A DNA stretch of 64,000 bases, from assembly GCA_028718525.1 (NCBI GenBank), contig JAQULP010000003.1, positions 62,001-126,000 of the forward strand, written 5' to 3'. Both the position numbers and the translations under genes were made by a program. The notes under the pieces were generated by a model. The model saw only the letters and a program-made list of their open reading frames with translations, did no database searches and had not been told where the DNA came from. The first letter of the stretch is position 1, and every line of letters begins with the position of its first letter. Source of the DNA: Sulfuricurvum sp. (lineage in GTDB: Bacteria; Campylobacterota; Campylobacteria; Campylobacterales; Sulfurimonadaceae). Positions 1-64,000 of the stretch are shown here, in pieces.

Positions 1-2892
1 TGGCATATTAATGTCCATTAAGACCAAATCATAGCTGCCGTTGATAAACTTTTTAACCGCTTCGTAGCCGTCATGTGCCATATCGTATTGGATCGAGAGC
101 TGTCTCAGAAGCTCTTCGATGTAAAAACGGTTTACTTCATTATCCTCAACAACGAGAAATCGGAGCCCGTCAAATCGGACATTGGGTGTTTTAGTAACGG
201 CTAAATATGGCTGTTGATAACAGATCTGAAAGACATTTGCAATACTCGACCAGCTTATCTCCTGTGAAACCCATACGATCCGTTCATGGATTAAGGCCGA
301 AGGTTGAGTATCCGAAGTGCTTGGAGGAATAATAAAAAAAGTGACCTCTTTAAAATATTTGGTGAGAGTCACTACTTCGGCGATGCTGATGGTTTCCAAA
401 AATAAAACGGCGTACGATGAAGGATGATCCGGAAGATCACGGAACGTGGAGATTCGTTTTATTTTATCCTTACAGCAGCTGAATCGGAGGAGATAGCGTT
501 CAACCAGATGAAATTTGGCCGAAGGCTGTGTAAACATTGGGAGGTAAAGATGAAAAGGGTTGGAGGCACATTGGTAATCATAGTTTTTTAGTTCAGAAAC
601 AAAGGTCAGCGTCGTGTTAAAAACACTCCCTTTGCCATAGGTACTTTTGAGGGAGAATGCCCCGTGAGCGGCATTAATCAGATGGGATACAATGTTTAAT
701 CCCAGTCCGCTTCCGCCGAATCGTCGTGCGATAGAGTTGTCTGCTTGGACAAAAGGTTCAAAAATAGCCTTTTTTTGTTCGGATTTAATCCCTATCCCTT
801 CATCGGCTACAGTAAAACTGACGGTGATATCTCCCTCTCCTCGTTTCAGCTCTTTAATGCGTATATGGATCCGTTTTTCCTGAGGGGTGAATTTGATAGC
901 ATTGCCGATGAGGTTGATCAGGATTTGTCGAAGACGTAGAGAATCGGCCTCAAGGGCGATCGGGAGTTTAGGATCGATAAAAACGAGCAGTTCAATCCCC
1001 TTTTTAGCGGCAAGAGGATAAAACGAGGAAATAATCGATTCAAGTTCGGGGATAATCGGGAGAATGTCGTTATGCAATACGATTTTTTCTTTTTCCAGTT
1101 TCATAACTTCAAGAATATTATTGATGATTTGTCGCAGTGTTTCACCGCTGTATTCGATGGTATGGAGATATTTTTGTTGCTGCTCATCCAATGAGGTCTC
1201 TTTCAGCAATTCGGTGAAACCTAAAATACCGTTTAGGGGGGTTCGTATCTCATGGCTCATTGTGGCTAAAAAGCGGCTTTCGGCTTCGGATGCCGCTTTT
1301 GCTTCACGCAAGGCCCGATTTAATTCGGTAACGTTTTCAAAGGTGACGATATAGCACGTTTGATCACTATAGCTTGAATCTTGAATTTTTTCGACATGGA
1401 CGGAAAAGATATTGTGATTATGCGAAGTGTCTCTCATTGCAATTTTTATGAATTTCCCGCGAAGCTGATAAAGCTGATCCAGCCATTCGTAATGGTTGCT
1501 TTTTTTGATCTGAAAGAGGCTGTCGATATCGATGAAAAGATCGTGGAGATGGTTGAAACGTAAATGTTTTTGGGTGAGACTGGCTATCCCTAAAAATTCT
1601 AAAAAACGGTGATTGGATTGACGTATCCCCTCTTTTTTGTCAACCATGCAGATAAGGCCTGTTTGCGCATCCATCACATTTTGGATTCGGCGTCTTTGCG
1701 CTTCAATTTCGTATTGTTTTTCGATAAGTGCCGTGACATCATGACGGATACTGATGTATTCGATAATCGTATCGTTATCATCGACTATCGGGGCAATCGT
1801 ACTGTCGACATAATAGGTGCTTCCGTCTTTCCGGCGGTTCATGATTATCCCGTGAAAGATTTTTTTGTTTTGGATTGTCTCCCACATCTGCTCAAACAAA
1901 ATCGGCATGGCATCGGGATGACGGACGATGTTATGCGGTTTACCGATTAATTCCGCTTCGGTATAACCGGTAACGCGACAGAACTCTTCATTGACGTAGG
2001 TAATAATCCCTTTCGGATCGGCTTTGGATACAATGGAACTTGAATCAATCATTATCTTTAGTTGGCTGGAGAGACTTTGTTCGTAACTGAGCAGTTTTTT
2101 ACTCACCCGGTAATCAAGATGACGGGTTATTTTTGAGAGGAGCTTTTCAGAAGAATACGGTTCGCTGACGATATTATTGACCCCCATTCGATAAAGACGG
2201 GCGAAGAGGATCGGATCATCAAAATTACATAAAAGGAGAATCGGGGTGTCGGAAATTTTGTGGATTCGTAAAAAGTGTATACAATCAAAAACGCTTTGTA
2301 TATCTTCCCCCCTTTTAACATCAATAACCAGTAAATCTGAAAGCCTGTGGTCACACTGATTCCACTTTTCCACAGCCTGCGTCGGCGTTTGCAGAAAACA
2401 GAGTTGATAATTCCGATGACGTACCAGCTTCTCAAAACTTTTTTGGAGAGATTCTCTAGGTGTGATCAGGGTAATATGATAGGCGCTATTGCACTCTATG
2501 GATTGAAAAAGGGATAGGATCTCGCTGGCCGTTAGCTCAATGGGGCCATTTTTTGAAAAAAATTCTAAAATTCCGCACGAAAATAAAAAATCGCGTTGAT
2601 CAAAATGGTTTTCCTCGCTGCAGACAATGATCCCCGATGCATCAGGCGTATTCAGATAGCGGCATACGTCAAAAAGATGATTCGGGATGGCTGAAGGATC
2701 GATAATGATATAATCGTATGGGTGTGTAAGAACATCGGCAATCGTCGAGGTATCGATACATTGGGTAATTTCACATCCGCCGCCGGCCAGCTGTTGTGTC
2801 AAAAGGTCATTAAATGTTTTGTCGGGATCGATCACAAGGACCGAATAACTTGCTGTTGACTGCTCAGTATTAGTGATTCGGGCTGTTTCCAT
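1..2892 (-). CDS. Hybrid sensor histidine kinase / response regulator (C-terminus cut by window edge)
   Basis: I translated this from the minus strand. It starts ATG at 2892 and stays open through base 1, giving at least 964 residues. Order: a receiver-like domain (about 16-130, with Asp in the IIIDPS context), a second receiver-like domain (about 137-255, with Glu where the conserved Lys is expected), an Aer-type PAS domain (about 283-390, containing RHPD), a second PAS-like segment (about 400-510), a HisKA domain with the H-box SHEIRTPLNG (His near 546), a HATPase with DEGIGI near 697, and a C-terminal receiver with LVVEDNEVNR and LMDINMP at the window edge. There is no clear membrane segment, so it is probably cytoplasmic. 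It likely relays phosphate internally from His to the last receiver. The Aer-type PAS suggests redox or energy sensing, which is inference. An Hpt domain could lie beyond the edge. Confidence 0.9.
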   Translation of the reverse strand, partial: METARITNTEQSTASYSVLVIDPDKTFNDLLTQQLAGGGCEITQCIDTSTIADVLTHPYDYIIIDPSAIPNHLFDVCRYLNTPDASGIIVCSEENHFDQRDFLFSCGILEFFSKNGPIELTASEILSLFQSIECNSAYHITLITPRESLQKSFEKLVRHRNYQLCFLQTPTQAVEKWNQCDHRLSDLLVIDVKRGEDIQSVFDCIHFLRIHKISDTPILLLCNFDDPILFARLYRMGVNNIVSEPYSSEKLLSKITRHLDYRVSKKLLSYEQSLSSQLKIMIDSSSIVSKADPKGIITYVNEEFCRVTGYTEAELIGKPHNIVRHPDAMPILFEQMWETIQNKKIFHGIIMNRRKDGSTYYVDSTIAPIVDDNDTIIEYISIRHDVTALIEKQYEIEAQRRRIQNVMDAQTGLICMVDKKEGIRQSNHRFLEFLGIASLTQKHLRFNHLHDLFIDIDSLFQIKKSNHYEWLDQLYQLRGKFIKIAMRDTSHNHNIFSVHVEKIQDSSYSDQTCYIVTFENVTELNRALREAKAASEAESRFLATMSHEIRTPLNGILGFTELLKETSLDEQQQKYLHTIEYSGETLRQIINNILEVMKLEKEKIVLHNDILPIIPELESIISSFYPLAAKKGIELLVFIDPKLPIALEADSLRLRQILINLIGNAIKFTPQEKRIHIRIKELKRGEGDITVSFTVADEGIGIKSEQKKAIFEPFVQADNSIARRFGGSGLGLNIVSHLINAAHGAFSLKSTYGKGSVFNTTLTFVSELKNYDYQCASNPFHLYLPMFTQPSAKFHLVERYLLRFSCCKDKIKRISTFRDLPDHPSSYAVLFLETISIAEVVTLTKYFKEVTFFIIPPSTSDTQPSALIHERIVWVSQEISWSSIANVFQICYQQPYLAVTKTPNVRFDGLRFLVVEDNEVNRFYIEELLRQLSIQYDMAHDGYEAVKKFINGSYDLVLMDINMP

Positions 2893-3017
2893 ATAATATT
2901 ATATCATTAAAATAGTTTATATAATGAAGGTTTTAGGAATTAAATCGTCATTTTAATAAAGAAGTATCGTATCTACAAAATACGTAAGTGTGTGGGATGC
3001 CCTCCAAGGAGGGGGAA

Positions 3018-3899
3018 TTAAGATTTGACCCGCTTGATCCGCTCGTTTTCTTGAGATTTGTAAAGTTCGGCGCACCCTTTAGCCAATTCACGAATTTTCA
3101 GAATATAATTGGCCCGCTCGGTTACTGAGATCGCTTTTCGGGCGTCAAGCGTGTTGAACGTATGGGATGCCATCATACACAGGTCGTATGCCGGAAGCGG
3201 AAGTTCTGCATCAAGGCAGCGTTTGCACTCGGCCGCTTTGGCTTCAAATTCGGCAAAGAGCATAGCCGTATCGGCGATTTCAAAATTATATTTGCTAAAC
3301 TCGATTTCACCCTCTTTATGGATGTCGCGATAGAGAGTTTTACCGAATTTATTTTCACTCCATACGATGTCAAAAACCGTATCTACCCCTTGCAGATACA
3401 TTGCCAATCGCTCGGTTCCATAGGTAATTTCTACGGCAACCGGGTCACAGCTGACGCCGCCGACTTGCTGAAAATAGGTAAATTGGGTCACTTCCATGCC
3501 GTTGAGCCATACTTCCCAGCCAAGCCCCCATGCTCCTAGCGTCGGTGATTCCCAGTTGTCTTCGACGAAACGGATATCGTGGTCTTTGAGGTTCAGTCCT
3601 AGATATTCCAAACTTTTAAGATAGAGTTCCTGAATATTTTCGGGGCTTGGTTTGATGAGGACTTGAAATTGATAGTAGCTTCCAAGACGATTGGGATTTT
3701 CACCGTAGCGTCCATCCGTCGGACGGCGGCTTGGAGCGACATAGGCAACAGACCAAGGCTGAGAATCGAGTGAACGCAAAAAAGTTGCCGGGTGAAAGGT
3801 ACCGGCACCCGCTGCAATGTCGTAAGGCTGAACAATAGCGCATCCTTGATCGTTCCAAAATTGTTGAAGTTTTAAAAGCATATCGCCGAAGGTAATCAT
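3018..3899 (-). CDS. glyQ: Glycine--tRNA ligase alpha subunit
   Basis: Charges tRNA-Gly together with the beta subunit GlyS, which is not in this window; the enzyme is an alpha2beta2 class II synthetase of bacterial type. The protein has 293 residues, typical for GlyQ, and begins [20 protein letters not shown]. The family signatures [19 protein letters not shown] and [19 protein letters not shown] are present. An upstream in-frame ATG at 3956 would add 19 hydrophobic residues absent from the family, so the start at 3899 is preferred. An extended -10 box lies about 30 bp upstream. The gene stands alone, divergent from the diguanylate cyclase gene. Confidence 0.95.
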
Positions 3900-3926
3900 A
3901 AAGTATCCCAAATAAAAAATTACGCC

Positions 3927-3932
3927 ATTATA
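3927..3932 (-). promoter_or_regulatory. Extended -10 box for glyQ
   Basis: On the minus strand the sequence reads TGGTATAAT, a perfect TATAAT with an upstream TG. Transcription would start near 3920, about 20 nt before the glyQ ATG at 3899. The -35 is poorly defined, as is common in Campylobacterota. Confidence 0.6.
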
Positions 3933-3997
3933 CCAAAACACTACCCTTAAAGCCATTTTTAATGCAATAGGGTCTACTATAGTAAAATTTTATAAAA

Positions 3998-4003
3998 TAT
4001 AAT
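3998..4003 (+). promoter_or_regulatory. -10 box for the diguanylate cyclase gene
   Basis: TATAAT sits 13 bp before the ATG at 4017, in a very AT-rich stretch. A start near 4010 would leave a leader of only about 7 nt. A weak AGGG at 4006-4009 overlaps that start, so a promoter further upstream (TACTAT near 3974) is an alternative. Confidence 0.4.
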
Positions 4004-4016
4004 ATAGGGTAACATT

Positions 4017-6281
4017 ATGAAACGGTTGTTGCTTGTTCTCCTTAGTATTATTACTGCTCTGAACGCACAATCTTCATTCGAAAAAATATCTGTCCAACTG
4101 CAGTGGGCTGATCAGTTTCAATTCGCCGGTTATTACATCGCCAAAGAAAAAGGATTTTATCGTGATGCCGGATTAGAGGTGGACTTTCATAAATTTGATC
4201 CGAAAATTTCCGTTGTCAGCGAGGTGCTTTCCGGACGAAGTACCTATGGAATCGGCCGCTCTTCTCTCCTTGTCGATCGAATGGAAGGGAAGCCGATTGT
4301 CGCTTTGGCCGCAATGTTCCAAAGTTCCCCTTTTATTCTCCTTTCCAAAAAATCGGCTGATATTCAAACGCCCCATGATTTAATCGGTAAACGTATTATG
4401 ATGACGGAAGATTTTCAAGACAGTATCTCCGTACGTGCGATGCTGAATTCGCAAGGGATACAAACCAAAGATCTCCATTTTATTCAACACAGCTATAACC
4501 CGATGGATATCGCCAACGGTAAAACCGACGTCATGGCGTGCTATATTTCCAATGAACCGTTTGTCCTCAAAGAGAAAGGGATAGAGACCAACGCGATTAA
4601 TCCTGAATCGTACGGATTTGACTTCTACAGCGATATCCTTTTTACGAGCGAGGCTGAAATACGTCATCATCCGCAAAGGGTGCGTGCTTTCGTGGATGCT
4701 ACGCTTAAAGGGTGGGAATATGCATTTAATCACATACCCGAGACCGCACAATTCATCCATCTCCATTACAACGGCCAAAATAAATCGCTAGAGAGTCTGG
4801 TGTATGAGGGGAGAATTTTAAAAGATCTTGCTTATCGGGGTAATCAGACGCTCGGAGCGATAACGGTTGAGAAATTTCGCCGCATTTCGGATATTTATCA
4901 GGTGATGGGGGTGCAGCAAAATCAAAAAAATTTAGAAGGGTTTATTTATGACGACGCGTCTCATCAAAAAGTTCCATTAAGCGTTGATGAACATGCTTTT
5001 TTGCATTCGCATACGATACGCTACGCTTCTACATTTGCCTGGCCGCCGTTTAATTACCGTTCGGATAATGGGGAAAAAGAACTTCAGGGGATAGCGGCAG
5101 ATTTTTGGAGGTTGATCATTTCACGAACGGGGATGCAAACGACGTTTGTCCATTTCCCGACGTGGACCGGAATTCTGGATGCCATTAAAACAAAGACGGC
5201 CGATATTACTTTAGGGACTTCCATCTCTTACGATAAAGAGCCTTATGCACTGTTTTCCAAACCTTATGCCTCATTTCCTAATGTAATCGCTACCAATAAA
5301 ACAATTGATTTCATTCCGGGCCTTGAATCGTTGGAAGGGAAAAGAGTTGCCATAGGCGATGGCTATACGGTTGCTGCTTTAATCGCAGAAAAATACCCTA
5401 AAATTGTGATCGTAAATGTCGAGGATACACGAGAAGGGCTGAGATTGCTGAGTAAAAACCGTGTCGACGCCGTCATCGATATTCTGCCGGTTATTGCCTA
5501 TCTTATCAATGACGAACATTATATGGACCTCAAAATTTCAGGCTCAACCGAGTTTAATTTTGATGTCCGGATGATGATCCGAAACGATTATCCCTATCTA
5601 AAATCGATCATCGATAAAGCGATTGATACGATTACGGTGGCAGAGCGTCAGAAGATTTTAAACCGTTACATCGCCGTAACTTATGAGGAGGGGATCGATT
5701 ATCGATGGGTGTATGGGATCGGAGTCGGATCCCTCCTGATCATTGCCATTTTTTTACTTCGCCAATTCGAAATGGGGAGATACAATAAACATCTTTTAAA
5801 AATGGCCACGACCGATCCGTTGACACGGCTTCCGAACCGTATCAAATTGGACAATAAATTATCGGAGTGTCACGCTTTTTTCCAGCGCAGTCAAAGGCCT
5901 TTTTCTATTATCATTATGGATATCGACTATTTTAAAAAGGTGAATGATACGTACGGTCATTTGATCGGTGACAAAATATTAATATCGCTTGCAAAGATCT
6001 GTCGAAAGCAAATCCGAGAAATTGATGTGATCGGACGATGGGGCGGGGAAGAATTTATGATTATCTGTCCCGAAACGGATGGTGAAGGGGCACATAAACT
6101 GGCCCAGAAACTGCTTGAAAATATTTCTACAGCTAAATTTGACACGATTAAGGGGCTAACCTGCAGTTTCGGCATTAGTGAATGTCATGATGGTGACCGT
6201 ATCGAAGATATTGTCGTAAGAGCGGATAACGCATTATATGAAGCCAAAGAACACGGTCGAAATAGGATATGCCTTGGTTAG
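4017..6281 (+). CDS. Diguanylate cyclase with NMT1-like and SBP_bac_3-like sensor domains
   Basis: Predicted to make cyclic di-GMP from GTP under control of a periplasmic ligand. The 754-residue protein has an N-terminal signal peptide (MKRLLLVLLSIITALNA), an NMT1/THI5-like periplasmic binding domain (about 22-240, with SVQLQWADQFQFAGYYIAKE), a second solute-binding domain of the amino-acid type (about 335-555), one membrane helix (about 568-588) and a GGDEF domain (about 600-754). The active-site motif is GGEEF near residue 676. An RxxD inhibition site (REID) sits exactly five residues before it, so product inhibition is likely retained. There is no EAL domain. NMT1-type domains bind thiamine-precursor pyrimidines or alkanesulfonate/taurine-like compounds; the actual ligand is unknown. 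Confidence 0.92.
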   Translation: MKRLLLVLLSIITALNAQSSFEKISVQLQWADQFQFAGYYIAKEKGFYRDAGLEVDFHKFDPKISVVSEVLSGRSTYGIGRSSLLVDRMEGKPIVALAAMFQSSPFILLSKKSADIQTPHDLIGKRIMMTEDFQDSISVRAMLNSQGIQTKDLHFIQHSYNPMDIANGKTDVMACYISNEPFVLKEKGIETNAINPESYGFDFYSDILFTSEAEIRHHPQRVRAFVDATLKGWEYAFNHIPETAQFIHLHYNGQNKSLESLVYEGRILKDLAYRGNQTLGAITVEKFRRISDIYQVMGVQQNQKNLEGFIYDDASHQKVPLSVDEHAFLHSHTIRYASTFAWPPFNYRSDNGEKELQGIAADFWRLIISRTGMQTTFVHFPTWTGILDAIKTKTADITLGTSISYDKEPYALFSKPYASFPNVIATNKTIDFIPGLESLEGKRVAIGDGYTVAALIAEKYPKIVIVNVEDTREGLRLLSKNRVDAVIDILPVIAYLINDEHYMDLKISGSTEFNFDVRMMIRNDYPYLKSIIDKAIDTITVAERQKILNRYIAVTYEEGIDYRWVYGIGVGSLLIIAIFLLRQFEMGRYNKHLLKMATTDPLTRLPNRIKLDNKLSECHAFFQRSQRPFSIIIMDIDYFKKVNDTYGHLIGDKILISLAKICRKQIREIDVIGRWGGEEFMIICPETDGEGAHKLAQKLLENISTAKFDTIKGLTCSFGISECHDGDRIEDIVVRADNALYEAKEHGRNRICLG

Positions 6282-6287
6282 CTGTTT

Positions 6288-7145
6288 TTAGCTAAATTTG
6301 CAGACGATATCTCCGATATCCCGCCCGAGTGATTCGGCTACGACCGAACATTTGACTTTCAGTAAAAAACAGATTCCTTTCCGTCTTTCCGGGCTCATAC
6401 ACTCATAGTTACCCATCCCTTTGGCCAGGATTAGATCGGCTTGATCAAAAAGTGATTGGGCTTCGGATGAAGCAAGATCATAGACAAATCCCGGGGTAGG
6501 GACTCCACTGTCGATTAAAGTACATATCCGGTCAATTCCCGCCTCTTTTGCTTCTTTCATGGTTACGTCATTGATAATAGGTTTGCCTCTCACCATATAG
6601 GTAAAGGCGATCGAGGGGAAAAGTTTCTGTAACGACTCTATCGCCAATGCATCAAAGAGATGTTCCCCTGCATTATCGCCGATATACAAGACGGAAGTCG
6701 CGGTATGCAGTGCATTGAATAATACTTTCGTATCATCGTGGGCAAAAGAGGTATTAAAGACGGACATAATGGCATCATGCAGGTCAAAACTGACTTCTGC
6801 CGCCAGATCGATCACATTACCGACGACGGCAGTTTTCAACGTAGTGATAAAAGGGTCAAGACTCTTTTCAATCGTTTCACGTAAAAATGGGAGATAAGTT
6901 TTCGCCTGTTCGCTTGCGTGTTCTTTTTGCCGTTCATACAGATCCGCAGTATCGGCAAATCGGGCCATTTGTTCATATAATGGGGTAGCAATGATAGGGG
7001 GAGAGAGTGTGAAATCGGCACTTTTAAGGGCATTTTCGACGTGGGATACAATCGTTTGTGTTAATGCGGCGTCGGCATGTATCGCTTCGCAAACACGGCG
7101 GCTTTGAGCGACGATACACCCTATGCATTCATTCTGTATAGTCAT
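6288..7145 (-). CDS. DUF89 family putative metal-dependent phosphatase
   Basis: 285 residues starting MTIQNECIGCIVAQSRR. Family motifs are YIGDNAGE near 155, RGKPIINDVT near 187 and DLILAKGMGNYE near 245. DUF89 proteins (ARMT1, archaeal homologues) are metal-dependent phosphatases proposed to remove damaged or unwanted phosphorylated metabolites. The N-terminal CxxC plus further cysteines resemble the archaeal/bacterial subgroup. The start is set by the TAATG junction with the preceding gene: the stop of the upstream gene and this ATG share one base, which implies translational coupling. The substrate is not predictable from sequence. Confidence 0.8.
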   Translation of the reverse strand: MTIQNECIGCIVAQSRRVCEAIHADAALTQTIVSHVENALKSADFTLSPPIIATPLYEQMARFADTADLYERQKEHASEQAKTYLPFLRETIEKSLDPFITTLKTAVVGNVIDLAAEVSFDLHDAIMSVFNTSFAHDDTKVLFNALHTATSVLYIGDNAGEHLFDALAIESLQKLFPSIAFTYMVRGKPIINDVTMKEAKEAGIDRICTLIDSGVPTPGFVYDLASSEAQSLFDQADLILAKGMGNYECMSPERRKGICFLLKVKCSVVAESLGRDIGDIVCKFS

Positions 7146-7618
7146 TATGCCGTATGATCCTCGATCACTTTGCCCCACATGAGTTTATATTTTCTGCGCA
7201 TAAATTCTACTTCTTGCTGAGAGAGACGAAGCTGTTCCGTAAGGGTGGCAATCGTACTACGGTCTTCATCATAAAGTTCTTGGAGAGAGGCAAGCGCTTC
7301 TTTCAGAAATTCGTTTTCATTTTTGATCGACTCGATGGTTTCTTCTTTGGCTACCAGAACTTTTTCATGAAGATTGATAATGGTGCCGATCGTTTTTTCG
7401 ACAAAACTGGCACCCAACGTCACGTCAGCCTGAGAAGCACTGAGTTCATGGAGGCCTGAAGGGACGATTCCGGCCATACCCTGTCCCGGATCAATAAATA
7501 CCTCTCCATCTTCAACTATCGTCGTAAGTTTACCGCGCACGATCAAGGCTTCTACGGCACTACGATCCAAATTTGTCATTTGAGCATAGTCTTCAATACT
7601 CATCCAGTGCCCTTGCAT
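7145..7618 (-). CDS. DUF3972-like coiled-coil protein
   Basis: 157 residues, no signal peptide. The N-terminal third (about 4-45, starting WMSIEDYAQMTNLDRSAVEA) looks like a MerR/excisionase-type winged helix, with segments typical of reading a DNA site or a short peptide. The rest (about 75-150) is a long charged helix rich in Glu, Lys and Leu, predicted to form a coiled coil. I recall this family in Campylobacterota as DUF3972, of unknown function. It is translationally coupled to the downstream DUF89 gene. It could be an adaptor or a DNA-binding protein, but nothing shows which. Confidence 0.6.
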   Translation of the reverse strand: MQGHWMSIEDYAQMTNLDRSAVEALIVRGKLTTIVEDGEVFIDPGQGMAGIVPSGLHELSASQADVTLGASFVEKTIGTIINLHEKVLVAKEETIESIKNENEFLKEALASLQELYDEDRSTIATLTEQLRLSQQEVEFMRRKYKLMWGKVIEDHTA

Positions 7619-7777
7619 ATTTCACCGCCTTGAAATTTTAAATCATTATAGCAAAATGTGTACCGTAAAAGAAAATAAAGGATTAATAGAAAAATCTCAA
7701 CCGGAATTAGAAGTAGAGAAAGAAAGGGATCGATCAAGCGACGGAGCCGAAGGATTCCGGTTCCGTTGATGGAGAGA

Positions 7778-8272
7778 TTAAATAATGGTTTCAATCTCCA
7801 ATGAATCCATCTCAACTTTTTTCGCTTTTGCAATGCGGTCTTCTTGAAGCTTCATGCGCAGTTCTTCATTTTCCAGCGCCAAAATTTGCATTGCGAGATA
7901 GGCTGAATTGATTGCTCCCGCTTTACCGATCGCTACGGTAGCTACTGGCATTCCTGCCGGCATTTGTACGGTAGAAAGGAGAGCGTCGATACCGCTTAAT
8001 GCTGAAGCACTCATCGGAACACCGATGATCGGTTTAATCGTTTTTGAGGCCAAAACGCCGGCTAAATGGGCTGCCATACCTGCGGCTGCGATAAAAACTT
8101 GAGCCCCTTTTTCTTCGGCTTTAATCACGTATTCTTTCGTACGTTCAGGACTACGGTGCGCTGAGGAAATGATAAGTTCGTATTGAACACCAAATGCTTC
8201 TAATGTTTCTGAACACGAGCGCATAACATCAAAATCGCTTTTGCTCCCCATGATGATTGATACGAATTTCAT
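7778..8272 (-). CDS. purE: N5-carboxyaminoimidazole ribonucleotide mutase
   Basis: Purine synthesis step: converts N5-CAIR to CAIR. The 164-residue length fits class I PurE. Signature segments are IIMGSKSDFDVM near the N-terminus and SSAHRSPERTKEY near 38, which carries the catalytic His. A strong AAGGAG ribosome site precedes the ATG at 8272. The upstream neighbour is the U32 protein gene on the same strand, 25 bp away, so the two may be co-transcribed. purK is not in the window. Confidence 0.95.
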   Translation of the reverse strand: MKFVSIIMGSKSDFDVMRSCSETLEAFGVQYELIISSAHRSPERTKEYVIKAEEKGAQVFIAAAGMAAHLAGVLASKTIKPIIGVPMSASALSGIDALLSTVQMPAGMPVATVAIGKAGAINSAYLAMQILALENEELRMKLQEDRIAKAKKVEMDSLEIETII

Positions 8273-8297
8273 TGAATTGACTCCTTGGTTTTTTGGT

Positions 8298-9590
8298 TTA
8301 ACATTTGGTAACGGTGCTCATCTCTTCGGTAGCTGGAATACGAAAAAATGTAAATGGAGGCAGTTTTGCGGGAAGGACAAAACGGTTTAGATTACCGCTG
8401 TGAACCTGATCCCATACCTTACCGTTTTCGGCAAGAAGCTGTTTAAATGAAATGCTCCATTGGCCGTCAGTATGGCGGATCGTACCGATCTCATTTTCGA
8501 TTTCGCTCAGCGCAGATTCATCAGGGGTAAGAATTTCCATCTCATCCCCGGGAAAGGTTTTGTATTTACATTCGAAATACTCACCTGATGCATCGACCAT
8601 ACCGCTGACTTGATGTGTCCCCATCATCATCGATATGTCAAGATTTTGCGTATCATGTTTTTCAAACGGGCGGTTAATGAGATACGCATCGGTGAAACCT
8701 CTATTTTGCATCGTATTCAACTCACGCTGATAAACTTCGCCGTCAAATTTTCCGGCATAATAATCATCGATGGCACGACGGTAAACTTTCGCCGTTACGG
8801 CTGCATAATAGGGAGCTTTTGTCCGTCCCTCAATTTTAAGAGAATCGATGCATCCTGCATCCAGTATTTCCTTGATATGGCTTGCGAGATTAAGGTCTTT
8901 GGAATTCATAATATAGGTTCCGACCCCTTCATCTTCGACGAGTTTGAAAAGGGTTCCCGTTTCGGGATTGGCGGCATACATTTCGTACGGAAAACGGCAG
9001 TCATTTGCACAGCTTCCCCGGTTGGGAACCCGTCCGCTTTGGAGGGTTGAGATCAAACAGCGACCGCTGTAGGCAAAACACATAGAACCGTGGACAAAAA
9101 CTTCAATTTCCAAATCCGGAAGTTCTGCTTTAATTTGTTTTAGGTCTTTGAGCGAAATTTCACGAGCGGCAATGATACGGCGTGCACCCATATCGTAATA
9201 GACCTGGGCATCAAGAACGTTCATAACGTTGGCTTGGGTAGAGAGGTGCAAGGGAATATGCGGAGCGATTTGATGAGCAAGTTTTAGAACCCCGGGAGTT
9301 GCGACAATAAAGGCATCCGGCTCAAGAGATGCCATAGTGGCAATATGCTCTTTAAGGAGTTTGAGTTGGGAATTAAAAGGGAATCCGTTGATGGTGACGT
9401 AGACTTTACGCCCATGTTTGTGAGCATAGTCAATCCCCTCTTTAAAGCTTTCCAAATCGAATTCTTTGCCTGAACGAATTCGGAGAGAAAAGTGGCTCAC
9501 ACCGCCGTATACGGCATCTGCACCGTAATCGATAGCAATTTTGAGTTTTTCTAAATTTCCTGCTGGGGAGAGGAGTTCCACTTTTTTCAA
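8298..9590 (-). CDS. U32 peptidase family protein (PrtC/TrhP-like)
   Basis: 430 residues beginning MKKVELLSPAGNLEKLKIAI from a TTG codon at 9590; no in-frame ATG gives a better fit to the family. The U32 signature EVFVHGSMCFAYSGRCLIS is present around residue 165, followed by NRGSCANDCR. These cysteines match those that hold an iron-sulfur cluster in tRNA/rRNA hydroxylation enzymes of this family. E. coli TrhP (YegQ, about 450 residues) makes 5-hydroxyuridine at tRNA position 34, and the similar length favours a TrhP-like role over the larger RlhA. The old name collagenase PrtC is common in Helicobacter. Function by family, not proven. Confidence 0.8.
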   Translation of the reverse strand: MKKVELLSPAGNLEKLKIAIDYGADAVYGGVSHFSLRIRSGKEFDLESFKEGIDYAHKHGRKVYVTINGFPFNSQLKLLKEHIATMASLEPDAFIVATPGVLKLAHQIAPHIPLHLSTQANVMNVLDAQVYYDMGARRIIAAREISLKDLKQIKAELPDLEIEVFVHGSMCFAYSGRCLISTLQSGRVPNRGSCANDCRFPYEMYAANPETGTLFKLVEDEGVGTYIMNSKDLNLASHIKEILDAGCIDSLKIEGRTKAPYYAAVTAKVYRRAIDDYYAGKFDGEVYQRELNTMQNRGFTDAYLINRPFEKHDTQNLDISMMMGTHQVSGMVDASGEYFECKYKTFPGDEMEILTPDESALSEIENEIGTIRHTDGQWSISFKQLLAENGKVWDQVHSGNLNRFVLPAKLPPFTFFRIPATEEMSTVTKC

Positions 9591-9660
9591 AAGGCTAGTC
9601 TCGATTCATCATTAAATTTCCGGAATTTTATCTAAAAAAATATGTTCGCAGGATGAAAGT

Positions 9661-9676
9661 TTAGAGTTAACTCTAA
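9661..9676. promoter_or_regulatory. 16-bp perfect palindrome, candidate operator
   Basis: TTAGAGTTAACTCTAA reads identically on both strands. It lies 71-86 bp upstream of the U32 protein start and just past the putative cheZ terminator. Its position relative to an AT-rich candidate promoter region suggests a dimeric repressor or activator site, but no regulator can be named. Confidence 0.35.
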
Positions 9677-9680
9677 GAAG

Positions 9681-9733
9681 AGCTCTTTCTTTGTTCCTAA
9701 TCATTCAAAATCATTCAAAGGGGAGAAAGAGCT
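9681..9733 (-). terminator. Inverted repeat after cheZ, possible terminator
   Basis: AGCTCTTTCT at 9681-9690 is exactly complementary to AGAAAGAGCT at 9724-9733. The 33-nt loop contains a direct repeat (ATCATTCAAA twice). It starts 8 bp after the cheZ stop. A clean U-run does not follow, so intrinsic termination is uncertain; it could protect the mRNA 3' end. Confidence 0.4.
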
Positions 9734-9740
9734 GAGACGG

Positions 9741-10448
9741 TTATTTTTTTCCGAATGAGGCTAACAGAGCTTCGATATCATCGCTGCTGACGACATCTTC
9801 GGTACTGGTATCGCCGTGAATATGGACAGCAGACGTTACCCGTTTTGCATCATCGATTTTTCCGGAGAACAGATGATTCATGTAACTGGACAATGCACGC
9901 ATGACATTAATAACACGCTCGATTTTTTGACGATGAATATCTTGGTATTGCATGATGTCCATGACATTGACGATCGTATCACCTCCGTTTTGGAGAATAT
10001 CTAAAATATTTCCAAGAGAGTCCATTGCCTCTTTATTTTTTGACAATTGCACTTTAAACGCTTCGATATGGGGAAATTTTACCGTCAGAGTTTCAAACAG
10101 ATCAATGTTGCTTTGAACAATGTTTTTTAGAACTTTAACCTGTTTTTCTCCCGCGCCAAGGTCACTGCTTATCCCTTCGATTAAATCAAAAATTTCAGAT
10201 GCTTTTTCTTCACTCTCTTTGGTGACATCATCAAGTTGATGGACCATTTTATTATCATCCGTCGGAGGGGGAGGGGGCCAGCTTTGAAGTGCGGAAACGC
10301 GGTATTGGGAAGGGTTGAGTTCATCAAGCTCTTCTGCTTCCGTCTCTTCTGCAAGCATCTCCTCTTCGTCTGGGATAATGGGTTCTTCGTAGGCTTCATC
10401 CAAATCGATATCACCGTTCATTAATGCATCTAACTCTTCTTGCGTCAT
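9741..10448 (-). CDS. cheZ: Chemotaxis phosphatase CheZ (Helicobacter type)
   Basis: 235 residues. Dephosphorylates CheY-P in chemotaxis. The central helical region (about 70-195) carries MQYQDIHRQKIERV, in which Asp170 and Gln174 match the catalytic DxxxQ of E. coli CheZ (Asp143, Gln147). The C-terminus, DDIEALLASFGKK, resembles the E. coli CheZ tail (VDDLLDSLGF) that binds CheY. The N-terminus, MTQEELDALMNG, resembles the FliM/FliN N-terminal peptide. Between it and the core lies a very acidic, Pro-rich linker (about 12-66). Monocistronic, divergent from the PHP phosphatase gene. AAGG upstream serves as ribosome site. Confidence 0.88.
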   Translation of the reverse strand: MTQEELDALMNGDIDLDEAYEEPIIPDEEEMLAEETEAEELDELNPSQYRVSALQSWPPPPPTDDNKMVHQLDDVTKESEEKASEIFDLIEGISSDLGAGEKQVKVLKNIVQSNIDLFETLTVKFPHIEAFKVQLSKNKEAMDSLGNILDILQNGGDTIVNVMDIMQYQDIHRQKIERVINVMRALSSYMNHLFSGKIDDAKRVTSAVHIHGDTSTEDVVSSDDIEALLASFGKK

Positions 10449-10476
10449 AATGGTACCTTAGTCAGAAAAATTGCAC

Positions 10477-10482
10477 TATAAT
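10477..10482 (+). promoter_or_regulatory. -10 box for the PHP phosphatase gene
   Basis: TATAAT, ending 35 bp before the ATG at 10518. AGGA at 10508-10511 is the ribosome site. No clear -35. Confidence 0.5.
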
Positions 10483-10517
10483 AACATTAAAACCATTATA
10501 TTTACTTAGGAAATGCA

Positions 10518-11297
10518 ATGAAAGTAGATCTTCATAATCATACAGTTTTATGCAATCACGCGACCGGAACAGTGGAGGAATATGTTGAAGCTGCAATTGC
10601 ATGTAAAACCGAATTTTTCGGCTTTTCCGATCATGCTCCAATGAACTATGACCCGCAGTATCGAATGCGATTGGATCAAATGGACCTTTACGAATCATGG
10701 ATAAAAGAAGCGCACGAAAAATACCATTCCGAAATAACCGTTTTATTGGGATATGAAATTGATTTTCTTCCGGGCTATATGGATGAGAGTGTCCTCAGTA
10801 GAGCATGTGACTACCGTATCGGCAGTGTCCATTTTATTGACGATTGGGGATTTGACAATCCTGAATTTATAGGGCGTTACGATGGGGTAAATATCGATGA
10901 AATGTATCGCCGTTATTTTGCATTAATCGAAACGATGGCACAAAGCGGGAATTTTGATATTGTAGGGCATTTGGATTTACTCAAAGTGTTCAAATTTTTG
11001 CCGACCTGTGACATTCGGAAACTGGCAGAGAGGGCGTTAAAAGCGATTAAAAAATCCAATATGTGTATTGAAATCAATGTCGCAGGATATCGAAAACCTA
11101 TTGGTGAAGCCTACCCTTCGTCTCTTTTACTTCAACAAATGGCTGAGATGGAAATACCGATTACCTTCGGTTCGGATGCCCATTGTGTAGAGCAGGTAGG
11201 ACTCTACAGTACGGAAGCCGAAGCATTGGCACGGTCGGTGGGGTACACTCATTGCGCCCTTTACCGCGGGAGAGATAGGGAGATGATTAAAATTTAA
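10518..11297 (+). CDS. hisJ: PHP-family histidinol-phosphatase
   Basis: 259 residues. Predicted to hydrolyse L-histidinol phosphate to histidinol in histidine synthesis. It is a PHP-domain enzyme: metal ligands sit in VDLHNHT (residues 3-9), FSDHAP near 37, a His-containing GSVHFID near 100, GHLDLLK near 152 and GSDAHCVEQVG near 223. The order and length fit the HisJ/HisK type rather than the HAD type. Other PHP phosphoesterases share these motifs, so the exact substrate rests on family resemblance. It stands between cheZ (divergent) and glnA (same strand, 72 bp downstream with its own promoter). Confidence 0.75.
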   Translation: MKVDLHNHTVLCNHATGTVEEYVEAAIACKTEFFGFSDHAPMNYDPQYRMRLDQMDLYESWIKEAHEKYHSEITVLLGYEIDFLPGYMDESVLSRACDYRIGSVHFIDDWGFDNPEFIGRYDGVNIDEMYRRYFALIETMAQSGNFDIVGHLDLLKVFKFLPTCDIRKLAERALKAIKKSNMCIEINVAGYRKPIGEAYPSSLLLQQMAEMEIPITFGSDAHCVEQVGLYSTEAEALARSVGYTHCALYRGRDREMIKI

Positions 11298-11332
11298 TCA
11301 TTCATCATCCTCCACTTTTTGTCAACTTTTGC

Positions 11333-11338
11333 TATACT
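11333..11338 (+). promoter_or_regulatory. -10 box for glnA
   Basis: TATACT, 31 bp before the glnA ATG at 11370. Ribosome site AGGAG at 11359-11363 with 6-nt spacing fixes the start codon. Confidence 0.5.
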
Positions 11339-11369
11339 ACAGTTACTTTAATATTTTCAGGAGTTGTGC

Positions 11370-12800
11370 ATGGGTAAATTCGTAAATAGTGTCGACGAGT
11401 TTTTCAGTTTTTGTAAAGAGAATGATGTTCAGTTTGTTGATTTTCGTTTCACCGATATGAAAGGGACATGGCACCACGTTAGTTACCGTATGAGTGCGGT
11501 TAACGCCGGTCATTTTGAAAACGGTCTTCCATTCGACGGTTCTTCAATCGATGCGTGGCAGCCGATTAACCGTTCGGATATGTTGTTGAAGCCGGATGCA
11601 CCTTCAGCATTCATGGATCCGTTTACGGCAGATCCGACCATTATTGTATTCTGTGACGTTTATGATATCTATAAAGGTCAAGCATACGAAAAATGCCCAC
11701 GTTCAATTGCTAAAAAAACATTAGAACACTTGGCAAATGCTGGTGTTGGTGATGTCGCTTATTTCGGACCTGAAAATGAATTCTTCGTATTCGATGATGT
11801 AAAAATTCGTGATGAAGTAAACTGCCAATATTTTGAAGTAGATACAGAAGAGGGTGAATGGAATGATGCCAAATCATTTCAAGACGGCTACAATACGGGC
11901 CACCGTCCGCGTAATAAAGGGGGATATTTCCCGGTAGCTCCAATCGATACGATGGTAGATCTTCGTGCTGAAATGATGTTGGCATTGGAACAAGTTGGTC
12001 TTGAAGTTGTTCTTGGTCACCACGAAGTTGCACAAGGACAAGGGGAAATCGGTGTTGTTTTTGGAACACTGGTAGAAGCGGCTGACAATGTGCAAAAACT
12101 TAAATATGTTATCAAAATGGTAGCGCACCTTAACGGTAAAACCGTTACTTTCATGCCTAAACCGCTTTACGGAGACAATGGAAACGGTATGCACGTACAC
12201 CAATCAATCTGGAAAGATGGTAAGAACACATTCTACAAAGAGGGTGGTTACAGCAACTTGTCTGAAACAGCGCTTCATTATGTAGGTGGTATTTTTGCTC
12301 ACGCACGCGCGGTTGCTGCATTTACGAACCCGTCAACAAACTCATACAAACGTCTTATCCCTGGTTTCGAAGCACCGTCAATTTTGACATACTCAAGTCA
12401 AAACCGTTCTGCTTCTTGCCGCGTTCCATACGGTGCGGGTGAAAAAGCGACACGTATCGAAATGCGTTTCCCGGATTCTACTTCGTGTCCGTATCTTGCG
12501 TTCTCCGCAATGTTGTTGGCTGGTCTTGACGGTATTAAAAACAAAACAGTACCGGTTGGCCCGATGGACGAAGATCTGTTTGAACTCAGTTTGGCAGAGA
12601 TTCGTGAAAAAGGGATCCCTCAAATGCCACACACATTACGCGGTTCATTGGAAGCATTGATCCGTGATAACGAATTTTTACAACCGGTAATGACTCCTGA
12701 ATTTATCGATACTTACCAACACTATAAATTTGAGACACAAGTATGGCCTGATGAAGCACGCCCAACAGCGTTCGAATTCAAAACTACTTACTCTTGCTAA
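11370..12800 (+). CDS. glnA: Glutamine synthetase, type I
   Basis: Makes glutamine from glutamate, ammonia and ATP; the main ammonium assimilation enzyme, a cytoplasmic dodecamer. 476 residues. Signatures: [10 protein letters not shown] near 50, the ATP-binding region [16 protein letters not shown] near 265, and [11 protein letters not shown] near 345. Near the C-terminus the equivalent of the adenylylation-site loop is hard to assign by eye. An AGGAG ribosome site 6 nt before the ATG at 11370 outranks a TTG two codons upstream. A strong hairpin terminator follows, so the gene is monocistronic. Confidence 0.96.
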
Positions 12801-12805
12801 TCTTC

Positions 12806-12836
12806 TGTGCAGGGCGAAACCCTGCACATATTTTCT
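12806..12836 (+). terminator. Rho-independent terminator of glnA
   Basis: Nine-bp perfect stem TGTGCAGGG / CCCTGCACA with a CGAAA loop, followed by TATTTTCT. It begins 6 bp after the glnA stop. This is the best intrinsic terminator in the window. Confidence 0.85.
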
Positions 12837-13058
12837 ACTATAATTCTTCTTTTATCTCCCTCATAGTATTGCTGACAACTCCATAGGTTTTCTTTTAGTG
12901 ATCTAGAACGGATATCTTTTTACGACTATAGAAAAAGTTTTACTTTTGATGATTGTTGTTGGCATGGTCAGTGAAAAAACGAAGAGAAGAAATAAAAAAT
13001 GGGTGAGGACGCAATCAGACTGCTTAAAGAAAAGCAGCCGATATTATGGAAAAATAAA

Positions 13059-14645
13059 TTAATTAGGGAGTTGCGGTCCGGCAGCAGAGAAATCGAAATC
13101 ACTCTCACCGTCGATATATTTTTGAAAGTTCTTAATAAAGAGTGCGGCAAGATTATCACGTTGAACCAAATAGGCGTCACGATCGGCCCATGCGTTACGC
13201 GGATTTAAGATAACCGGATCAATAGAACCGAGTGTTTTAGGAATATGGAAACCAAAAGTATTGGTCGTATCAAATTCACTCTCTTGGATTGAACCGTCAA
13301 GAATAGCATTGATACAAGCCCGTGTATCTTTGATACTCATTCGTTTGCCGACACCGTACCCGCCTCCGGTCCATCCGGTATTGACAAGATAAACATTAAC
13401 GCCGTGTTGATCAATTTTTTCACCTAACAATTTAGCGTATACAGTAGGATGAAGCGGTAAAAATGCCTCTCCGAAACATGAACTGAAGGTTGCGACCGGT
13501 TCTGTAATTCCCCGTTCGGTTCCGGCAACTTTTGCCGTATATCCACTGAGGAAGTAATACATCGCTTGCTCTTTGGTTAGTCGACTTACCGGAGGTAAGA
13601 CACCGAAAGCATCCGCTGAGAGGAAGATAATATTTTTAGGATGGGGAGCTTGAAGGGTAGATTCGTGATTTTCGATATGTTCAATCGGGTATGATACACG
13701 GGTATTTTCGGTTTTGGAGCCATCTTCGTAACGTACTGTTCCGTCTTCATCGTAAACAACGTTTTCCAAGAGGGCATTACGGCGGATAGCTTGGTATATT
13801 TCGGGTTCACTGGAAGGGTCAAGATTGATAACCTTCGCATAACATCCCCCTTCAAAGTTGAAAACGCCTTCATCATCCCACCCATGCTCGTCATCACCGA
13901 TAAGACGGCGTTTAGGATCGGTTGATAGCGTCGTTTTGCCGGTACCGCTAAGACCGAAGAATAGACAGGTATCATTGTTTTCCCCGACGTTTGCCGAACA
14001 GTGCATAGAGAGTTTGCCTTCCAACGGAAGCCAGTAGTTCATCATTGAAAAAATCCCTTTTTTCATCTCGCCGCCGTACCAGGTACCTCCAATGATACAG
14101 AGATTGTCTTCAACACTGAAAAGGACGAAAACTTCTGAATTCATTCCGTGCTCGGTCCATTTGTCATTGACAGCTTTACAGGCATTGAGGACGGTAAATT
14201 GAGGTTTAAAACTTTCGAGTTCGGCAGTTGTTGGACGAATAAACATATTTTTAACAAAATGCGATTGCCAGGCAATTTCTGACACAAAACGGACAGAACG
14301 TTTGCTTGATACACTTGAACCGCAGAAGACATCGGTTATGTAAAGGTCTTTTCCGGAGAGTTGTTCACGGGCAACGACTAAAAGTTCATCAAAAATTGCT
14401 TTGTCAATTTTTTTATTAACATCGCCCCATGCAATATATTGATTTGAAGGATCTTGATTGACAAAATATTTGTCTTTTGGGCTGCGGCCGGTAAAAATAC
14501 CGGTATCAACCATTGTCGCACCGTTATTAGCCAGTTTGCATTCACCGTTTTCGAGTTCGTGTGTAATCAGTTCGTCATAACTAAGGTTATGAAAAAGTTT
14601 TCCGGTATTTTTTATCCCTAATGTCTCAATTTCAGCGGAAATCAT
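13059..14645 (-). CDS. pckA: Phosphoenolpyruvate carboxykinase (ATP)
   Basis: Interconverts oxaloacetate plus ATP with phosphoenolpyruvate, CO2 and ADP. In an autotroph using the reverse TCA cycle it links C4 acids to sugar synthesis. 528 residues. The kinase-1a P-loop [13 protein letters not shown] is near 240, the metal-binding [20 protein letters not shown] follows, and [10 protein letters not shown] lies near 52. A TATAAT promoter and two palindromes precede the gene. A 6-bp hairpin at 13020-13037 lies downstream but has no U-run. Confidence 0.96.
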
Positions 14646-14674
14646 GGTCTTTTTTTACCTTTTCGGTTTCATCG

Positions 14675-14687
14675 GTGTACTGTACAC
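14675..14687. promoter_or_regulatory. Palindrome in the pckA leader
   Basis: GTGTACTGTACAC is a 6+1+6 perfect palindrome, 30-42 bp upstream of the pckA start and downstream of the predicted transcription start. Candidate operator. Confidence 0.35.
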
Positions 14688-14700
14688 ACGACGAAGATTT

Positions 14701-14714
14701 AAAGCATATGCTTT
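14701..14714. promoter_or_regulatory. Second palindrome in the pckA leader
   Basis: AAAGCATATGCTTT is a 14-bp perfect palindrome, 12-25 bp downstream of the -10 box. It lies within or next to the initial transcribed region of pckA. Candidate operator. Confidence 0.35.
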
Positions 14715-14725
14715 TGATGGAGCGA

Positions 14726-14731
14726 ATTATA
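14726..14731 (-). promoter_or_regulatory. -10 box for pckA
   Basis: TATAAT on the minus strand (context GCGTATAATTCG). Transcription would start near 14719, giving a leader of about 74 nt that contains both palindromes. Confidence 0.55.
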
Positions 14732-14767
14732 CGCCTTCAATTTATAAACGAGAATTAAAGTGGACGA

Positions 14768-15163
14768 TTATTTAAATTGTGCTGCTAATTCGGTTAAAAT
14801 TTTTGGTGCCAATATTTCAGAGCCATTATACTTTTGCAATTTTACCCCCACATTATTCATACTTTTAGCCGTATTTTTACAGGCCATTTTTACAACCAGA
14901 TAATCACAGTCTTCAATTGCCGTAGCCATAGTGTCGTGAGCTCGTATATGCTCTATATCCCCTTCGTCATGATCGCAGGTGTGGTGTTCATCATGATCAT
15001 GATGATCTTCTTCGCCCGCAACTTTTGGATTGGCACGAAGCCCTTCTAAAATAAAGCTTTTAAACATCCCTCCGCTTAAAGCAAATACGGCAAAATAAGG
15101 GGTGTGACCGGCATTCCCGGCCATTTTTAACGTTTCGTTGATCACAGGTACAGCGATTTTCAT
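14768..15163 (-). CDS. NifX/NifB-like dinitrogenase cofactor-domain protein with His-rich insert
   Basis: 131 residues. The start MKIAVPVINETLKMAGNAGH and the segment EDCDYLVVKMACKNTAKSM fit the small NifB/NifX (Nitro_FeMo-Co) fold. Members bind iron-sulfur or Fe-Mo cofactor precursors, but many are not linked to nitrogenase. Residues 51-69 form a stretch dense in His and Asp with one Cys (DHHDHDEHHTCDHDEGD), probably a metal-binding loop inserted in the fold. No nif genes are nearby. A role in metal storage or delivery is inference. Confidence 0.65.
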   Translation of the reverse strand: MKIAVPVINETLKMAGNAGHTPYFAVFALSGGMFKSFILEGLRANPKVAGEEDHHDHDEHHTCDHDEGDIEHIRAHDTMATAIEDCDYLVVKMACKNTAKSMNNVGVKLQKYNGSEILAPKILTELAAQFK

Positions 15164-15280
15164 GGTTATTCCTTTTGAGTCTTATCGTAAATTATGCCAT
15201 AGTGTTTCCTTATATTGATTGAGGTGAGTGGAAATTATGCTGTCATAAAAAGTAGTTGTTAATTAAAATTAAGTAATATT

Positions 15281-15311
15281 TTGAGTTATAACGTTTCCTT
15301 TAATGTATAAT
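15281..15311 (+). promoter_or_regulatory. Candidate promoter of the gtrA-like operon
   Basis: TTGAGT at 15281-15286 and TATAAT at 15306-15311, separated by 19 bp, in very AT-rich sequence 83 bp before the gtrA-like ATG. Spacing is slightly long, so the -10 is better supported than the -35. Confidence 0.45.
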
Positions 15312-15349
15312 CAAAATGTGTAGAATTAATTTATGAAAGATACTTAATT

Positions 15350-15397
15350 ATGTTCAAAGATCAATTTGAAGATGCGGGCTTTTGTCATTTTTCATGA
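15350..15397 (+). other. 15-codon leader ORF overlapping the gtrA-like start
   Basis: ATG at 15350 opens a reading frame of 15 codons (MFKDQFEDAGFCHFS) whose TGA overlaps the ATG at 15394 as ATGA. It could be a translated leader that couples translation, or the remnant of a lost gene end. No clear ribosome site. Confidence 0.25.
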
Positions 15398-15753
15398 GAA
15401 AGCAATTTTATAAATTTTTAGGTGTAGGATTAGTCAATACACTTTTTGGGTATTCGCTCTTTTCATTGTTAGTATATTTAAATTTTCATTATACTGTCGC
15501 TGTCTTAATCAGTACAATAATAGGTGTACTTTTTAATTTTAAGACAACAGGGGCAATCGTGTTTTCTTCACACGATCATAGATTAGTTTGGAAATTTATA
15601 GTTGTCTACTCACTAGTATATGTTTTAAATGTTTTTGGACTATTTGTATTAAAACTGATTTCCGTAGATATATACGTTGCGGGAGGAATTTTAGTATTTC
15701 CTTTAGCCTTAATAACGTTTATGTTAAATAAAAAATTTGTCTTTAAAAGGTAA
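15394..15753 (+). CDS. GtrA-like membrane protein
   Basis: 119 residues with four predicted membrane helices (about 7-27, 32-52, 66-88, 94-112). It ends in LNKKFVFKR, the basic tail typical of GtrA-like proteins. In known systems GtrA helps flip undecaprenyl-phosphate-linked sugars across the inner membrane for transfer to O-antigen, teichoic acid or other acceptors. A TTG at 15382 would add four residues, but the ATG is preferred. First gene of a three-gene AT-rich operon, 2 bp before the GT2 gene. Confidence 0.8.
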   Translation: MRKQFYKFLGVGLVNTLFGYSLFSLLVYLNFHYTVAVLISTIIGVLFNFKTTGAIVFSSHDHRLVWKFIVVYSLVYVLNVFGLFVLKLISVDIYVAGGILVFPLALITFMLNKKFVFKR

Positions 15754-15755
15754 CC

Positions 15756-16688
15756 ATGAAAAAAATAAGCATTGTCACTGCGTGTTTTAATGAGGAAGAA
15801 AATGTCAAAGAATTAATTTCTAGAGTTGTTAATGTTATGCAACATCATACTAATTACAATTATGAGCATATTTTCATTGATAATGCTTCAACGGATAACA
15901 CGGTTAATATCTTAAAAGAGATAGCAAAAGAAGATAAAAGAATAAAAATCATTGTCAACTCACGAAATTTTGGTCATATCAAGTCGCCTGCGTATGGACT
16001 TTTTCAGGCAAATGGCGATGCGGTAATTTCCTTGGTTGCAGATTTACAAGATCCGCCTGAACTCATTCATGAATTAATTGAAAAATGGGAATTTGGCGCT
16101 GATATGGTTTTAGCTATTCGTAAAAGTAGTGAAGAGAATTGGGTAATGTATAAAATACGAGAAACCTATTATCGCTTATTACAAACTCTTTCTGAAGTGA
16201 AGATTTATAAAAATTTTACAGGATTTGGTCTTTACAATAGGAAAGTCATGAATGCACTTCAGTCAATTAATGATCCTTATCCTTTTTTGCGTGGGATGAT
16301 AAGTGAAGTTGGATATTCTGTAAGTACATTGCACTATGATCAACCGATTCGCTTGCGAGGCATAACAAAAAATAATTTTTATACACTTTATGATATAGGT
16401 GTGTTGGGTATTATCAATTATTCCAAAATCCCTTTGCGCCTTGCAATTTTTATGGGAACCATTTTTGCCTTTTTGAGTATTCTTACGGGACTAGGTTATT
16501 TAATCATGAAATTCATTTATTGGGATTCCATGTCATTGGGAATTGCACCGTTATTGATAGGAGCTACATTTGCATTTTCTGTTTTGCTTTTTTTTATAGG
16601 TATTATTGGAGAATATATTGGAATGATCTATACACAGGTACTTAATCGCCCTTTGGTATTTGAAAAAGAAAGGATCAATTTTGATTGA
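15756..16688 (+). CDS. Family 2 glycosyltransferase, GtrB/DPM1-like
   Basis: 310 residues. A GT-A catalytic domain (about 1-225) starts KISIVTACFNEEENV, has the nucleotide/metal motif VADLQDPP near 92 and FGLYNRKVM near 165. Two C-terminal membrane helices follow (about 228-252 and 265-288). This layout is that of polyprenyl-phosphate sugar transferases such as GtrB and YkoT, which load a sugar from a nucleotide donor onto undecaprenyl phosphate at the inner face of the membrane. The donor sugar is unknown. Preceded by the flippase-like GtrA gene and overlapping the DUF6044-like gene by 8 bp. Confidence 0.87.
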   Translation: MKKISIVTACFNEEENVKELISRVVNVMQHHTNYNYEHIFIDNASTDNTVNILKEIAKEDKRIKIIVNSRNFGHIKSPAYGLFQANGDAVISLVADLQDPPELIHELIEKWEFGADMVLAIRKSSEENWVMYKIRETYYRLLQTLSEVKIYKNFTGFGLYNRKVMNALQSINDPYPFLRGMISEVGYSVSTLHYDQPIRLRGITKNNFYTLYDIGVLGIINYSKIPLRLAIFMGTIFAFLSILTGLGYLIMKFIYWDSMSLGIAPLLIGATFAFSVLLFFIGIIGEYIGMIYTQVLNRPLVFEKERINFD

Positions 16689-18540
16689 ATCGCTTAGCCA
16701 CTTTTTTTATCATCAAATTGTAAATAGTCCAAGGGTTTTGTTTCTTTTTTCTCTGACAGCTTTATTGATTTATATGTTTCCACTTTATTACTATGGAGAA
16801 GGTGCCCAAGTCCAAATTTTTGATAATTTAGATATTGTTTTCCCCCTATATAAAATACTTATTTCAAGTGGATTGATATTTGCACCATCGGAAACCATTG
16901 TCCCAAATCTGATGGGCGGATTGCCGAGACTTGTGTATGGAAGTGAACTTAATGTTTATTTATGGCTTTTTTACTTTTTTCAACCGTTTATAGCTTTTAC
17001 CATTAATGAGACTTTGATTCATATCAGTGCTTTTGTCGGTATGTTTGTCCTTTTGAACCGTTATTATGTCCCCTCTCATCATCGATATCGATGGCTTATT
17101 CTCTACAGTATTTCTTTAATGTTTGCACTCTTGCCATTTTACACGGGGGCAGGGCTCAGTGTTCCGTCACTTCCGTTGGCTGTATATACTTTTTTAAATA
17201 TTCGAAAGGGGATAAGCCGATGGCATGATTGGTTGATAATTATTTTAATACCTTTTTATAGCAGTCTGATTCTGGTTTATTTCTTTTTCCTTTTAGTAAT
17301 GAGCGGATTGTTTTTGATCGATTTTATACGGAAACGTAAAATTAATTTCCCATTTTTATTAGCTTTAATTGTAATGTCTTTGGTTTTTGTAATCGTTGAG
17401 TACCGTTTGTTCTATGATACGTTTTTTCAGCACCTTTTTGTTTCTCATAGAAAAGAATTTAGCAGTGTTCAGACGTATACGCTGTTAGAAACATACCGAT
17501 CAGCACATCAAGTTTTTTTAAACGGTACGGTGGATATGGATACACGCGCTTCGGTTGTTTTGATCCCTTTTATGCTACTGGTTTTGTTAACGACATTTAT
17601 GAAAAAACAGCTCTCTTGGTATATTTCTTTTACATTGATTGGTCTCTATTTCTTATGGTGTTCTTGGCCAGAATACGTTCAGTATATTACCGGCAATAAA
17701 TTTGCGATACCTGCGCTGGCTGTTATCGTAATGATTCGCTTTGTGCAAGAAAGACGATATAAACTGTTTTTTGGTGCTATTTTACTTCAAATCTTTTTTG
17801 CGTCATGGTACGGATTATGGTTTTATAAAGGGACAGGAGAACTTGGGAATACAATTTCAATTTTAAAAGAGTTTAATTTCGCCCGTATTGCTTTATTACA
17901 GCCTGTTGTTTGGTTTATTATTAGTGCTGTAGGAATGATTATTATTTCTCGAAAAATTTATTTCGCTCCAGTCCTGATAGTAGGTATGTTATTAATTCAC
18001 ATATATATGGCTATACAGGTTCGAGAATTTTCATCACCGAATTCACCTTTTAGTTTTCGGGCTTATTTTGCTGAAGACCTTTTTTCCAAAGTAAAACAGT
18101 ACATTAAGACTGATCCATCAACTTATCGTGTTGGGTGTATAGGATTTGAGCCCGCAATTGCTGCTTATAATGGACTTTATACAATAGATGGTTATGTAAC
18201 AATGTATCCGCTTGAGTATAAGCATCGCTTTCACAAAATTATTGAAAAAACACTTGTGGAAGATAAAGGTAATAATAACTTGTTTTTAGGATGGGGAAGT
18301 AAATGCTACCTTTTTGACGGAGGTGAATCATCGCTTTATTTCCGGCCCAATACAACGATAAAAAAAATTACGTTGAATTTTGATGCTTATTATGCACTAG
18401 GCGGGCGGTATCTATTATCATCGCATCGGATTGAGCAATCTCAGCTAAAGAATTTGATTTTTATGAAAGAATTTGTCGACGAAAAGACATTTTGGAAAAT
18501 ATTTCTTTATAAAGTAAATACCGAAAATGGCAATAAATGA
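16681..18540 (+). CDS. DUF6044-like polytopic membrane protein (YkoS-like)
   Basis: 619 residues, start TTG at 16681 with AGGA 6 nt upstream, overlapping the previous gene by 8 bp. About 11-12 membrane helices fill residues 15-440. A soluble C-terminal domain of about 170 residues follows, presumably outside the cytoplasm. The motif FDNLDIVFPLYK after the first helix and the NLMGGLPR segment recall DUF6044 proteins such as Bacillus YkoS, encoded beside a GT2 (YkoT). The shape is that of a GT-C glycosyltransferase, which would move the lipid-linked sugar to an acceptor. Catalytic function is inferred. Base composition is clearly more AT-rich than neighbours. Confidence 0.65.
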   Translation: MIESLSHFFYHQIVNSPRVLFLFSLTALLIYMFPLYYYGEGAQVQIFDNLDIVFPLYKILISSGLIFAPSETIVPNLMGGLPRLVYGSELNVYLWLFYFFQPFIAFTINETLIHISAFVGMFVLLNRYYVPSHHRYRWLILYSISLMFALLPFYTGAGLSVPSLPLAVYTFLNIRKGISRWHDWLIIILIPFYSSLILVYFFFLLVMSGLFLIDFIRKRKINFPFLLALIVMSLVFVIVEYRLFYDTFFQHLFVSHRKEFSSVQTYTLLETYRSAHQVFLNGTVDMDTRASVVLIPFMLLVLLTTFMKKQLSWYISFTLIGLYFLWCSWPEYVQYITGNKFAIPALAVIVMIRFVQERRYKLFFGAILLQIFFASWYGLWFYKGTGELGNTISILKEFNFARIALLQPVVWFIISAVGMIIISRKIYFAPVLIVGMLLIHIYMAIQVREFSSPNSPFSFRAYFAEDLFSKVKQYIKTDPSTYRVGCIGFEPAIAAYNGLYTIDGYVTMYPLEYKHRFHKIIEKTLVEDKGNNNLFLGWGSKCYLFDGGESSLYFRPNTTIKKITLNFDAYYALGGRYLLSSHRIEQSQLKNLIFMKEFVDEKTFWKIFLYKVNTENGNK

Positions 18541-18551
18541 ATTACTTTAAA

Positions 18552-18566
18552 TTAGATTTAATCTAA
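18552..18566. promoter_or_regulatory. AT-rich 7+1+7 palindrome upstream of the first pilin gene
   Basis: TTAGATT-T-AATCTAA lies 12 bp after the DUF6044-like stop and 66 bp before the first pilin ATG. It is too AT-rich for a convincing terminator, so an operator for the pilin gene is possible. Confidence 0.3.
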
Positions 18567-18631
18567 ATTGTCTCATAATGCATACTAAGGTTACGAGTGT
18601 AATCTATATTTTAAGCTTTAAGGAGTAAGCC

Positions 18632-19009
18632 ATGAAACGTTCAGGTTTTACTATGATCGAATTGATTTTCGTAATTGTTATTTTGGGTATTTTAGCCGCT
18701 GTTGCTATTCCAAAATTGGCTGCGACACGTGATGATGCAAAAGCATCAAAAGCGGCAAGTGATTTGGCTACTTATATCAGTGATATTGGTGCTGATTATA
18801 CAGCTACAGGTGCCATTCATACAGGAAGTTCAAACGTTACATTGGGGAATGATGGTTGTTTCTCAGTAACAGCTTCTACTTCTACCGGCATTACAATCGG
18901 TGATGGTGCAAGTAGTGCAGCAACTGCATGTTCGGCAGCAAAAACTATTGCTAGCAAAGCTGGTAATATCGGTGCAAAAACATTTGGTGGATCAAGCGTA
19001 ACCTACTAA
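18632..19009 (+). CDS. Type IV pilin-like protein 1
   Basis: 125 residues. A short leader MKRSG precedes FTMIELIFVIVILGILAAVA, the class III signal cut between Gly and Phe by a prepilin peptidase, with the conserved Glu at position 5 of the mature protein. The following body is small and rich in Ala, Ser, Thr and Gly, with two cysteines (near 83 and 101) that could form a disulfide loop like a pilin D-region. A strong ribosome site (AAGGAG) and a terminator directly after suggest a separately expressed, possibly major, subunit. It could also be a pseudopilin for DNA uptake or secretion. Confidence 0.85.
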   Translation: MKRSGFTMIELIFVIVILGILAAVAIPKLAATRDDAKASKAASDLATYISDIGADYTATGAIHTGSSNVTLGNDGCFSVTASTSTGITIGDGASSAATACSAAKTIASKAGNIGAKTFGGSSVTY

Positions 19010-19015
19010 ACCTTT

Positions 19016-19051
19016 GGTAGATGGATTATTCCATCTGCCACTTTTGTATTT
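19016..19051 (+). terminator. Terminator after pilin-like gene 1
   Basis: Ten-bp stem GGTAGATGGA / TCCATCTGCC (one G-T pair) with loop TTAT, followed by ACTTTTGTATTT. It starts 7 bp after the stop codon. Confidence 0.7.
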
Positions 19052-19120
19052 GTAAAGTATAGATGATAATGAGTTCTTTTTAAAGACGAGCTTATTCTCA
19101 TGTAGACTGGAGGAAGTTCG

Positions 19121-19576
19121 GTGCGCGCAAGAAAAGCTTTTACAATGATAGAACTGATTTTTGTTATTGTGATACTTGGTGTGTTGGCTGCAGTTGCTAT
19201 GCCGCGTATAGCGGCTTCACGAGATGATGCGCGGGCATCTAGTTTGGCTCAAAATATTATGAGCGGGGCCGGGGAAGTTGCCGCATACGCAACATCCAAA
19301 GGGGATATAGTGAATGATTTGACTGAAATGTCAAACGGGTATAAAACATTGGTTGATACTGGTGATGCTGTTAATGATACAACAAATAAAAAAGTGACAG
19401 TATCATTCGGGGCTGTTAGTGATTGCATAACAGTACAAATTACGGCAAGTGGCGGATTGGATACGTTATCTATAGCCAAAGGAGCTTCTGGTGATGAAAA
19501 ATGCGATCGGTTGCAGGGATTGATAGATACTCATGATTATCCAATGGTACTGAAAGGGATTCATGTCGTATTTTAA
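19121..19576 (+). CDS. Type IV pilin-like protein 2
   Basis: 151 residues from a GTG start with GGAGGA at 19109-19114 and 6-nt spacing. The leader MRARKA precedes FTMIELIFVIVILGVLAAVA. Note that the residue before the cleavage site is Ala rather than the usual Gly. Two cysteines (near 108 and 126) may bridge the C-terminal part. It has its own leader after the pilin 1 terminator and overlaps the next pilin gene by 14 bp, so proteins 2 and 3 are probably co-translated minor pilins. Confidence 0.83.
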   Translation: MRARKAFTMIELIFVIVILGVLAAVAMPRIAASRDDARASSLAQNIMSGAGEVAAYATSKGDIVNDLTEMSNGYKTLVDTGDAVNDTTNKKVTVSFGAVSDCITVQITASGGLDTLSIAKGASGDEKCDRLQGLIDTHDYPMVLKGIHVVF

Positions 19577-20024
19577 ACGAAAAGCTTTTACAATGATTGA
19601 ATTGGTGTTTGTCATTGTCATTTTAGGTATTTTGGCAGCGATTGCTGTCCCAAAATTGGCAGTAACACGTAATGATGCACAAATTGCCAAGGGGCGGAGC
19701 GATGTTGCGGCGATTCGGGCCGCTATCGTGAACGAACGGCAAACACGGTTGCTGCAGGGGAGCAGTTCTTATATCAATAAACTTCATCATGGAACGGATA
19801 TGTTATTTGATAATAACGGAACAGCCACGAGTACCTTATTGCAGTATGGTGTGGCAACAAAGACGGATACGGACGGTACATGGCAACCGTATGCAAACGC
19901 AAACGGTTCGAATTGGGAATATAAATTCCATGTAATGGGGGGGGACCATGTCTTTACCTATAATCCGACGGACGGTACATTTAAGTGTACAAGCGGGACC
20001 TATTGTACACAATTGGTAAATTAA
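19563..20024 (+). CDS. Type IV pilin-like protein 3
   Basis: 153 residues. The leader MSYFKRKA precedes FTMIELVFVIVILGILAAIA, again with Ala before the cut site. The body is unlike proteins 1 and 2 and has a Trp/Tyr/Gly-rich C-terminal half (about 100-150), with two cysteines near 141 and 147 close to the end. A run of eight G (about 19937-19944) encodes Met-Gly-Gly-Asp. Overlaps pilin 2 by 14 bp, and priA begins 11 bp after its stop, so pilin 2, pilin 3 and priA may form one transcript. Confidence 0.83.
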   Translation: MSYFKRKAFTMIELVFVIVILGILAAIAVPKLAVTRNDAQIAKGRSDVAAIRAAIVNERQTRLLQGSSSYINKLHHGTDMLFDNNGTATSTLLQYGVATKTDTDGTWQPYANANGSNWEYKFHVMGGDHVFTYNPTDGTFKCTSGTYCTQLVN

Positions 20025-20035
20025 ACGTTCGTTAA

Positions 20036-21940
20036 ATGTTTTTTTACTCCCTAGCCCTTCTGGGCTCCCCTCTTGAGGCGCTTACCTATTCATCTGAAAT
20101 GGCTTTATCCGCTGGGACCGAATGTGAGGTAAAACTTTCAAGCCGTTCGATTCGCGGTGCGGTGATCGAATCGGTTGAAAAGCCTTTATTTGCGGTACAG
20201 CCTATTATGACGGTTTCCTCTACGTATTATTCCCCATCCCAGATAAAAACAGCTCAATTTATGTCTGAGTATTATGGGTGTTCCCTAGGGGAAGCCCTGA
20301 ACCTGTTTGTACCGTTTCAGGAAGATCGGCGTGTTGAGGGAGATTCGGAACGTTCAAGCGTATCATACATGGGAGGGTCGGAAGAAGCAGACCTCTCCGT
20401 AGACACTAGAGAACGTGATACATTGAAGATAGCCCTCTCTCCATTACAATCCGAAGCTCTTACGTTTATCCGGGCACACAGCGTTTCCCTCCTTTTCGGT
20501 GATACGGGTGCGGGAAAAAGTGAAATCTATATGCGTAGAATGGACGATGTATTGGGGAAAGGTCAACGGGCATTATTACTTTTGCCGGAAATTTCATTGA
20601 CACCGCAAATGGAAAGGCGGTTTAAAAACCACTTTGGCGATGCGGTGGTGTTGTGGCATTCGAAAATGACCCCTAAACAAAAAAAACTGACGCTGGAAAA
20701 AATAATCGAGGGCTCAGCCCATATTGTCGTAGGCCCCCGTTCGGCACTCTTTTTGCCGATTCGTGATTTAGGATTGATTGTGGTGGATGAAGAGCATGAC
20801 GAGAGTTATAAGTCATCATCACGACCCCGTTATAATGCACGGGATATGGCGGTGTATATCGGTAATTTACTCAAAATTCCCGTTGTGCTTGGAAGTGCAA
20901 CTCCGAGTGTATCGAGTTATGCCAAATATCCGTTTTACCGTTTACGCGGGGGGTATTATGAGTCAACGCGGACCTTTGTCTTTGAGCCTTCCCTAGAAGC
21001 CTTGACCCCCACAATGGATCGTGCGATACTGGAAAATTTCGAGAAGTCTCATCAAGGGATCGTTTTTATCCCTACCCGTGCCAATTTTAAATATACGATA
21101 TGCGAATCGTGCGGTTACCATGTCGAGTGTCCGTTTTGCAGTGTCGGAATGTCTCAGCATAAAAACTCCCGAGCCCTGAAATGCCATTATTGCAATTATA
21201 CGGAGATGGTTCCGACCGTATGTCCGAAATGTCAAAGCGGCTCCTTGAAAACATCGCGGCTCGGTACGGCGGAAGCGGTTGAACACTTTTCCAATTTAAA
21301 TGAAAATCTAAAAGTTCAGCAGTTTGATCGGGATGTTATCACGACCCAGAATAAATTGATCAAAGTCCTCGAAGCCTTTAACGAGCATAAGATTGATTTA
21401 TTGGTCGGGACACAGATGCTTTCAAAAGGGCACGATTATCATGACATAACTCTGGCAGTCGTTATGGGAATTGATAACCTTCTTTCGCAAAGCGATTATC
21501 GGGCGCGGGAAAAAGCGCTCTCCCTCTTAGTTCAGATTGCCGGAAGGAGCGGCCGCAAGCACAATGCTACGGTGATTGTACAAAGTTTTAATGAATCGTT
21601 TTTTCGGCACTATCTGAATGATTATGAGATGTTTTTAAAGGATGAAATAGCATTCAGAGGGGAGCGGTACCCGCCGGCAAAAAAATTAGCCAGGCTCCTT
21701 TACTCCCATAAAAACGGCATAAAGGCCCGCAACGCAATGGAAGAGGCCGTTGCATCGATTCAGCGGATGTCCAATGTTCAGATTGTCGGATTCGGGGCTT
21801 CTCCTATTGAGAAAATAGCTGAAAAATACCGGTTTCAGATTTTGCTTCGAAGCGATAAAAGCACCGATCTGATCCGTGCCATCAAGCATGTCAAATCGAC
21901 CCTTTGTGAGATCGATATGGATCCTATAGAGTTTACTTAA
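20036..21940 (+). CDS. priA: Primosomal protein N' (replication restart helicase)
   Basis: Reloads the DnaB helicase at stalled forks. 634 residues, shorter than E. coli PriA (732) but usual for this group. N-terminal DNA-binding domain (about 1-115), a helicase core with Walker A FGDTGAGKSE near 160 and the DEEHDES box near 248, then a zinc-binding insert with eight cysteines (CESCGYHVECPFC and CHYCNYTEMVPTVCPKC, about 355-400). Residues KGHDYHDITL and QIAGRSGR fit helicase motifs V and VI. dnaB, its loading target, lies two genes downstream. Confidence 0.95.
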   Translation: MFFYSLALLGSPLEALTYSSEMALSAGTECEVKLSSRSIRGAVIESVEKPLFAVQPIMTVSSTYYSPSQIKTAQFMSEYYGCSLGEALNLFVPFQEDRRVEGDSERSSVSYMGGSEEADLSVDTRERDTLKIALSPLQSEALTFIRAHSVSLLFGDTGAGKSEIYMRRMDDVLGKGQRALLLLPEISLTPQMERRFKNHFGDAVVLWHSKMTPKQKKLTLEKIIEGSAHIVVGPRSALFLPIRDLGLIVVDEEHDESYKSSSRPRYNARDMAVYIGNLLKIPVVLGSATPSVSSYAKYPFYRLRGGYYESTRTFVFEPSLEALTPTMDRAILENFEKSHQGIVFIPTRANFKYTICESCGYHVECPFCSVGMSQHKNSRALKCHYCNYTEMVPTVCPKCQSGSLKTSRLGTAEAVEHFSNLNENLKVQQFDRDVITTQNKLIKVLEAFNEHKIDLLVGTQMLSKGHDYHDITLAVVMGIDNLLSQSDYRAREKALSLLVQIAGRSGRKHNATVIVQSFNESFFRHYLNDYEMFLKDEIAFRGERYPPAKKLARLLYSHKNGIKARNAMEEAVASIQRMSNVQIVGFGASPIEKIAEKYRFQILLRSDKSTDLIRAIKHVKSTLCEIDMDPIEFT

Positions 21941-22036
21941 TCGATATATACAACTTCCGTCGATTTGGGCCTGAGCCTTCTTCTCTTCACCGTAAAAGTC
22001 AGTAAAAATTAACATGTTAAAAGCTACAATCTTTCC

Positions 22037-23098
22037 ATGATAAAACGCTACCCTACTAAACAAATTTTTGTCGGCAATGTCCCTATTGGCGGAGATGCCC
22101 CCATATCGGTGCAATCAATGACGTATACGCGTACCGCGGATGTCGCGGCAACGGTTGAACAAATTAATCGTCTCCATTTTGCCGGATGTGATATCGTCCG
22201 GGTTGCCGTCCCCGATGAGGAAGACGCACATGCCCTTAAAGCGATCAAAGAACAGATTTCCCTCCCCCTGGTGGCGGATATCCATTTCAATTATAAACTT
22301 GCACTGATTGCCGCAGAGACGGTAGACTGTATCCGTTTTAATCCCGGTAATATCGGTGAAAAATCACGCATACGTGAGATTGTCAAAGCGTGTCAAGAGC
22401 GTCGTATCCCAATCCGTATCGGCGTGAATGCCGGTAGCTTGGAAAAAGAGTTCGAACAGCGCTATGGACAGAGTGCAGAAGGGATGGTTGCCTCTGCCGA
22501 GTACAACATTAAGTATCTCGAAGATCTCGGATTTAATGACATTAAAGTCTCACTGAAAGCGAGTGACGTACAGCGAACCGTTGAAGCGTATCGAATGTTA
22601 CGTCCGAAAAATCACTATCCGTTCCATTTGGGGGTAACTGAAGCCGGGACAATTTTTCATGCAACCATAAAAAGTGCTATCGGATTGGGTACTTTATTGC
22701 TGGAAGGGATCGGAGATACGATGCGTGTTTCCATCACCGGAGAACTGGAAGAGGAGATCAAGGTTGCCCGTGCAATCCTCAAAGACAGCGGCGTTGCCAA
22801 AGAGGGGCCGAATATTATCTCCTGTCCAACCTGCGGACGGATAGAAGCGGATTTGGTATCAGCAGTGGCCGTAATCGAAGAACGTACGAAACATATTAAA
22901 AAACCGCTTGATCTCTCGGTTATGGGGTGTGTCGTGAATGCGATCGGAGAAGCCAAGCATGCCGATGTCGCTATCGCCTACGGTAAAGGATCGGGACTCG
23001 TCATGGTAAAAGGGGAGGTCGTTGCCCGGCTGGACGAGGATAAGCTGGTGGACCGTTTTGTCGAAGAGGTCGAAAAAATGGCGGCTGAGGAAGAGTAA
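22037..23098 (+). CDS. ispG: 4-hydroxy-3-methylbut-2-enyl diphosphate synthase (flavodoxin/ferredoxin)
   Basis: Non-mevalonate isoprenoid pathway: reduces MEcPP to HMBPP using a 4Fe-4S cluster. 353 residues. TIM barrel with [13 protein letters not shown] near the N-terminus, [11 protein letters not shown] near 78 and RFNPGNIG near 98. Cluster ligands are in SCPTCGR near 262 and [15 protein letters not shown] near 297. Its stop is immediately followed by the dnaB ATG with no spacer, which suggests translational coupling. The palindrome TTAACATGTTAA lies about 16 bp upstream of the start. Confidence 0.96.
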
Positions 23099-24547
23099 AT
23101 GGAAGAATCGCTCTATAACTTAGCGTTTGAACGTTCTGTTCTCAGCTCTATTATTTTTGATCCTTCCCAATTTGATGATTTTGATGCGGTCTTAAGTCCT
23201 GAGGATTTTTATCTGGCGGCGCATCAGGAGATCTACCGTGCGATGATGAGTCTGGCGCATCGTGATCTTCCGATCGATGAGGAGTTTATTCGAAAAGAAC
23301 TGACGAGTAAACAAAAATTTGATGAACGGGTGATGGTTGATATCCTTACGGCCAATCCGATTGCCAATACCAAAGCGTATGTTCAAGAGATCAAAGACAA
23401 GGCGATTAAACGTCATTTATTGACTTTGACGACGGAAATCAAACGGGTGACGCTGGAAGAAGAACTCAGTGGTACCGATGTGGTTGATTTGGTGGAGAAA
23501 AAACTCTATGAAATTACCCAAAGCTCTCAAGCAACCGATTTTAAGGATGCTTCTTCCATCGCCGATGAGACGCTGGCCTATATTGAAGAGATGAAAGCAC
23601 GGGGAGATGCCGTACTGGTGGGTGTCGATACCGGATATGCGGAACTGAATAAAATGACGACGGGATTTGGTAAAGGGGACCTTGTTATTATTGCTGCCCG
23701 TCCTGCAATGGGGAAAACCTCATTTGCCCTCAATATGGTACAAAATCTTCTCGATAAAGGGCGGGGTGTCGCTTTTTTCTCCCTTGAGATGCCTGCGGAG
23801 CAGCTGATGTTGCGATTATTGAGCGTTCAAACATCGATTCAATTACAGCGTCTTCGTGTCGGAGACATGAATCCTCAGGAATACAAACAGTTAAACGATG
23901 CGGTCGATAAGATGCGACGATCCAAACTTTTCGTTGATGATCACGGTTCGGTTAATATTCATCAGCTCCGTTCAAAGCTTCGCAAACTTAAATCGCGTCA
24001 CCCTGAGATCGAGTTGGCCGTTATCGATTATCTTCAAATTATGAACGGAACCGGGGGGAAAGATCGTCACCTTGAAGTCAGTGAAATTTCGCGGGGGCTG
24101 AAAATGCTCGCACGTGAGCTTGGAATCCCTATCGTTGCCCTCTCGCAGCTTAATCGCGGACTGGAATCGCGCGCCGATAAACGTCCGATGCTCAGTGATA
24201 TCCGTGAATCGGGATCGATTGAACAGGATGCGGACATTATTCTTTTCGTTTATCGCAATGACGTTTACCTCTACAAAGAGGAAAAAGAGCGGGAAAAAGA
24301 GGCAATTAATTCCGGAAAAGAGTTTATATCCAAATACGTAGAGAAAGAGGAAGAAGAGGCGGAGATTATTATCGGCAAACAGCGTAACGGTCCGACCGGG
24401 CATGTAAAACTGATGTTCCAGAAAAAATTTACCCGCTTTGTGGATCGTCCGACTTTCGGTGCCGCCCAGATAGTGTATGAGAGTATCGATATGAAATCGG
24501 CTACGATGAATATTGAGAATGAAACGGTATCTATGCCGATCATTTAA
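23099..24547 (+). CDS. dnaB: Replicative DNA helicase
   Basis: Unwinds DNA ahead of the replication fork as a hexamer. 482 residues. N-terminal DnaB domain (about 5-110), linker helix, then a RecA-like core with Walker A ARPAMGKTSFALN near 200, the Walker B-type region LAVIDYLQIM near 305 and ESGSIEQDADIILFVYR near 366. A charged insert rich in Glu and Lys (about 393-420) precedes the final strands. The same order dnaB-comEC is known to me from Helicobacter pylori. The ATG directly abuts the ispG stop. Confidence 0.96.
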   Translation: MEESLYNLAFERSVLSSIIFDPSQFDDFDAVLSPEDFYLAAHQEIYRAMMSLAHRDLPIDEEFIRKELTSKQKFDERVMVDILTANPIANTKAYVQEIKDKAIKRHLLTLTTEIKRVTLEEELSGTDVVDLVEKKLYEITQSSQATDFKDASSIADETLAYIEEMKARGDAVLVGVDTGYAELNKMTTGFGKGDLVIIAARPAMGKTSFALNMVQNLLDKGRGVAFFSLEMPAEQLMLRLLSVQTSIQLQRLRVGDMNPQEYKQLNDAVDKMRRSKLFVDDHGSVNIHQLRSKLRKLKSRHPEIELAVIDYLQIMNGTGGKDRHLEVSEISRGLKMLARELGIPIVALSQLNRGLESRADKRPMLSDIRESGSIEQDADIILFVYRNDVYLYKEEKEREKEAINSGKEFISKYVEKEEEEAEIIIGKQRNGPTGHVKLMFQKKFTRFVDRPTFGAAQIVYESIDMKSATMNIENETVSMPII

Positions 24548-25810
24548 ATGGCTAAATTAGAGCGTGTCGACCTCTTTGATTGGAGAAGCGGTGCTCTTTT
24601 TACTCTTGCTATCTTTTTTATTGCCTCTTTCTCCTTATTCTGGGAGTATTACCAATTTTCTGCATTAAAACATTTTGATGATCCTCTGATCCGCTCAGAA
24701 GTGATTGATCAAGAGATTCGGCTAATCTCGGGTAAACCGAAAACCTCGATTAAATTCCGTCTTGAAAACGGTGCGAACGTTCGATGTGTGATGAGCCCTT
24801 ATCTCCGAGATTTACGCGGTCGGGAGGTTTTGTTGGAACTTCAGGTCGCTAAAGTGACTTTTTTGGATTATATGCGGGGATTTCATGTACGAGGGATAAT
24901 TGTGGAAGTCTATCCGCAATTGAGTCTAAAAGAGCGATGGTATCGCCGTCTTGCGGCGATGCACGAAGATCAGTGGATGAAAGAGCTTTACGGCGCACTT
25001 TTTGTGGCGACCCCGATGTCTCAGGAATTTCAGGCTTTGATCGGAGCCATGGGGTTAAGCCACATTCTCTCAATCAGTGGATACCATTACGGGATTATTT
25101 CTATAATTGCCTATTTTCTTCTTCGTCCACCCTATAGGTGGCTGCAAAATCGCTATTTCCCTTATCGGCACGGTAATCGGGACCTTTTTTTTATTGTCGC
25201 AGGGATTTTATTTTTGTATCTGTGGGCATTGGAATTTATTCCTCCGATGGTTCGCTCTTTCGGAATGATTGTTGTCGGATTTTGGCTTTATGATCGAGGG
25301 ATAAAAATCGTTTCGGTTCAGACGCTTGTGATTGCTGTAGCCCTTTTACTCGCTTTTTTCCCGAAACTTTTTTTCTCATTGGGATTTTGGTTCTCCACCT
25401 TCGGAGTTCTCTCTATTTTTATTTTTATCCGTCATTATGAAACATGGAAGCCTTGGCAAACGTTTCTAGCGCTGCATTTTTGGTGTTACATTGTTTTGCT
25501 CCCTATCTCTTTATCGATATTCGGGACATTTGGATGGTGGCATATGGGCTCTATCCCGCTTGCGCTAATCTTTAATCTCTATTATCCGGCAGTTTTGGCG
25601 CTTCATTTGACAGCGTGGGGAGATTTCTTTGATCCCTATTTAATCCGTTTATTTGATGCGGGAGATATCCATTCGGTTACGATTCCGATATGGATAGGGT
25701 GGGCAAGTATTGTTCTGGCGCTTGGGGCAATGCGCTGGAAAAGTGCGTTTTGGGGCTTAGCTTTTTTGGGAAGTGCTACGCTGGGCAGCGCGATTTATCA
25801 GGTAGCATAA
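24548..25810 (+). CDS. comEC: ComEC/Rec2-family DNA uptake channel, short form
   Basis: 420 residues. A membrane channel thought to carry single-stranded DNA across the inner membrane during natural transformation. An N-terminal helix (about 15-33) is followed by an OB-like segment (about 45-125), then the Competence domain with LSHILSISGYHYGIISIIAYFLL near 173 and about eight further helices. The C-terminal metallo-beta-lactamase domain of larger ComEC proteins is absent, as in Helicobacter. The start ATG directly abuts the dnaB stop. The last 54 bp overlap the convergent yihY-like gene. The pilin-like genes upstream could form the matching pseudopilus. Confidence 0.85.
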   Translation: MAKLERVDLFDWRSGALFTLAIFFIASFSLFWEYYQFSALKHFDDPLIRSEVIDQEIRLISGKPKTSIKFRLENGANVRCVMSPYLRDLRGREVLLELQVAKVTFLDYMRGFHVRGIIVEVYPQLSLKERWYRRLAAMHEDQWMKELYGALFVATPMSQEFQALIGAMGLSHILSISGYHYGIISIIAYFLLRPPYRWLQNRYFPYRHGNRDLFFIVAGILFLYLWALEFIPPMVRSFGMIVVGFWLYDRGIKIVSVQTLVIAVALLLAFFPKLFFSLGFWFSTFGVLSIFIFIRHYETWKPWQTFLALHFWCYIVLLPISLSIFGTFGWWHMGSIPLALIFNLYYPAVLALHLTAWGDFFDPYLIRLFDAGDIHSVTIPIWIGWASIVLALGAMRWKSAFWGLAFLGSATLGSAIYQVA

Positions 25811-26563
25811 TTTCATTCCGTAAATGACAATAATCCATGAAACATAAATCCATAAAAAGAAAAAGATAAGGGCTGAAAAGGAGCCGTACATGGTGGCATA
25901 GGTTTTGTTGTAAAAAACGTATTGGATGAAACTGTTTTTGGCTATTCCCCACACAACGGCAACGATAAAGGAGCTTAGAGCCGCCGCTTTTGGAGTGACA
26001 TTGGCATTGACCGCAATTTTGTAGATCAAGAAAAAAATTCCCCACAACATTAAAAACGGGAAAATGGAGAGGGCTCCGAGTGCAAATCCGCTGATATGCC
26101 CCACCAGATACGCTTTAAGGCTCATCGAAGCGATCAAGACAATCGGTGTGAGGGTAATAAGGGTCCAATAGGTTGTTATCGCATCCCATATCCCCCGTTT
26201 AGAGGTCTTAAATATTTTGCCGACAATGTGTTCGAAATTTTGGAAAAAGAGGAGAGATGAGACAATCATCGTCGTAAATCCGATCACCCCAAGCTGAACC
26301 GAATTCCGGAAAAAGGATTCGAGGTATCCGGCTATCGCTTCCGTTTGTCCCGGCATGATATTTTCAAAAATGAAAATTTGAATTTTTGCATACTGTTCAT
26401 TGAATACAGGGACGTTCGCAATCAGGCTCAGGGAGATGATCAATAACGGAACAACGGTAAAAATGGTATAAAAACTAAGGCTGGACGCGTATACGGTTAT
26501 CTCCCGATCGAAGAGCATCAGAAAGAAAAGGCGTATATGTCGTATAGCCGCTTTTATCTCCAT
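25757..26563 (-). CDS. YihY/BrkB family inner-membrane protein
   Basis: 268 residues, six predicted membrane helices (about 30-52, 88-112, 130-155, 170-190, 200-222, 235-258). Family motifs include ASSLSFYTIFTVVPLL near the first helix and FIQYVFYNKTYATMYGSFSALIFFF in the C-terminal half. Members were once called ribonuclease BN by mistake; the true role is unknown, with proposals in transport or envelope function. Its start is 3 bp from the glcD stop, so it is co-transcribed with glcD. Its 3' end runs 54 bp into the convergent comEC gene. Confidence 0.85.
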   Translation of the reverse strand: MEIKAAIRHIRLFFLMLFDREITVYASSLSFYTIFTVVPLLIISLSLIANVPVFNEQYAKIQIFIFENIMPGQTEAIAGYLESFFRNSVQLGVIGFTTMIVSSLLFFQNFEHIVGKIFKTSKRGIWDAITTYWTLITLTPIVLIASMSLKAYLVGHISGFALGALSIFPFLMLWGIFFLIYKIAVNANVTPKAAALSSFIVAVVWGIAKNSFIQYVFYNKTYATMYGSFSALIFFFLWIYVSWIIVIYGMKLCYLINRAAQRSTSQKS

Positions 26564-26566
26564 CGG

Positions 26567-27952
26567 TTACTCAAGCCCCATTTTGGATGGATTGAGAATA
26601 TTATTAGGGTCAAATGCCCGTTTGATCGATTGAAACAGAGCCATCTCTTCCGGGGTAAAGGCCATTGACATATACGGAGCTTTCGCCAGTCCGATACCAT
26701 GTTCACCGCTGAGGGTTCCTCCCAGATCAATCGTTGCCTGAAATACTTCCCGGATCGCCTCATAGCCTATTTTTACCTGCTCAGGGTCTTTGCCGTCAAC
26801 CATGACGTTGGTATGGACGTTACCGTCTCCGGTATGACCGAAGCAAGGGATATTGATGTTGTATTTTTGGGCGATTGCATAGAATTTTTCAAGCAGTTCC
26901 GGTAATGCGGAACGCGGTACCGTGACATCTTCATTGATTTTTTTGCTTCCGTAAACGGAGAGTGATTGGCTGGCATTTCGGCGCGCAAACCATAAATCAG
27001 AAGCTTCCTGTTTATTTTGAGCGATTTTGAATTCGCTGCACCCGTTTTCACGGAAGACTCTTGCAACAACATCAAGCTGAAAATCGAGATCTTCTTCGAG
27101 ATTTCCGTCAACATCGGTGACTAAAATCGCGCCGGCTTCTATCGGAAGCCCCTTATGGTAGACCTGTTCTACGGCTCGGATAGTAAGATTATCCAAAAAT
27201 TCCATAGCAACCGGGGTGACACCGCTGGCCATCGTTTTATAAACCGCCTCCATCGCCATATGAACGGTTGGGAAAATTCCCATGGCGGTTTTGGTCATTT
27301 TAGGTTTTGACAAGAGTTTGAGAGTCACTTCGGTCGTAACGGCCAATGTCCCTTCTGAAGCGATCAATATTCCGGCAATGTTGTAACCGGCAACGTCTTT
27401 AATTGTCCGTTTACCTGCTTTGATGATATCACCGTTCGGTAAAACGGCACGGATCGCCATAACGTAGTCTTTGGTAATGCCGTATTTGGCAGCGCGCATC
27501 CCTCCGGCATTTTCATTAACGTTTCCGCCGATCGTCGAATACTCTTGGCTTGCCGGATCGGGCGGATAAAAAAGACCGACCTCTTCAACGGCACGCTGCA
27601 ACTCCATATTGACAACGCCCGGCTGGACGATGGCAACCATATTCTGCATATCGATTTCAAGAATTTTGTTCATATGTTTTTCAAACGCCAAGACGATACC
27701 GCCGTTCGCCGGCAGGGCACCGCCTGTAAAACCGCTTCCCGCTCCGCGCGGGACAATAACGATTTTATGTTCGTTACAATATTTGAGGATATCGCTTACA
27801 TCCTGTTCATGGCGGGGAAAGAGAACCGCTTCGGGTTCAAAGCGCTCCCGGGTAGCATCGTAACTGTAGGCGATTAAGTGGGCTTTATCGCTGTAAACGT
27901 TCTCTTTGCCGAGTAAATGGGTAAAAAAGTCAAGTGCTTGCGATGAGAGCAT
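26567..27952 (-). CDS. glcD: FAD-linked oxidase, glycolate oxidase subunit GlcD type
   Basis: 461 residues, the usual length. Oxidises glycolate or D-lactate-type 2-hydroxy acids, normally with GlcE/GlcF-like iron-sulfur partners that are not in this window. The FAD-binding PCMH domain (about 36-215) has VPRGAGSGFTGGALP near 60 and GGNVNENAGGMRAAKYG near 143. The C-terminal domain has CFGHTGDGNVHTN near 368 and LSGEHGIGLAKAPYM near 413. It lies between the pgbA-like gene (2 bp away) and the yihY-like gene, as in Helicobacter where glcD follows pgbA. Confidence 0.9.
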   Translation of the reverse strand: MLSSQALDFFTHLLGKENVYSDKAHLIAYSYDATRERFEPEAVLFPRHEQDVSDILKYCNEHKIVIVPRGAGSGFTGGALPANGGIVLAFEKHMNKILEIDMQNMVAIVQPGVVNMELQRAVEEVGLFYPPDPASQEYSTIGGNVNENAGGMRAAKYGITKDYVMAIRAVLPNGDIIKAGKRTIKDVAGYNIAGILIASEGTLAVTTEVTLKLLSKPKMTKTAMGIFPTVHMAMEAVYKTMASGVTPVAMEFLDNLTIRAVEQVYHKGLPIEAGAILVTDVDGNLEEDLDFQLDVVARVFRENGCSEFKIAQNKQEASDLWFARRNASQSLSVYGSKKINEDVTVPRSALPELLEKFYAIAQKYNINIPCFGHTGDGNVHTNVMVDGKDPEQVKIGYEAIREVFQATIDLGGTLSGEHGIGLAKAPYMSMAFTPEEMALFQSIKRAFDPNNILNPSKMGLE

Positions 27953-27954
27953 TA

Positions 27955-28746
27955 TTATTCCTTCACATCAAAAATACGCAATAGTGCGCTTTGTTCGCTA
28001 AATTTTGCTTTGGTAAGCTCATATAAATCTTTGTTTTTTGCATTGTTTAAAATAATCTGTTCAAGATAATAGGGCTCATACCGCTCTAGGCGTGAACTCC
28101 CTTTGCCCCACCAAGAGGCACGTATGAGCGGAATGCGGCTGTAAAACGGAGTCTGAACCGTATCGGAACTCGCATTTGCCGGGGTATGCTCCAAAAGGGT
28201 AAAACTTTTGCAGTCAAGGGTAAAAAGGTTTTGGGCGGTCTGAATATAGAGCAGCCCTACCGAGTTTGCGGTACAGTAATTTTTGAAATCTTCCACTAAA
28301 GGGGTAGGGTGCCCTTCGTTGGAGAGATAGGCGGCAAAATTATCCGGGTGGATCCATTCAACTCCATGAATACCTTTGGTGAGAGTGTCATAGGTATCAT
28401 CACTCGGGGCAATCATCAGTGCCCGCTCGTAGTCGTAGGCAATAACGGCTAAATCGGAAGACTTTGGCACCCAATTTCCTCCGGGAAGGGCTTTTTGTTT
28501 TAGACCGTCGTATTCGCTGAGTTTTAAAATGGCAAGTTTTTGGTCAACTTTTTCAACACGGGCATTGGCAATTATGGTGCTGTGTTCGGTATCAAACGTC
28601 CGAAGGATAAAACCGCTCATCCCGGTACGGAGATTTTCAGATGCGACCGTCGCTTGCGTGCCGTTGACATCGAGAAGGGGTGCAGTGATGGAGGAAGCGT
28701 TCAGTGCGCTGCACGCGATGAGAGAAATAAGCCAAGTGCGCATCAT
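27955..28746 (-). CDS. PgbA N-terminal-domain-like periplasmic protein
   Basis: 263 residues. A signal peptide (MMRTWLISLIACSALNASS) is followed by a beta-rich domain (about 20-110; SGFILRTFDTEHSTIIANARVEK) that resembles the PGBA_N domain named after the Helicobacter plasminogen-binding protein PgbA. Two cysteines (near 159 and 180) may form a disulfide. The Lys-rich C-terminal region of Helicobacter PgbA is missing, so plasminogen binding is not expected in a free-living bacterium. Assignment rests on this resemblance and on gene order with glcD and an M23 peptidase. Its real role is probably in the cell envelope. Confidence 0.55.
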   Translation of the reverse strand: MMRTWLISLIACSALNASSITAPLLDVNGTQATVASENLRTGMSGFILRTFDTEHSTIIANARVEKVDQKLAILKLSEYDGLKQKALPGGNWVPKSSDLAVIAYDYERALMIAPSDDTYDTLTKGIHGVEWIHPDNFAAYLSNEGHPTPLVEDFKNYCTANSVGLLYIQTAQNLFTLDCKSFTLLEHTPANASSDTVQTPFYSRIPLIRASWWGKGSSRLERYEPYYLEQIILNNAKNKDLYELTKAKFSEQSALLRIFDVKE

Positions 28747-28865
28747 AGTAACCTTTTACGTAAGTAAGTGGGGCTTATTATAGCCAAACACCTCTTTGTA
28801 AATGGAATTTTTGCTATCATTTAAATCTTTTTCGCTTTTAAAGCGTATTTTGATCAAGGATGATA

Positions 28866-30059
28866 ATGGGCCGTTTTTTTGCTTTATTGTTATTGCCCAT
28901 CCTCCTTTTCGGCGGTTCTATGAAACCTTTTAAATGGAACGATGGTGAAAGTTTCCTCACGTTTCTGGAACGAAAAAAACTTCCGCTTTCGGTCTACTAT
29001 AATCTTGATAAAGAAGATCAGAAACTAACCGAGGATATTCCCTACAGTGCCAATTGCCAAATGATGCTGGATGAAAAAAAGCGTATCCGTCAGATTTTGA
29101 TTCCGGTGAATGATGAACTTCAGCTTCAGATCTATTTTACGCCTAAAAAACGGTATGAGATGAAAGTTGTCCCTATCGTCAGTCAACAATATACCGAAAC
29201 ACTCTATGTTCCGATTAAAACTCTCCCCTACGATGATATTTTAAAAACGACTGGATCCAAAAATCTTGCTTCCGAGTTTGTGAAAATGTTTAAAGGCAAA
29301 GTCGATTTTCGAAAAGGTTTCAAAGTAGGCGATCCGATTATTTTGGTCTATACTCAAAAATACCGTCTGGGTAAACCGTTTTCAATGCCGGAAGTGCATG
29401 GAGCGATGGTTGAAATCAATGGAAAGCGGGTAACCGTCTATCGCCATAGTGACGGCCGATTTTACGATGAGAAGGGGGGACAATATGAAAAATTCCTATT
29501 TAAAGCCCCCGTACAGCGTCCTCGTATTACTTCTCGCTTTACGAAAAGCCGTTATCATCCGATTCTTCATCGCTATCGTGCCCATTTAGGAGTTGATTTT
29601 GGAGCTCGTCCGGGGACACCGATATTGGCGACGGGAGATGGACGTGTTGTTTTTGCCGGTTTTTCCAGAGGTTACGGGAAAACAATCAAAATTCGTCACT
29701 CTAACGGGTTAACCAGTTTGTATGCCCATCAAAAATCGTTTCGAAGCGGAATCCATAACGGATCACGGGTGAAACAGGGGGAAGTGATCGGATATGTCGG
29801 TTCATCCGGACTCTCATCCGGGCCGCATCTTCATTTCGGAATGTATGCGGGGAGCAGTGCCATTGATCCAATGAGTGTCATGAAGAAAAAAATCGAAGGG
29901 TTTACCGGAAAAGAGCGTAAAGCGTTTCTTGCGATACGGGATAAAATGGATAAGGTCTTTAAGAAAGCGCTGAAAACGAAACCGGTTCGAAAACCGTATT
30001 TTGATTTTAAAGAAACCTATTATGTTGACAGTGAAACCTTTAAACCGAAACCTTTTTAA
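28866..30059 (+). CDS. M23 peptidase, Csd3/HdpA-like
   Basis: 397 residues. A signal peptide (MGRFFALLLLPILLFGGS) is followed by an N-terminal domain of about 200 residues. The LytM/M23 zinc domain (about 235-335) has HLGVDFGARPGTP (the H-xxx-D ligands) and the catalytic HLHFG near 320. It would cut peptidoglycan cross-links or side chains in the periplasm. Length and neighbours match Helicobacter Csd3/HdpA, which sets cell shape and trims peptidoglycan. ATG at 28866 is chosen because AAGGA at 28856-28860 overlaps the ATG two codons upstream and is 5 nt away from this one. Confidence 0.88.
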   Translation: MGRFFALLLLPILLFGGSMKPFKWNDGESFLTFLERKKLPLSVYYNLDKEDQKLTEDIPYSANCQMMLDEKKRIRQILIPVNDELQLQIYFTPKKRYEMKVVPIVSQQYTETLYVPIKTLPYDDILKTTGSKNLASEFVKMFKGKVDFRKGFKVGDPIILVYTQKYRLGKPFSMPEVHGAMVEINGKRVTVYRHSDGRFYDEKGGQYEKFLFKAPVQRPRITSRFTKSRYHPILHRYRAHLGVDFGARPGTPILATGDGRVVFAGFSRGYGKTIKIRHSNGLTSLYAHQKSFRSGIHNGSRVKQGEVIGYVGSSGLSSGPHLHFGMYAGSSAIDPMSVMKKKIEGFTGKERKAFLAIRDKMDKVFKKALKTKPVRKPYFDFKETYYVDSETFKPKPF

Positions 30060-30069
30060 TGAATGAAGA

Positions 30070-30627
30070 ATGATTAAGGATGTGGCAATCGTTCCATGTG
30101 AACATTCGAATTTTATTACTCCAAAGCGGGTTCTCTATGTACAAAACGGTGTTGCCAAAGCATGGGACATGGTTGAAGTCCATGATAGTGTTGCGGTTAT
30201 CCTTTACCATTCGGAACATGACGCTTTAGTCGTTGTCCGGCAGTTTCGACCGCCGGTTTATCTCAAGAACGGTGATGGCTATACGTATGAACTTTGTGCC
30301 GGAATTGTTGATAAAGAGAAGACGTTGGCTGAAATCGCTTGTGAAGAGATTGCCGAAGAGTGCGGATTTAGCGTTGCGATCGAGTCTATAGAGCGGGTCA
30401 CTTCCTTCTATACGGCAGTAGGATTTGCCGGATCGGTACAAACGCTGTATTACGCACGGGTCGATGAATCAATGCGGACCGGTGAAGGGGGAGGAGTAGA
30501 ACTGGAGTCGATAGAGGTAATGGAAATTCCGGTAACGGAAGCGCAACGGTTTGTTTTGGATGAGACCAAAGCCAAAACACCGGGATTGATGTTTGGTTTC
30601 GGATGGTTTTTAGAGAATAAACTGTAG
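30070..30627 (+). CDS. NUDIX hydrolase, NUDT14/ADP-sugar diphosphatase-like
   Basis: 185 residues. Hydrolyses nucleoside diphosphates linked to a group X. The NUDIX box lies at about 77-99, in YELCAGIVDK followed by AEIACEEIAEECGF. The downstream REUxEExGU half has Glu in place of Arg, and the upstream Glu is Lys; the metal-binding EExxEE core is kept. The AGIVDK context is typical of UDP-sugar/ADP-sugar diphosphatases such as human NUDT14. VVVRQFRPPVYL before it also fits that subgroup. It starts 10 bp after the M23 gene, so the two are likely co-transcribed. Confidence 0.82.
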   Translation: MIKDVAIVPCEHSNFITPKRVLYVQNGVAKAWDMVEVHDSVAVILYHSEHDALVVVRQFRPPVYLKNGDGYTYELCAGIVDKEKTLAEIACEEIAEECGFSVAIESIERVTSFYTAVGFAGSVQTLYYARVDESMRTGEGGGVELESIEVMEIPVTEAQRFVLDETKAKTPGLMFGFGWFLENKL

Positions 30628-30664
30628 TTCCCGCCATATGCGGGAGAATGGCGATTAGGTTACA

Positions 30665-32677
30665 TTAGAATTTATAGCTGAGAGTCGCGTAGAAATTACG
30701 TCCCGGTTCGTTCAGAATGAGCGGTTGTGCCCCTTCCATTAATGTCGTAAGCCCGATATAGCTGTTGCTTACAGCATAGGTACGATTGAAAAAGTTGTTA
30801 ATCCCGGTACTTAAAGAGAAGCCGTTACCCAAATTAGTACCGTATTTCAGGTTGAAAATGGCATAACCATTGATGGCTTGCTCTCCGTTATCCCGATCGT
30901 ATTTTTGCGATTGTGCGGCAATCCATTCGGCTGAAGCATAATTTTTGGCATCATCAAATACCAAGGCGATTCTCCCTTTAAACGGAGGAATATCCGCCAG
31001 GTCTTTATCGGTTTGTACCGCCGTACTTAAAGCCGCAAGCTGGGCCGTATCTTTTTTGCTCCCTTGCTGATACGCGATACCTGAACGGAGTGACCACTCG
31101 TTATTCAACAGATAATCGGCAGTAATATCTCCACCCATAATGCGTGCATCGATATTGGCGTATGAGGTATTGGTACTTACGCCGGTTTTATAGGCATAAA
31201 TGTAATCTTTCAAATCACTGTAAAAAAGTGTCCCTTTAAGTCGCAAATTACCCAAGGTATTTTCGATCCCCATATCGATTTCACGATTGATCGTCTCATT
31301 AAGATTGGTATTTCCGATCCCTCCGGCAAAATAGAGTTCTCGTGCATCGGGAACACGTGAGGATTGTCCCAAACCGACAAAGAAATTACCGACATTGCTG
31401 TAATGGTATCGTGCCAGTATATTGGCACTGAAGTTGGAGTAGTCCCGGTCTTTGGCACTCGCCATCAAGGATTGGTTCGGGTTGATATGCGTATCATCAT
31501 AGCGCACTCCTCCGTTAAGATCTATCGAACCGAAAGTGTGTGAAGCTTTTGCGTATAGGCCGATGTTGTCGGTATCTGCATCGGGGATTTGGACGGACGC
31601 ATACGGATTGGTACGGTTTCCTTTGGTTCCGTTCCAATTCCGGGTCGAAAGATCGAGGCCGAAGGTAACGTCGCTTGCATTGATCGTAGCGCTGTTTTCA
31701 ATCCGGATTCCCTCAATCGTCGCATCGACTGGAGAAACCATTGTCGCGGTTGCACTGGTCGCTCCTGCTCTAAAATCGGTACCCATTTCATGGATTACTT
31801 TCGAATGGTAGGCTTCAATCATTAACTCTTCTGAAAAAGTACCCAGATCAAAAAGCTGGTATTTAGCCTTGAACATATCGGTATCATCTTTGAGTGCATC
31901 CATCGGATAGCGCGGATAGAGGACATTGTCGGCACGGTCACCGAAATAACTGAGGGTTAGTTTTTGATTGTCACCAATATTGCCAACGATTTTAGCCCAG
32001 AAATTTTGTCGTGTGTAGGCATCATCATTTTTATGGTTGGCCGAATAGCGTTGGGCTGCCATTGATGCGTTATCGGCTTGTTCGCTCATGGTCTGCCCGT
32101 TGCCGTCTTTATATTGGGCGCTGCTTTCATGGCTATATCCGACGAGTGCTTGTACTTTGTCATTGCCCCCTTCAAGGGTGGTTGAAATTTTACGGTAGTC
32201 ATAACTGCCAAGCGTTGCCGAAACTTCCCCATGCATCCCTTTTGAGGGGTCTTTTGTCACTACATTGATTTTACCGCCGAGACTGCCGAATTGAGACACG
32301 TCAAATGGTCCTTCTTTAACCTCTACGTTTTGAATTTGACTTGAAGAAATGTGCATCGCCGGCGGGTCCATACGATTAGGGCAGGCACCGCAGATTTTTG
32401 CATCGTCAACTGTGATGTTGAGATTGTCTTTTTTAAATCCGCGTAAAACAATATCATTTCCGATAGCGCTTGTACGGACATGGGTGATTTCGGGGAGGGT
32501 TCCGGAGAGCATCTCTCCTAAATCGCTTTGACGTGAAAATTGGACAATTTCATTGGCATCTATGGTTTTGTTATCTGATTTAGGGGCATCTGCTTCAACG
32601 GTGATTTTTTGGATCGTTACCGGTTCGGTCGCCAGTGCGGCGATAGCGGCTAAAGAGAGTATTGATAATTTCTTCAT
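30665..32677 (-). CDS. TonB-dependent receptor, copper (OprC/NosA) type
   Basis: 670 residues. Signal peptide (MKKLSILSLAAIAALA), plug domain (about 35-150) and a 22-strand beta barrel ending in the outer-membrane signature YATLSYKF. In the plug, C99-PNR-M103 forms a CxxxM motif within ACPNRMDPPAMH. In the barrel, H296-E-M298 forms HxM. OprC of Pseudomonas binds copper with just such a CxxxM plus HxM set, and NosA shares the NRMDPP context. Copper import across the outer membrane is therefore likely. No TonB box is obvious by eye. Regulation: repeated TAACAC boxes lie upstream of the start. Confidence 0.87.
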   Translation of the reverse strand: MKKLSILSLAAIAALATEPVTIQKITVEADAPKSDNKTIDANEIVQFSRQSDLGEMLSGTLPEITHVRTSAIGNDIVLRGFKKDNLNITVDDAKICGACPNRMDPPAMHISSSQIQNVEVKEGPFDVSQFGSLGGKINVVTKDPSKGMHGEVSATLGSYDYRKISTTLEGGNDKVQALVGYSHESSAQYKDGNGQTMSEQADNASMAAQRYSANHKNDDAYTRQNFWAKIVGNIGDNQKLTLSYFGDRADNVLYPRYPMDALKDDTDMFKAKYQLFDLGTFSEELMIEAYHSKVIHEMGTDFRAGATSATATMVSPVDATIEGIRIENSATINASDVTFGLDLSTRNWNGTKGNRTNPYASVQIPDADTDNIGLYAKASHTFGSIDLNGGVRYDDTHINPNQSLMASAKDRDYSNFSANILARYHYSNVGNFFVGLGQSSRVPDARELYFAGGIGNTNLNETINREIDMGIENTLGNLRLKGTLFYSDLKDYIYAYKTGVSTNTSYANIDARIMGGDITADYLLNNEWSLRSGIAYQQGSKKDTAQLAALSTAVQTDKDLADIPPFKGRIALVFDDAKNYASAEWIAAQSQKYDRDNGEQAINGYAIFNLKYGTNLGNGFSLSTGINNFFNRTYAVSNSYIGLTTLMEGAQPLILNEPGRNFYATLSYKF

Positions 32678-32718
32678 TCATAGAATCCTTATTACATTAA
32701 TGAAGAAATAATAGAAAA

Positions 32719-32758
32719 GAAGTGTTACATTAGTGTTAAGTTGACTGTGTTACACTTC
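32719..32758. promoter_or_regulatory. Operator-like repeats upstream of the copper receptor gene
   Basis: GAAGTGT at 32719-32725 and ACACTTC at 32752-32758 form an inverted repeat that extends imperfectly inward to 12 bp. Three direct GTGTTA copies begin at 32722, 32733 and 32747, 11 and 14 bp apart. The site is 42-81 bp upstream of the receptor start and just before a divergent small ORF. The spacing suits an OmpR-type regulator, but the protein is unknown. Confidence 0.45.
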
Positions 32759-32763
32759 TGCTT

Positions 32764-32862
32764 ATGAAACTGAATATCAAACAAATACTTTTAACCCTTG
32801 TCCTTTTAGCCGCTTCGGGCTATTTTCTTTTTAATGGATTTAGTATGCTGTTTCATCCCTAA
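32764..32862 (+). CDS. Possible 32-residue single-span membrane peptide
   Basis: ATG at 32764 to TAA at 32862 encodes a peptide starting MKLNIKQILLTLVLLAASGY and ending FSMLFHP. It has a basic N-terminus and one hydrophobic helix of about 20 residues, the profile of a small inner-membrane protein. It is divergent from the copper receptor and directly downstream of its operator-like repeats. There is no clear ribosome site, and conservation is unknown, so it may be spurious. Confidence 0.4.
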   Translation: MKLNIKQILLTLVLLAASGYFLFNGFSMLFHP

Positions 32863-32897
32863 CAGGATGTTTCCCCGGCGCCCATGATGCACCGGTA

Positions 32898-33908
32898 TCA
32901 ATATCGGATGGATACCTCTTCGGGAAATTGCATGGTGACGCAGTGAAGCGATCCGTGCTGGCGGATAAGAACGGAACAGTCGATAGGGATAATATCACGA
33001 CCGCGAAACGCTTTTTTACATATTTCAATCGCTTCATTATCATGCGGATCATTATAGATCGGAAGCAACACCGCACCGTTGATAATTAAGAAATTGGCGT
33101 AGGTCGCGGGGATTCGCTCGTCATCATAATAGTGAGGGGAACACATTGGAAGGGCAATGAGGTTAAACGGCTCACCGTCGATATCGCGTAGAGCTTTTAA
33201 CTCTTCTTCCATCTTTTTCAAAGCGTCGTAATGTTCATCTCCTTGATCATCGCATTTGACGTACATAATCGTATCGGTATCAATGAAGCGTGCCAGTGTG
33301 TCAATATGACTATCGGTATCATCACCTGCCAGATAGCCGTGGTTAAGCCACAAAACCTGTTCGATACCGAAATGTTTTTTGAGCTCTTTTTCCATAGCTT
33401 TTTTATCCAAATGAGGATTGCGGTTAGGATTTAGAAGACACTCTGCCGTCGTCATGAGAGAACCGTTGGCATTGGTCTCAACCGCCCCCCCCTCTAAAAT
33501 CAGATTGATTGTTTCCATCGGAGCACCGTAGACATCGGCAATAGAGGCACTCATCGCATTGTCTCGGGTGGCGTCGAATTTTCCACCCCAACCGGTAAAC
33601 GTAAAATCAAGCAAGAGGGGCTCATCCTCCTCTTCATCGATAACGCTGAGTACACTGCAGTCACGAGCCCAGGTATCATCAGTTTGATAGGGGAGAAAAA
33701 TAAGATTGTCGTGTGACGAGAAATAAGTTTTGACATTTGCAACATCATCACATACGATAAGACAGGGTTGATAGCGTGCCACGGCAGTAGCTATGTTGAC
33801 AAAACAGCTGCGGGCTTCTTCGAGATAAGGGGCCCAATCGCTTTGCGGATGGGGGAAAATAAGCTGTACAAAACTTTGAGGTTCAAATTCGGCGGGGAAA
33901 TAACGCAT
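32898..33908 (-). CDS. aguA: Agmatine deiminase / peptidyl-arginine deiminase family
   Basis: 336 residues. Converts agmatine to N-carbamoylputrescine plus ammonia, a step to putrescine. Start MRYFPAEFEPQSFVQLIFPH; upstream in-frame codons lack family similarity. Substrate-binding segments are DDTWARDCSVL near 83 and LEGGAVETNANGSL near 142. The catalytic Cys is in HGSLHCVTMQFPEE near the C-terminus. A G8 tract (complement of 33485-33492) encodes the EGGA active-site motif. It is divergent from alr with a 48-bp gap; ribosome site GGTAAG. Confidence 0.9.
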   Translation of the reverse strand: MRYFPAEFEPQSFVQLIFPHPQSDWAPYLEEARSCFVNIATAVARYQPCLIVCDDVANVKTYFSSHDNLIFLPYQTDDTWARDCSVLSVIDEEEDEPLLLDFTFTGWGGKFDATRDNAMSASIADVYGAPMETINLILEGGAVETNANGSLMTTAECLLNPNRNPHLDKKAMEKELKKHFGIEQVLWLNHGYLAGDDTDSHIDTLARFIDTDTIMYVKCDDQGDEHYDALKKMEEELKALRDIDGEPFNLIALPMCSPHYYDDERIPATYANFLIINGAVLLPIYNDPHDNEAIEICKKAFRGRDIIPIDCSVLIRQHGSLHCVTMQFPEEVSIRY

Positions 33909-33956
33909 TAACTTACCTTGGTTTATAATTTCACCATCTAACCCTTTAGGGAACAC

Positions 33957-34973
33957 ATGGCATCGATTAAACTTAGCCGCGAGGCACTCGTTCATAATCT
34001 TGACATTATCGCACACCAAGTCGGTGGAAAAGATAAAATTGCGGTGGTTTTAAAAGATAACGCCTATGGTCACGGGGCGGAAATGATTGCTGAAGCAGCA
34101 TCGCAGTACGGCGTGACTCAAGCGGTCGTGCGGCTTGAACGGGAAGCCGAACAGATAGCTGATTTTTTCGAGAATATCTTGATCTTGGGACAAGTGGCAA
34201 CGTTTGTAAACCCGAAATTTAGCTACGCCGTCAATTCGTTGGAAGAGATCTCTTCCTACCCGTGCGGAGCCCGCGTAGAGTTGAAAATCGATACGGGAAT
34301 GCATCGCCACGGAATTCACCCCTCTCAGTTAGAGGATGCTTTTGCCCTTATGGCGCAACTAGGGCTCGTTTGTATCGGGATCATGAGTCATTACCGTAGT
34401 GCCGATACCCTGAGTTCAGAGTGGTTTTGGCAGCGGCGGAATTTTGATGAGGTCAAAACACGCGCGTTGAAACTCGGACAACAATACGGATGGTCTTTGC
34501 GATTTCATATCGCCAATTCGGCCGGAACCTTTCGAACAGCGCAGTGTAACGATGATATGGTACGTGTCGGAATTGCTTTGTACGGGTGTTTGGAAATGGA
34601 TGATACGCTTCCTCAACCGGCATTGAAAAGCGTCCTTTCCCTATGGGGCAATAAAATTGCTACACGATTGCTCAAAGCCGGCGAAAGGATCGGCTACAAC
34701 GGCATTTATGAAGCACAGGAGGATGAGGTTGTTAGTACCTACGACTTGGGATACGCCAACGGATTGGATCGGCTTGCTTCCAACCGCTATGCAACCCCTT
34801 CCGGAGCAATTTTGCGGGGTCGTATCTCCATGGATTGTGCCAGTTTCTCAACCGATAGCGAAACATTGATGATTTTTAATAATGCCAACGAATACGCTCG
34901 TGCCGTCGGAACGATCGGATATGAAATTTTGGCATGTCTGGATAAAAATTTAAAGAGGGAATGGAGCATTTAG
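33957..34973 (+). CDS. alr: Alanine racemase
   Basis: Makes D-alanine for peptidoglycan; PLP enzyme. 338 residues, slightly below the usual 350-370. The PLP lysine is in IAVVLKDNAYGHGAEM near residue 33. RVGIALYGC near 202 and the C-terminal domain with GYNGIYEAQEDEVVSTYDLGY near 240 (catalytic Tyr) and GRISMDCASF near 287 fit the family. A ribosome site is weak. Divergent from the agmatine deiminase gene. Confidence 0.93.
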   Translation: MASIKLSREALVHNLDIIAHQVGGKDKIAVVLKDNAYGHGAEMIAEAASQYGVTQAVVRLEREAEQIADFFENILILGQVATFVNPKFSYAVNSLEEISSYPCGARVELKIDTGMHRHGIHPSQLEDAFALMAQLGLVCIGIMSHYRSADTLSSEWFWQRRNFDEVKTRALKLGQQYGWSLRFHIANSAGTFRTAQCNDDMVRVGIALYGCLEMDDTLPQPALKSVLSLWGNKIATRLLKAGERIGYNGIYEAQEDEVVSTYDLGYANGLDRLASNRYATPSGAILRGRISMDCASFSTDSETLMIFNNANEYARAVGTIGYEILACLDKNLKREWSI

Positions 34974-34988
34974 CTGTTTAGAACTGCC

Positions 34989-35381
34989 TCACGATACGAT
35001 TTTGATAATTGCATCTGAAAAAATGGCTCCGTCAAGCCGCATATCGATTAAATGTTCTAAGGTTTCCGTTGATTCAATGTATCCCAGAATTTTGGCATCA
35101 AAGAGATAGTGCTCGGCCACCTTCTGGATGCTATCGGCGTGTTTGGGAAGGACAATTAAATACGATGCCCCTAGACTTTCGCCGATTACCGCATCGGCAG
35201 GTGTTTTGACATGAAGGGCGAACCGGATCGAATTTCGACGAAGATGTTCGATAATGTCGAGGTTTTCCGGGGAGAAGTAGAGGGCAATTACAGAATTGGC
35301 AGGGGTATGGCGAATCGCTTCAATTGAATCCACATGATAAAAGGGTGTGGACGCTACGTACGGATGACCGATTAACAACAT
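34989..35381 (-). CDS. Conserved-looking protein of unknown function
   Basis: 130 residues, no signal peptide or membrane segment. Alternating short hydrophobic strands and helices (SVIALYFSP, SIRFALHVK, ASYLIVLPK, DGAIFSDAIIKIVS) suggest an alpha/beta fold similar to part of a TIM barrel. I do not recognise the family. It lies 4 bp after the stop of the PP0621-family gene and downstream of rsmG on the same strand, so it is probably the last gene of the rsmG operon. It converges with alr. Confidence 0.7.
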   Translation of the reverse strand: MLLIGHPYVASTPFYHVDSIEAIRHTPANSVIALYFSPENLDIIEHLRRNSIRFALHVKTPADAVIGESLGASYLIVLPKHADSIQKVAEHYLFDAKILGYIESTETLEHLIDMRLDGAIFSDAIIKIVS

Positions 35382-35385
35382 AGAT

Positions 35386-35589
35386 TTATCCTTTCATGCA
35401 TTCGTGAGAACAGTAGTATTTTCCATCACGCATCAATGCTTCTTTGACTTGTACGTATGTACCGCATTGGGCGCACGGAATCATCGCTTCTTCCTGAGAA
35501 TTGTCCGAGGAAGGGGGGATAAGGGTCTTTTTCTTGAAAAACAAGAAATAAACGGCTGCTAAAAATCCGATTAATAGTAAAAACTTCAT
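35386..35589 (-). CDS. PP0621-family small membrane protein with zinc-binding tail
   Basis: 67 residues. One N-terminal membrane helix (about 2-17), a short polar linker, then a cytoplasmic tail with CAQCGTYVQVKEALMRDGKYYCSHEC, a four-cysteine set plus His that would hold one zinc ion. This is the layout of PP0621-family proteins. Function unknown. It begins 2 bp after the rsmG stop and is likely co-transcribed with it. Confidence 0.82.
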   Translation of the reverse strand: MKFLLLIGFLAAVYFLFFKKKTLIPPSSDNSQEEAMIPCAQCGTYVQVKEALMRDGKYYCSHECMKG

Positions 35590-35591
35590 GC

Positions 35592-36170
35592 TTATCTCTT
35601 TATAAGGAGATAATGACGGTTCTCCGCTTCAATTATCTCATAATTTAACTTTTCATCAATTTCATCATACACTTTTTCCCCTTTGTAAAAGAGTAAAAGG
35701 CTCCCAGGGATACAAAACGGTTCGGAAAGTTTCAGGAGCATCTGCGTATCGGTGACCGCACGGGAAGTGATAAGATCATAGGGCTCCGCCGGCAACTGTT
35801 CAACTCTTTGCGGTTTGACATCGACATTCTCCAATCCCAAGTCCGCTTTTACAAATTGTAAAAAACTGGCACGTTTGGCAAGCGGCTCGACAAGGGTAAA
35901 ATGGGTTTCCGGCATCCCGATAGCCAAAATCATTCCGGGAAATCCGGCACCGGTTCCGATATCCATCGCTTTACGGATTGGGGGCAAAAAAGTAAGCGGG
36001 GTAATGGCATCAACGATAAAATCATCAATCTGCTGGAGTGTTTTGGCTCCGGTCAAATTATGAATCTTGTTCCATTTCACCAGAAGAGCTTTATAATGTT
36101 CGACATGCTCGAAAAAGTTTTTAGGAACGGGTACGTTCCGAGCATTGATTAAAGTTTGTAACGGTGTCAA
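35592..36170 (-). CDS. rsmG: 16S rRNA (guanine527-N7)-methyltransferase
   Basis: 192 residues. Methylates G527 of 16S rRNA with S-adenosylmethionine. The Rossmann fold has the SAM-binding loop [15 protein letters not shown] near 67 and [11 protein letters not shown] before it, both diagnostic for RsmG/Gid[11 protein letters not shown] near 130 is the conserved catalytic region. First gene of a probable three-gene unit with the PP0621-family gene and the unknown 130-residue protein. Confidence 0.94.
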
Positions 36171-36220
36171 AGATTTTCCATGTATTATAGATTCGGGGTA
36201 AAATTTTACCCAATTAATCG

Positions 36221-38353
36221 TTACGAAACTATTTTCTTTGATTTTTCAAAGGCGTAATAGAGCGTCGTATAAAACGTGTTGATGTCAATCGGTTTGGAGA
36301 TATGCCCATTCATACCTGAACTGCTGATATTTTGAATATCATTTTCGAGGGCGTTTCCGGTAATGGCAATGATAGGGATAAAATCTTTGGTAGGATCTTT
36401 TCGGATAAGGCGTGAAGCTTCGAATCCGTCCATAATCGGCATTTGGATATCCATTAAAATGACACTGATGTTTTCATTGATTTCAACTTTATCTACCGCC
36501 TCTTTCCCGGTGGATACATTGATGATCTGAATATCGGTGTCGGAGAGCAATCCGCTGATAATGGAACGGTTAATAGCATTGTCTTCTGCCAAAAGAAGCG
36601 TCTCTCCTGCAAATTTTTTGAGACTCTCTTTCAGTTTTTTCGTATTGCTCTGATGCTGGTCACTTTGATCCATATAGCCGTAAATAGAGAGTATGTTATT
36701 GAAAATGTCGAGTTGATTGAAAGGTTTGGCAAGGATGATCCCCCCCCTTTTTTTACTATCATCACCAAGCCATACGAGTTTGAGTTCATCCTCTTTTATC
36801 CGTATCTGCAACTCTCTTTTAAATTCTCCGGATAACAGTATTTTGCTGTCGATAAAAACGATATCAATCGGGTGGTTATGAAAATAGACAGCTGCATCTG
36901 AGGAATTATCGAAAATTTTGACTTCGAAATGAAAATATTCCAGCCCCCTTTTCAGGACTGAAGCACTGGTAAAGTTCGGGTCTACAATCAAAGAATTTTT
37001 TGACATGAGCTCTACGCTCGGGAGGCGGTAACGCCGTTTCTCAAAATCAAAATCGGAATGGAGTTTAATATCGAACGAGAAGATGCTTCCTGTATTAGGG
37101 GTACTTTGGACGTGTATCGTCCCCCCCATAAGCGAAACCAAATTTTTACAAATAGCAAGCCCAAGGCCGGTTCCTCCGTATTTTCGGCTGATCGATTCAT
37201 CTGCTTGAGAATAGGATTGGAATAAACGGCCGATCTGATCGGCATCCATCCCGATACCCGTATCGATAACTTCAAAATTAATTTTAAGATTCAGACGGCT
37301 GATTTGCTGCCCTTGGGCCCTTAGGATAACACTTCCTGTTTCGGTAAATTTTATCGCATTGTTTAGTAGATTTATTAGCACCTGGAGGAGACGCAGAGGG
37401 TCGCCAATCAGTTTATTGGGGACACTCTTATCAATGTCAAAAATAAGTTCAATCCCTTTTTCATTTGCTTTGTGGGCGATGATATTGGAGATATCATCCA
37501 AAAGTGCATTAAGATCGAAAGGGATATGCTCGATCGTCACTTTGCCCGCTTCTATTTTTGAGTGATCGAGAATGTCATTAATGAGATTCAGCAAAAGAGA
37601 AGCCGAATCTTTGATTTTCGTGATTTGTGAACGTTGTCCTACGGTCAGACGTGATTCGAGAACCAGATGGCTGATCCCCATAATGGCATTAATAGGGGCC
37701 CGAATCTCATGACTCATCATGGCAATAAAATCATTCTTTGCCTGGATGGCATTTTGAATCGACTCTTTTTCCTGAAGAAGTTCACTGTTTTTTCGTGCCA
37801 TCTTTCGATAGTTTCGTTCTCTCCAGAGGATGAATGCCAAGAATAGCAATGAGAAGAAAAGGGGAATCCATTGCGATATCCCGATAGATTGCTGAGAACT
37901 TATCGGGGGAGGAGGTGTCGTTGTTTCGGTAGGGAAATTTCGATTGGTTTGGGCTGAAGGTTGCGGTTTTGTTTGAGCGGGCACTTCTGATGCAGGCAAA
38001 GGCAAACTCTTTTGATGTTCACGTAAAAGAGGGCCGATATCGTCCGCAACACCTTGTGAAACAAACGTTTTAGGATATTCCGAAACAATTTTTTGAACTA
38101 GGGCTTCTGCATCGTGACGATTTGAAAAAGGTTCGGCCGCAATGATATAGCGGCCGCCGGATTTGCGGAAATGAACGATAAAATCTTTATGACGGATTAA
38201 TTGCGAGACCGTGGATTCAGAATCTTTGAGAGCCTCTTGGTAGGACGCGCGTGCTTCATTTTCAGTCGCAAAAGTATCCATAACCACTTTGTAACTGTTG
38301 CTTAGGGCAAAAAGCGGCAGGGATAGGAAAAGAATAAACAACGGTAAACGCAT
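36221..38353 (-). CDS. Hybrid histidine kinase with periplasmic SPOR-like domain
   Basis: 710 residues. Signal peptide ([18 protein letters not shown]), a SPOR-like segment (about 20-100; [20 protein letters not shown]), a Pro/Gln-rich linker (about 110-160), one membrane helix (about 163-180), a coiled stretch, HisKA with [13 protein letters not shown] (His near 213), HATPase with DTGIGMD near 365, a degenerate receiver (about 450-545) and a C-terminal receiver with [10 protein letters not shown] and ILMDIQMP (Asp near 631). SPOR domains bind denuded peptidoglycan, so it may sense cell-wall state or division, which is inference. A G8/A7 homopolymer pair (complement of 36740-36754) lies in the degenerate receiver. 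Confidence 0.88.
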
Positions 38354-38423
38354 ATTTTACTTCCGGTTCCAAATCATTTTAGATGAATTGTACCTGATTA
38401 CACACAAGAATTTTTGATAAAAT

Positions 38424-39011
38424 TTAAATGATATGTCCCATTTGCTCTTTTTTAACGCGTAAATAACCTTCATTATGGGGATTCGGATCGATGATTACCG
38501 GAACACGCTCGCTTATTTCTACATCCAACCCTTCCACAACGGTTACTTTGGCCGGGTTGTTCGTGAGAAGGCGAATTTTTTTAAGGCCAAAATCGTTAAA
38601 GATCTCTTTTACCACATCATAGGTGCGTTGATCCGGAGCAAAACCCAATTCGATATTGGCCTCTATCGTATTACGTCCCTGATCTTGAAGCGCATAAGCA
38701 TTGATTTTATTGAGAAGACCGATATTCCGTCCTTCTTGACGATGATAGATAACCAGACCTCCCTCTGCCGCAATTAAGGTCAATGCTTTATGGAGCTGAT
38801 TATTGCAATCACATTTGATACTGCCGAGCGTATCGCCGGTAAGACATTCCGAATGGATCCGTACAAGAGGAGACTCTTGGCATTCAAAGTGCTCGGTGAA
38901 AATGGCTATATGTTCTTGCACCCCTTCTTTATAAACACGAATTTTAAAATGACCGTATTTACTTGGAAGATTGGCAATTTCAGATTTTTCAAATGGTATA
39001 TTAGTATTCAT
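38424..39011 (-). CDS. ribA: GTP cyclohydrolase II
   Basis: First step of riboflavin synthesis from GTP. 195 residues, stand-alone RibA rather than the fused RibBA. The zinc site is in SECLTGDTLGSIKCDCNNQ near 55-72 (three cysteines). VIYHRQEGRNIGLLNKINAYALQD near 90 and RLLTNNPAKV near 148 carry the catalytic residues. The start has no ribosome site, and a perfect TATAAT ends 6 nt before the ATG, so the mRNA may be leaderless. Divergent from hemB. Confidence 0.94.
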   Translation of the reverse strand: MNTNIPFEKSEIANLPSKYGHFKIRVYKEGVQEHIAIFTEHFECQESPLVRIHSECLTGDTLGSIKCDCNNQLHKALTLIAAEGGLVIYHRQEGRNIGLLNKINAYALQDQGRNTIEANIELGFAPDQRTYDVVKEIFNDFGLKKIRLLTNNPAKVTVVEGLDVEISERVPVIIDPNPHNEGYLRVKKEQMGHII

Positions 39012-39017
39012 CTGGCA

Positions 39018-39023
39018 ATTATA
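39018..39023 (-). promoter_or_regulatory. -10 box for ribA, leaderless arrangement
   Basis: TATAAT on the minus strand, then TGCCAG, then the ribA ATG. The predicted first transcribed base coincides with the A of the start codon at 39011. Confidence 0.55.
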
Positions 39024-39084
39024 ATTTTCTTTTCTTAATCTAAGTATTGCTACACTTGCTTTAACTATTTAATTCGGAGTTATT

Positions 39085-40050
39085 ATGGAGCGTTTTCGCC
39101 GTACTCGACTAAATTCGCATTTGCGATCATTGGTTCGTGAAACACAAGTCAGTGTCAATGATTTTATCTATCCTTTATTCGTACGGCCCGGGGAAGGGAT
39201 AAAAACAGAAGTTGCTTCGATGCCGGGCGTTTATCAAATGTCTCTGGATGAGATTTTAAAAGAGTGCGAAGCATTACAGTCGTTAGGCATCTATTCCATT
39301 ATTCTATTCGGTATCCCGGAGGTAAAAGATTCGGTCGGATCCGATGCGTTATGCGATCACGGCATTATAGCGACAGCGGTCCGCGCGATTAAACGTGCTT
39401 ATCCCAATATGTTTGTCGTGACCGATTTGTGTTTTTGTGAATATACCGATCACGGCCATTGCGGTATTTTGGATCATGTGCATGAAACAGTTGATAACGA
39501 TTTAACCTTAGGGATATCGGCTCAACAGGCTTTAGTTCATGCCCGTGCCGGTGCGGATATGATTGCCCCATCGGGGATGATGGACGGAATTATCACGACG
39601 CTTAGGGATGCCCTTGACGGCGGCGGGTATGTAAATCTTCCGATTATGAGCTATTCAACCAAGTTTGCCAGCGGTTATTACGGACCGTTCCGGGATGTAG
39701 CCGAATCGGTTCCAAGTTTCGGGGACCGTTCGACCTATCAGATGGATCCGGCGAATCGACGTGAAGCTTTGCGGGAAAGTTTGGCGGATGAAGCTCAGGG
39801 GGCAGATATCCTGATGGTCAAACCGGCATTGGCCTATTTGGATATTATCCGCGATATTCGGGAAGCCTCTTCCCTTCCGCTTGCCGTTTATAACGTCAGT
39901 GGCGAATATGCAATGTTAAAGCACGCCGGTGCTGCGGGATTGATTGACTATAATCGTGTAATGATGGAGACCATGATAGGGTTTAAACGGGCAGGCGCCG
40001 ATATCATAATCAGTTATCATGCTAAAGAAGTAGCCAAACTTTTAAATTAA
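39085..40050 (+). CDS. hemB: Delta-aminolevulinic acid dehydratase (porphobilinogen synthase)
   Basis: Condenses two 5-aminolevulinate to porphobilinogen in haem synthesis. 321 residues. The zinc-type active-site motif [14 protein letters not shown] near 113 has all three cysteines, so this is a zinc enzyme rather than the magnesium type. The Schiff-base lysines are in [16 protein letters not shown] near 190 and [12 protein letters not shown] near 245. A CGGAG ribosome site precedes the ATG. hemJ lies 12 kb away on the other strand. Confidence 0.96.
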
Positions 40051-40096
40051 TAAAATTATTTTATGATATGATTGTTTTTTGTATCGAAGGACAGAC

Positions 40097-41017
40097 GTGA
40101 GACATTTTTTATCGTTAAAAGACTATACCAAAGAAGAGATCTTAGAGATTTTGGAATTGGGCTTAGAGATTAAAAAAGAGGTCAAAGCCAAAGAGTTAAA
40201 ACCCCGTTTAGCCGGTCAGACATTGGCAATGATTTTTGAAAAAAGCTCTACCCGAACCCGTGTCAGTTTCGAAGTCGGAATGTATCAGCTTGGGGGACAT
40301 GCACTGTTTCTCTCTAACCGTGACATCCATCTTGGGCGCGGTGAACCGGTTAAAGATACTGCCCGCGTAATATCTTCCATGTGTGATATGGTTATGATCC
40401 GAACCTATGAACAGGCTATGCTCGAAGAGTTTGCTTTGCATTCAAAAGTTCCCGTGATCAACGGACTGAGCGACAGTTATCATCCGGTGCAGCTTTTAGC
40501 TGATTACATGACGATGATGGAGTGCGGAAAAGATAAAAATCCGGTCGTGGCCTATGTGGGTGACGGTAACAATATGACACATTCGTGGCTCATGCTGGCA
40601 AGCAAACTCGGATTCGAATTGCGAATCGCAACCCCAAAAGGGTATGAATGCGATCCGGCTGTAATCGCCGATGCTCTTGTATTTGCCGAAGAAAGCGGTG
40701 CAAGAATCAGTATTACGAACGACCCGAAAGAGGCTGTCGCAGGTGCTACGGTAGTGACAACGGATACGTGGATATCCATGGGACAGGAAGAGGAAAAATC
40801 GCAGCGTATTCGGGCTTTTGAAGGATATATCGTTGATGAAGCGTTGATGTCTTTGGCTTCGGAAGAGGCTATTTTTCTCCATTGTCTTCCTGCGTATAGA
40901 GGTGTTGAAGTGAGTGAAGCGGTCTTGGAAGGATCACAAAGCTTGATCTTTGAAGAGGCAGAAAACCGTCTTCATGCTCAAAAAGGGTTAATGGTTTGGT
41001 TGAATAAACATCGATAA
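40097..41017 (+). CDS. argF: Ornithine carbamoyltransferase
   Basis: Arginine synthesis: ornithine plus carbamoyl phosphate to citrulline. 306 residues from GTG at 40097, chosen because AAGGA at 40087-40091 is 5 nt upstream and [15 protein letters not shown] matches the family start. The carbamoyl-phosphate motif [10 protein letters not shown] is near 48, HPVQLLAD near 128, and the ornithine-binding HCLPAYRG near 262. It follows hemB by 46 bp and precedes the multiheme cytochrome gene by 9 bp. Confidence 0.95.
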
Positions 41018-41026
41018 GGGGTAAAA

Positions 41027-42217
41027 ATGCGATTATTGTGGTTATTGGCAATAGTAGGATTGAGTGTTTATGGTGCAGAAGTAGTAAAAGTTGGAGATAA
41101 ATTTAAAGACTCCGGTAAATGTAAGGCTTGTCATAGCCATATTGTTAAACAATGGGAAGATTCATGGCATGCAAAATCCCATTATGATAACGATGAGTAT
41201 TTACAAAAATCAATTGATTACGTTGCCCGAAAAAATAATCGCAAGTCGCTAAACACCGTTAAAATCGAGTGTGCCGCATGCCACAATCCTCGTATCTCCG
41301 TTACGTCGACGAGTGCGGAGTATGAAGCAATCGCAGCATTAAATCTTGATAAAGATACCGCAGCGACCAAAGCCCTTAAAAGTGATGGGATATCGGAAGG
41401 GATAAACTGTGTTGTCTGTCACAATATAGATCAGATCCATGATGAACTTCCCGATTCAAAACGGGGGATACACCGTGTAACGTGGATGCCCTCGGGAACA
41501 ATGACCGGTCCTTACGGCGATGCAAAATCACCGTACCATAAAGTTGAACCGCGCGATTTTATGGACAACAATCCGAACCAATTGTGTTTCGTTTGTCACG
41601 CCAATGATAAATCGGAAGAGGGGCACCGCTTCATGGATATGCAAGCGGAATTTAAAAGCGGCGGTAAACAATGTGTCGATTGCCATATGGGACCGAGAAA
41701 ACAAGGGGTTGCAGCGACTTTACGTAATGTTAACGGGCAGGCGCACAAACGGTTGATCCGTGAACACGGATTTGAAGGGGGGCACGTTGAGAGTATGTGG
41801 CAGGGAGCCCTTGCGGTCGATGTCCGAAAAAGTGCTAAAGGTCTGGAAGTCATTTTGACAAACCCTCAACCGCATGCATTACCGAGTGGATTCGGTTCAC
41901 GTGAGATTTTAATCGAAGCGCAATATATTTCCGGTGGAAAAATTACAAAAACACAAACGGCATCGTTGACCTCTCGCTATGTTGATAAACGGGGAAAACC
42001 GACTATCCCTCATCTTGCAGCTAAAACAGTAGAGAACTCTTCGGTTCCGGCTCAGGGAAGTAAAACCGTCGTATTGCCGATCGAGAGTGGAACGACCCAG
42101 GTTATGATCGTCGTTTCGTATCGATTAGTCAATGATGAAGTTCGGGGAATAATAGATCTAAAAGACCCGATTTGGTCGAAGAAAATGGTAATTAAAAAAT
42201 TAAATGTAAAACTTTAA
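41027..42217 (+). CDS. Pentaheme c-type cytochrome (cytochrome c554-like)
   Basis: 396 residues with an N-terminal signal peptide (MRLLWLLAIVGLSVYGA). Five CxxCH haem sites: CKACH (32-36), CAACH (82-86), CVVCH (128-132), CFVCH (187-191) and CVDCH (216-220). Further histidines could be distal ligands. Residues 230-396 hold no haem site and look beta-rich, perhaps an interaction domain. Layout resembles cytochrome c554-type electron carriers of sulfur, nitrogen or metal oxide metabolism. Partner oxidase or reductase is not encoded nearby, so the pathway is open. Confidence 0.85.
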   Translation: MRLLWLLAIVGLSVYGAEVVKVGDKFKDSGKCKACHSHIVKQWEDSWHAKSHYDNDEYLQKSIDYVARKNNRKSLNTVKIECAACHNPRISVTSTSAEYEAIAALNLDKDTAATKALKSDGISEGINCVVCHNIDQIHDELPDSKRGIHRVTWMPSGTMTGPYGDAKSPYHKVEPRDFMDNNPNQLCFVCHANDKSEEGHRFMDMQAEFKSGGKQCVDCHMGPRKQGVAATLRNVNGQAHKRLIREHGFEGGHVESMWQGALAVDVRKSAKGLEVILTNPQPHALPSGFGSREILIEAQYISGGKITKTQTASLTSRYVDKRGKPTIPHLAAKTVENSSVPAQGSKTVVLPIESGTTQVMIVVSYRLVNDEVRGIIDLKDPIWSKKMVIKKLNVKL

Positions 42218-42230
42218 GGGGAAACTCCCC

Positions 42231-42434
42231 TTAATTCATTTCGACTTTGATAATAAAGTCATTCCCCTCTTCAACGATAGAGAAATTATGTTTTTGACAG
42301 AAAGTTTCATTCATCTCTTCCGCCCACTCTTTGGCTTCCAGTAAGGCATCGTCTTTGTTCTCAAAATTTTTGCTGTTTTCCATGCCGCTTCGTTTAAAAC
42401 AACCGCACTCTTTTTCTACTTTTACCGTAAACAT
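42231..42434 (-). CDS. Small protein of unknown function
   Basis: 67 residues starting MFTVKVEKECGCFKRSGMEN, with AAGGAG as ribosome site. Three cysteines: Cys-Gly-Cys near 10-12 and one near 46. Highly charged, no membrane segment. It appears to be of a type common in Campylobacterota, but I cannot name the family. It stands alone, convergent with the cytochrome gene (13 bp gap). Confidence 0.75.
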   Translation of the reverse strand: MFTVKVEKECGCFKRSGMENSKNFENKDDALLEAKEWAEEMNETFCQKHNFSIVEEGNDFIIKVEMN

Positions 42435-42757
42435 ATTGGACTCCTTAAGATATAGTGAATTGTGGAAGTATAATTTCAAAAGATTAAATCATGCAGATAA
42501 AAAAGAGACGATTTGAAACTAAAGGTTATCTTTATCTTTAGGTAAACGATTGTTGTCAGACTATCTTATGAATAATTCAGCTATAATTCCATTTGAATTT
42601 TGGGTACCTTCTAAAGAGATTAGAAAAATCTTTTTCAAAGGTGCCCTTACGGATGAGAATCCAAACTTATCCTCATATAAATTTCTCTCCCCTATGCAAG
42701 GGCAAGCGTAACTGGTCGAAATAGGTTTTTCGATGGCGTATAGTAAAAAGGTAACTC
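42435..42757. other. Gene-free stretch: promoter and structured leader of the DEAD-box helicase gene
   Basis: No coding frame looks real here. A TATAAT lies at 42582-42587. The predicted transcript of about 164 nt then forms: (1) a long hairpin at 42601-42649, in which GGGTACCTT pairs with AAGGTGCCC and an inner AAAGAGATT pairs with AATCTTTTT; (2) CCCT/AGGG with a 5-nt loop near 42692-42705; (3) TCGAAA/TTTCGA near 42716-42735. Such leaders are known for cold-shock genes, but no named riboswitch is recognised. Confidence 0.5.
42582..42587 (+). promoter_or_regulatory. -10 box for the DEAD-box helicase gene
   Basis: Perfect TATAAT 170 bp before the ATG at 42758. A TTGTCA upstream is 23 bp away, too far for a normal -35. 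Confidence 0.5.
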
Positions 42758-44329
42758 ATGAATATTACAGAAGAAACAATCACAGAAAATCTTGCAACAT
42801 TTGAAGATTTCGGTCTCCGTGAAGAGATTATGCAAAGTATCCGCTATGCAGGATTCAAAACACCGAGTCCTATCCAGCAAATGGTTATTCCCGTTATTAT
42901 GGAAGGGCGCGATGTTGTCGGACAAGCCCATACCGGTACGGGAAAAACGGCGGCATTCGGACTTCCGTCACTCAACAAAATGAATCTCAAAGGGGGAATT
43001 GAAACCCTTATTATCACCCCGACACGCGAATTGGCAAATCAAGTAAGCGATGAAATATTTAAATACGGAAAACACCTCGGTGTTCGTACCGTTACGATCT
43101 ACGGTGGATCGTCTTATAACCGCCAAATGGATTTAATCGAACGCGGTGCACAAGTAATCATTGCTACTCCGGGACGTTTGTTGGATATGTTGAGCCGTAA
43201 TATGCTCAAAGGATTTACCCCTTCAACCGTTATTTTGGATGAAGCGGATGAAATGCTCGATATGGGCTTTTTGGACGATATTAACGAAATTTTTACCTAT
43301 TTGCCGACGGAACGTCAAACATTGCTTTTTTCGGCAACCATGCCGGCTCCGATTAAACAATTGGCAGAACGCATTTTGGTGAATCCGTTTTTTGCATCGA
43401 TCACCAAATCCGAGACGACCAATACCGACATTACACAACAATATTACGTTATTGAAGAATCGGAACGTGACGATGCCATTATCCGTTTGATGGATGCGGA
43501 AGATGCCAAAAAGACAGTTGTATTCTGCCGAACTAAAAAAGAGGTAGATCGCCTTTCCAATGTTCTTTCTGCTGCGGGATACTCAGCCAAAGGGCTTCAT
43601 GGGGATATGGAGCAGCGTCAACGCGAAAGTGTTATCAAAGGGTTGAAAACAGATGCGGTTGATGTATTGATCGCAACGGACGTTGCCGCACGCGGATTGC
43701 ATATCGATGACGTTACCCACGTTTTCAACTATCATATCCCGTTTGATCCGGAAAGCTATGTCCACCGTATCGGTCGTACGGGACGTGCAGGTAAAAAAGG
43801 GGTTGCAATTACCTTGGTAACGCCTTTGGAATTCAAAGAACTTCAACGTATCCGTGCCAAAGTCGGGACGACGATGGAACATGCTTACATTCCGAGTAAA
43901 TTGGATGTTAAGGAAGCGCAGGTCACCCGTTTGGTTAATGAGATTGAAAAACAACATGTTTATGATGAAGCGCATAAAGTACTTGATTTATTGAAACAAG
44001 ATTATGATCAAGAGCAGATCGCGTATAAATTGATTTCGGTATTAATGGAGCGCAATAGCGTACAGGGACCGAATAATATCGGAATCGCGGCCGAGCGTTT
44101 AGAAAAAATCCTTCATAATCTGGAACGTCGCGGCAATGAGCGCGGGGGAAGCCGCAGCGGCGGATACCGAGGCAATAACCGAAGCGGTGGCGGATATCGC
44201 GGAAACAGCGACCGAAGCGGTGGCGGATATCGCGGCAGCAGCGATCGTGGCGGAGAGCGCGGCGGGAATGACCGTGGTGAACGTTCACGCAGTTTTAGCG
44301 GGAATCGATCATCCAAGCCACGCAGTTAA
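42758..44329 (+). CDS. DEAD-box ATP-dependent RNA helicase with RGG-type tail
   Basis: 523 residues. Unwinds structured RNA, probably in ribosome assembly, mRNA turnover or cold adaptation. Q motif GFKTPSPIQQMVIP near 32, Walker A AHTGTGKTAAFGLP near 55, PTRELANQV near 88, DEAD box VILDEADEML near 160, SAT near 193 and the C-terminal helicase motif HRIGRTGRAGKKG near 335. A dimerisation-like region (about 380-460) is followed by a Gly/Arg/Ser tail (about 462-523) built partly from an 11-residue repeat. Family placement is DeaD/RhlE-like. The 3' end overlaps the convergent HIT gene by 21 bp. Confidence 0.93.
   Translation: MNITEETITENLATFEDFGLREEIMQSIRYAGFKTPSPIQQMVIPVIMEGRDVVGQAHTGTGKTAAFGLPSLNKMNLKGGIETLIITPTRELANQVSDEIFKYGKHLGVRTVTIYGGSSYNRQMDLIERGAQVIIATPGRLLDMLSRNMLKGFTPSTVILDEADEMLDMGFLDDINEIFTYLPTERQTLLFSATMPAPIKQLAERILVNPFFASITKSETTNTDITQQYYVIEESERDDAIIRLMDAEDAKKTVVFCRTKKEVDRLSNVLSAAGYSAKGLHGDMEQRQRESVIKGLKTDAVDVLIATDVAARGLHIDDVTHVFNYHIPFDPESYVHRIGRTGRAGKKGVAITLVTPLEFKELQRIRAKVGTTMEHAYIPSKLDVKEAQVTRLVNEIEKQHVYDEAHKVLDLLKQDYDQEQIAYKLISVLMERNSVQGPNNIGIAAERLEKILHNLERRGNERGGSRSGGYRGNNRSGGGYRGNSDRSGGGYRGSSDRGGERGGNDRGERSRSFSGNRSSKPRS
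44135..44290 (+). repeat. 33-bp tandem repeats coding the RGG tail
   Basis: A 25-bp segment starting ACCGAAGCGGTGGCGG recurs exactly at 44178-44202 and 44211-44235, a 33-bp period coding 11 residues (RSGGGYRGNSD type). Degenerate copies flank it. Repeat-number changes by slippage are possible without frameshift. Confidence 0.75.
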
Positions 44330-44680
44330 TTCTTCTTTTACTTTCTCCAAAAAAGGCTCCATTGGAGCCGATAATACAAATCCATCTCTTTGTTTCGTTC
44401 CCCACATCGGTTCGGGAAAATAACTGTCGTCCTTAAACCGTGCCATAATATGCCAATGCACGCGTGGAAGCATATTGCCAAATGAAGCGATATTTATTTT
44501 TTCAGGGGCGAAATAGGCAATCATTTCCCGTTCGATAAAATCGAGTAAATCGATGATCATCACCTTTTCTTCGGCACTGCACTCTGAAAACTCTTTATGG
44601 GGGGAATGGGTAAATATTTTAAGCCAGGGGATTTCACTTTCGTGAATTTCAATATAGATGAGGGGATTGGAATAAAACAT
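44309..44680 (-). CDS. HIT-family protein
   Basis: 123 residues. The HIT region is MLPRVHWHIMARFKDD (His near 76 and 78), followed by FPEPMWG, in the arrangement of small bacterial diadenosine-polyphosphate-hydrolase-like HIT proteins. The canonical third histidine of HxHxH is replaced by Met/Ala, so catalysis may rely on other residues. Substrate unknown. It converges with the DEAD-box helicase gene and overlaps it by 21 bp. It lies 42 bp downstream of fabH on the same strand. Confidence 0.75.
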   Translation of the reverse strand: MFYSNPLIYIEIHESEIPWLKIFTHSPHKEFSECSAEEKVMIIDLLDFIEREMIAYFAPEKINIASFGNMLPRVHWHIMARFKDDSYFPEPMWGTKQRDGFVLSAPMEPFLEKVKEELTAWLG

Positions 44681-44722
44681 AGCAAACCTTTAAAAAGATT
44701 TACTATTGTAGCAAGATTTGTG

Positions 44723-45724
44723 TTAGCGGATACCTTTGCCTGAAAACGGAACAAGGGCACTACCCCACGTCAAACCGCCACCGAATGCGTCAAGAAGCAT
44801 CAAATCACCCTCTTGAAGGCGTCCTGACTCATAGATATCGTTGATTGCCATAGGGATCGAAGCACCGGAAGTATTTCCGTATTTTTCTACCGTCAAAACC
44901 ACTTGCTCTTCAGCCAGTTGGAGAGCATCGCCTACGGCTTTGATAATACGGTAATTCGCTTGATGAGGGACGAAATGGGTAATGGCGGAGGCGGGGATAT
45001 TGTTTTGTTCTAAAATCTCAACTACATCGTTGGTTAGAGTCCGAACAGCAACCTTAAAAGTCTCATTCCCTTTCATTTTCATAAAACAACCGGCAGCTTC
45101 TCGATCAAGCTCATCATGAACTGAGCCGCTTCCTCCATTAGGGGTCATGAGTAAATCCGCATATGCACCGTCAGAACCGGTATGGATATCAATGATAGCT
45201 TCGGATTGTTTGTCGGTTTGACTGATAATGGCTGCACCCGCGCCATCACCGAAAAGGATGCAGGTTCCACGGTCGGTATAGTCGGTAATAGCACTTAGTC
45301 TTTCGGCTCCGACGACCAAAACATTTTTTTTCATGCCGGACTCGACAAACGCTTTTGCAATGCTCAATGCGTATACAAAACCGGTACAGGCAGCGGAGAT
45401 ATCGAATGCCATCACTTTATTTAAACCGAGTTTTGTGGCGATAATAGTGGCGGTTGAAGGCATACAAAAATAATCAGGTGATATGGTAGCACATATAATC
45501 ATATCAATTGCATCTTTAGACAAGCCGGAACGTTCGATGGCAAGTTCTGCGGCTTTAACACCCATGTCACTAGTTGTTTCACCTTCGGCTGCGATATGGC
45601 GTTCTTTAATTCCGGTACGTTTGGTGATCCACTCATCACTTGTATCAACCATCACTTCTAATTCAGCATTGGTCAAGATTCTGGAGGGAACATATGCTCC
45701 GATGGAACGAAACGCAGCGTACAT
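44723..45724 (-). CDS. fabH: 3-oxoacyl-ACP synthase III
   Basis: Starts fatty-acid synthesis by condensing acetyl-CoA with malonyl-ACP. 333 residues. The catalytic triad is visible: Cys in [12 protein letters not shown] near 113, His in [11 protein letters not shown] near 254 and Asn in [12 protein letters not shown] near 284. [10 protein letters not shown] near 36 fits the family. It follows plsX by 29 bp, in the conserved rpmF-plsX-fabH order. Confidence 0.96.
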
Positions 45725-45753
45725 AATTAGCCTTTATATATAAGGATCGGAGT

Positions 45754-46743
45754 TTATTTTTTAAGCTCTTCGAGACGATTTTCGATATGTTCATTCACGC
45801 CGGTATTCACATAGCGAATGGCTTGAAAAATCGCATTCTTAATTGCTTTCGGATTACTTTTACCGTGACTGACGATAGCACACCCTTTAATCCCGATTAA
45901 AGGAGCCCCGCCGATTTCAGCATAATCGATCTCTTTTTTGAGGAGGTGGAATACTTTTCTCATTAACAGGGCACCGGTGATCGCTATGGGCGATTTACGA
46001 ATGTACTCTTTGATGAAATAACTGATCGTTGAAGCAACCCCTTCAGACGCTTTTAAAACAAGGTTACCGATAAAACCGTCGCAGACGATTACATCGCAAG
46101 TCGCATCAAAGATATTATTACCCTCAACATTTCCGATAAACCCATTTGTCCCTTTTAGCATCAAAAAGGTCTCTTTCGTAACATCGTTCCCTTTTGAGTC
46201 TTCTTCACCGTTTGCCAAGAGACCTACGCGAGGATGCTCGATTTTGAGCATATCTTTCGCATAATAGTATCCCATGATACCAAATTGGAATAGGTGTTCC
46301 GCCTTACAATCTACGTTAGCCCCTGCATCAAGGAGGATACTGCGTTGACTCGTTTTAGTCGGCATTAATGTAGCCAAAGCGGGACGGAGTACGTGTTTGA
46401 GACGGCCTAAACGCAAGGTTGCCAAACTCATAGTCGCACCGCTGTGCCCGGCACTGACAACACCGTCTGCATGTCCTTCGCGAACGAGCTCTATCGCTTT
46501 ATAGATAGAGCTCTCCTTTCGCTTGAGTGCATCGGTAGCGGCATCTCCCATATCGATGACATCATTTGCTTCGACAATTAAAATTTTATCTTTATAGCCC
46601 TTAGGTAATAAAGATAAAATCTCATCTTTTTTACCAACTAGAATTGGTTGAAAACTCTTTTCTTTGAGTGCTTCAAGTGTCCCTTTAACAATCGGTTCGG
46701 GACCGAAGTCCCCGCCCATTGCATCAATTGCAATTCTAATCAT
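45754..46743 (-). CDS. plsX: Phosphate acyltransferase
   Basis: Makes acyl-phosphate from acyl-ACP for phospholipid synthesis. 329 residues beginning [20 protein letters not shown], the PlsX signature. [11 protein letters not shown] near 97 and [14 protein letters not shown] near 178 are further family blocks. It starts 3 bp after the rpmF stop, so expression is tightly linked to the ribosomal protein gene. Confidence 0.96.
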
Positions 46744-46746
46744 CGA

Positions 46747-46896
46747 TTATTTGTACTCACCGGTTGTCGGGTTGACATAGTGAGACAATTTGTACGTGCC
46801 GTCTTTGTCTTTTACTGGACGAGCAAGAGAAATTTTATAGTGAGTTCTGCGTTTTGCAGCGCGAGAATGACTCACTCTTCTTTTAGGTACTGCCAT
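46747..46896 (-). CDS. rpmF: 50S ribosomal protein L32
   Basis: 49 residues, read directly from the minus strand: starts [20 protein letters not shown] and ends NPTTGEYK. It is the form without the four zinc-binding cysteines. Located between the DUF177 gene (25 bp upstream) and plsX (3 bp downstream), the widespread order for this gene. Confidence 0.95.
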
Positions 46897-46921
46897 GTTT
46901 TATAGTCCTTTCTATTTGGTT

Positions 46922-47293
46922 TTAGAACTCTCGGTCTAACGAGGTTCCTTCGCAATTTTTGCAACAAAAATAGTCGCTTTTAATCAATTCGATTTCTGAT
47001 TTTAGAAGTTCTTCAAAATCAATGGTCGATTTATCTATTTCGACGACATCCAATTCATCATCGTTGCCTTCGAATATTCCATCACTAAGACAGAATACAA
47101 TCTCTTCATTTAAAGATCGTTCTACTTCCTCGGCACATAAATCACAAGGAATTGAAATGCTTCCTGTAATTGTACCGTTTAATTGGGCAAGATTGCTTTT
47201 TTTTAAGATGATATCGCCTGAAAAAAAAGCTTTGTCACTATTTGCCTCAAAATGAAGCGGTTGTGATCCCAATTTTTTGAATGCTATTTTCAT
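46922..47293 (-). CDS. YceD/DUF177 family protein
   Basis: 123 residues. The core SISIPCDLCAEEVERSLNEEIVF and the C-terminal FCCKNCEGTSLD carry two cysteine pairs that may bind zinc. DUF177 (YceD) genes nearly always precede rpmF, as here. The family is linked to 23S rRNA or ribosome assembly in plants and bacteria; the exact role is not settled. It starts 5 bp after the ndk stop. Confidence 0.88.
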   Translation of the reverse strand: MKIAFKKLGSQPLHFEANSDKAFFSGDIILKKSNLAQLNGTITGSISIPCDLCAEEVERSLNEEIVFCLSDGIFEGNDDELDVVEIDKSTIDFEELLKSEIELIKSDYFCCKNCEGTSLDREF

Positions 47294-47298
47294 AATGG

Positions 47299-47712
47299 TT
47301 ACGAAATTTCGCGTCCTGAGAAGAAAAACGCGATTTCGATAGCTGCGTTTTCAGCTGAATCACTTCCGTGAACGGCATTTGCATCGATGTTTTCAGCGAA
47401 ATCAGCACGGATAGTTCCCGGTGCCGCTTCTTTAGGGTTGGTAGCACCCATCAAATCACGGTTTTTAAGAATAGCGTTTTCACCTTCTAAAACGGTGATA
47501 ACAACCGGACCGCTTACCATAAAATCAACAAGGTCGTTGAAGAAAGGGCGAGCTGCGTGTACTGCGTAAAACGCTTCTGCGTCTTGACGTGAGAGTTGAA
47601 CTTTTTTCATAGCCGCGATTTTAAGGCCGTTACTTTCGAAACGATCCAAAATTTTACCGATGACACCTTTTGCTACGGCGTCAGGCTTGATGATTGACAA
47701 CGTTTGTTCCAT
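47299..47712 (-). CDS. ndk: Nucleoside diphosphate kinase
   Basis: Balances nucleoside triphosphates by phosphate exchange through a phospho-histidine. 137 residues from ATG at 47712, the family's usual start ([20 protein letters not shown]). The active-site His is in [16 protein letters not shown] near 115. An upstream in-frame start would add 17 unrelated residues. Heads the unit ndk-DUF177-rpmF-plsX-fabH. Confidence 0.96.
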
Positions 47713-47828
47713 CAATGCTCCTGTTTTGTGTGTAAAAAATAGAACGGGATTATAGCCAAACAATAATTTAAGTAATATTAAGGATGAAAAAATAGAAGCT
47801 AAAAAGAAAATGTTTTTACTGAAGATGC

Positions 47829-47855
47829 CACCAAAGAGAGAGATACTCTTTGGTG
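47829..47855 (-). terminator. Hairpin after the ferredoxin gene
   Basis: Ten-bp perfect stem CACCAAAGAG / CTCTTTGGTG with a 7-nt loop, 13 bp after the ferredoxin stop. The U-rich stretch starts only about 12 nt later, so termination may be partial. Confidence 0.55.
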
Positions 47856-47867
47856 TTATAAATGAAA

Positions 47868-48152
47868 TTAGTTAACGACGTTTGCTTTTGATGAACGCAT
47901 TTCTGCAGTAACGTCTTCACGGTGAGCTGGGCTTGCCCCGATTTCATCCCATGTAATACAACCCTCAGTTGGACAAGCTGTAGCACACGCAGGCTCATCA
48001 TGATGACCTACACACTCAACACATTTATCAGCATATACGTAATAAATCTCTTCACCCGTTGGGTTATCGTCCTCGTCTACGATCGCTTCTACAGGACACT
48101 CGTCGATACAAGCGCCGCAGTTAATACAGGTATCATTAATGATTACTGCCAT
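47868..48152 (-). CDS. fdxA: 2[4Fe-4S] ferredoxin
   Basis: 94 residues. Low-potential electron carrier, probably for pyruvate/2-oxoglutarate:ferredoxin oxidoreductases of the reverse TCA cycle. The first cluster motif is [12 protein letters not shown] (9-20). The second has [18 protein letters not shown], with an insertion between the second and third cysteines, the Alvin/FdxA-like type common in Campylobacterota. A C-terminal tail of about 25 residues follows. Monocistronic with a terminator downstream. Confidence 0.9.
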
Positions 48153-48205
48153 AGGGTTCTCCTTGGTTGATAAATATGAGGTAACTATAACAGAAGAATT
48201 TTAAA

Positions 48206-48226
48206 CCCACCTAAAAAATAGGCGGG
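48206..48226 (-). terminator. Terminator of metK
   Basis: On the minus strand CCCGCCT pairs with AGGTGGG (one G-U) around a 7-nt loop, followed by TTTAAAATTCTTC. It lies 41 bp after the metK stop. Confidence 0.55.
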
Positions 48227-48266
48227 GATTATCGAGATTATTTAATGAGTGTTACGTATGAGAGTT

Positions 48267-49424
48267 TTAGAGGCCTAAATAGTTTCGGATCGCTTCGACT
48301 TTATCGGTTTTTTCCCATGTGAATTCAGGGAGTTCGCGACCGAAATGGCCGTATGCCGCCGTTTTTCGATAGATTGGACGTAATAAATCAAGCGATTCAA
48401 TAATTCCTTTTGGTGTCAGGTTGAACAGCTCTTTGACACACGCTTCGAGTTTTTCTTCAGGAACAACGGCTGTCCCATGGGAATTGACCATGATTGAAAT
48501 AGGCTTGACGACACCGATGGCGTACGAGACTTGAATGGTTGCTCTCTCGCATGCGCCGGAAGCTACAAGATTTTTAGCAACATAGCGTGCCGCATAGGCA
48601 GCTGAACGGTCAACTTTGGTCGGATCTTTTCCGCTGAATGCCCCACCGCCGTGCGGACATGCCCCGCCGTAGGTATCGACGATGATCTTGCGACCTGTCA
48701 AACCGGCATCCCCTTGCGGACCGCCGATGACAAATTTACCGGTCGGATTGATGTGGTAGACGATATTCGGACTGATCAGTTCAGCCGGGATGACATATTT
48801 AATAACTTCATTGATGACATCCGCATGAAGTTTTTCCTGTGAAATCTCAGGGGCATGCTGGGTTGAAACTACGACGGTTTCTACAGATACCGGTTTCTCA
48901 TCGACGTAACGGATACTGACTTGTGTTTTTCCGTCCGGGCGCAAATAGGGGATGATCCCCTCTTTGCGTACTTGTGCCAAACGTTCAGCCAGGCGGTGGG
49001 AAAGATAAATAGGAAGAGGCATTAGGACATCGGTTTCTTTACATGCATAACCGAACATTAACCCCTGATCGCCGGCACCGATTTCACCGTGTTCTTGGTC
49101 AACACCCTGGTTGATATCGGGAGACTGCTCACCGATCCCGTTGAGTACGGCACACGAACGGTAGTCAAATCCGTACGTAGCATCCGTATATCCGATTTCA
49201 CGTACAACTTGCCGTGCAATCTCTTGCATCGGAGCATACGCTGTTGTTTTTAATTCGCCGGCGATAACACAAAAACCGTTCGAAACAAGTGTTTCACAGG
49301 CTACGCGTGCTTTCGGATCATGCTCGATAATATAGTCCAGAATTGCATCGCTGATCTGATCGGCCATTTTATCGGGATGCCCTTCGGTGACCGATTCAGA
49401 GGTGAAAATATATTCTTTAGGCAT
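48267..49424 (-). CDS. metK: S-adenosylmethionine synthetase
   Basis: Makes S-adenosylmethionine from methionine and ATP. 385 residues. Signatures: [20 protein letters not shown] near 8, [12 protein letters not shown] near 117 and [19 protein letters not shown] near 260 (P-loop-like GGGAFSGKD). No SAM riboswitch is recognisable in the 142 bp upstream. Its own terminator follows. Confidence 0.97.
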
Positions 49425-49566
49425 ACATATCCTTGAGTGAAATTTTTAAAAATTTTGTGGTTATGCGGATTATATCGAATTGTATTTTAAGTTTTTTAAT
49501 CTCTTCCGTTTAGGAGGGGCGCTTTAGGGGAGAACAAAGATTCATATCGTAAAAAACGGCGGCTTA

Positions 49567-50013
49567 TTACTCGATCCGATAATCTTTTTCCCAAAAAAAG
49601 TCGATCCAGTCCCGAGCTTCGTGGACGAAAAAATCGGGTTGTACAAGAGCGGTTGTTTTGGTAAAAAGGGTTGCAACCTTAAAGGTGCAATGGGGAAACC
49701 GAGCTCGTAAATAGGGAATCAGTACCGATAAAGTCCGCCCGCTGTCGACAATATCATCAACGATAAGAACGTTATGCGAACGGTTCAAATCACACTCTCC
49801 CGAAACACTCAAGGTATCGCGCGGTACATCCCCGTCATAGCTTTCGGCGCGGATGCTTTGCAAATTACGTATATCCAGTGCCATCGATAGGGCATGGGCA
49901 AGTGTCATCCCCCCCCGTGCAACGGCTAAAACGGTGTCTGCCTCAAAAGGTGCACACTGTTTTTGCAAAGCTTGAAGGTCGTTTTTAAAATGTTCATATT
50001 CATAAGCTATCAT
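49567..50013 (-). CDS. Purine-type phosphoribosyltransferase
   Basis: 148 residues. The PRPP-binding motif is NVLIVDDIVDSGRTLSVLIP near 84. ARGGMTLAHALS near 38 is the PPi loop region. Similar in size to xanthine-guanine or hypoxanthine phosphoribosyltransferases, which salvage purine bases; the base specificity is not clear. ATG at 50013 is chosen over an upstream in-frame ATG at 50037 because MIAYEYEHF fits family starts, but no good ribosome site supports either. A G8 tract (complement of 49909-49916) codes the Arg-Gly-Gly. Confidence 0.82.
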   Translation of the reverse strand: MIAYEYEHFKNDLQALQKQCAPFEADTVLAVARGGMTLAHALSMALDIRNLQSIRAESYDGDVPRDTLSVSGECDLNRSHNVLIVDDIVDSGRTLSVLIPYLRARFPHCTFKVATLFTKTTALVQPDFFVHEARDWIDFFWEKDYRIE

Positions 50014-50078
50014 TTTGAAATCATAGCATAAGGGCATCTACGCTATAATAAAAAACTTTATTATTTGAAAAGGCTACT

Positions 50079-51611
50079 ATGAAAAAGTTAGCTATTATCG
50101 GTCGTCCAAATGTCGGCAAAAGTTCCCTGTTTAACCGTTTGCTTAAACAGCGTGATGCGATTACCTCCGAACAAGCCGGTACGACGCGAGATGTGAAAAA
50201 ACGGGTTGCCGTGGTGGTAGATAAAGAGGTTGAAATCCTTGATACCGGAGGACTGGACGAGGGGTGCGAACTCTTTGACCGGATTAAAGAAAAGTCGCTT
50301 AAAGCGGCACATGAAGCCGATATTATCCTTTTCATGGTTGACGGAAAGAGTCTTCCTGAAGAGGAAGACAAAAAACTTTTTTACGAACTCGAGGCAATGG
50401 GAAAAGCAATTGCATTAGTGGTGAATAAAATCGACAATGACAAGATGCAAGAGAAGCTGTGGGAATATTATGAATTCGGAACCGATCGCATTTTCGGAAT
50501 TTCCGTAGCCCACAACCGTTCGCTTTTGTCGTTGCTGAACTGGATCGCCTCTGAGCTTCCCGAATCGTCTATCGTCAAAACGGAAAGCGATATTGTCGAA
50601 GCGGAAGATGAATTGGACGGTTTTGATGCGGCAATGAGAGCTTCTACTGAGGATGAGGAGTTTGAAGAGGACGATGACTCAGGATATTTTATCCCCGAAG
50701 ATGAGGATGAAGAAGAGGAAACGTCGATCGAAGCGCTCGAAGAGGCGTATCGCGGAATTGTCAAAGAGTACGAAGCGGGTGACGTCAATCAGATGAAAGT
50801 GGCGATTATCGGCCGTGTCAACGTCGGAAAAAGTTCTCTCTTAAACGCACTTCTGGGGGAAGAGCGCTCGGTGGTCAGCTCGGTTGCGGGGACGACGATC
50901 GATCCGATCGATGAAACGGTTGAATACAACGATAAAAAGATCACCTTTATCGATACGGCGGGGATTCGCAAACGGGGTAAAATCCTCGGAATCGAGAAAT
51001 ATGCCCTGATGCGTACCGAAGAGATGCTGGAGACGGCGGATATCGCACTTCTCGTCCTCGATGCGTCACAGCCGTTTATGGATTTGGATGAGAAGATCGC
51101 GGGGTTTGTCGATAAGAACCGTCTGGCGTGTCTGATCGTGTTGAACAAATGGGACCTGGCACCGAAAGAGGATTACGACAAAATCATTGCCGAAGTGCGG
51201 GACCGGTTCAAGTTCCTGAGCTACGCTCCGATCATCACCATCTCGGCGCAAAGCCATCAGCGGGTACACAAGATTTTCGATATGTTGCTCAAAATCAATG
51301 AAAACTATTCACAGCGTATTTCGACCGGCAGACTGAATGAAGTGATTCAAACGGCAATGCGCAAGCATATTCTTCCGAGTATCAACGGAATGAATATCCG
51401 TTTGTATTTTGCAACCCAGTACGATATCCGTCCGCCACGCATTGCCTTGATTATGAATCGGCCGCAAGGGCTCCATTTCAGCTATCGCCGTTATTTGACG
51501 AATCAGTTGCGGGAACAGTTTGATTTTGAGGGGACTCCGGTACTTTTCAAAGCGAAAGCAAAAAGTCAGAAGAAGAAACCGCAGCCGCATAAAAAGCGGT
51601 CGATGTGGTAA
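50079..51611 (+). CDS. der: Ribosome assembly GTPase Der (EngA)
   Basis: 510 residues, long for the family (Helicobacter about 460). Acts in 50S subunit assembly. Two GTPase domains: G1 motifs GRPNVGKSSLFN near 8 and GRVNVGKSSLLN near 242; DTGGL and DTAGI as G3; NKID and NKWD as G4. A KH-like domain closes the protein (about 420-500), with a basic tail. The linker between the GTPase domains (about 165-230) is unusually long and acidic (EDEEFEEDDDSG and EDEDEEEE runs). Confidence 0.95.
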   Translation: MKKLAIIGRPNVGKSSLFNRLLKQRDAITSEQAGTTRDVKKRVAVVVDKEVEILDTGGLDEGCELFDRIKEKSLKAAHEADIILFMVDGKSLPEEEDKKLFYELEAMGKAIALVVNKIDNDKMQEKLWEYYEFGTDRIFGISVAHNRSLLSLLNWIASELPESSIVKTESDIVEAEDELDGFDAAMRASTEDEEFEEDDDSGYFIPEDEDEEEETSIEALEEAYRGIVKEYEAGDVNQMKVAIIGRVNVGKSSLLNALLGEERSVVSSVAGTTIDPIDETVEYNDKKITFIDTAGIRKRGKILGIEKYALMRTEEMLETADIALLVLDASQPFMDLDEKIAGFVDKNRLACLIVLNKWDLAPKEDYDKIIAEVRDRFKFLSYAPIITISAQSHQRVHKIFDMLLKINENYSQRISTGRLNEVIQTAMRKHILPSINGMNIRLYFATQYDIRPPRIALIMNRPQGLHFSYRRYLTNQLREQFDFEGTPVLFKAKAKSQKKKPQPHKKRSMW

Positions 51612-51625
51612 TACAGTAAAACCTC

Positions 51626-52072
51626 TTAAAAAGGTTTTACGATGACGAGAGCGACAATTCCCATTAATAAGAGAGTAGGGATTTCGTTGTAGATACGGAA
51701 AAACTTCCCGCTTTTACACGCCGTATTCTCTTTGAGTTTCAAACGGTATCTTCCCAAAGAAAAGAAATAGAGTGCCAAAAATGCGACGAGCGTCAGCTTC
51801 GCGTGCATCCACCCTCCCATAGCAAATACATTGACCCCGTTATAGTGCTCTGTTGAGAGGACAATCAATGCGATCCCGGAGAGCAGTGTCGCCCAGAAGG
51901 CAGGAACCCCGATGTATTTGTAAATTTTCATCTCCATGACTTCCACTACGTTTACAAACCCCTGATTAGTGCCGTTTTCAACATGATAAACAAAAAGACG
52001 GGGAAGATAAAAAAGTACCGCAAACCACGACACCATTGAGATGATATGAAACCAAAGGATCCAATTGTACAT
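51626..52072 (-). CDS. hemJ: Protoporphyrinogen IX oxidase HemJ
   Basis: 148 residues with four predicted membrane helices. Oxidises protoporphyrinogen to protoporphyrin in haem synthesis. The start MYNWILWFHIISMVSWFAVL contains the conserved His near 9, and GGWMHAKLTLVAFL near 86 contains the conserved His and Lys needed for activity in this family. It converges with der (14 bp gap). Complements hemB in this window. Confidence 0.9.
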   Translation of the reverse strand: MYNWILWFHIISMVSWFAVLFYLPRLFVYHVENGTNQGFVNVVEVMEMKIYKYIGVPAFWATLLSGIALIVLSTEHYNGVNVFAMGGWMHAKLTLVAFLALYFFSLGRYRLKLKENTACKSGKFFRIYNEIPTLLLMGIVALVIVKPF

Positions 52073-52209
52073 GTTATATCCTCACTACATTAAAATACGT
52101 GGAAGAAGGGTATCAAAAAAAGAATTAGCCGACGGTAAAGAAAAAAAGGTCGCTTTTTAGGAGAGGAAGAACTTGATAGTGTACAAAGATGCTGAAATGG
52201 GGGAGAGTC

Positions 52210-52641
52210 TTAAAGACGCCCTTTTACCCATCCAATAATCTGGGAAGCCGGTAATGCACCGCTGAATTGATCGATAATCCGATTGTTTCTGAACGCGATG
52301 ACGGTCGGAATAGAACGGATACCGAAGCGGGCTCCAAGAGCTTGCTGCTCTTCGGTGTTGATTTTGATAAATTGTGCTTTGAGCGGAAAATTCCGTGCCG
52401 CTTCTTCGAAAGAGGGTGCCATACTGCGGCACGGACCGCACCACGGTGCCCAAAAATCGGCAATGATCAAGCGTTCGTCATTCAGCATAAGTCGATCAAA
52501 ACTCTCTACGTTTACCGAGAGGGGTTTTGTTTCCAGCAGAGAGCCTTTACAATGGCCGCAAGCGGCTTTGGAATACGAATCTTTAACCGGAATAGCATTG
52601 ACACCCCCGCAATGGGGGCAGACAACGTTGATTTTATCCAT
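52210..52641 (-). CDS. trxC: Thioredoxin 2 (zinc-containing)
   Basis: 143 residues. Cytoplasmic disulfide reductase. An N-terminal zinc ribbon (CPHCGG near 8 and CGHCKG near 28) precedes a thioredoxin domain with the active site FWAPWCGPCRSMAP near 68. The zinc ribbon marks TrxC rather than TrxA. It follows hpf by 14 bp with its own GAGGT ribosome site, suggesting joint stress expression. Confidence 0.93.
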   Translation of the reverse strand: MDKINVVCPHCGGVNAIPVKDSYSKAACGHCKGSLLETKPLSVNVESFDRLMLNDERLIIADFWAPWCGPCRSMAPSFEEAARNFPLKAQFIKINTEEQQALGARFGIRSIPTVIAFRNNRIIDQFSGALPASQIIGWVKGRL

Positions 52642-52655
52642 TGCAGACCTCTTTA

Positions 52656-52988
52656 TTATTCTACTTCGGCGACTTCAATCTCACGCAAAGATGTGGCATG
52701 ATGGTCTTTGACTTTGTCATGTAAACGGCGCAGGGCTTTATTGGCACGTTCAATAGCCATATCAATAGCGGTATCCAAATCTTTGTCTGAATCGGAAATA
52801 ACAACCGGTTGCGCATGGGCGACATGAATGTCAAATTCGACACCGACATCTTGTTTTTCTTTACTGATGATAACGTTTACGGAAGTAATATCAAGATGAT
52901 AGCGTTTGAAGTTTTCGATAGCTGTGGCAATATGGTCATTTAGGTGTTGGGTGAGTTTGATGTCTTTGGAACGAATTTGAACATTCAT
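52656..52988 (-). CDS. hpf: Ribosome hibernation-promoting factor, short form
   Basis: 110 residues, start MNVQIRSKDIKLTQHLNDHI with AAAGGA upstream. Binds the ribosome A/P-site region in stationary phase to silence translation. It has the S30AE fold only and lacks the C-terminal dimerisation domain of long HPF, so it may act like E. coli HPF/YfiA. An upstream in-frame start would add nine unrelated residues. Confidence 0.9.
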   Translation of the reverse strand: MNVQIRSKDIKLTQHLNDHIATAIENFKRYHLDITSVNVIISKEKQDVGVEFDIHVAHAQPVVISDSDKDLDTAIDMAIERANKALRRLHDKVKDHHATSLREIEVAEVE

Positions 52989-53164
52989 AATAAATCCTTT
53001 AATTTTGATGAACATTTAGGGTAAAGGCTAAATGCTACGCCCCGCATGGGCTTCTTCTTGCGGGAAGTATACGGTGCGATTTCAGAAAAAATATAACATA
53101 TCTTTTCTTAATACGAAGCTTAAGAGACTCTGCGGTAAAATTATTGCTATTCAAGGAGATGATT

Positions 53165-54130
53165 TTGAGAGTATTAACGGGTATCCAGACATCTGGTGAT
53201 TTGCATATTGGAAATTATTTCGGTTCGATCAAACCGATGATAGAATCGCAAAAAGAGGATGAAGTATTTGCGTTTTTGGCAAATTATCATGCGATGACAA
53301 CGATCGGTGAGGGTGAACGGCTGTCGAAATTGACAATGCAGGCGGCAACCGATTTTTTAGCGTTGGGGATGGACCCTCAAAAAAGTACCTTTTGGGTTCA
53401 GTCGGATGTTAAAGAGGTATTGGAGCTGTATTGGGTTCTCTCCTCTTTCACTCCGATGGGGCTTTTGGAACGGGCACACAGCTATAAAGACAAGGTAGCC
53501 AAAGGGATTGCGAGCAATCACAGCCTTTTCTCCTATCCTGTACTGATGGCAGCCGATATCTTGCTCTTTGGATCACAAGTGGTCCCGGTGGGGAAAGATC
53601 AAATTCAGCATGTTGAGATTGCACGCGATATCGCCATCAAATTCAATAACCAATACGGCGATATCTTTACGATTCCTGAATTTCGCGTCGATGAGAATGT
53701 CGCCACCGTCCCGGGGATCGACGGACAGAAAATGTCAAAGAGTTACGGCAATACGATCCCGATTTTCAGCGAAGAGAAGATTCAGTCCAAAATCATTAAA
53801 AAAATCGTGACGGAAGCGGTTCCGATGGAAGATCCTAAAGAGTATGAAGGGTGTAATGTTTACAACATCGCCAAACTCTTTTTGGATTATGAGGAGCGTA
53901 CCGCATTGCAAGAGCGTTATAAACGGGGCGGTGAAGGGCATGGACATTTCAAACTCTATACGCATGATGTCATTTGGGAATACTTTCGTCCGTTCCGCGA
54001 ACGCAGAGCCTATTTTGAAGCCCATCAGGATGAGGTACGTGAAATGTTGCAACTGGGTGCGGCTAAAGCAAGTGCGGTAGCGCAGCCGATTATCGAAAAA
54101 GTTCGATCCGTGACGGGAATCAAGTATTGA
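53165..54130 (+). CDS. trpS: Tryptophan--tRNA ligase
   Basis: 321 residues from a TTG at 53165. AAGGAG at 53153-53158 touches the ATG at 53159 with no spacer but gives an ideal 6-nt gap to this TTG. The resulting N-terminus MRVLTGIQTSGDLHIGNYFG fits the family. Class I motifs: DLHIGNYFG (HIGH) near 12 and GQKMSKSYGN (KMSKS) near 192. It precedes gmhA by 10 bp, so gmhA may share its promoter. Confidence 0.95.
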   Translation: MRVLTGIQTSGDLHIGNYFGSIKPMIESQKEDEVFAFLANYHAMTTIGEGERLSKLTMQAATDFLALGMDPQKSTFWVQSDVKEVLELYWVLSSFTPMGLLERAHSYKDKVAKGIASNHSLFSYPVLMAADILLFGSQVVPVGKDQIQHVEIARDIAIKFNNQYGDIFTIPEFRVDENVATVPGIDGQKMSKSYGNTIPIFSEEKIQSKIIKKIVTEAVPMEDPKEYEGCNVYNIAKLFLDYEERTALQERYKRGGEGHGHFKLYTHDVIWEYFRPFRERRAYFEAHQDEVREMLQLGAAKASAVAQPIIEKVRSVTGIKY

Positions 54131-54140
54131 AGGATAGGTT

Positions 54141-54728
54141 ATGAAAAATTATATTATTAGACAAATTGCGGATTCGGCTGCGACCAAACAAGCTATTTTG
54201 GACAATGATGCATTGCTGGAGACGATTGTAACGGTGGCCAAAGCGTGTGTCGACGTTTACCGCCAAGGGAAAAAAACGATCCTTGCCGGTAATGGAGGAT
54301 CCGCTGCCGATGCCCAGCATATCGCGGCAGAATTGGTAGGGCGATACGGTTTCGACCGCCCTTCGATCCCCTCTTTGGCGTTGACGACGGATACTTCCAA
54401 TCTAACCGCTATCGGGAACGATTACGGGTATGACAAAGTATTTTCCCGTCAATTGGAGGGGATGGCACAAGAGGGTGATATGTTTATCGGGATTTCTACC
54501 TCGGGAAATTCACAAAACATCATTAACGCTTTTGAATCGGCTAAAGACAGAGATGTCACGACGGTCGCCCTTGTAGGACGTGACGGCGGTAAGATGGCGG
54601 CGATGGCCGATTATGCAATCATTATCCCTTCACAGGCAACTCCTCGTATTCAAGAATCCCATATTCTCATAGGGCATATCCTTTGTGACATTATTGAAAA
54701 AGAGCTGTTCGGAGGCGGAGTTGCGTAA
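54141..54728 (+). CDS. gmhA: Sedoheptulose-7-phosphate isomerase
   Basis: First step of ADP-heptose synthesis: sedoheptulose 7-phosphate to D-glycero-D-manno-heptose 7-phosphate. 195 residues, SIS fold. GNGGSAADAQHIAAELVGR near 53 and GISTSGNSQNIINA near 117 bind the phosphate; GHILCDIIEKELF at the end carries the zinc-site His. Overlaps gmhB by 8 bp. Confidence 0.95.
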   Translation: MKNYIIRQIADSAATKQAILDNDALLETIVTVAKACVDVYRQGKKTILAGNGGSAADAQHIAAELVGRYGFDRPSIPSLALTTDTSNLTAIGNDYGYDKVFSRQLEGMAQEGDMFIGISTSGNSQNIINAFESAKDRDVTTVALVGRDGGKMAAMADYAIIIPSQATPRIQESHILIGHILCDIIEKELFGGGVA

Positions 54729-55224
54729 AGCCCTTTTTCTTGACCGCGACGGTGTTGTTAACGTCGAGAAAAATTACCTTCACAAAATTGAGGATTTTGA
54801 ACTGGTGGACGGTATTGTAGAGGTATGCCGGCGCTATCAAGATCAAGGGTATCTGATCATCATTGTGACGAATCAATCGGGAATCTCCCGAGGCTATTAT
54901 AGTGAGGAAGATTTTGCCCTGTTAAGTCAATGGATGGTGGAACATTTTAAAGACTTCGGTATCACCATCACCCATATTTACCATTGTCCCCATCATGAGA
55001 GTATTGACGGTGCCTGCGAGTGCCGTAAGCCTGAGCCGGGGATGTTCCTGAACGCACATAAAGAGTATGGCCTCTCCATGGCCTCTTCGGTCATGATCGG
55101 GGATAATGAACGGGATATTGAAGCCGCTTTGAAAGCGGGAGTGGGGATGAATATCCTCCTTTCCCCGAATGCCCCCTCATCACAAGCAGATAAAATTATC
55201 CATTCGCTGCGGGAGCTTCTTTGA
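54721..55224 (+). CDS. gmhB: D-glycero-beta-D-manno-heptose-1,7-bisphosphate 7-phosphatase
   Basis: 167 residues from TTG at 54721, preceded by GGAGG and overlapping gmhA by 8 bp. HAD-superfamily phosphatase: nucleophile region RKALFLDRDGVVNVEKNYLH, VTNQSGISRGYY near 50 and MIGDNERDIEAALKAG near 125. The zinc-binding loop CPHHESIDGACECRKPEPGMF near 90 identifies GmhB. Third step of ADP-heptose synthesis. Its TGA overlaps the ATG of the following asparaginase-like gene. Confidence 0.94.
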   Translation: MRKALFLDRDGVVNVEKNYLHKIEDFELVDGIVEVCRRYQDQGYLIIIVTNQSGISRGYYSEEDFALLSQWMVEHFKDFGITITHIYHCPHHESIDGACECRKPEPGMFLNAHKEYGLSMASSVMIGDNERDIEAALKAGVGMNILLSPNAPSSQADKIIHSLRELL

Positions 55225-55703
55225 TGCGTATACTCAACACCGGCGGTACGTTTAACAAGCGGTATGATCCTGTTAAAGGGGAACTGTTTGTCCCTAAAGA
55301 TAATGCGGCCGTTGATTCCATCCTCCAATCTCTCGTGATTCCGATTTTTGTTGAGGGGATAGTGTATAAAGACTCGTTAGAGATGGATCATGACGACCGT
55401 TCTGCACTGGCAGATGCCATTGCCTCCTGTAAGGAACGGATCGTTATCGTTGTCCACGGTACCGATACCATGGGTGTGAGTGCCGAATACGTTTCCGGTT
55501 TCGGGATGGAGAAAGTGATTGTATTCACCGGAGCCATGATCCCCTTTAGTATCGATCCTATTGAAGCAACGGCCAATCTTGCGATGGCAATCGCGTATGC
55601 GCACACCGTTTCAAACGGTGTTTACATCGTCATGCAAGGGGTTATGGGAGAATACGGCCGCGTGAAAAAAAATAAAACGGCAGGGAAGTTTGAATATGTC
55701 TAA
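55224..55703 (+). CDS. Asparaginase N-terminal-domain protein (half-size)
   Basis: 159 residues. It has the type I/II asparaginase catalytic motifs: NTGGTF near 6-11 (first Thr), HGTDTM near 74-79 (Thr-Asp) and the Lys in EKVIVFTGAM near 94. The roughly 110-residue C-terminal domain that helps close the active site in true asparaginases is missing, and no frameshift remnant follows because the ccoI gene begins 8 bp before its stop. It may be an amidase of other specificity. Coupled to gmhB by TGATG. Confidence 0.8.
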   Translation: MRILNTGGTFNKRYDPVKGELFVPKDNAAVDSILQSLVIPIFVEGIVYKDSLEMDHDDRSALADAIASCKERIVIVVHGTDTMGVSAEYVSGFGMEKVIVFTGAMIPFSIDPIEATANLAMAIAYAHTVSNGVYIVMQGVMGEYGRVKKNKTAGKFEYV

Positions 55704-58089
55704 AGTCAAATGCGATCATTGTCATTTGGAATTTACCGATGACGTGATGATTCATGACGGGGAGTACCGTTTTTGCTGTAAAGGGTGTCAGGGGATTTTC
55801 CATCTTCTCAAGGATGAGGGGCTGGAGAGCTTTTATTCCAAAATGGGGGATACGACTCTCTCTCCGCCGACGGATCAATTTGAGGCAAGCAGCAATTTTG
55901 ATACGCCCGCGTTTACTGAGCGTTTTGTCACGACAACCAAAGAGAATCTTCTCCAGGTCTCTTTGGTGATTGAAGGGATCCACTGTGCGGCATGCGTTTG
56001 GCTGAATGAAAAAGCGCTTCACCGAATGGAGGGCGTTATCGAAGCACACATTAACTACACGAACAATAAAGCCCGTATTACCTGGAACCCGGATAGCGTT
56101 AAGCTCTCGGCCATCATCGATATGATTCGGGCTATCGGGTATAACGCATTTCCTTATGATGCATCGCTGCAAGAGGTACGGGCGAACAAGGAGCGAAAAG
56201 AGTATTATCTCCGTATGGCGGTTGCTACTTTTGCGACGATGAACATGATGTGGATTGCCGTAGCACAGTACGCCGGTTATTTCACCGGTATCACACAAGA
56301 CATCAAAACAATCCTCAATGTCGCCGAGTGGTTTTTAGCGACGCCGGTATTGTTTTACAGCGGATGGGTCTTTTATCGAGGAGCCTATTACGGGCTGAAA
56401 AATCGTTCGGTGACGATGGATCTCCTTGTCGTTACCGGATCGAGTCTGGCCTATCTGTATTCCATTTATATCACCCTTTTTGAAAAAGGGGAAGCTTATT
56501 TTGATTCGGTGGCGATGATTATCACCTTCGTATTGTTCGGAAAATTTCTCGAAGTGCTTAGCCGTAAAAATGCTGCGGATACGCTCGATATTATCGGTAA
56601 ACATATTCCGCGTGAAGTGAGTATTATCGAAGATGAAACCATCCGTACCGTTGATGTCAATGAGGTCAAAGTCGGTGACGTCATTGTTATCCGAAGCGGT
56701 GAACGTGCGGCAATAGACGGAGAGGTGCTAAGCGGAGAGGGGAGTTTTGACGAATCCAACCTTACCGGTGAATCTGAACCGATTTTTAAACGTCAAGGGG
56801 ACCGAATCATCAGCGGGACAACCAGTATTGATGCCTTGATCCATTACCGTTCAACAAAAGATTTCGCCCATTCCACCCTGTCAAATTTAGTGAATCTCCT
56901 GGAAAATGCGATGGCGCAAAAACCCTCTATCGAACAGCTGGCCAATCGGTTGTCGCAACATTTTTCCTCAACCATCCTCTTTTTAGCCATTGCAACGTTT
57001 TGGAGTTGGTTTTTTTGGCCCCACAGTTTTGACCGTTCCCTCATGGTCGGGATTTCGGTCATCATTATTGCCTGTCCCTGCGCATTAGCCCTTGCTACAC
57101 CCGTAGCCACTCTGGTCGGATTGGCTTTGGGGGCAAAAAGGGGCATTCTCTTCAAATCGGCGGCACAAATTGAGACGATGGCTAAAGCGACGATGGTTGT
57201 TCTGGATAAAACGGGAACCATTACCCAAGGACGGCCGGAAGTCGTCTATGCCAACCTCTTTCACCCTTTTGAAAAAGGTGTATTGTATACACTGGTCTCT
57301 TCGTCCAAACACCCGATTAGCCGGGGGATCATGGAATATTTGGAGCGAACCGAAGAAGCTATGGAGACTGGGGTAATCGAAGAGGCGCGTGAAATTCCGG
57401 CCCGCGGTATGGTAGGACGATCCGATGGGATGATGGTAGCCGGAGGGAATGCCCTTTTGATGCAGGAACTCGGGATTGAGGTGACGTTATCAAGTGATCA
57501 AAGCCTTTTTTACTATGCGGTCGATAACGTGCTGGTCGGGGTATATGAATTACGCGATCTCCCTAAAGAGAAAGCCTACGCGTCTATCGAGAGATTGAAA
57601 AAATCCGATCTCCGAGTCGTGATGCTGACGGGCGATCATGAAGCGGCGGCGCAAAGGGTAGCGCAGGAGGTGGGGATTGATGAGATACATTCCCATCTGA
57701 CTCCCGAGGGAAAAGCGGCGTTTATCGAACAGGCTCATCGTGATGGACATATTATTGTTATGGCGGGGGATGGGGTTAACGATTTATTGGCTCTGGCTGC
57801 CGCCGATATTGCTATCGCAATGGGAAATGGGAGCGATATCGCCATCGAAGTGAGCGATGTCGTTTTGATGAACGATTCTCTTCCATCGCTCTCCGAAGCG
57901 TTTGGAATCAGCCGTAAAACCTATGGCTTGATCAAGCAGAATCTTATCATTTCACTTTTTTATAATTCGGTTACGATTCCGTTGGCGATGATGGGATATG
58001 TTATTCCGCTGATTGCAGCGATTTCGATGTCGGTAAGCTCGCTTTTGGTTGTGGGTAACTCGATGCGGGTCCGCTGGATGTATAAATAA
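55696..58089 (+). CDS. ccoI: Copper-translocating P-type ATPase for cbb3 oxidase assembly
   Basis: 797 residues. Pumps copper across the inner membrane for cbb3 cytochrome oxidase. N-terminal cysteine-rich module (CDHCHLEF and CCKGCQGIF, about 5-40), an HMA domain with GIHCAACVW near 96, six to eight membrane helices with the metal-binding CPCALALATP near 455, the phosphorylation site DKTGTITQG near 502 and MAGDGVNDLLAL near 690. The cysteine-rich module plus HMA is typical for CcoI/FixI. ccoS follows 25 bp downstream. ATG at 55696 overlaps the previous gene by 8 bp. Confidence 0.93.
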   Translation: MSKVKCDHCHLEFTDDVMIHDGEYRFCCKGCQGIFHLLKDEGLESFYSKMGDTTLSPPTDQFEASSNFDTPAFTERFVTTTKENLLQVSLVIEGIHCAACVWLNEKALHRMEGVIEAHINYTNNKARITWNPDSVKLSAIIDMIRAIGYNAFPYDASLQEVRANKERKEYYLRMAVATFATMNMMWIAVAQYAGYFTGITQDIKTILNVAEWFLATPVLFYSGWVFYRGAYYGLKNRSVTMDLLVVTGSSLAYLYSIYITLFEKGEAYFDSVAMIITFVLFGKFLEVLSRKNAADTLDIIGKHIPREVSIIEDETIRTVDVNEVKVGDVIVIRSGERAAIDGEVLSGEGSFDESNLTGESEPIFKRQGDRIISGTTSIDALIHYRSTKDFAHSTLSNLVNLLENAMAQKPSIEQLANRLSQHFSSTILFLAIATFWSWFFWPHSFDRSLMVGISVIIIACPCALALATPVATLVGLALGAKRGILFKSAAQIETMAKATMVVLDKTGTITQGRPEVVYANLFHPFEKGVLYTLVSSSKHPISRGIMEYLERTEEAMETGVIEEAREIPARGMVGRSDGMMVAGGNALLMQELGIEVTLSSDQSLFYYAVDNVLVGVYELRDLPKEKAYASIERLKKSDLRVVMLTGDHEAAAQRVAQEVGIDEIHSHLTPEGKAAFIEQAHRDGHIIVMAGDGVNDLLALAAADIAIAMGNGSDIAIEVSDVVLMNDSLPSLSEAFGISRKTYGLIKQNLIISLFYNSVTIPLAMMGYVIPLIAAISMSVSSLLVVGNSMRVRWMYK

Positions 58090-58114
58090 AAGATTTACGT
58101 GAGGAGAAACGTTA

Positions 58115-58333
58115 ATGGATAGCTGGGTAATAGCCATGATGCTGGGTGCATCGTTGTTTTTAGGGGGGATCGCATTGGCGGCTTTTTTATGGGGTATTAA
58201 AAACGGCCAGTTTGATGACGCAACCAAAATGATGAATCAGGTACAGTATGATGATGAAGCTGAGTTGAATGATGCAGCGAATCAACAACGCAAACAAGAA
58301 GCTGCCGGTAAAAAAGAGTATAAACCTGAATAA
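58115..58333 (+). CDS. ccoS: cbb3-type cytochrome oxidase assembly protein CcoS
   Basis: 72 residues. One membrane helix (about 5-27) with FLGGIALAAFLWGIKNGQFDD, the CcoS signature, then a charged cytoplasmic tail. Needed to insert cofactors into cbb3 oxidase in other bacteria. Directly follows ccoI, as is usual. Confidence 0.92.
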   Translation: MDSWVIAMMLGASLFLGGIALAAFLWGIKNGQFDDATKMMNQVQYDDEAELNDAANQQRKQEAAGKKEYKPE

Positions 58334-58371
58334 AACGGATTTAGGAATGTAAAAAGGTGAAGAGCGGAAGG

Positions 58372-58391
58372 CTCACCGCATAGGCGGTGAG
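58372..58391 (-). terminator. Hairpin after the cytochrome c553 gene
   Basis: Eight-bp perfect stem CTCACCGC / GCGGTGAG with loop ATAG (plus-strand reading), 9 bp after the cytochrome stop and 39 bp after ccoS. It could serve both convergent transcripts. A U-run on the minus strand lies about 15 nt further on. Confidence 0.5.
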
Positions 58392-58399
58392 GAGAGGAA

Positions 58400-58696
58400 T
58401 TATTTGATTCCTGCGATGTAAGCAGCAGCAGCTTTCATATCAGCATCTGACATAGAAGCAACTTGACCTTTCATCAAAGCACCCATTCCAGCTTTGTTTT
58501 GAGTACCAGCTTTGTACGCTTTCAAAGAAGCTTCGATAACTGCAGCTGATTGACCTTTTACGATTGCTGATTTTCCAAGAGCAGCTTTTTCGAAAGAAGC
58601 ACCGTGACAAGCAGCACATTTAGCTGTTAAAGCTTTACCATCAGCAGCCATCAATGATACACCAGCGAACAACATTGCAAGAGCAATTTTTTTCAT
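58400..58696 (-). CDS. Monoheme cytochrome c553-like protein
   Basis: 98 residues from ATG at 58696 (GGAG upstream). Signal peptide MKKIALAMLFAGVSLMA, then one haem site CAACHG near 30, and Met in the MGALMKGQVASMSDAD segment as likely sixth ligand. Class I periplasmic cytochrome, a likely electron donor to the cbb3 oxidase. Base and codon use shows strong bias toward Ala and Lys codons typical of a highly expressed gene. Monocistronic. Confidence 0.9.
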   Translation of the reverse strand: MKKIALAMLFAGVSLMAADGKALTAKCAACHGASFEKAALGKSAIVKGQSAAVIEASLKAYKAGTQNKAGMGALMKGQVASMSDADMKAAAAYIAGIK

Positions 58697-58821
58697 TTGT
58701 TTTCTCCATAAAAATTTGAATGCCATTATATTCCTATCAATCTTAAAGCACTCTAACTGTTTAACCTTTAATGAAGAGTTTGTTACAATATGATACTACC
58801 TTTAGAGAAGGACATTAATCC

Positions 58822-59829
58822 ATGCGCTACAGTGATGTTGATTTAAATCGCAAAACCATTTTGATTACGGGAGGAGCGGGTTTTATCGGTTCCAATCTCG
58901 CCTTTTATTTTCAGGAAAACTATCCCGATGCCCAGGTTGTGGTTCTTGACCTTTTCCGCTCGAATTTGACCCTTTCCAACGGTAATTTGAAAAGTTTCGG
59001 CCATTTTAAAAACCTTCTTGGGTTTAAAGGTGAAGTGATCAGCGGCGATATTAACGATAAAGCTCTCCTTGAATCGCTTCAAAAAAATTATAAATTCGAT
59101 TATATTTTTCATGAAGCGGCTATTTCCGATACGACGGCGCTGGAACAGGATCTTATGATCCAGACGAACGTCAATGCGTTCAAAGATCTTCTCGATATGG
59201 CGGTAGCCCACGAAGCCAATATGATTTACGCCTCTTCGGGTGCTACTTACGGTGACGCGCAATCGCCTCAGCGTGTAGGTCGAGAAGCTCCCCAAAACGT
59301 GTACGGTTTCTCAAAATTAATGATGGACCATTTGGCTCGGCAGTATGCGCAAAAGCATGATCACATCTCTATCGTCGGATTGCGTTATTTCAACGTTTAC
59401 GGGCCGAGAGAATTTTTCAAAAACAAAACCGCTTCGATGGTGGTACAGTTCGGTCATCAGCTGTTGGCGGGGAAAAATCCGAAACTATTTGAAAACTCCG
59501 ACAAAATTCTGCGCGATTTCATCTATATCGAAGATATCATCCAAGCCAATGTCCTGGCGATGCACCCTAAAGAAAACGGCGTATTTAATGTCGGTACGGG
59601 GAAAGCGCGATCGTTCCAATCGATGGTTGATATCCTCCAAAAAGAACTTGGGACCTCCTATACGTGTGAATATATTCCGAATCCGTATATCGGACGGTAT
59701 CAATTTCATACGGAAGCCGATATCGAAACGACCCGAAACAGTTTGGGGTATGCTCCCCGCTATGAATTCGAAGAGGGGATTGCGGCATACGTACCGGAAA
59801 TCAAACGTTTGTTTGAGCAGGAACTCTAA
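58822..59829 (+). CDS. hldD: ADP-L-glycero-D-manno-heptose 6-epimerase
   Basis: Last step of ADP-heptose synthesis. 335 residues, extended SDR. NADP site ILITGGAGFIGSNLAFYFQE near 14; catalytic Ser/Tyr/Lys in YASSGATYG near 136 and YGFSKLMMD near 160. LRYFNVYGPRE near 190 is typical. Its TAA overlaps the hldE ATG by one base (TAATG). Confidence 0.94.
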   Translation: MRYSDVDLNRKTILITGGAGFIGSNLAFYFQENYPDAQVVVLDLFRSNLTLSNGNLKSFGHFKNLLGFKGEVISGDINDKALLESLQKNYKFDYIFHEAAISDTTALEQDLMIQTNVNAFKDLLDMAVAHEANMIYASSGATYGDAQSPQRVGREAPQNVYGFSKLMMDHLARQYAQKHDHISIVGLRYFNVYGPREFFKNKTASMVVQFGHQLLAGKNPKLFENSDKILRDFIYIEDIIQANVLAMHPKENGVFNVGTGKARSFQSMVDILQKELGTSYTCEYIPNPYIGRYQFHTEADIETTRNSLGYAPRYEFEEGIAAYVPEIKRLFEQEL

Positions 59830-61262
59830 TGAAAAAGTTAAATGAAACCCATCCCCATATCCTTGTTATCGGTGATTTGATGATCGACCATTATCTGTGG
59901 GGCGGATGTGAGCGTATCTCTCCCGAAGCTCCGGTTCAGGTGGTTGATATCGCCCGGGAGACAACGGTCCTCGGCGGTGCGGGAAACGTCATCAATAATC
60001 TGGTTGCTCTAGGTGCTGCTGTCAGTGTCGGCGGTGTCATCGGTGACGATGAAAACGGCAAAGAGTTACGGGCAATGCTGTCGGAAATCGGTGTAAAGAG
60101 TGAGGGGCTGATTACTCAGCCTGAGCGTAAAACATCGAAGAAAAGCCGTATCATCGCGTCCAATCAACAAATCCTGCGCTACGATAAAGAGTCCAAAGAA
60201 TCGATCGACAAGGGAAGCGAACGTGCCGTCATTTCGTATGTAATCGATGTAATCGACAGCTGCGATATCATCATCCTCTCCGATTACGGCAAAGGGGTGA
60301 TTACCGATGCGGTTGCCGGCGGGGTAATCGCTGCGGCAAAAGCGGCGGGGAAAAAAGTACTCGTCGATCCGAAAGGGAAAGATTATCGGAAATATCGGGG
60401 TGCATATCTTCTTACTCCGAATAAAAAAGAGGCTTCCGAAGCGACGGGGATTGCCATTAAAGATGACAAGAGTCTTCAAAAAGCCCTCATTACTCTCAAA
60501 GAGACGTGTGCGCTGGAATGTTCAATGATTACCCTCTCCGAAGATGGAATCGCTATTTATGATCATGAAATGCGCCGTTTCCCGACGGTGGCTAAAGAGG
60601 TTTACGATGTCACCGGGGCGGGGGATACGGTTATCGCCTCCCTCTCTTTTGCCTTGAGCAACGGGTTGAGCATCGATGAAGCGGCACCGTTTGCGAACCA
60701 CGCCGCTGCGGTCGTTGTGGGTAAAATCGGTTCGGCTACCGTGACGCTGGCTGAAATCGACGCGTATGCTTCGAGCCTCCACCAAAGCACTTCGGACATG
60801 CATATCAAAACCAAAGAGGAGATCTATCTTCTTGCCGATCGTCTGAAAGGGGAGGGGAAAAAAGTCGTATTCACCAACGGATGTTTCGACATTCTCCATG
60901 TCGGTCATGTGAAATATCTCCAAGAGGCAAAAAGTTACGGCGACGTCCTGATCGTAGGGCTTAACTCGGACAGTTCGGTACGTGAGCTCAAAGGGCCTAC
61001 CCGTCCGGTGAATCCTGAAAATGACCGTGCCTATATTTTAGCCGCACTCGAATCGGTCGATTATGTCGTCATATTTAGTGAAGAGACCCCACATGAATTG
61101 ATCAAAAATATCGCACCCGATATATTGGTCAAGGGGGGGGATTACGAGGGTAAACAGGTTGTCGGAGCAGAATTTTCCAAAGAGCTTCGACTGGTAAAAT
61201 TTGTAGACGGAAAAAGTACGACGGCTACCATCGAGAGAATTAACAAAGGACCTTTATGCTAA
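59829..61262 (+). CDS. hldE: Bifunctional heptose 7-phosphate kinase / heptose 1-phosphate adenylyltransferase
   Basis: 477 residues. The N-terminal PfkB-type kinase (about 1-320) has GGAGNVINNLVALGA near 47 and the catalytic DVTGAGDTVIASLSF near 260. The C-terminal cytidylyltransferase-fold domain (about 345-477) has VFTNGCFDILHVGHVKYL near 347 and VKGGDYEGKQV near 435. Together they carry out steps two and four of ADP-heptose synthesis. A G8 tract at 61133-61140 encodes Gly-Gly of VKGGDY. Overlaps both neighbours by a few bases. Confidence 0.95.
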   Translation: MKKLNETHPHILVIGDLMIDHYLWGGCERISPEAPVQVVDIARETTVLGGAGNVINNLVALGAAVSVGGVIGDDENGKELRAMLSEIGVKSEGLITQPERKTSKKSRIIASNQQILRYDKESKESIDKGSERAVISYVIDVIDSCDIIILSDYGKGVITDAVAGGVIAAAKAAGKKVLVDPKGKDYRKYRGAYLLTPNKKEASEATGIAIKDDKSLQKALITLKETCALECSMITLSEDGIAIYDHEMRRFPTVAKEVYDVTGAGDTVIASLSFALSNGLSIDEAAPFANHAAAVVVGKIGSATVTLAEIDAYASSLHQSTSDMHIKTKEEIYLLADRLKGEGKKVVFTNGCFDILHVGHVKYLQEAKSYGDVLIVGLNSDSSVRELKGPTRPVNPENDRAYILAALESVDYVVIFSEETPHELIKNIAPDILVKGGDYEGKQVVGAEFSKELRLVKFVDGKSTTATIERINKGPLC

Positions 61263-61840
61263 AAAAATTACTATTAAGCGCTTTGATTTCAACGGGGGCA
61301 TTTGCGGCACACCAATTGGAAGTCAATCTTAATGACAGAGAGTTGGAAGGGGGGCTTCGTTTGGATCTGGCCCGAATGGGGCAAGGGATGAACAACACCT
61401 ATGTCGGTGTCCATTTTTTAAACGGAGACAATAATAACAGTACGGTCACCGATATCAATCCCCTTATGGAAGCTTCATTTTTAGTAATGCGTCCGGTTCG
61501 CGGCGTTCCTGGATTGGAATTCGGTATGGGGGTTAAAGGGGAATACGTACGTTTTGACAACACGAACTTTGGAGCTATTCCCCTCGGTGTCGAAGGGGAA
61601 TTGAGATTGCCGGTCGATTTTATGCTCCCGGTTTTTGTCGGCGGTTCACTCTATTATGCCCCGAAAGCGTTATGTTTCGCAAAAGGGGAGAGCTATTACG
61701 AATCACGCTTGCATATGGATATCGAACCGATAGACGACGGACGTCTTGAAATCGGATACCGACGGATTGATACCGATGTTCAAAACCGTAACGTTACGTA
61801 CAATGATGCCTGGTATTTTGGATTTAAATTAGCGTTTTAG
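61256..61840 (+). CDS. YfaZ-like outer-membrane beta-barrel protein
   Basis: 194 residues. Signal peptide MLKKLLLSALISTGAFA, then alternating beta strands ending DAWYFGFKLAF, the aromatic C-terminus of outer-membrane barrels. Segments such as VNLNDRELEGGLRLD and YYESRLHMDIEP fit the YfaZ family. Role unknown. Overlaps hldE by 7 bp, so it is made with the heptose enzymes, and overlaps the convergent waaF by 17 bp. Confidence 0.78.
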   Translation: MLKKLLLSALISTGAFAAHQLEVNLNDRELEGGLRLDLARMGQGMNNTYVGVHFLNGDNNNSTVTDINPLMEASFLVMRPVRGVPGLEFGMGVKGEYVRFDNTNFGAIPLGVEGELRLPVDFMLPVFVGGSLYYAPKALCFAKGESYYESRLHMDIEPIDDGRLEIGYRRIDTDVQNRNVTYNDAWYFGFKLAF

Positions 61841-62783
61841 CCGCACGGATTACTTCTTCGGAAGTAATGCTTTTCATACACTCATGATGCCCCAACGGGC
61901 ACTCTCTTTTCATACACGGGGCACACTCCATATCGTGACGGACGATGATGCTTTTCGTGTTCATCCACTGTGAAGTCTCTTTATGGCGTGTCGGACCGAA
62001 AATCGATACCGTCGGAACCTGGTAAGCTGCCGCTACATGCATCGGACCGCTGTCGTTGGTGATAAAAAGGCTCAGCCCTCCGAGATGACTGCATAAGGTT
62101 TCAACCGATGTTTTTCCTGCCAGATTGGTGATGGCAATCCCCCCAAGACGTGATTCGATATCTTTGGCCATTTCCACTTCATTCGGTCCACCGAACAAGA
62201 CGATATCAAAACGATCGCTTAAGGCGCGTGCCACCTCCGCAAATTTTTCGGGATACCACCGTTTGGCACTGCCGTATGTTGCCCCCGGATTGATACCGAG
62301 GGTCGGACGCCCGTACGTGTGAGGCGGAATATGGAGTTTGAGCTTGCCGATAGCGAGGGGCTCTTGGCACAAGAGCTGGGCTATATCGCGGTATTGTTCA
62401 CATAAATGGGAAGGGTGTGCCGGTTTCACCGTTTGGGTAAGGAAGAGATTCGAATGCCAGCTTGAACGCCCGACGGTGATCGAAGTACCGCTCCAATAGA
62501 GGAGCAACGAGGAGTGGAGCTGATTGCGAAACGTGATGGCCATATCATGCGCTCCAAGCTCTTTGGCAAAACGGTAGGTGTTGAGGAAGCGGTTTCCCCC
62601 TTTTTTGGTTTCATCCACATAATAGCGGCTACACTGGGGATGATGTTTCAGTGCTTCACAGCTAACATACGAACCTACAATCGTGAGGCGGGCATTGGGG
62701 TGGCGCGCACACAGCGCTTCAATAGCGGGAGTGGCCATAACGGCATCCCCGAGCCAATTCGGAAGGATGACGAGAAGGGTCAT
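61824..62783 (-). CDS. waaF: ADP-heptose--LPS heptosyltransferase II
   Basis: 319 residues, GT9 family. Adds the second heptose to the lipopolysaccharide inner core. Start MTLLVILPNWLGDAVMATPA with the acceptor-loop Asp; GINPGATYGSAKRWYPEKFA near 175; SLFITNDSGPMHVAAAYQVPT near 235 binds ADP-heptose. A C-terminal cysteine set (CAPCMKRECPLGHHEC, about 291-306) is usual for WaaF. Its ATG overlaps the TGA of the upstream gene (ATGA). Confidence 0.92.
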   Translation of the reverse strand: MTLLVILPNWLGDAVMATPAIEALCARHPNARLTIVGSYVSCEALKHHPQCSRYYVDETKKGGNRFLNTYRFAKELGAHDMAITFRNQLHSSLLLYWSGTSITVGRSSWHSNLFLTQTVKPAHPSHLCEQYRDIAQLLCQEPLAIGKLKLHIPPHTYGRPTLGINPGATYGSAKRWYPEKFAEVARALSDRFDIVLFGGPNEVEMAKDIESRLGGIAITNLAGKTSVETLCSHLGGLSLFITNDSGPMHVAAAYQVPTVSIFGPTRHKETSQWMNTKSIIVRHDMECAPCMKRECPLGHHECMKSITSEEVIRAAKTLI

Positions 62784-63973
62784 AATTCATCCATGGAGGT
62801 AAGGTAATAGAGAGGGGACGGGGTGAGGACAAAGGTATCCGAAATAAAGTGTTCTCCATCGCGAAAAGTCCCCTCGACGCTGTGCGTCAGTGAAACATTC
62901 AGGGTTCCCCTTTCAACCCATTCGACGTGCAGTAGCCCTTCGGGTACTTGGGCAAGGAGGGTATGGCGACCCCGTTTTTCTCCGTATCCGACAAAGGTTG
63001 CTTTTTGCAGATGATGCAGCATCGTTTTATAAGCATGGAAAGCAGTGCGCTTACGCAGTTGTCCGTCACGGTTATCAATGAGACCGTATCCCGGAGCGAT
63101 CAATTGGTGCCAATAAACGCTTTGCGCATGCTGTGACGCAAAGGCCAGCAGGTGATAACGCACCATGAAGTCGGCATACTCTTCTTCACTGACACACTCC
63201 GTTTCGCTTGTCGGGGCATAAGGGGCCGTACCGGAAATCGGCCAATTGGTTTCGGTGATCACGATTTCACCGTTGCTTTTCGGACTCATTTGGGCGAGTA
63301 TGGCAAGGAGACGGATTTTTTCGATGAGATTAAAGCCCATTTGGGTATTTTCGGGGGCACCGCGCCGATCGACATAGAGGAGGCTCCCGAGCGCGTCGTA
63401 ACGGATTTTGGCGAGATTGAAGAGGGTATGGGCACTATAGTGGTATTCGAAATCGATGACGTTGGAGCCGATGAGTTTGAGATGGGGAAACCGTTTTTCT
63501 TTTAAGTCGTACGCAATTTTGTAAAAATCGAGATATTCGTTGACGCTGAAAAATCCCCATTTGGCACGATTGATCGTACTGCCGATGACGTAGGTGCCGC
63601 ATACCCCCTCCAACGCTTCGAAAATTTGGATCAAATGGTCACGGAGCATCAGGGGAGAGGTGATGTGTTCGCGGTCTTGGAGGAGGGCTACGGTAATCTC
63701 TTTATCGTGAAAATTTCGGATAAAAGCTAGATAGCTGTCTATGTGTTCCATTTCCCATAGGGGGATTCGGATCAGGAGCTTTTTAACACCCAATTCATTG
63801 ACCAGATAGGGGGTCGTATGGGGCTCTTTATCCGCATTGACCCCCATGCCGAAAAATGCTTCCCCGCCGATATCACGTCGTTTTAAGAAAGGGATTGCAA
63901 ATACCGCTACCGGAAGGGTAACGAGACCGATCAGGAGTGTTTTGAGCAATGAAGGGAGGACGGACCGGCGCAT
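62780..63973 (-). CDS. Glycoside-hydrolase-like TIM-barrel protein, membrane-anchored
   Basis: 397 residues from ATG at 63973. An N-terminal hydrophobic helix (about 9-27) suggests a signal anchor. The body (about 35-300) resembles a GH-A-type barrel: VITETNWPISG near 240 sits where the nucleophile Glu is expected. The usual Asn-Glu acid/base motif is not seen; GSTINRAKWGFF near 125 occupies that place. A small beta domain follows (about 330-397). The frame stays open upstream to base 64000, so the true start may lie outside the window. Translationally coupled to waaF, so probably acts in lipopolysaccharide or envelope sugar handling. Confidence 0.7.
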   Translation of the reverse strand: MRRSVLPSLLKTLLIGLVTLPVAVFAIPFLKRRDIGGEAFFGMGVNADKEPHTTPYLVNELGVKKLLIRIPLWEMEHIDSYLAFIRNFHDKEITVALLQDREHITSPLMLRDHLIQIFEALEGVCGTYVIGSTINRAKWGFFSVNEYLDFYKIAYDLKEKRFPHLKLIGSNVIDFEYHYSAHTLFNLAKIRYDALGSLLYVDRRGAPENTQMGFNLIEKIRLLAILAQMSPKSNGEIVITETNWPISGTAPYAPTSETECVSEEEYADFMVRYHLLAFASQHAQSVYWHQLIAPGYGLIDNRDGQLRKRTAFHAYKTMLHHLQKATFVGYGEKRGRHTLLAQVPEGLLHVEWVERGTLNVSLTHSVEGTFRDGEHFISDTFVLTPSPLYYLTSMDEL

Positions 63974-64000
63974 ACGCCGTTTTTCCGTTTTGTCTCGTAT

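Follow-up and report, generated by a model that had tools for sequence, protein, structure and literature searches.

In Pseudomonas aeruginosa, pilin alleles are tied to an adjacent membrane glycosyltransferase gene in single pilA-tfpO or pilA-tfpW loci, where alleles and transferases are swapped together and a terminator-like hairpin follows the pilin (PMC11841053). The Listeria GtlA-GtcA-GtlB and Bacillus ykoS-ykoT systems use a GT-A loader, a GtrA-type flippase and a GT-C transferase of the YkoS/GtlB class with a DXXD motif in its first outer loop (PMC5836110, PMC7389260). In Listeria, lipoteichoic acid is galactosylated only if GtlB, 49% identical to YkoS, is present with D35 and D38 of its DXXD motif; GtlB also has some reported similarity to TfpW, and ykoS and ykoT form a GT-A/GT-C pair within one operon (PMC5836110). 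Three identical roles are found in the Shigella GtrA-GtrB-Gtr(type) and Arn (ArnC-ArnEF-ArnT) systems, acting on O-antigen and lipid A, respectively. The Pgf system of Streptococcus mutans (PgfS, PgfM1, PgfE, PgfM2) modifies surface proteins (PMC5856776).

Here we describe a locus of Sulfuricurvum, a sulfur-oxidising bacterium, that resembles each of these systems in part. It lies in a 64,000-nt stretch of DNA, referred to as the window throughout, in which genes for a GtrA-family protein, a family 2 glycosyltransferase (GT2) and a DUF6044 protein directly precede three pilin genes. In our judgement this is probably a horizontally acquired pilin-glycosylation cassette, with a putative sugar and a presumed pilin acceptor, and it most likely represents a mobile pilin-plus-glycosyltransferase unit comparable to pilA-tfpO/tfpW with a transferase of a different family. 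Unlike the P. aeruginosa cassettes, it has DUF6044 in place of TfpO/TfpW, its glycosylation genes precede the pilin instead of following it, it includes its own loader and flippase, and its sugar is only predicted. The Shigella Gtr and Arn systems differ in their acceptors and in the family of the final transferase.

The three genes lie on the + strand and nearly touch, the GT2 and DUF6044 reading frames sharing a few bases, an arrangement already described in a sequence-only reading of this DNA. The first (15394..15753, +) encodes a 119-aa GtrA-family protein (PF04138, 1.4e-13), a putative lipid-linked sugar flippase that starts at ATG 15394 in a frame already open from TTG 15382 and shares 63% identity with its counterpart in the cassette of genome G425. 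The second (15756..16688, +) encodes a GT2 protein (PF00535, 2.9e-29) with two TM helices at its C-terminal end, a putative loader resembling the polyprenyl-phosphate sugar transferases GtrB, ArnC and PgfS. Among PDB sequences, its nearest solved structures are sll0501 of Synechocystis (2e-58) and ArnC (1e-30), which place it with the polyprenyl-phosphate type; dolichol-phosphate mannose synthase matches at 8e-17. PgfS is the top NCBIfam profile for this GT2 (1e-53), as it is for the other GT2 type described below, yet its score of 183 of 500 bits is far under the equivalog cut-off; moreover, the PgfM proteins are PMT-2-like rather than DUF6044, and the Pgf operon has no GtrA. The third gene (16681..18540, +) starts at TTG 16681, with AAAGGA upstream, in a frame open from TTG 16660, and encodes a 619-aa protein that matches PF19510 (2e-150) over model positions 3-564 of 564, with 502 bits against a gathering cut-off of 27. 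All three family assignments proposed from the letters are thus confirmed by profile, and so is the suggestion that the trio is richer in A+T than its neighbours: at 27.7% (GtrA), 32.3% (GT2) and 34.0% (DUF6044), the genes have the lowest GC among the 60 ORFs of the window, whose other large ORFs average 44.6% (sd 3.1).

DUF6044 carries no assigned function in Pfam, and the sequence-only reading had proposed a GT-C fold with a catalytic Asp. An AlphaFold2 model (pLDDT 93, pTM 0.93) agrees with this proposal: in VIA-align 2 the first 47 of 50 rows are all GT-C fold proteins, with Z up to 15.3 over 436 residues and Z of 12-15 against STT3/OST, AftD, PMT, ArnT and PglB, and all five Foldseek matches with E below 0.001 are GT-C enzymes. 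A search of the single sequence against solved structures gave no match, so that the likeness to GT-C enzymes comes from fold comparison only. In the model, a TM helix (16-40) is followed by DNLD at 47-50 in the first outer loop, with D47 invariant and D50 conserved in at least 90% of 53 sequences (model numbering). Taken together, the modelled fold, the conservation of the motif and the relation to YkoS/GtlB identify DUF6044 as a predicted GT-C transferase. The Bacillus pairing of ykoT with ykoS put forward in the sequence-only reading agrees with the published operon (PMC5836110), and PF19510 also matches B. subtilis, the sole positive control genome. Both the GT2 and the DUF6044 protein of the window are only remotely similar to their Gram-positive counterparts (26-36% identity for DUF6044), and GtlB is likened by class rather than by sequence comparison; its acceptor, lipoteichoic acid, is absent from a Gram-negative cell.

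Comparison with the pckA-pilin-priA loci of sister Sulfuricurvum species by blastn reveals an inserted segment of about 3.36 kb that these species lack (15204..18566, +). Homology to these loci ends near 15201-15204 and picks up again near 18566-18590; across the sisters that keep the same upstream gene, the alignments break off at about 15175-15223 and return at about 18556-18590. The borders are approximate to some tens of bases; the operon start of 15240 given earlier falls some 36 bp within the insert. The right border falls in the presumed promoter of the first pilin, a conserved region common to sister species (18566..18631, +) that has 80-87% nucleotide identity in the sister matches beginning there. 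As judged from these alignments, the trio segment appears to be a recent, horizontally acquired insertion that is clearly mobile within the genus. A neutral hotspot, at which AT-rich DNA from elsewhere gathers in the pilin promoter region and short pilins are carried along with no link in function, would account for the base composition and mobility of the segment and for the different cassette versions in the close relatives G423 and G425. We nonetheless consider it improbable, given that among 18 DUF6044-negative sister loci only G401 shows other cargo (toxin-antitoxin-like genes) in the interval from the upstream gene to the first pilin, and that the same DUF6044-pilin pairing recurs in other genera at other chromosomal places.

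All three pilin genes expected directly after the trio have N_methyl matches. Pilin 1 (18632..19009, +; 4.6e-7), a short allele with a mature length of 120 aa and the presumed acceptor, starts 92 bp after the DUF6044 stop; pilin 2 (19121..19576, +; 2.2e-6) follows, and pilin 3 (19563..20024, +; 7.2e-7), which adjoins priA, is kept in most sister loci. Directly 3' of pilin 1, a pattern scan places a terminator-like hairpin of 11 pairs with a T-rich tail (19015..19040, +); because the number of hairpins in the region matches chance (three found, 3.2 expected), the terminator reading rests on position and not on count. The low third-position GC of pilin 1 (0.21) was rejected as a sign of transfer, the long pilins of sister species being equally low.

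The short pilin (mature length 119-123 aa) is present in 5/5 DUF6044-positive Sulfuricurvum pilin loci versus 0/19 negative ones, and the DUF6044 genomes of the genus sit at three places on the pckA tree. The five pilins most similar to pilin 1 all come from DUF6044 genomes, its best matches being those of G410, G423, G414 and G425, and whole-gene nucleotide matches are confined to G423, G410 and G425. At the pilin site of G308, whose DUF6044 gene is elsewhere in a polysaccharide locus, the pilins are ordinary long ones. Matches to pilin 1 rank by DUF6044 status, whereas those to pilin 3 do not, and pilin 2, with best matches in DUF6044-positive and -negative genomes alike, is not tied to DUF6044. 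On this comparative evidence, the cassette and a single pilin allele move together within Sulfuricurvum. In principle the sugar could go to another exported partner of the pili, for example a minor pilin, an adhesin carried on the pilus or a lipid, since three pilins follow the trio and GT-C enzymes accept lipids, glycans and proteins, but co-segregation with DUF6044 is limited to the first pilin and we give this option very little credence. No Ser or Thr diagnostic of DUF6044-linked pilins, as a glycosylation site, was found in the short pilins; the motifs YT and FGGS were rejected as marks of the short allele, both occurring also in pilins without DUF6044. Linkage alone could carry a pilin and DUF6044 together.

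DUF6044 is rare in Campylobacterota, where 13 genomes carry it. It lies within ~2.2 kb of N_methyl pilin genes in 11 of the 13 (expected by chance, 1.0-2.3%), the loci L029, L031 and L036 among those with nearby pilins. Weak PF19510 matches in G174, G470 and G482 are under the cut-off, and at L025 of G174, the one of these three inspected, no DUF6044-like gene was found nearby. The pilin acceptor, put forward in the sequence-only reading as conjecture, has thereby gained comparative support from adjacency and from allele co-segregation, and stays a candidate. The main competing explanation is a Gtr-type side-chain sugar on LPS O-antigen or another surface polysaccharide, with pilin adjacency incidental. 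GtrA/GtrB/GT-C systems classically act on O-antigen and teichoic acids (PMC7389260, PMC8035078), and lipoteichoic acid is the acceptor for GtlB, which belongs to the same class as DUF6044 (PMC5836110); in the two exceptions, G308 and G499, DUF6044 is inside polysaccharide clusters, without pilins within the DNA read, and the likely donor genes of the window genome are in a polysaccharide-like region. Weighed against these points, the adjacency to pilins in 11 of 13 genomes spans several chromosomal settings and the pilin allele changes along with DUF6044, and we consider the polysaccharide explanation unlikely. The DUF6044 family as a whole cannot be called pilin-specific: in Listeria, Bacillota, Bacteroidota and other groups it is unaccompanied by pilins, and none of the loci outside Campylobacterota had pilins within the DNA read.

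The gene order GtrA-GT2-DUF6044 is the same in G058, G264 and the Desulfurellaceae locus L073, and G425 has the three genes together with one extra gene. Base composition, fold and co-occurrence, the three points on which the sequence-only reading could have failed, thus all came out in its favour. The trio is one of two architectures, and as a general rule it fails, because a second architecture without GtrA is commoner among Campylobacterota DUF6044 loci; that one joins DUF6044 to WecE, an ArnC-like GT2 of another subfamily and a small ArnF-like flippase in place of GtrA. This arrangement recalls the Arn system, of which ArnT is also among the structural matches.

Relatives with GtrA and the GT2, as opposed to those with the WecE set, carry CDP-3,6-dideoxy/branched-sugar genes beside them: in G425, G058, G264 and a Desulfurellaceae contig, sugar-nucleotide genes come ahead of GtrA-GT2-DUF6044. 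Homologues are found in the genome of the window itself, where rfbF/rfbG/YerE-like/RfbH genes lie ~52 kb downstream. A CDP-3,6-dideoxyhexose is therefore the probable donor, and the YerE-like enzyme may add a C-branch to it. The likely donor genes of the window genome are distant, and may serve O-antigen.

Under the pilin-glycosylation reading that we favour, the distant donor genes would supply a sugar nucleotide from which the GT2 would transfer the sugar to undecaprenyl phosphate at the inner face of the membrane; GtrA would flip the lipid-linked sugar outwards, and DUF6044, using the predicted catalytic Asp of its D-x-x-D in the first periplasmic loop, would hand it to an external acceptor, for which the adjacent pilin 1 is the likeliest candidate, either before the pilus is assembled or in the course of assembly. 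More tentatively, it is possible, though we would not count on it, that a mobile cassette of pilin allele and DUF6044 places a single yersiniose-like C-branched 3,6-dideoxy sugar of the CDP pathway on the major pilin, with one transferase family served by exchangeable loader and flippase modules (GtrA or ArnF-like). Such a route, if true, would rely on a donor and a family of transferase neither of which is known from pili.

Our literature searches found no paper naming DUF6044 and nothing relevant on pilin glycosyltransferases of Campylobacterota. In P. aeruginosa, pilin glycosylation shields cells from pilus-targeting phages. The pairing with pilins gives DUF6044 a testable acceptor across a whole phylum, and the loci form a natural series for studying the recognition of different acceptors by a single transferase family as its donor modules are swapped. 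If the proposed reading is true, environmental Campylobacterota would vary their pili by joint exchange of a pilin allele and a sugar-transfer cassette, as P. aeruginosa does.

The three forward-strand genes encode a GtrA protein (15394-15753, PF04138), a GT2 (15756-16688, PF00535) and a DUF6044 protein (16681-18540, PF19510, 2e-150), and by composition this trio belongs to the GtrA / GT-A / GT-C three-component systems (PMC8035078). The nearest PDB entry to the GT2 is Synechocystis sll0501 (2e-58), followed by ArnC and then dolichol-phosphate mannose synthase, a ranking that agrees with a polyprenyl-phosphate loader. They lie in a metagenome-assembled Sulfuricurvum genome (G000) with 83% completeness, whose 31 contigs total 1.94 Mb. 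To the right come three pilin genes in a row and then priA; to the left, at the insertion border, is a reverse-strand gene for a 131-aa protein (14768-15163). This protein resembles NifX at its ends, contains the His/Asp-rich stretch EEDHHDHDEHHTCDHDEGD and gave no significant match in a Pfam search.

Sister Sulfuricurvum species lacking the trio have the order glnA, pckA, (131-aa gene), pilin, pilin, priA. Read from the sister genomes that retain the 131-aa gene, nucleotide alignment stops at ~15201-15204 and restarts at ~18566-18590, immediately 5' of the first pilin, so that the ~3.36-kb insert holds exactly the trio. The GC content of GtrA (27.7%), GT2 (32.3%) and DUF6044 (34.0%) compares with 44.6% (sd 3.1) for other large ORFs, and none of the 60 ORFs in the window falls below the trio. 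Since the trio lies deep inside a 152-kb contig and its gene order recurs in G425, another Sulfuricurvum genome (GtrA, GT2, DUF6044, pilin, plus one extra gene), we do not suspect an assembly artefact. Another mobile insertion occupies the pilin locus of genome G401 (L169:1-4931), with toxin-antitoxin-like genes (PIN-type start) 5' of the pilins and short ORFs between pilins and priA. An extra pilin-like gene pair in the glnA-pckA interval is present in some Sulfuricurvum genomes (L135:3978-4961, L136:12680-13680, L141:12852-13828, L142:4308-5248) and absent from others.

Of 397 Campylobacterota genomes, 8 had a PF19510 match above the cut-off, as did 9 among 399 from the order and 6 among 41 from Sulfuricurvum; together these surveys yield 13 distinct carriers. 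In 11 of the 13, DUF6044 lies at most 2.2 kb from an N_methyl pilin gene, a distance reached by only 1.0-2.3% of positions in the six single-contig genomes measured; adjacency in five of these six would have a chance of ~5e-9 under independence, the true figure being larger given shared ancestry. The chromosomal settings differ, however: the Sulfuricurvum genes lie in the pckA-priA interval, those of G360, G191 and G225 between the pilins and priA, and those of G177 and G264 towards uvrB. The pattern is repeated in Sulfurovum and a Helicobacteraceae MAG (L029, L031, L036), while contig ends truncate L032 and L073; outside Campylobacterota no pilin occurred near DUF6044 within the flanking DNA examined. 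In G360 (L019:5963-13545) a tandem array of four DUF6044 genes, whose products share 33-39% identity with the window protein, lies immediately 5' of four pilin genes and priA, a layout suggestive of joint multiplication of transferases and pilins. In the two exceptions, G308 and G499, DUF6044 lies inside polysaccharide clusters; the rival explanation is that the same GT2/GtrA/DUF6044 chemistry modifies O-antigen.

The main reason for preferring a pilin acceptor over O-antigen is the pairing of DUF6044 with one pilin allele. Beyond the insert, sister-species homology is limited mostly to the first ~35 codons of pilin 1 (18632-19009), and the remainder shows nucleotide similarity only with DUF6044 carriers, namely G423 and G410 (73-74%) and G425, the last as part of one 4.4-kb match. 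The mature length of the first pilin or pilins is only 119-123 aa wherever DUF6044 occupies the Sulfuricurvum pilin site (G000, G423, G410, G414, G425), against at least 130 aa for every pilin of the row in 19 Sulfuricurvum loci without DUF6044; in G308, which carries DUF6044 at another location, the pilins here are long as well. With the conserved N-terminus left out, the remaining four DUF6044 genomes supply all of the top five matches to pilin 1 (identity 0.53-0.64), the next-best (0.48) being from a DUF6044-negative genome, while matches to pilin 3 of the same row (19563-20024) are not ordered by DUF6044 status. Four positives as the top four of 24 have a probability of 9e-5, with genomes taken as exchangeable and phylogeny uncorrected. 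DUF6044 genomes are scattered over three positions of a pckA tree, and the window genome sits amid DUF6044-negative species. The cassettes of G423 and G425, which are closely related, differ: G423 has a tandem pair of DUF6044 genes with neither loader nor flippase nearby, G425 a full sugar-pathway cassette.

That cassette (type A) is complete in G425, with parts visible in G058, G264 and L073, and runs rfbF, rfbG, an acetolactate-synthase-like TPP enzyme, epimerase and RfbH, then GtrA, GT2 and DUF6044; RfbF, RfbG and RfbH passed curated cut-offs. Type B comprises an ArnC/PgfS-like GT2, an acyl-modifying enzyme, an ArnF-like small membrane protein and WecE (670 bits against a cut-off of 435), then DUF6044. 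Identity between window and type A is 69-80% for GT2s and 34-60% for DUF6044: loaders are conserved and transferases variable. In the window's genome RfbF, RfbG, the TPP enzyme, epimerase and RfbH (89% identical) lie on the same contig, ~52 kb downstream of the trio and past the window end. For the TPP enzyme the best match is 8rph (JanthE), then 5ahk, with true acetolactate synthases ranking lower, and YerE-like enzymes add a two-carbon branch onto CDP-3,6-dideoxy-4-keto-glucose (PMC12247030); together these make a CDP-3,6-dideoxy sugar, possibly branched, the likely donor.

A large polytopic protein of 771-831 aa between GtrA and GT2 (L162:4643-7018, L179:4672-6987, L181:13221-15716), without Pfam or NCBIfam match, may be another transferase sharing the loader system. 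A ~380-aa polytopic protein recurs in ArnF-type cassettes (L029:5233-6375, L036:7755-8891), its L029 copy likewise matching neither database. A 1068-aa ORF in G058 (L021:7711-10917) has DUF6044 fused C-terminal to a second polytopic membrane domain of ~450 residues, also with the look of a membrane transferase. In one Listeria species (G434; L093:6784-8479, L190/L191) the DUF6044 gene is split into two overlapping pieces, and related Listeria have intact copies.

Most likely, the GT2 would load the sugar onto undecaprenyl phosphate, GtrA would flip the lipid-linked sugar and DUF6044, acting in the periplasm, would pass it on to pilin 1. For GtrA-type proteins, flippase activity lacks biochemical proof in model systems too (PMC5836110). 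Pili are plausible, as the genome has several PilB/GspE-like and PilT-like ATPase genes. In Pseudomonas aeruginosa, TfpO and TfpW each glycosylate the product of the adjacent pilin gene and shield against pilus phages (PMC11841053); the window cassette probably works with its neighbouring pilin in the same manner, although its transferase belongs to another family and its gene order and sugar route are different.

An AlphaFold2 model of the 619-residue DUF6044 protein, built with 53 relatives, reached pLDDT 93 and pTM 0.93, and its leading structural matches were all GT-C glycosyltransferases: STT3/OST (Z 15.3, 436 residues), AftD (15.1), Pmt1-Pmt2 (14.1), PglB (12.4) and ArnT (12.2). Helix 16-40 precedes a DNLD motif at 47-50, in which D47 is invariant and D50 at least 90% conserved across 53 sequences. 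GT-C enzymes carry their catalytic acid at the matching position, as is established for the superfamily. The counterpart of this motif in Listeria GtlB is a DXXD whose two Asp are both required for lipoteichoic acid galactosylation; GtlB is 49% identical to Bacillus subtilis YkoS, and a novel GT-C class was proposed (PMC5836110). The PF19510 profile matches B. subtilis, the sole positive control genome, presumably through YkoS. Under other names, therefore, a function for this Pfam 'unknown' family has in effect been proposed already, and the fold model adds direct support to the GT-C class put forward for GtlB and YkoS.
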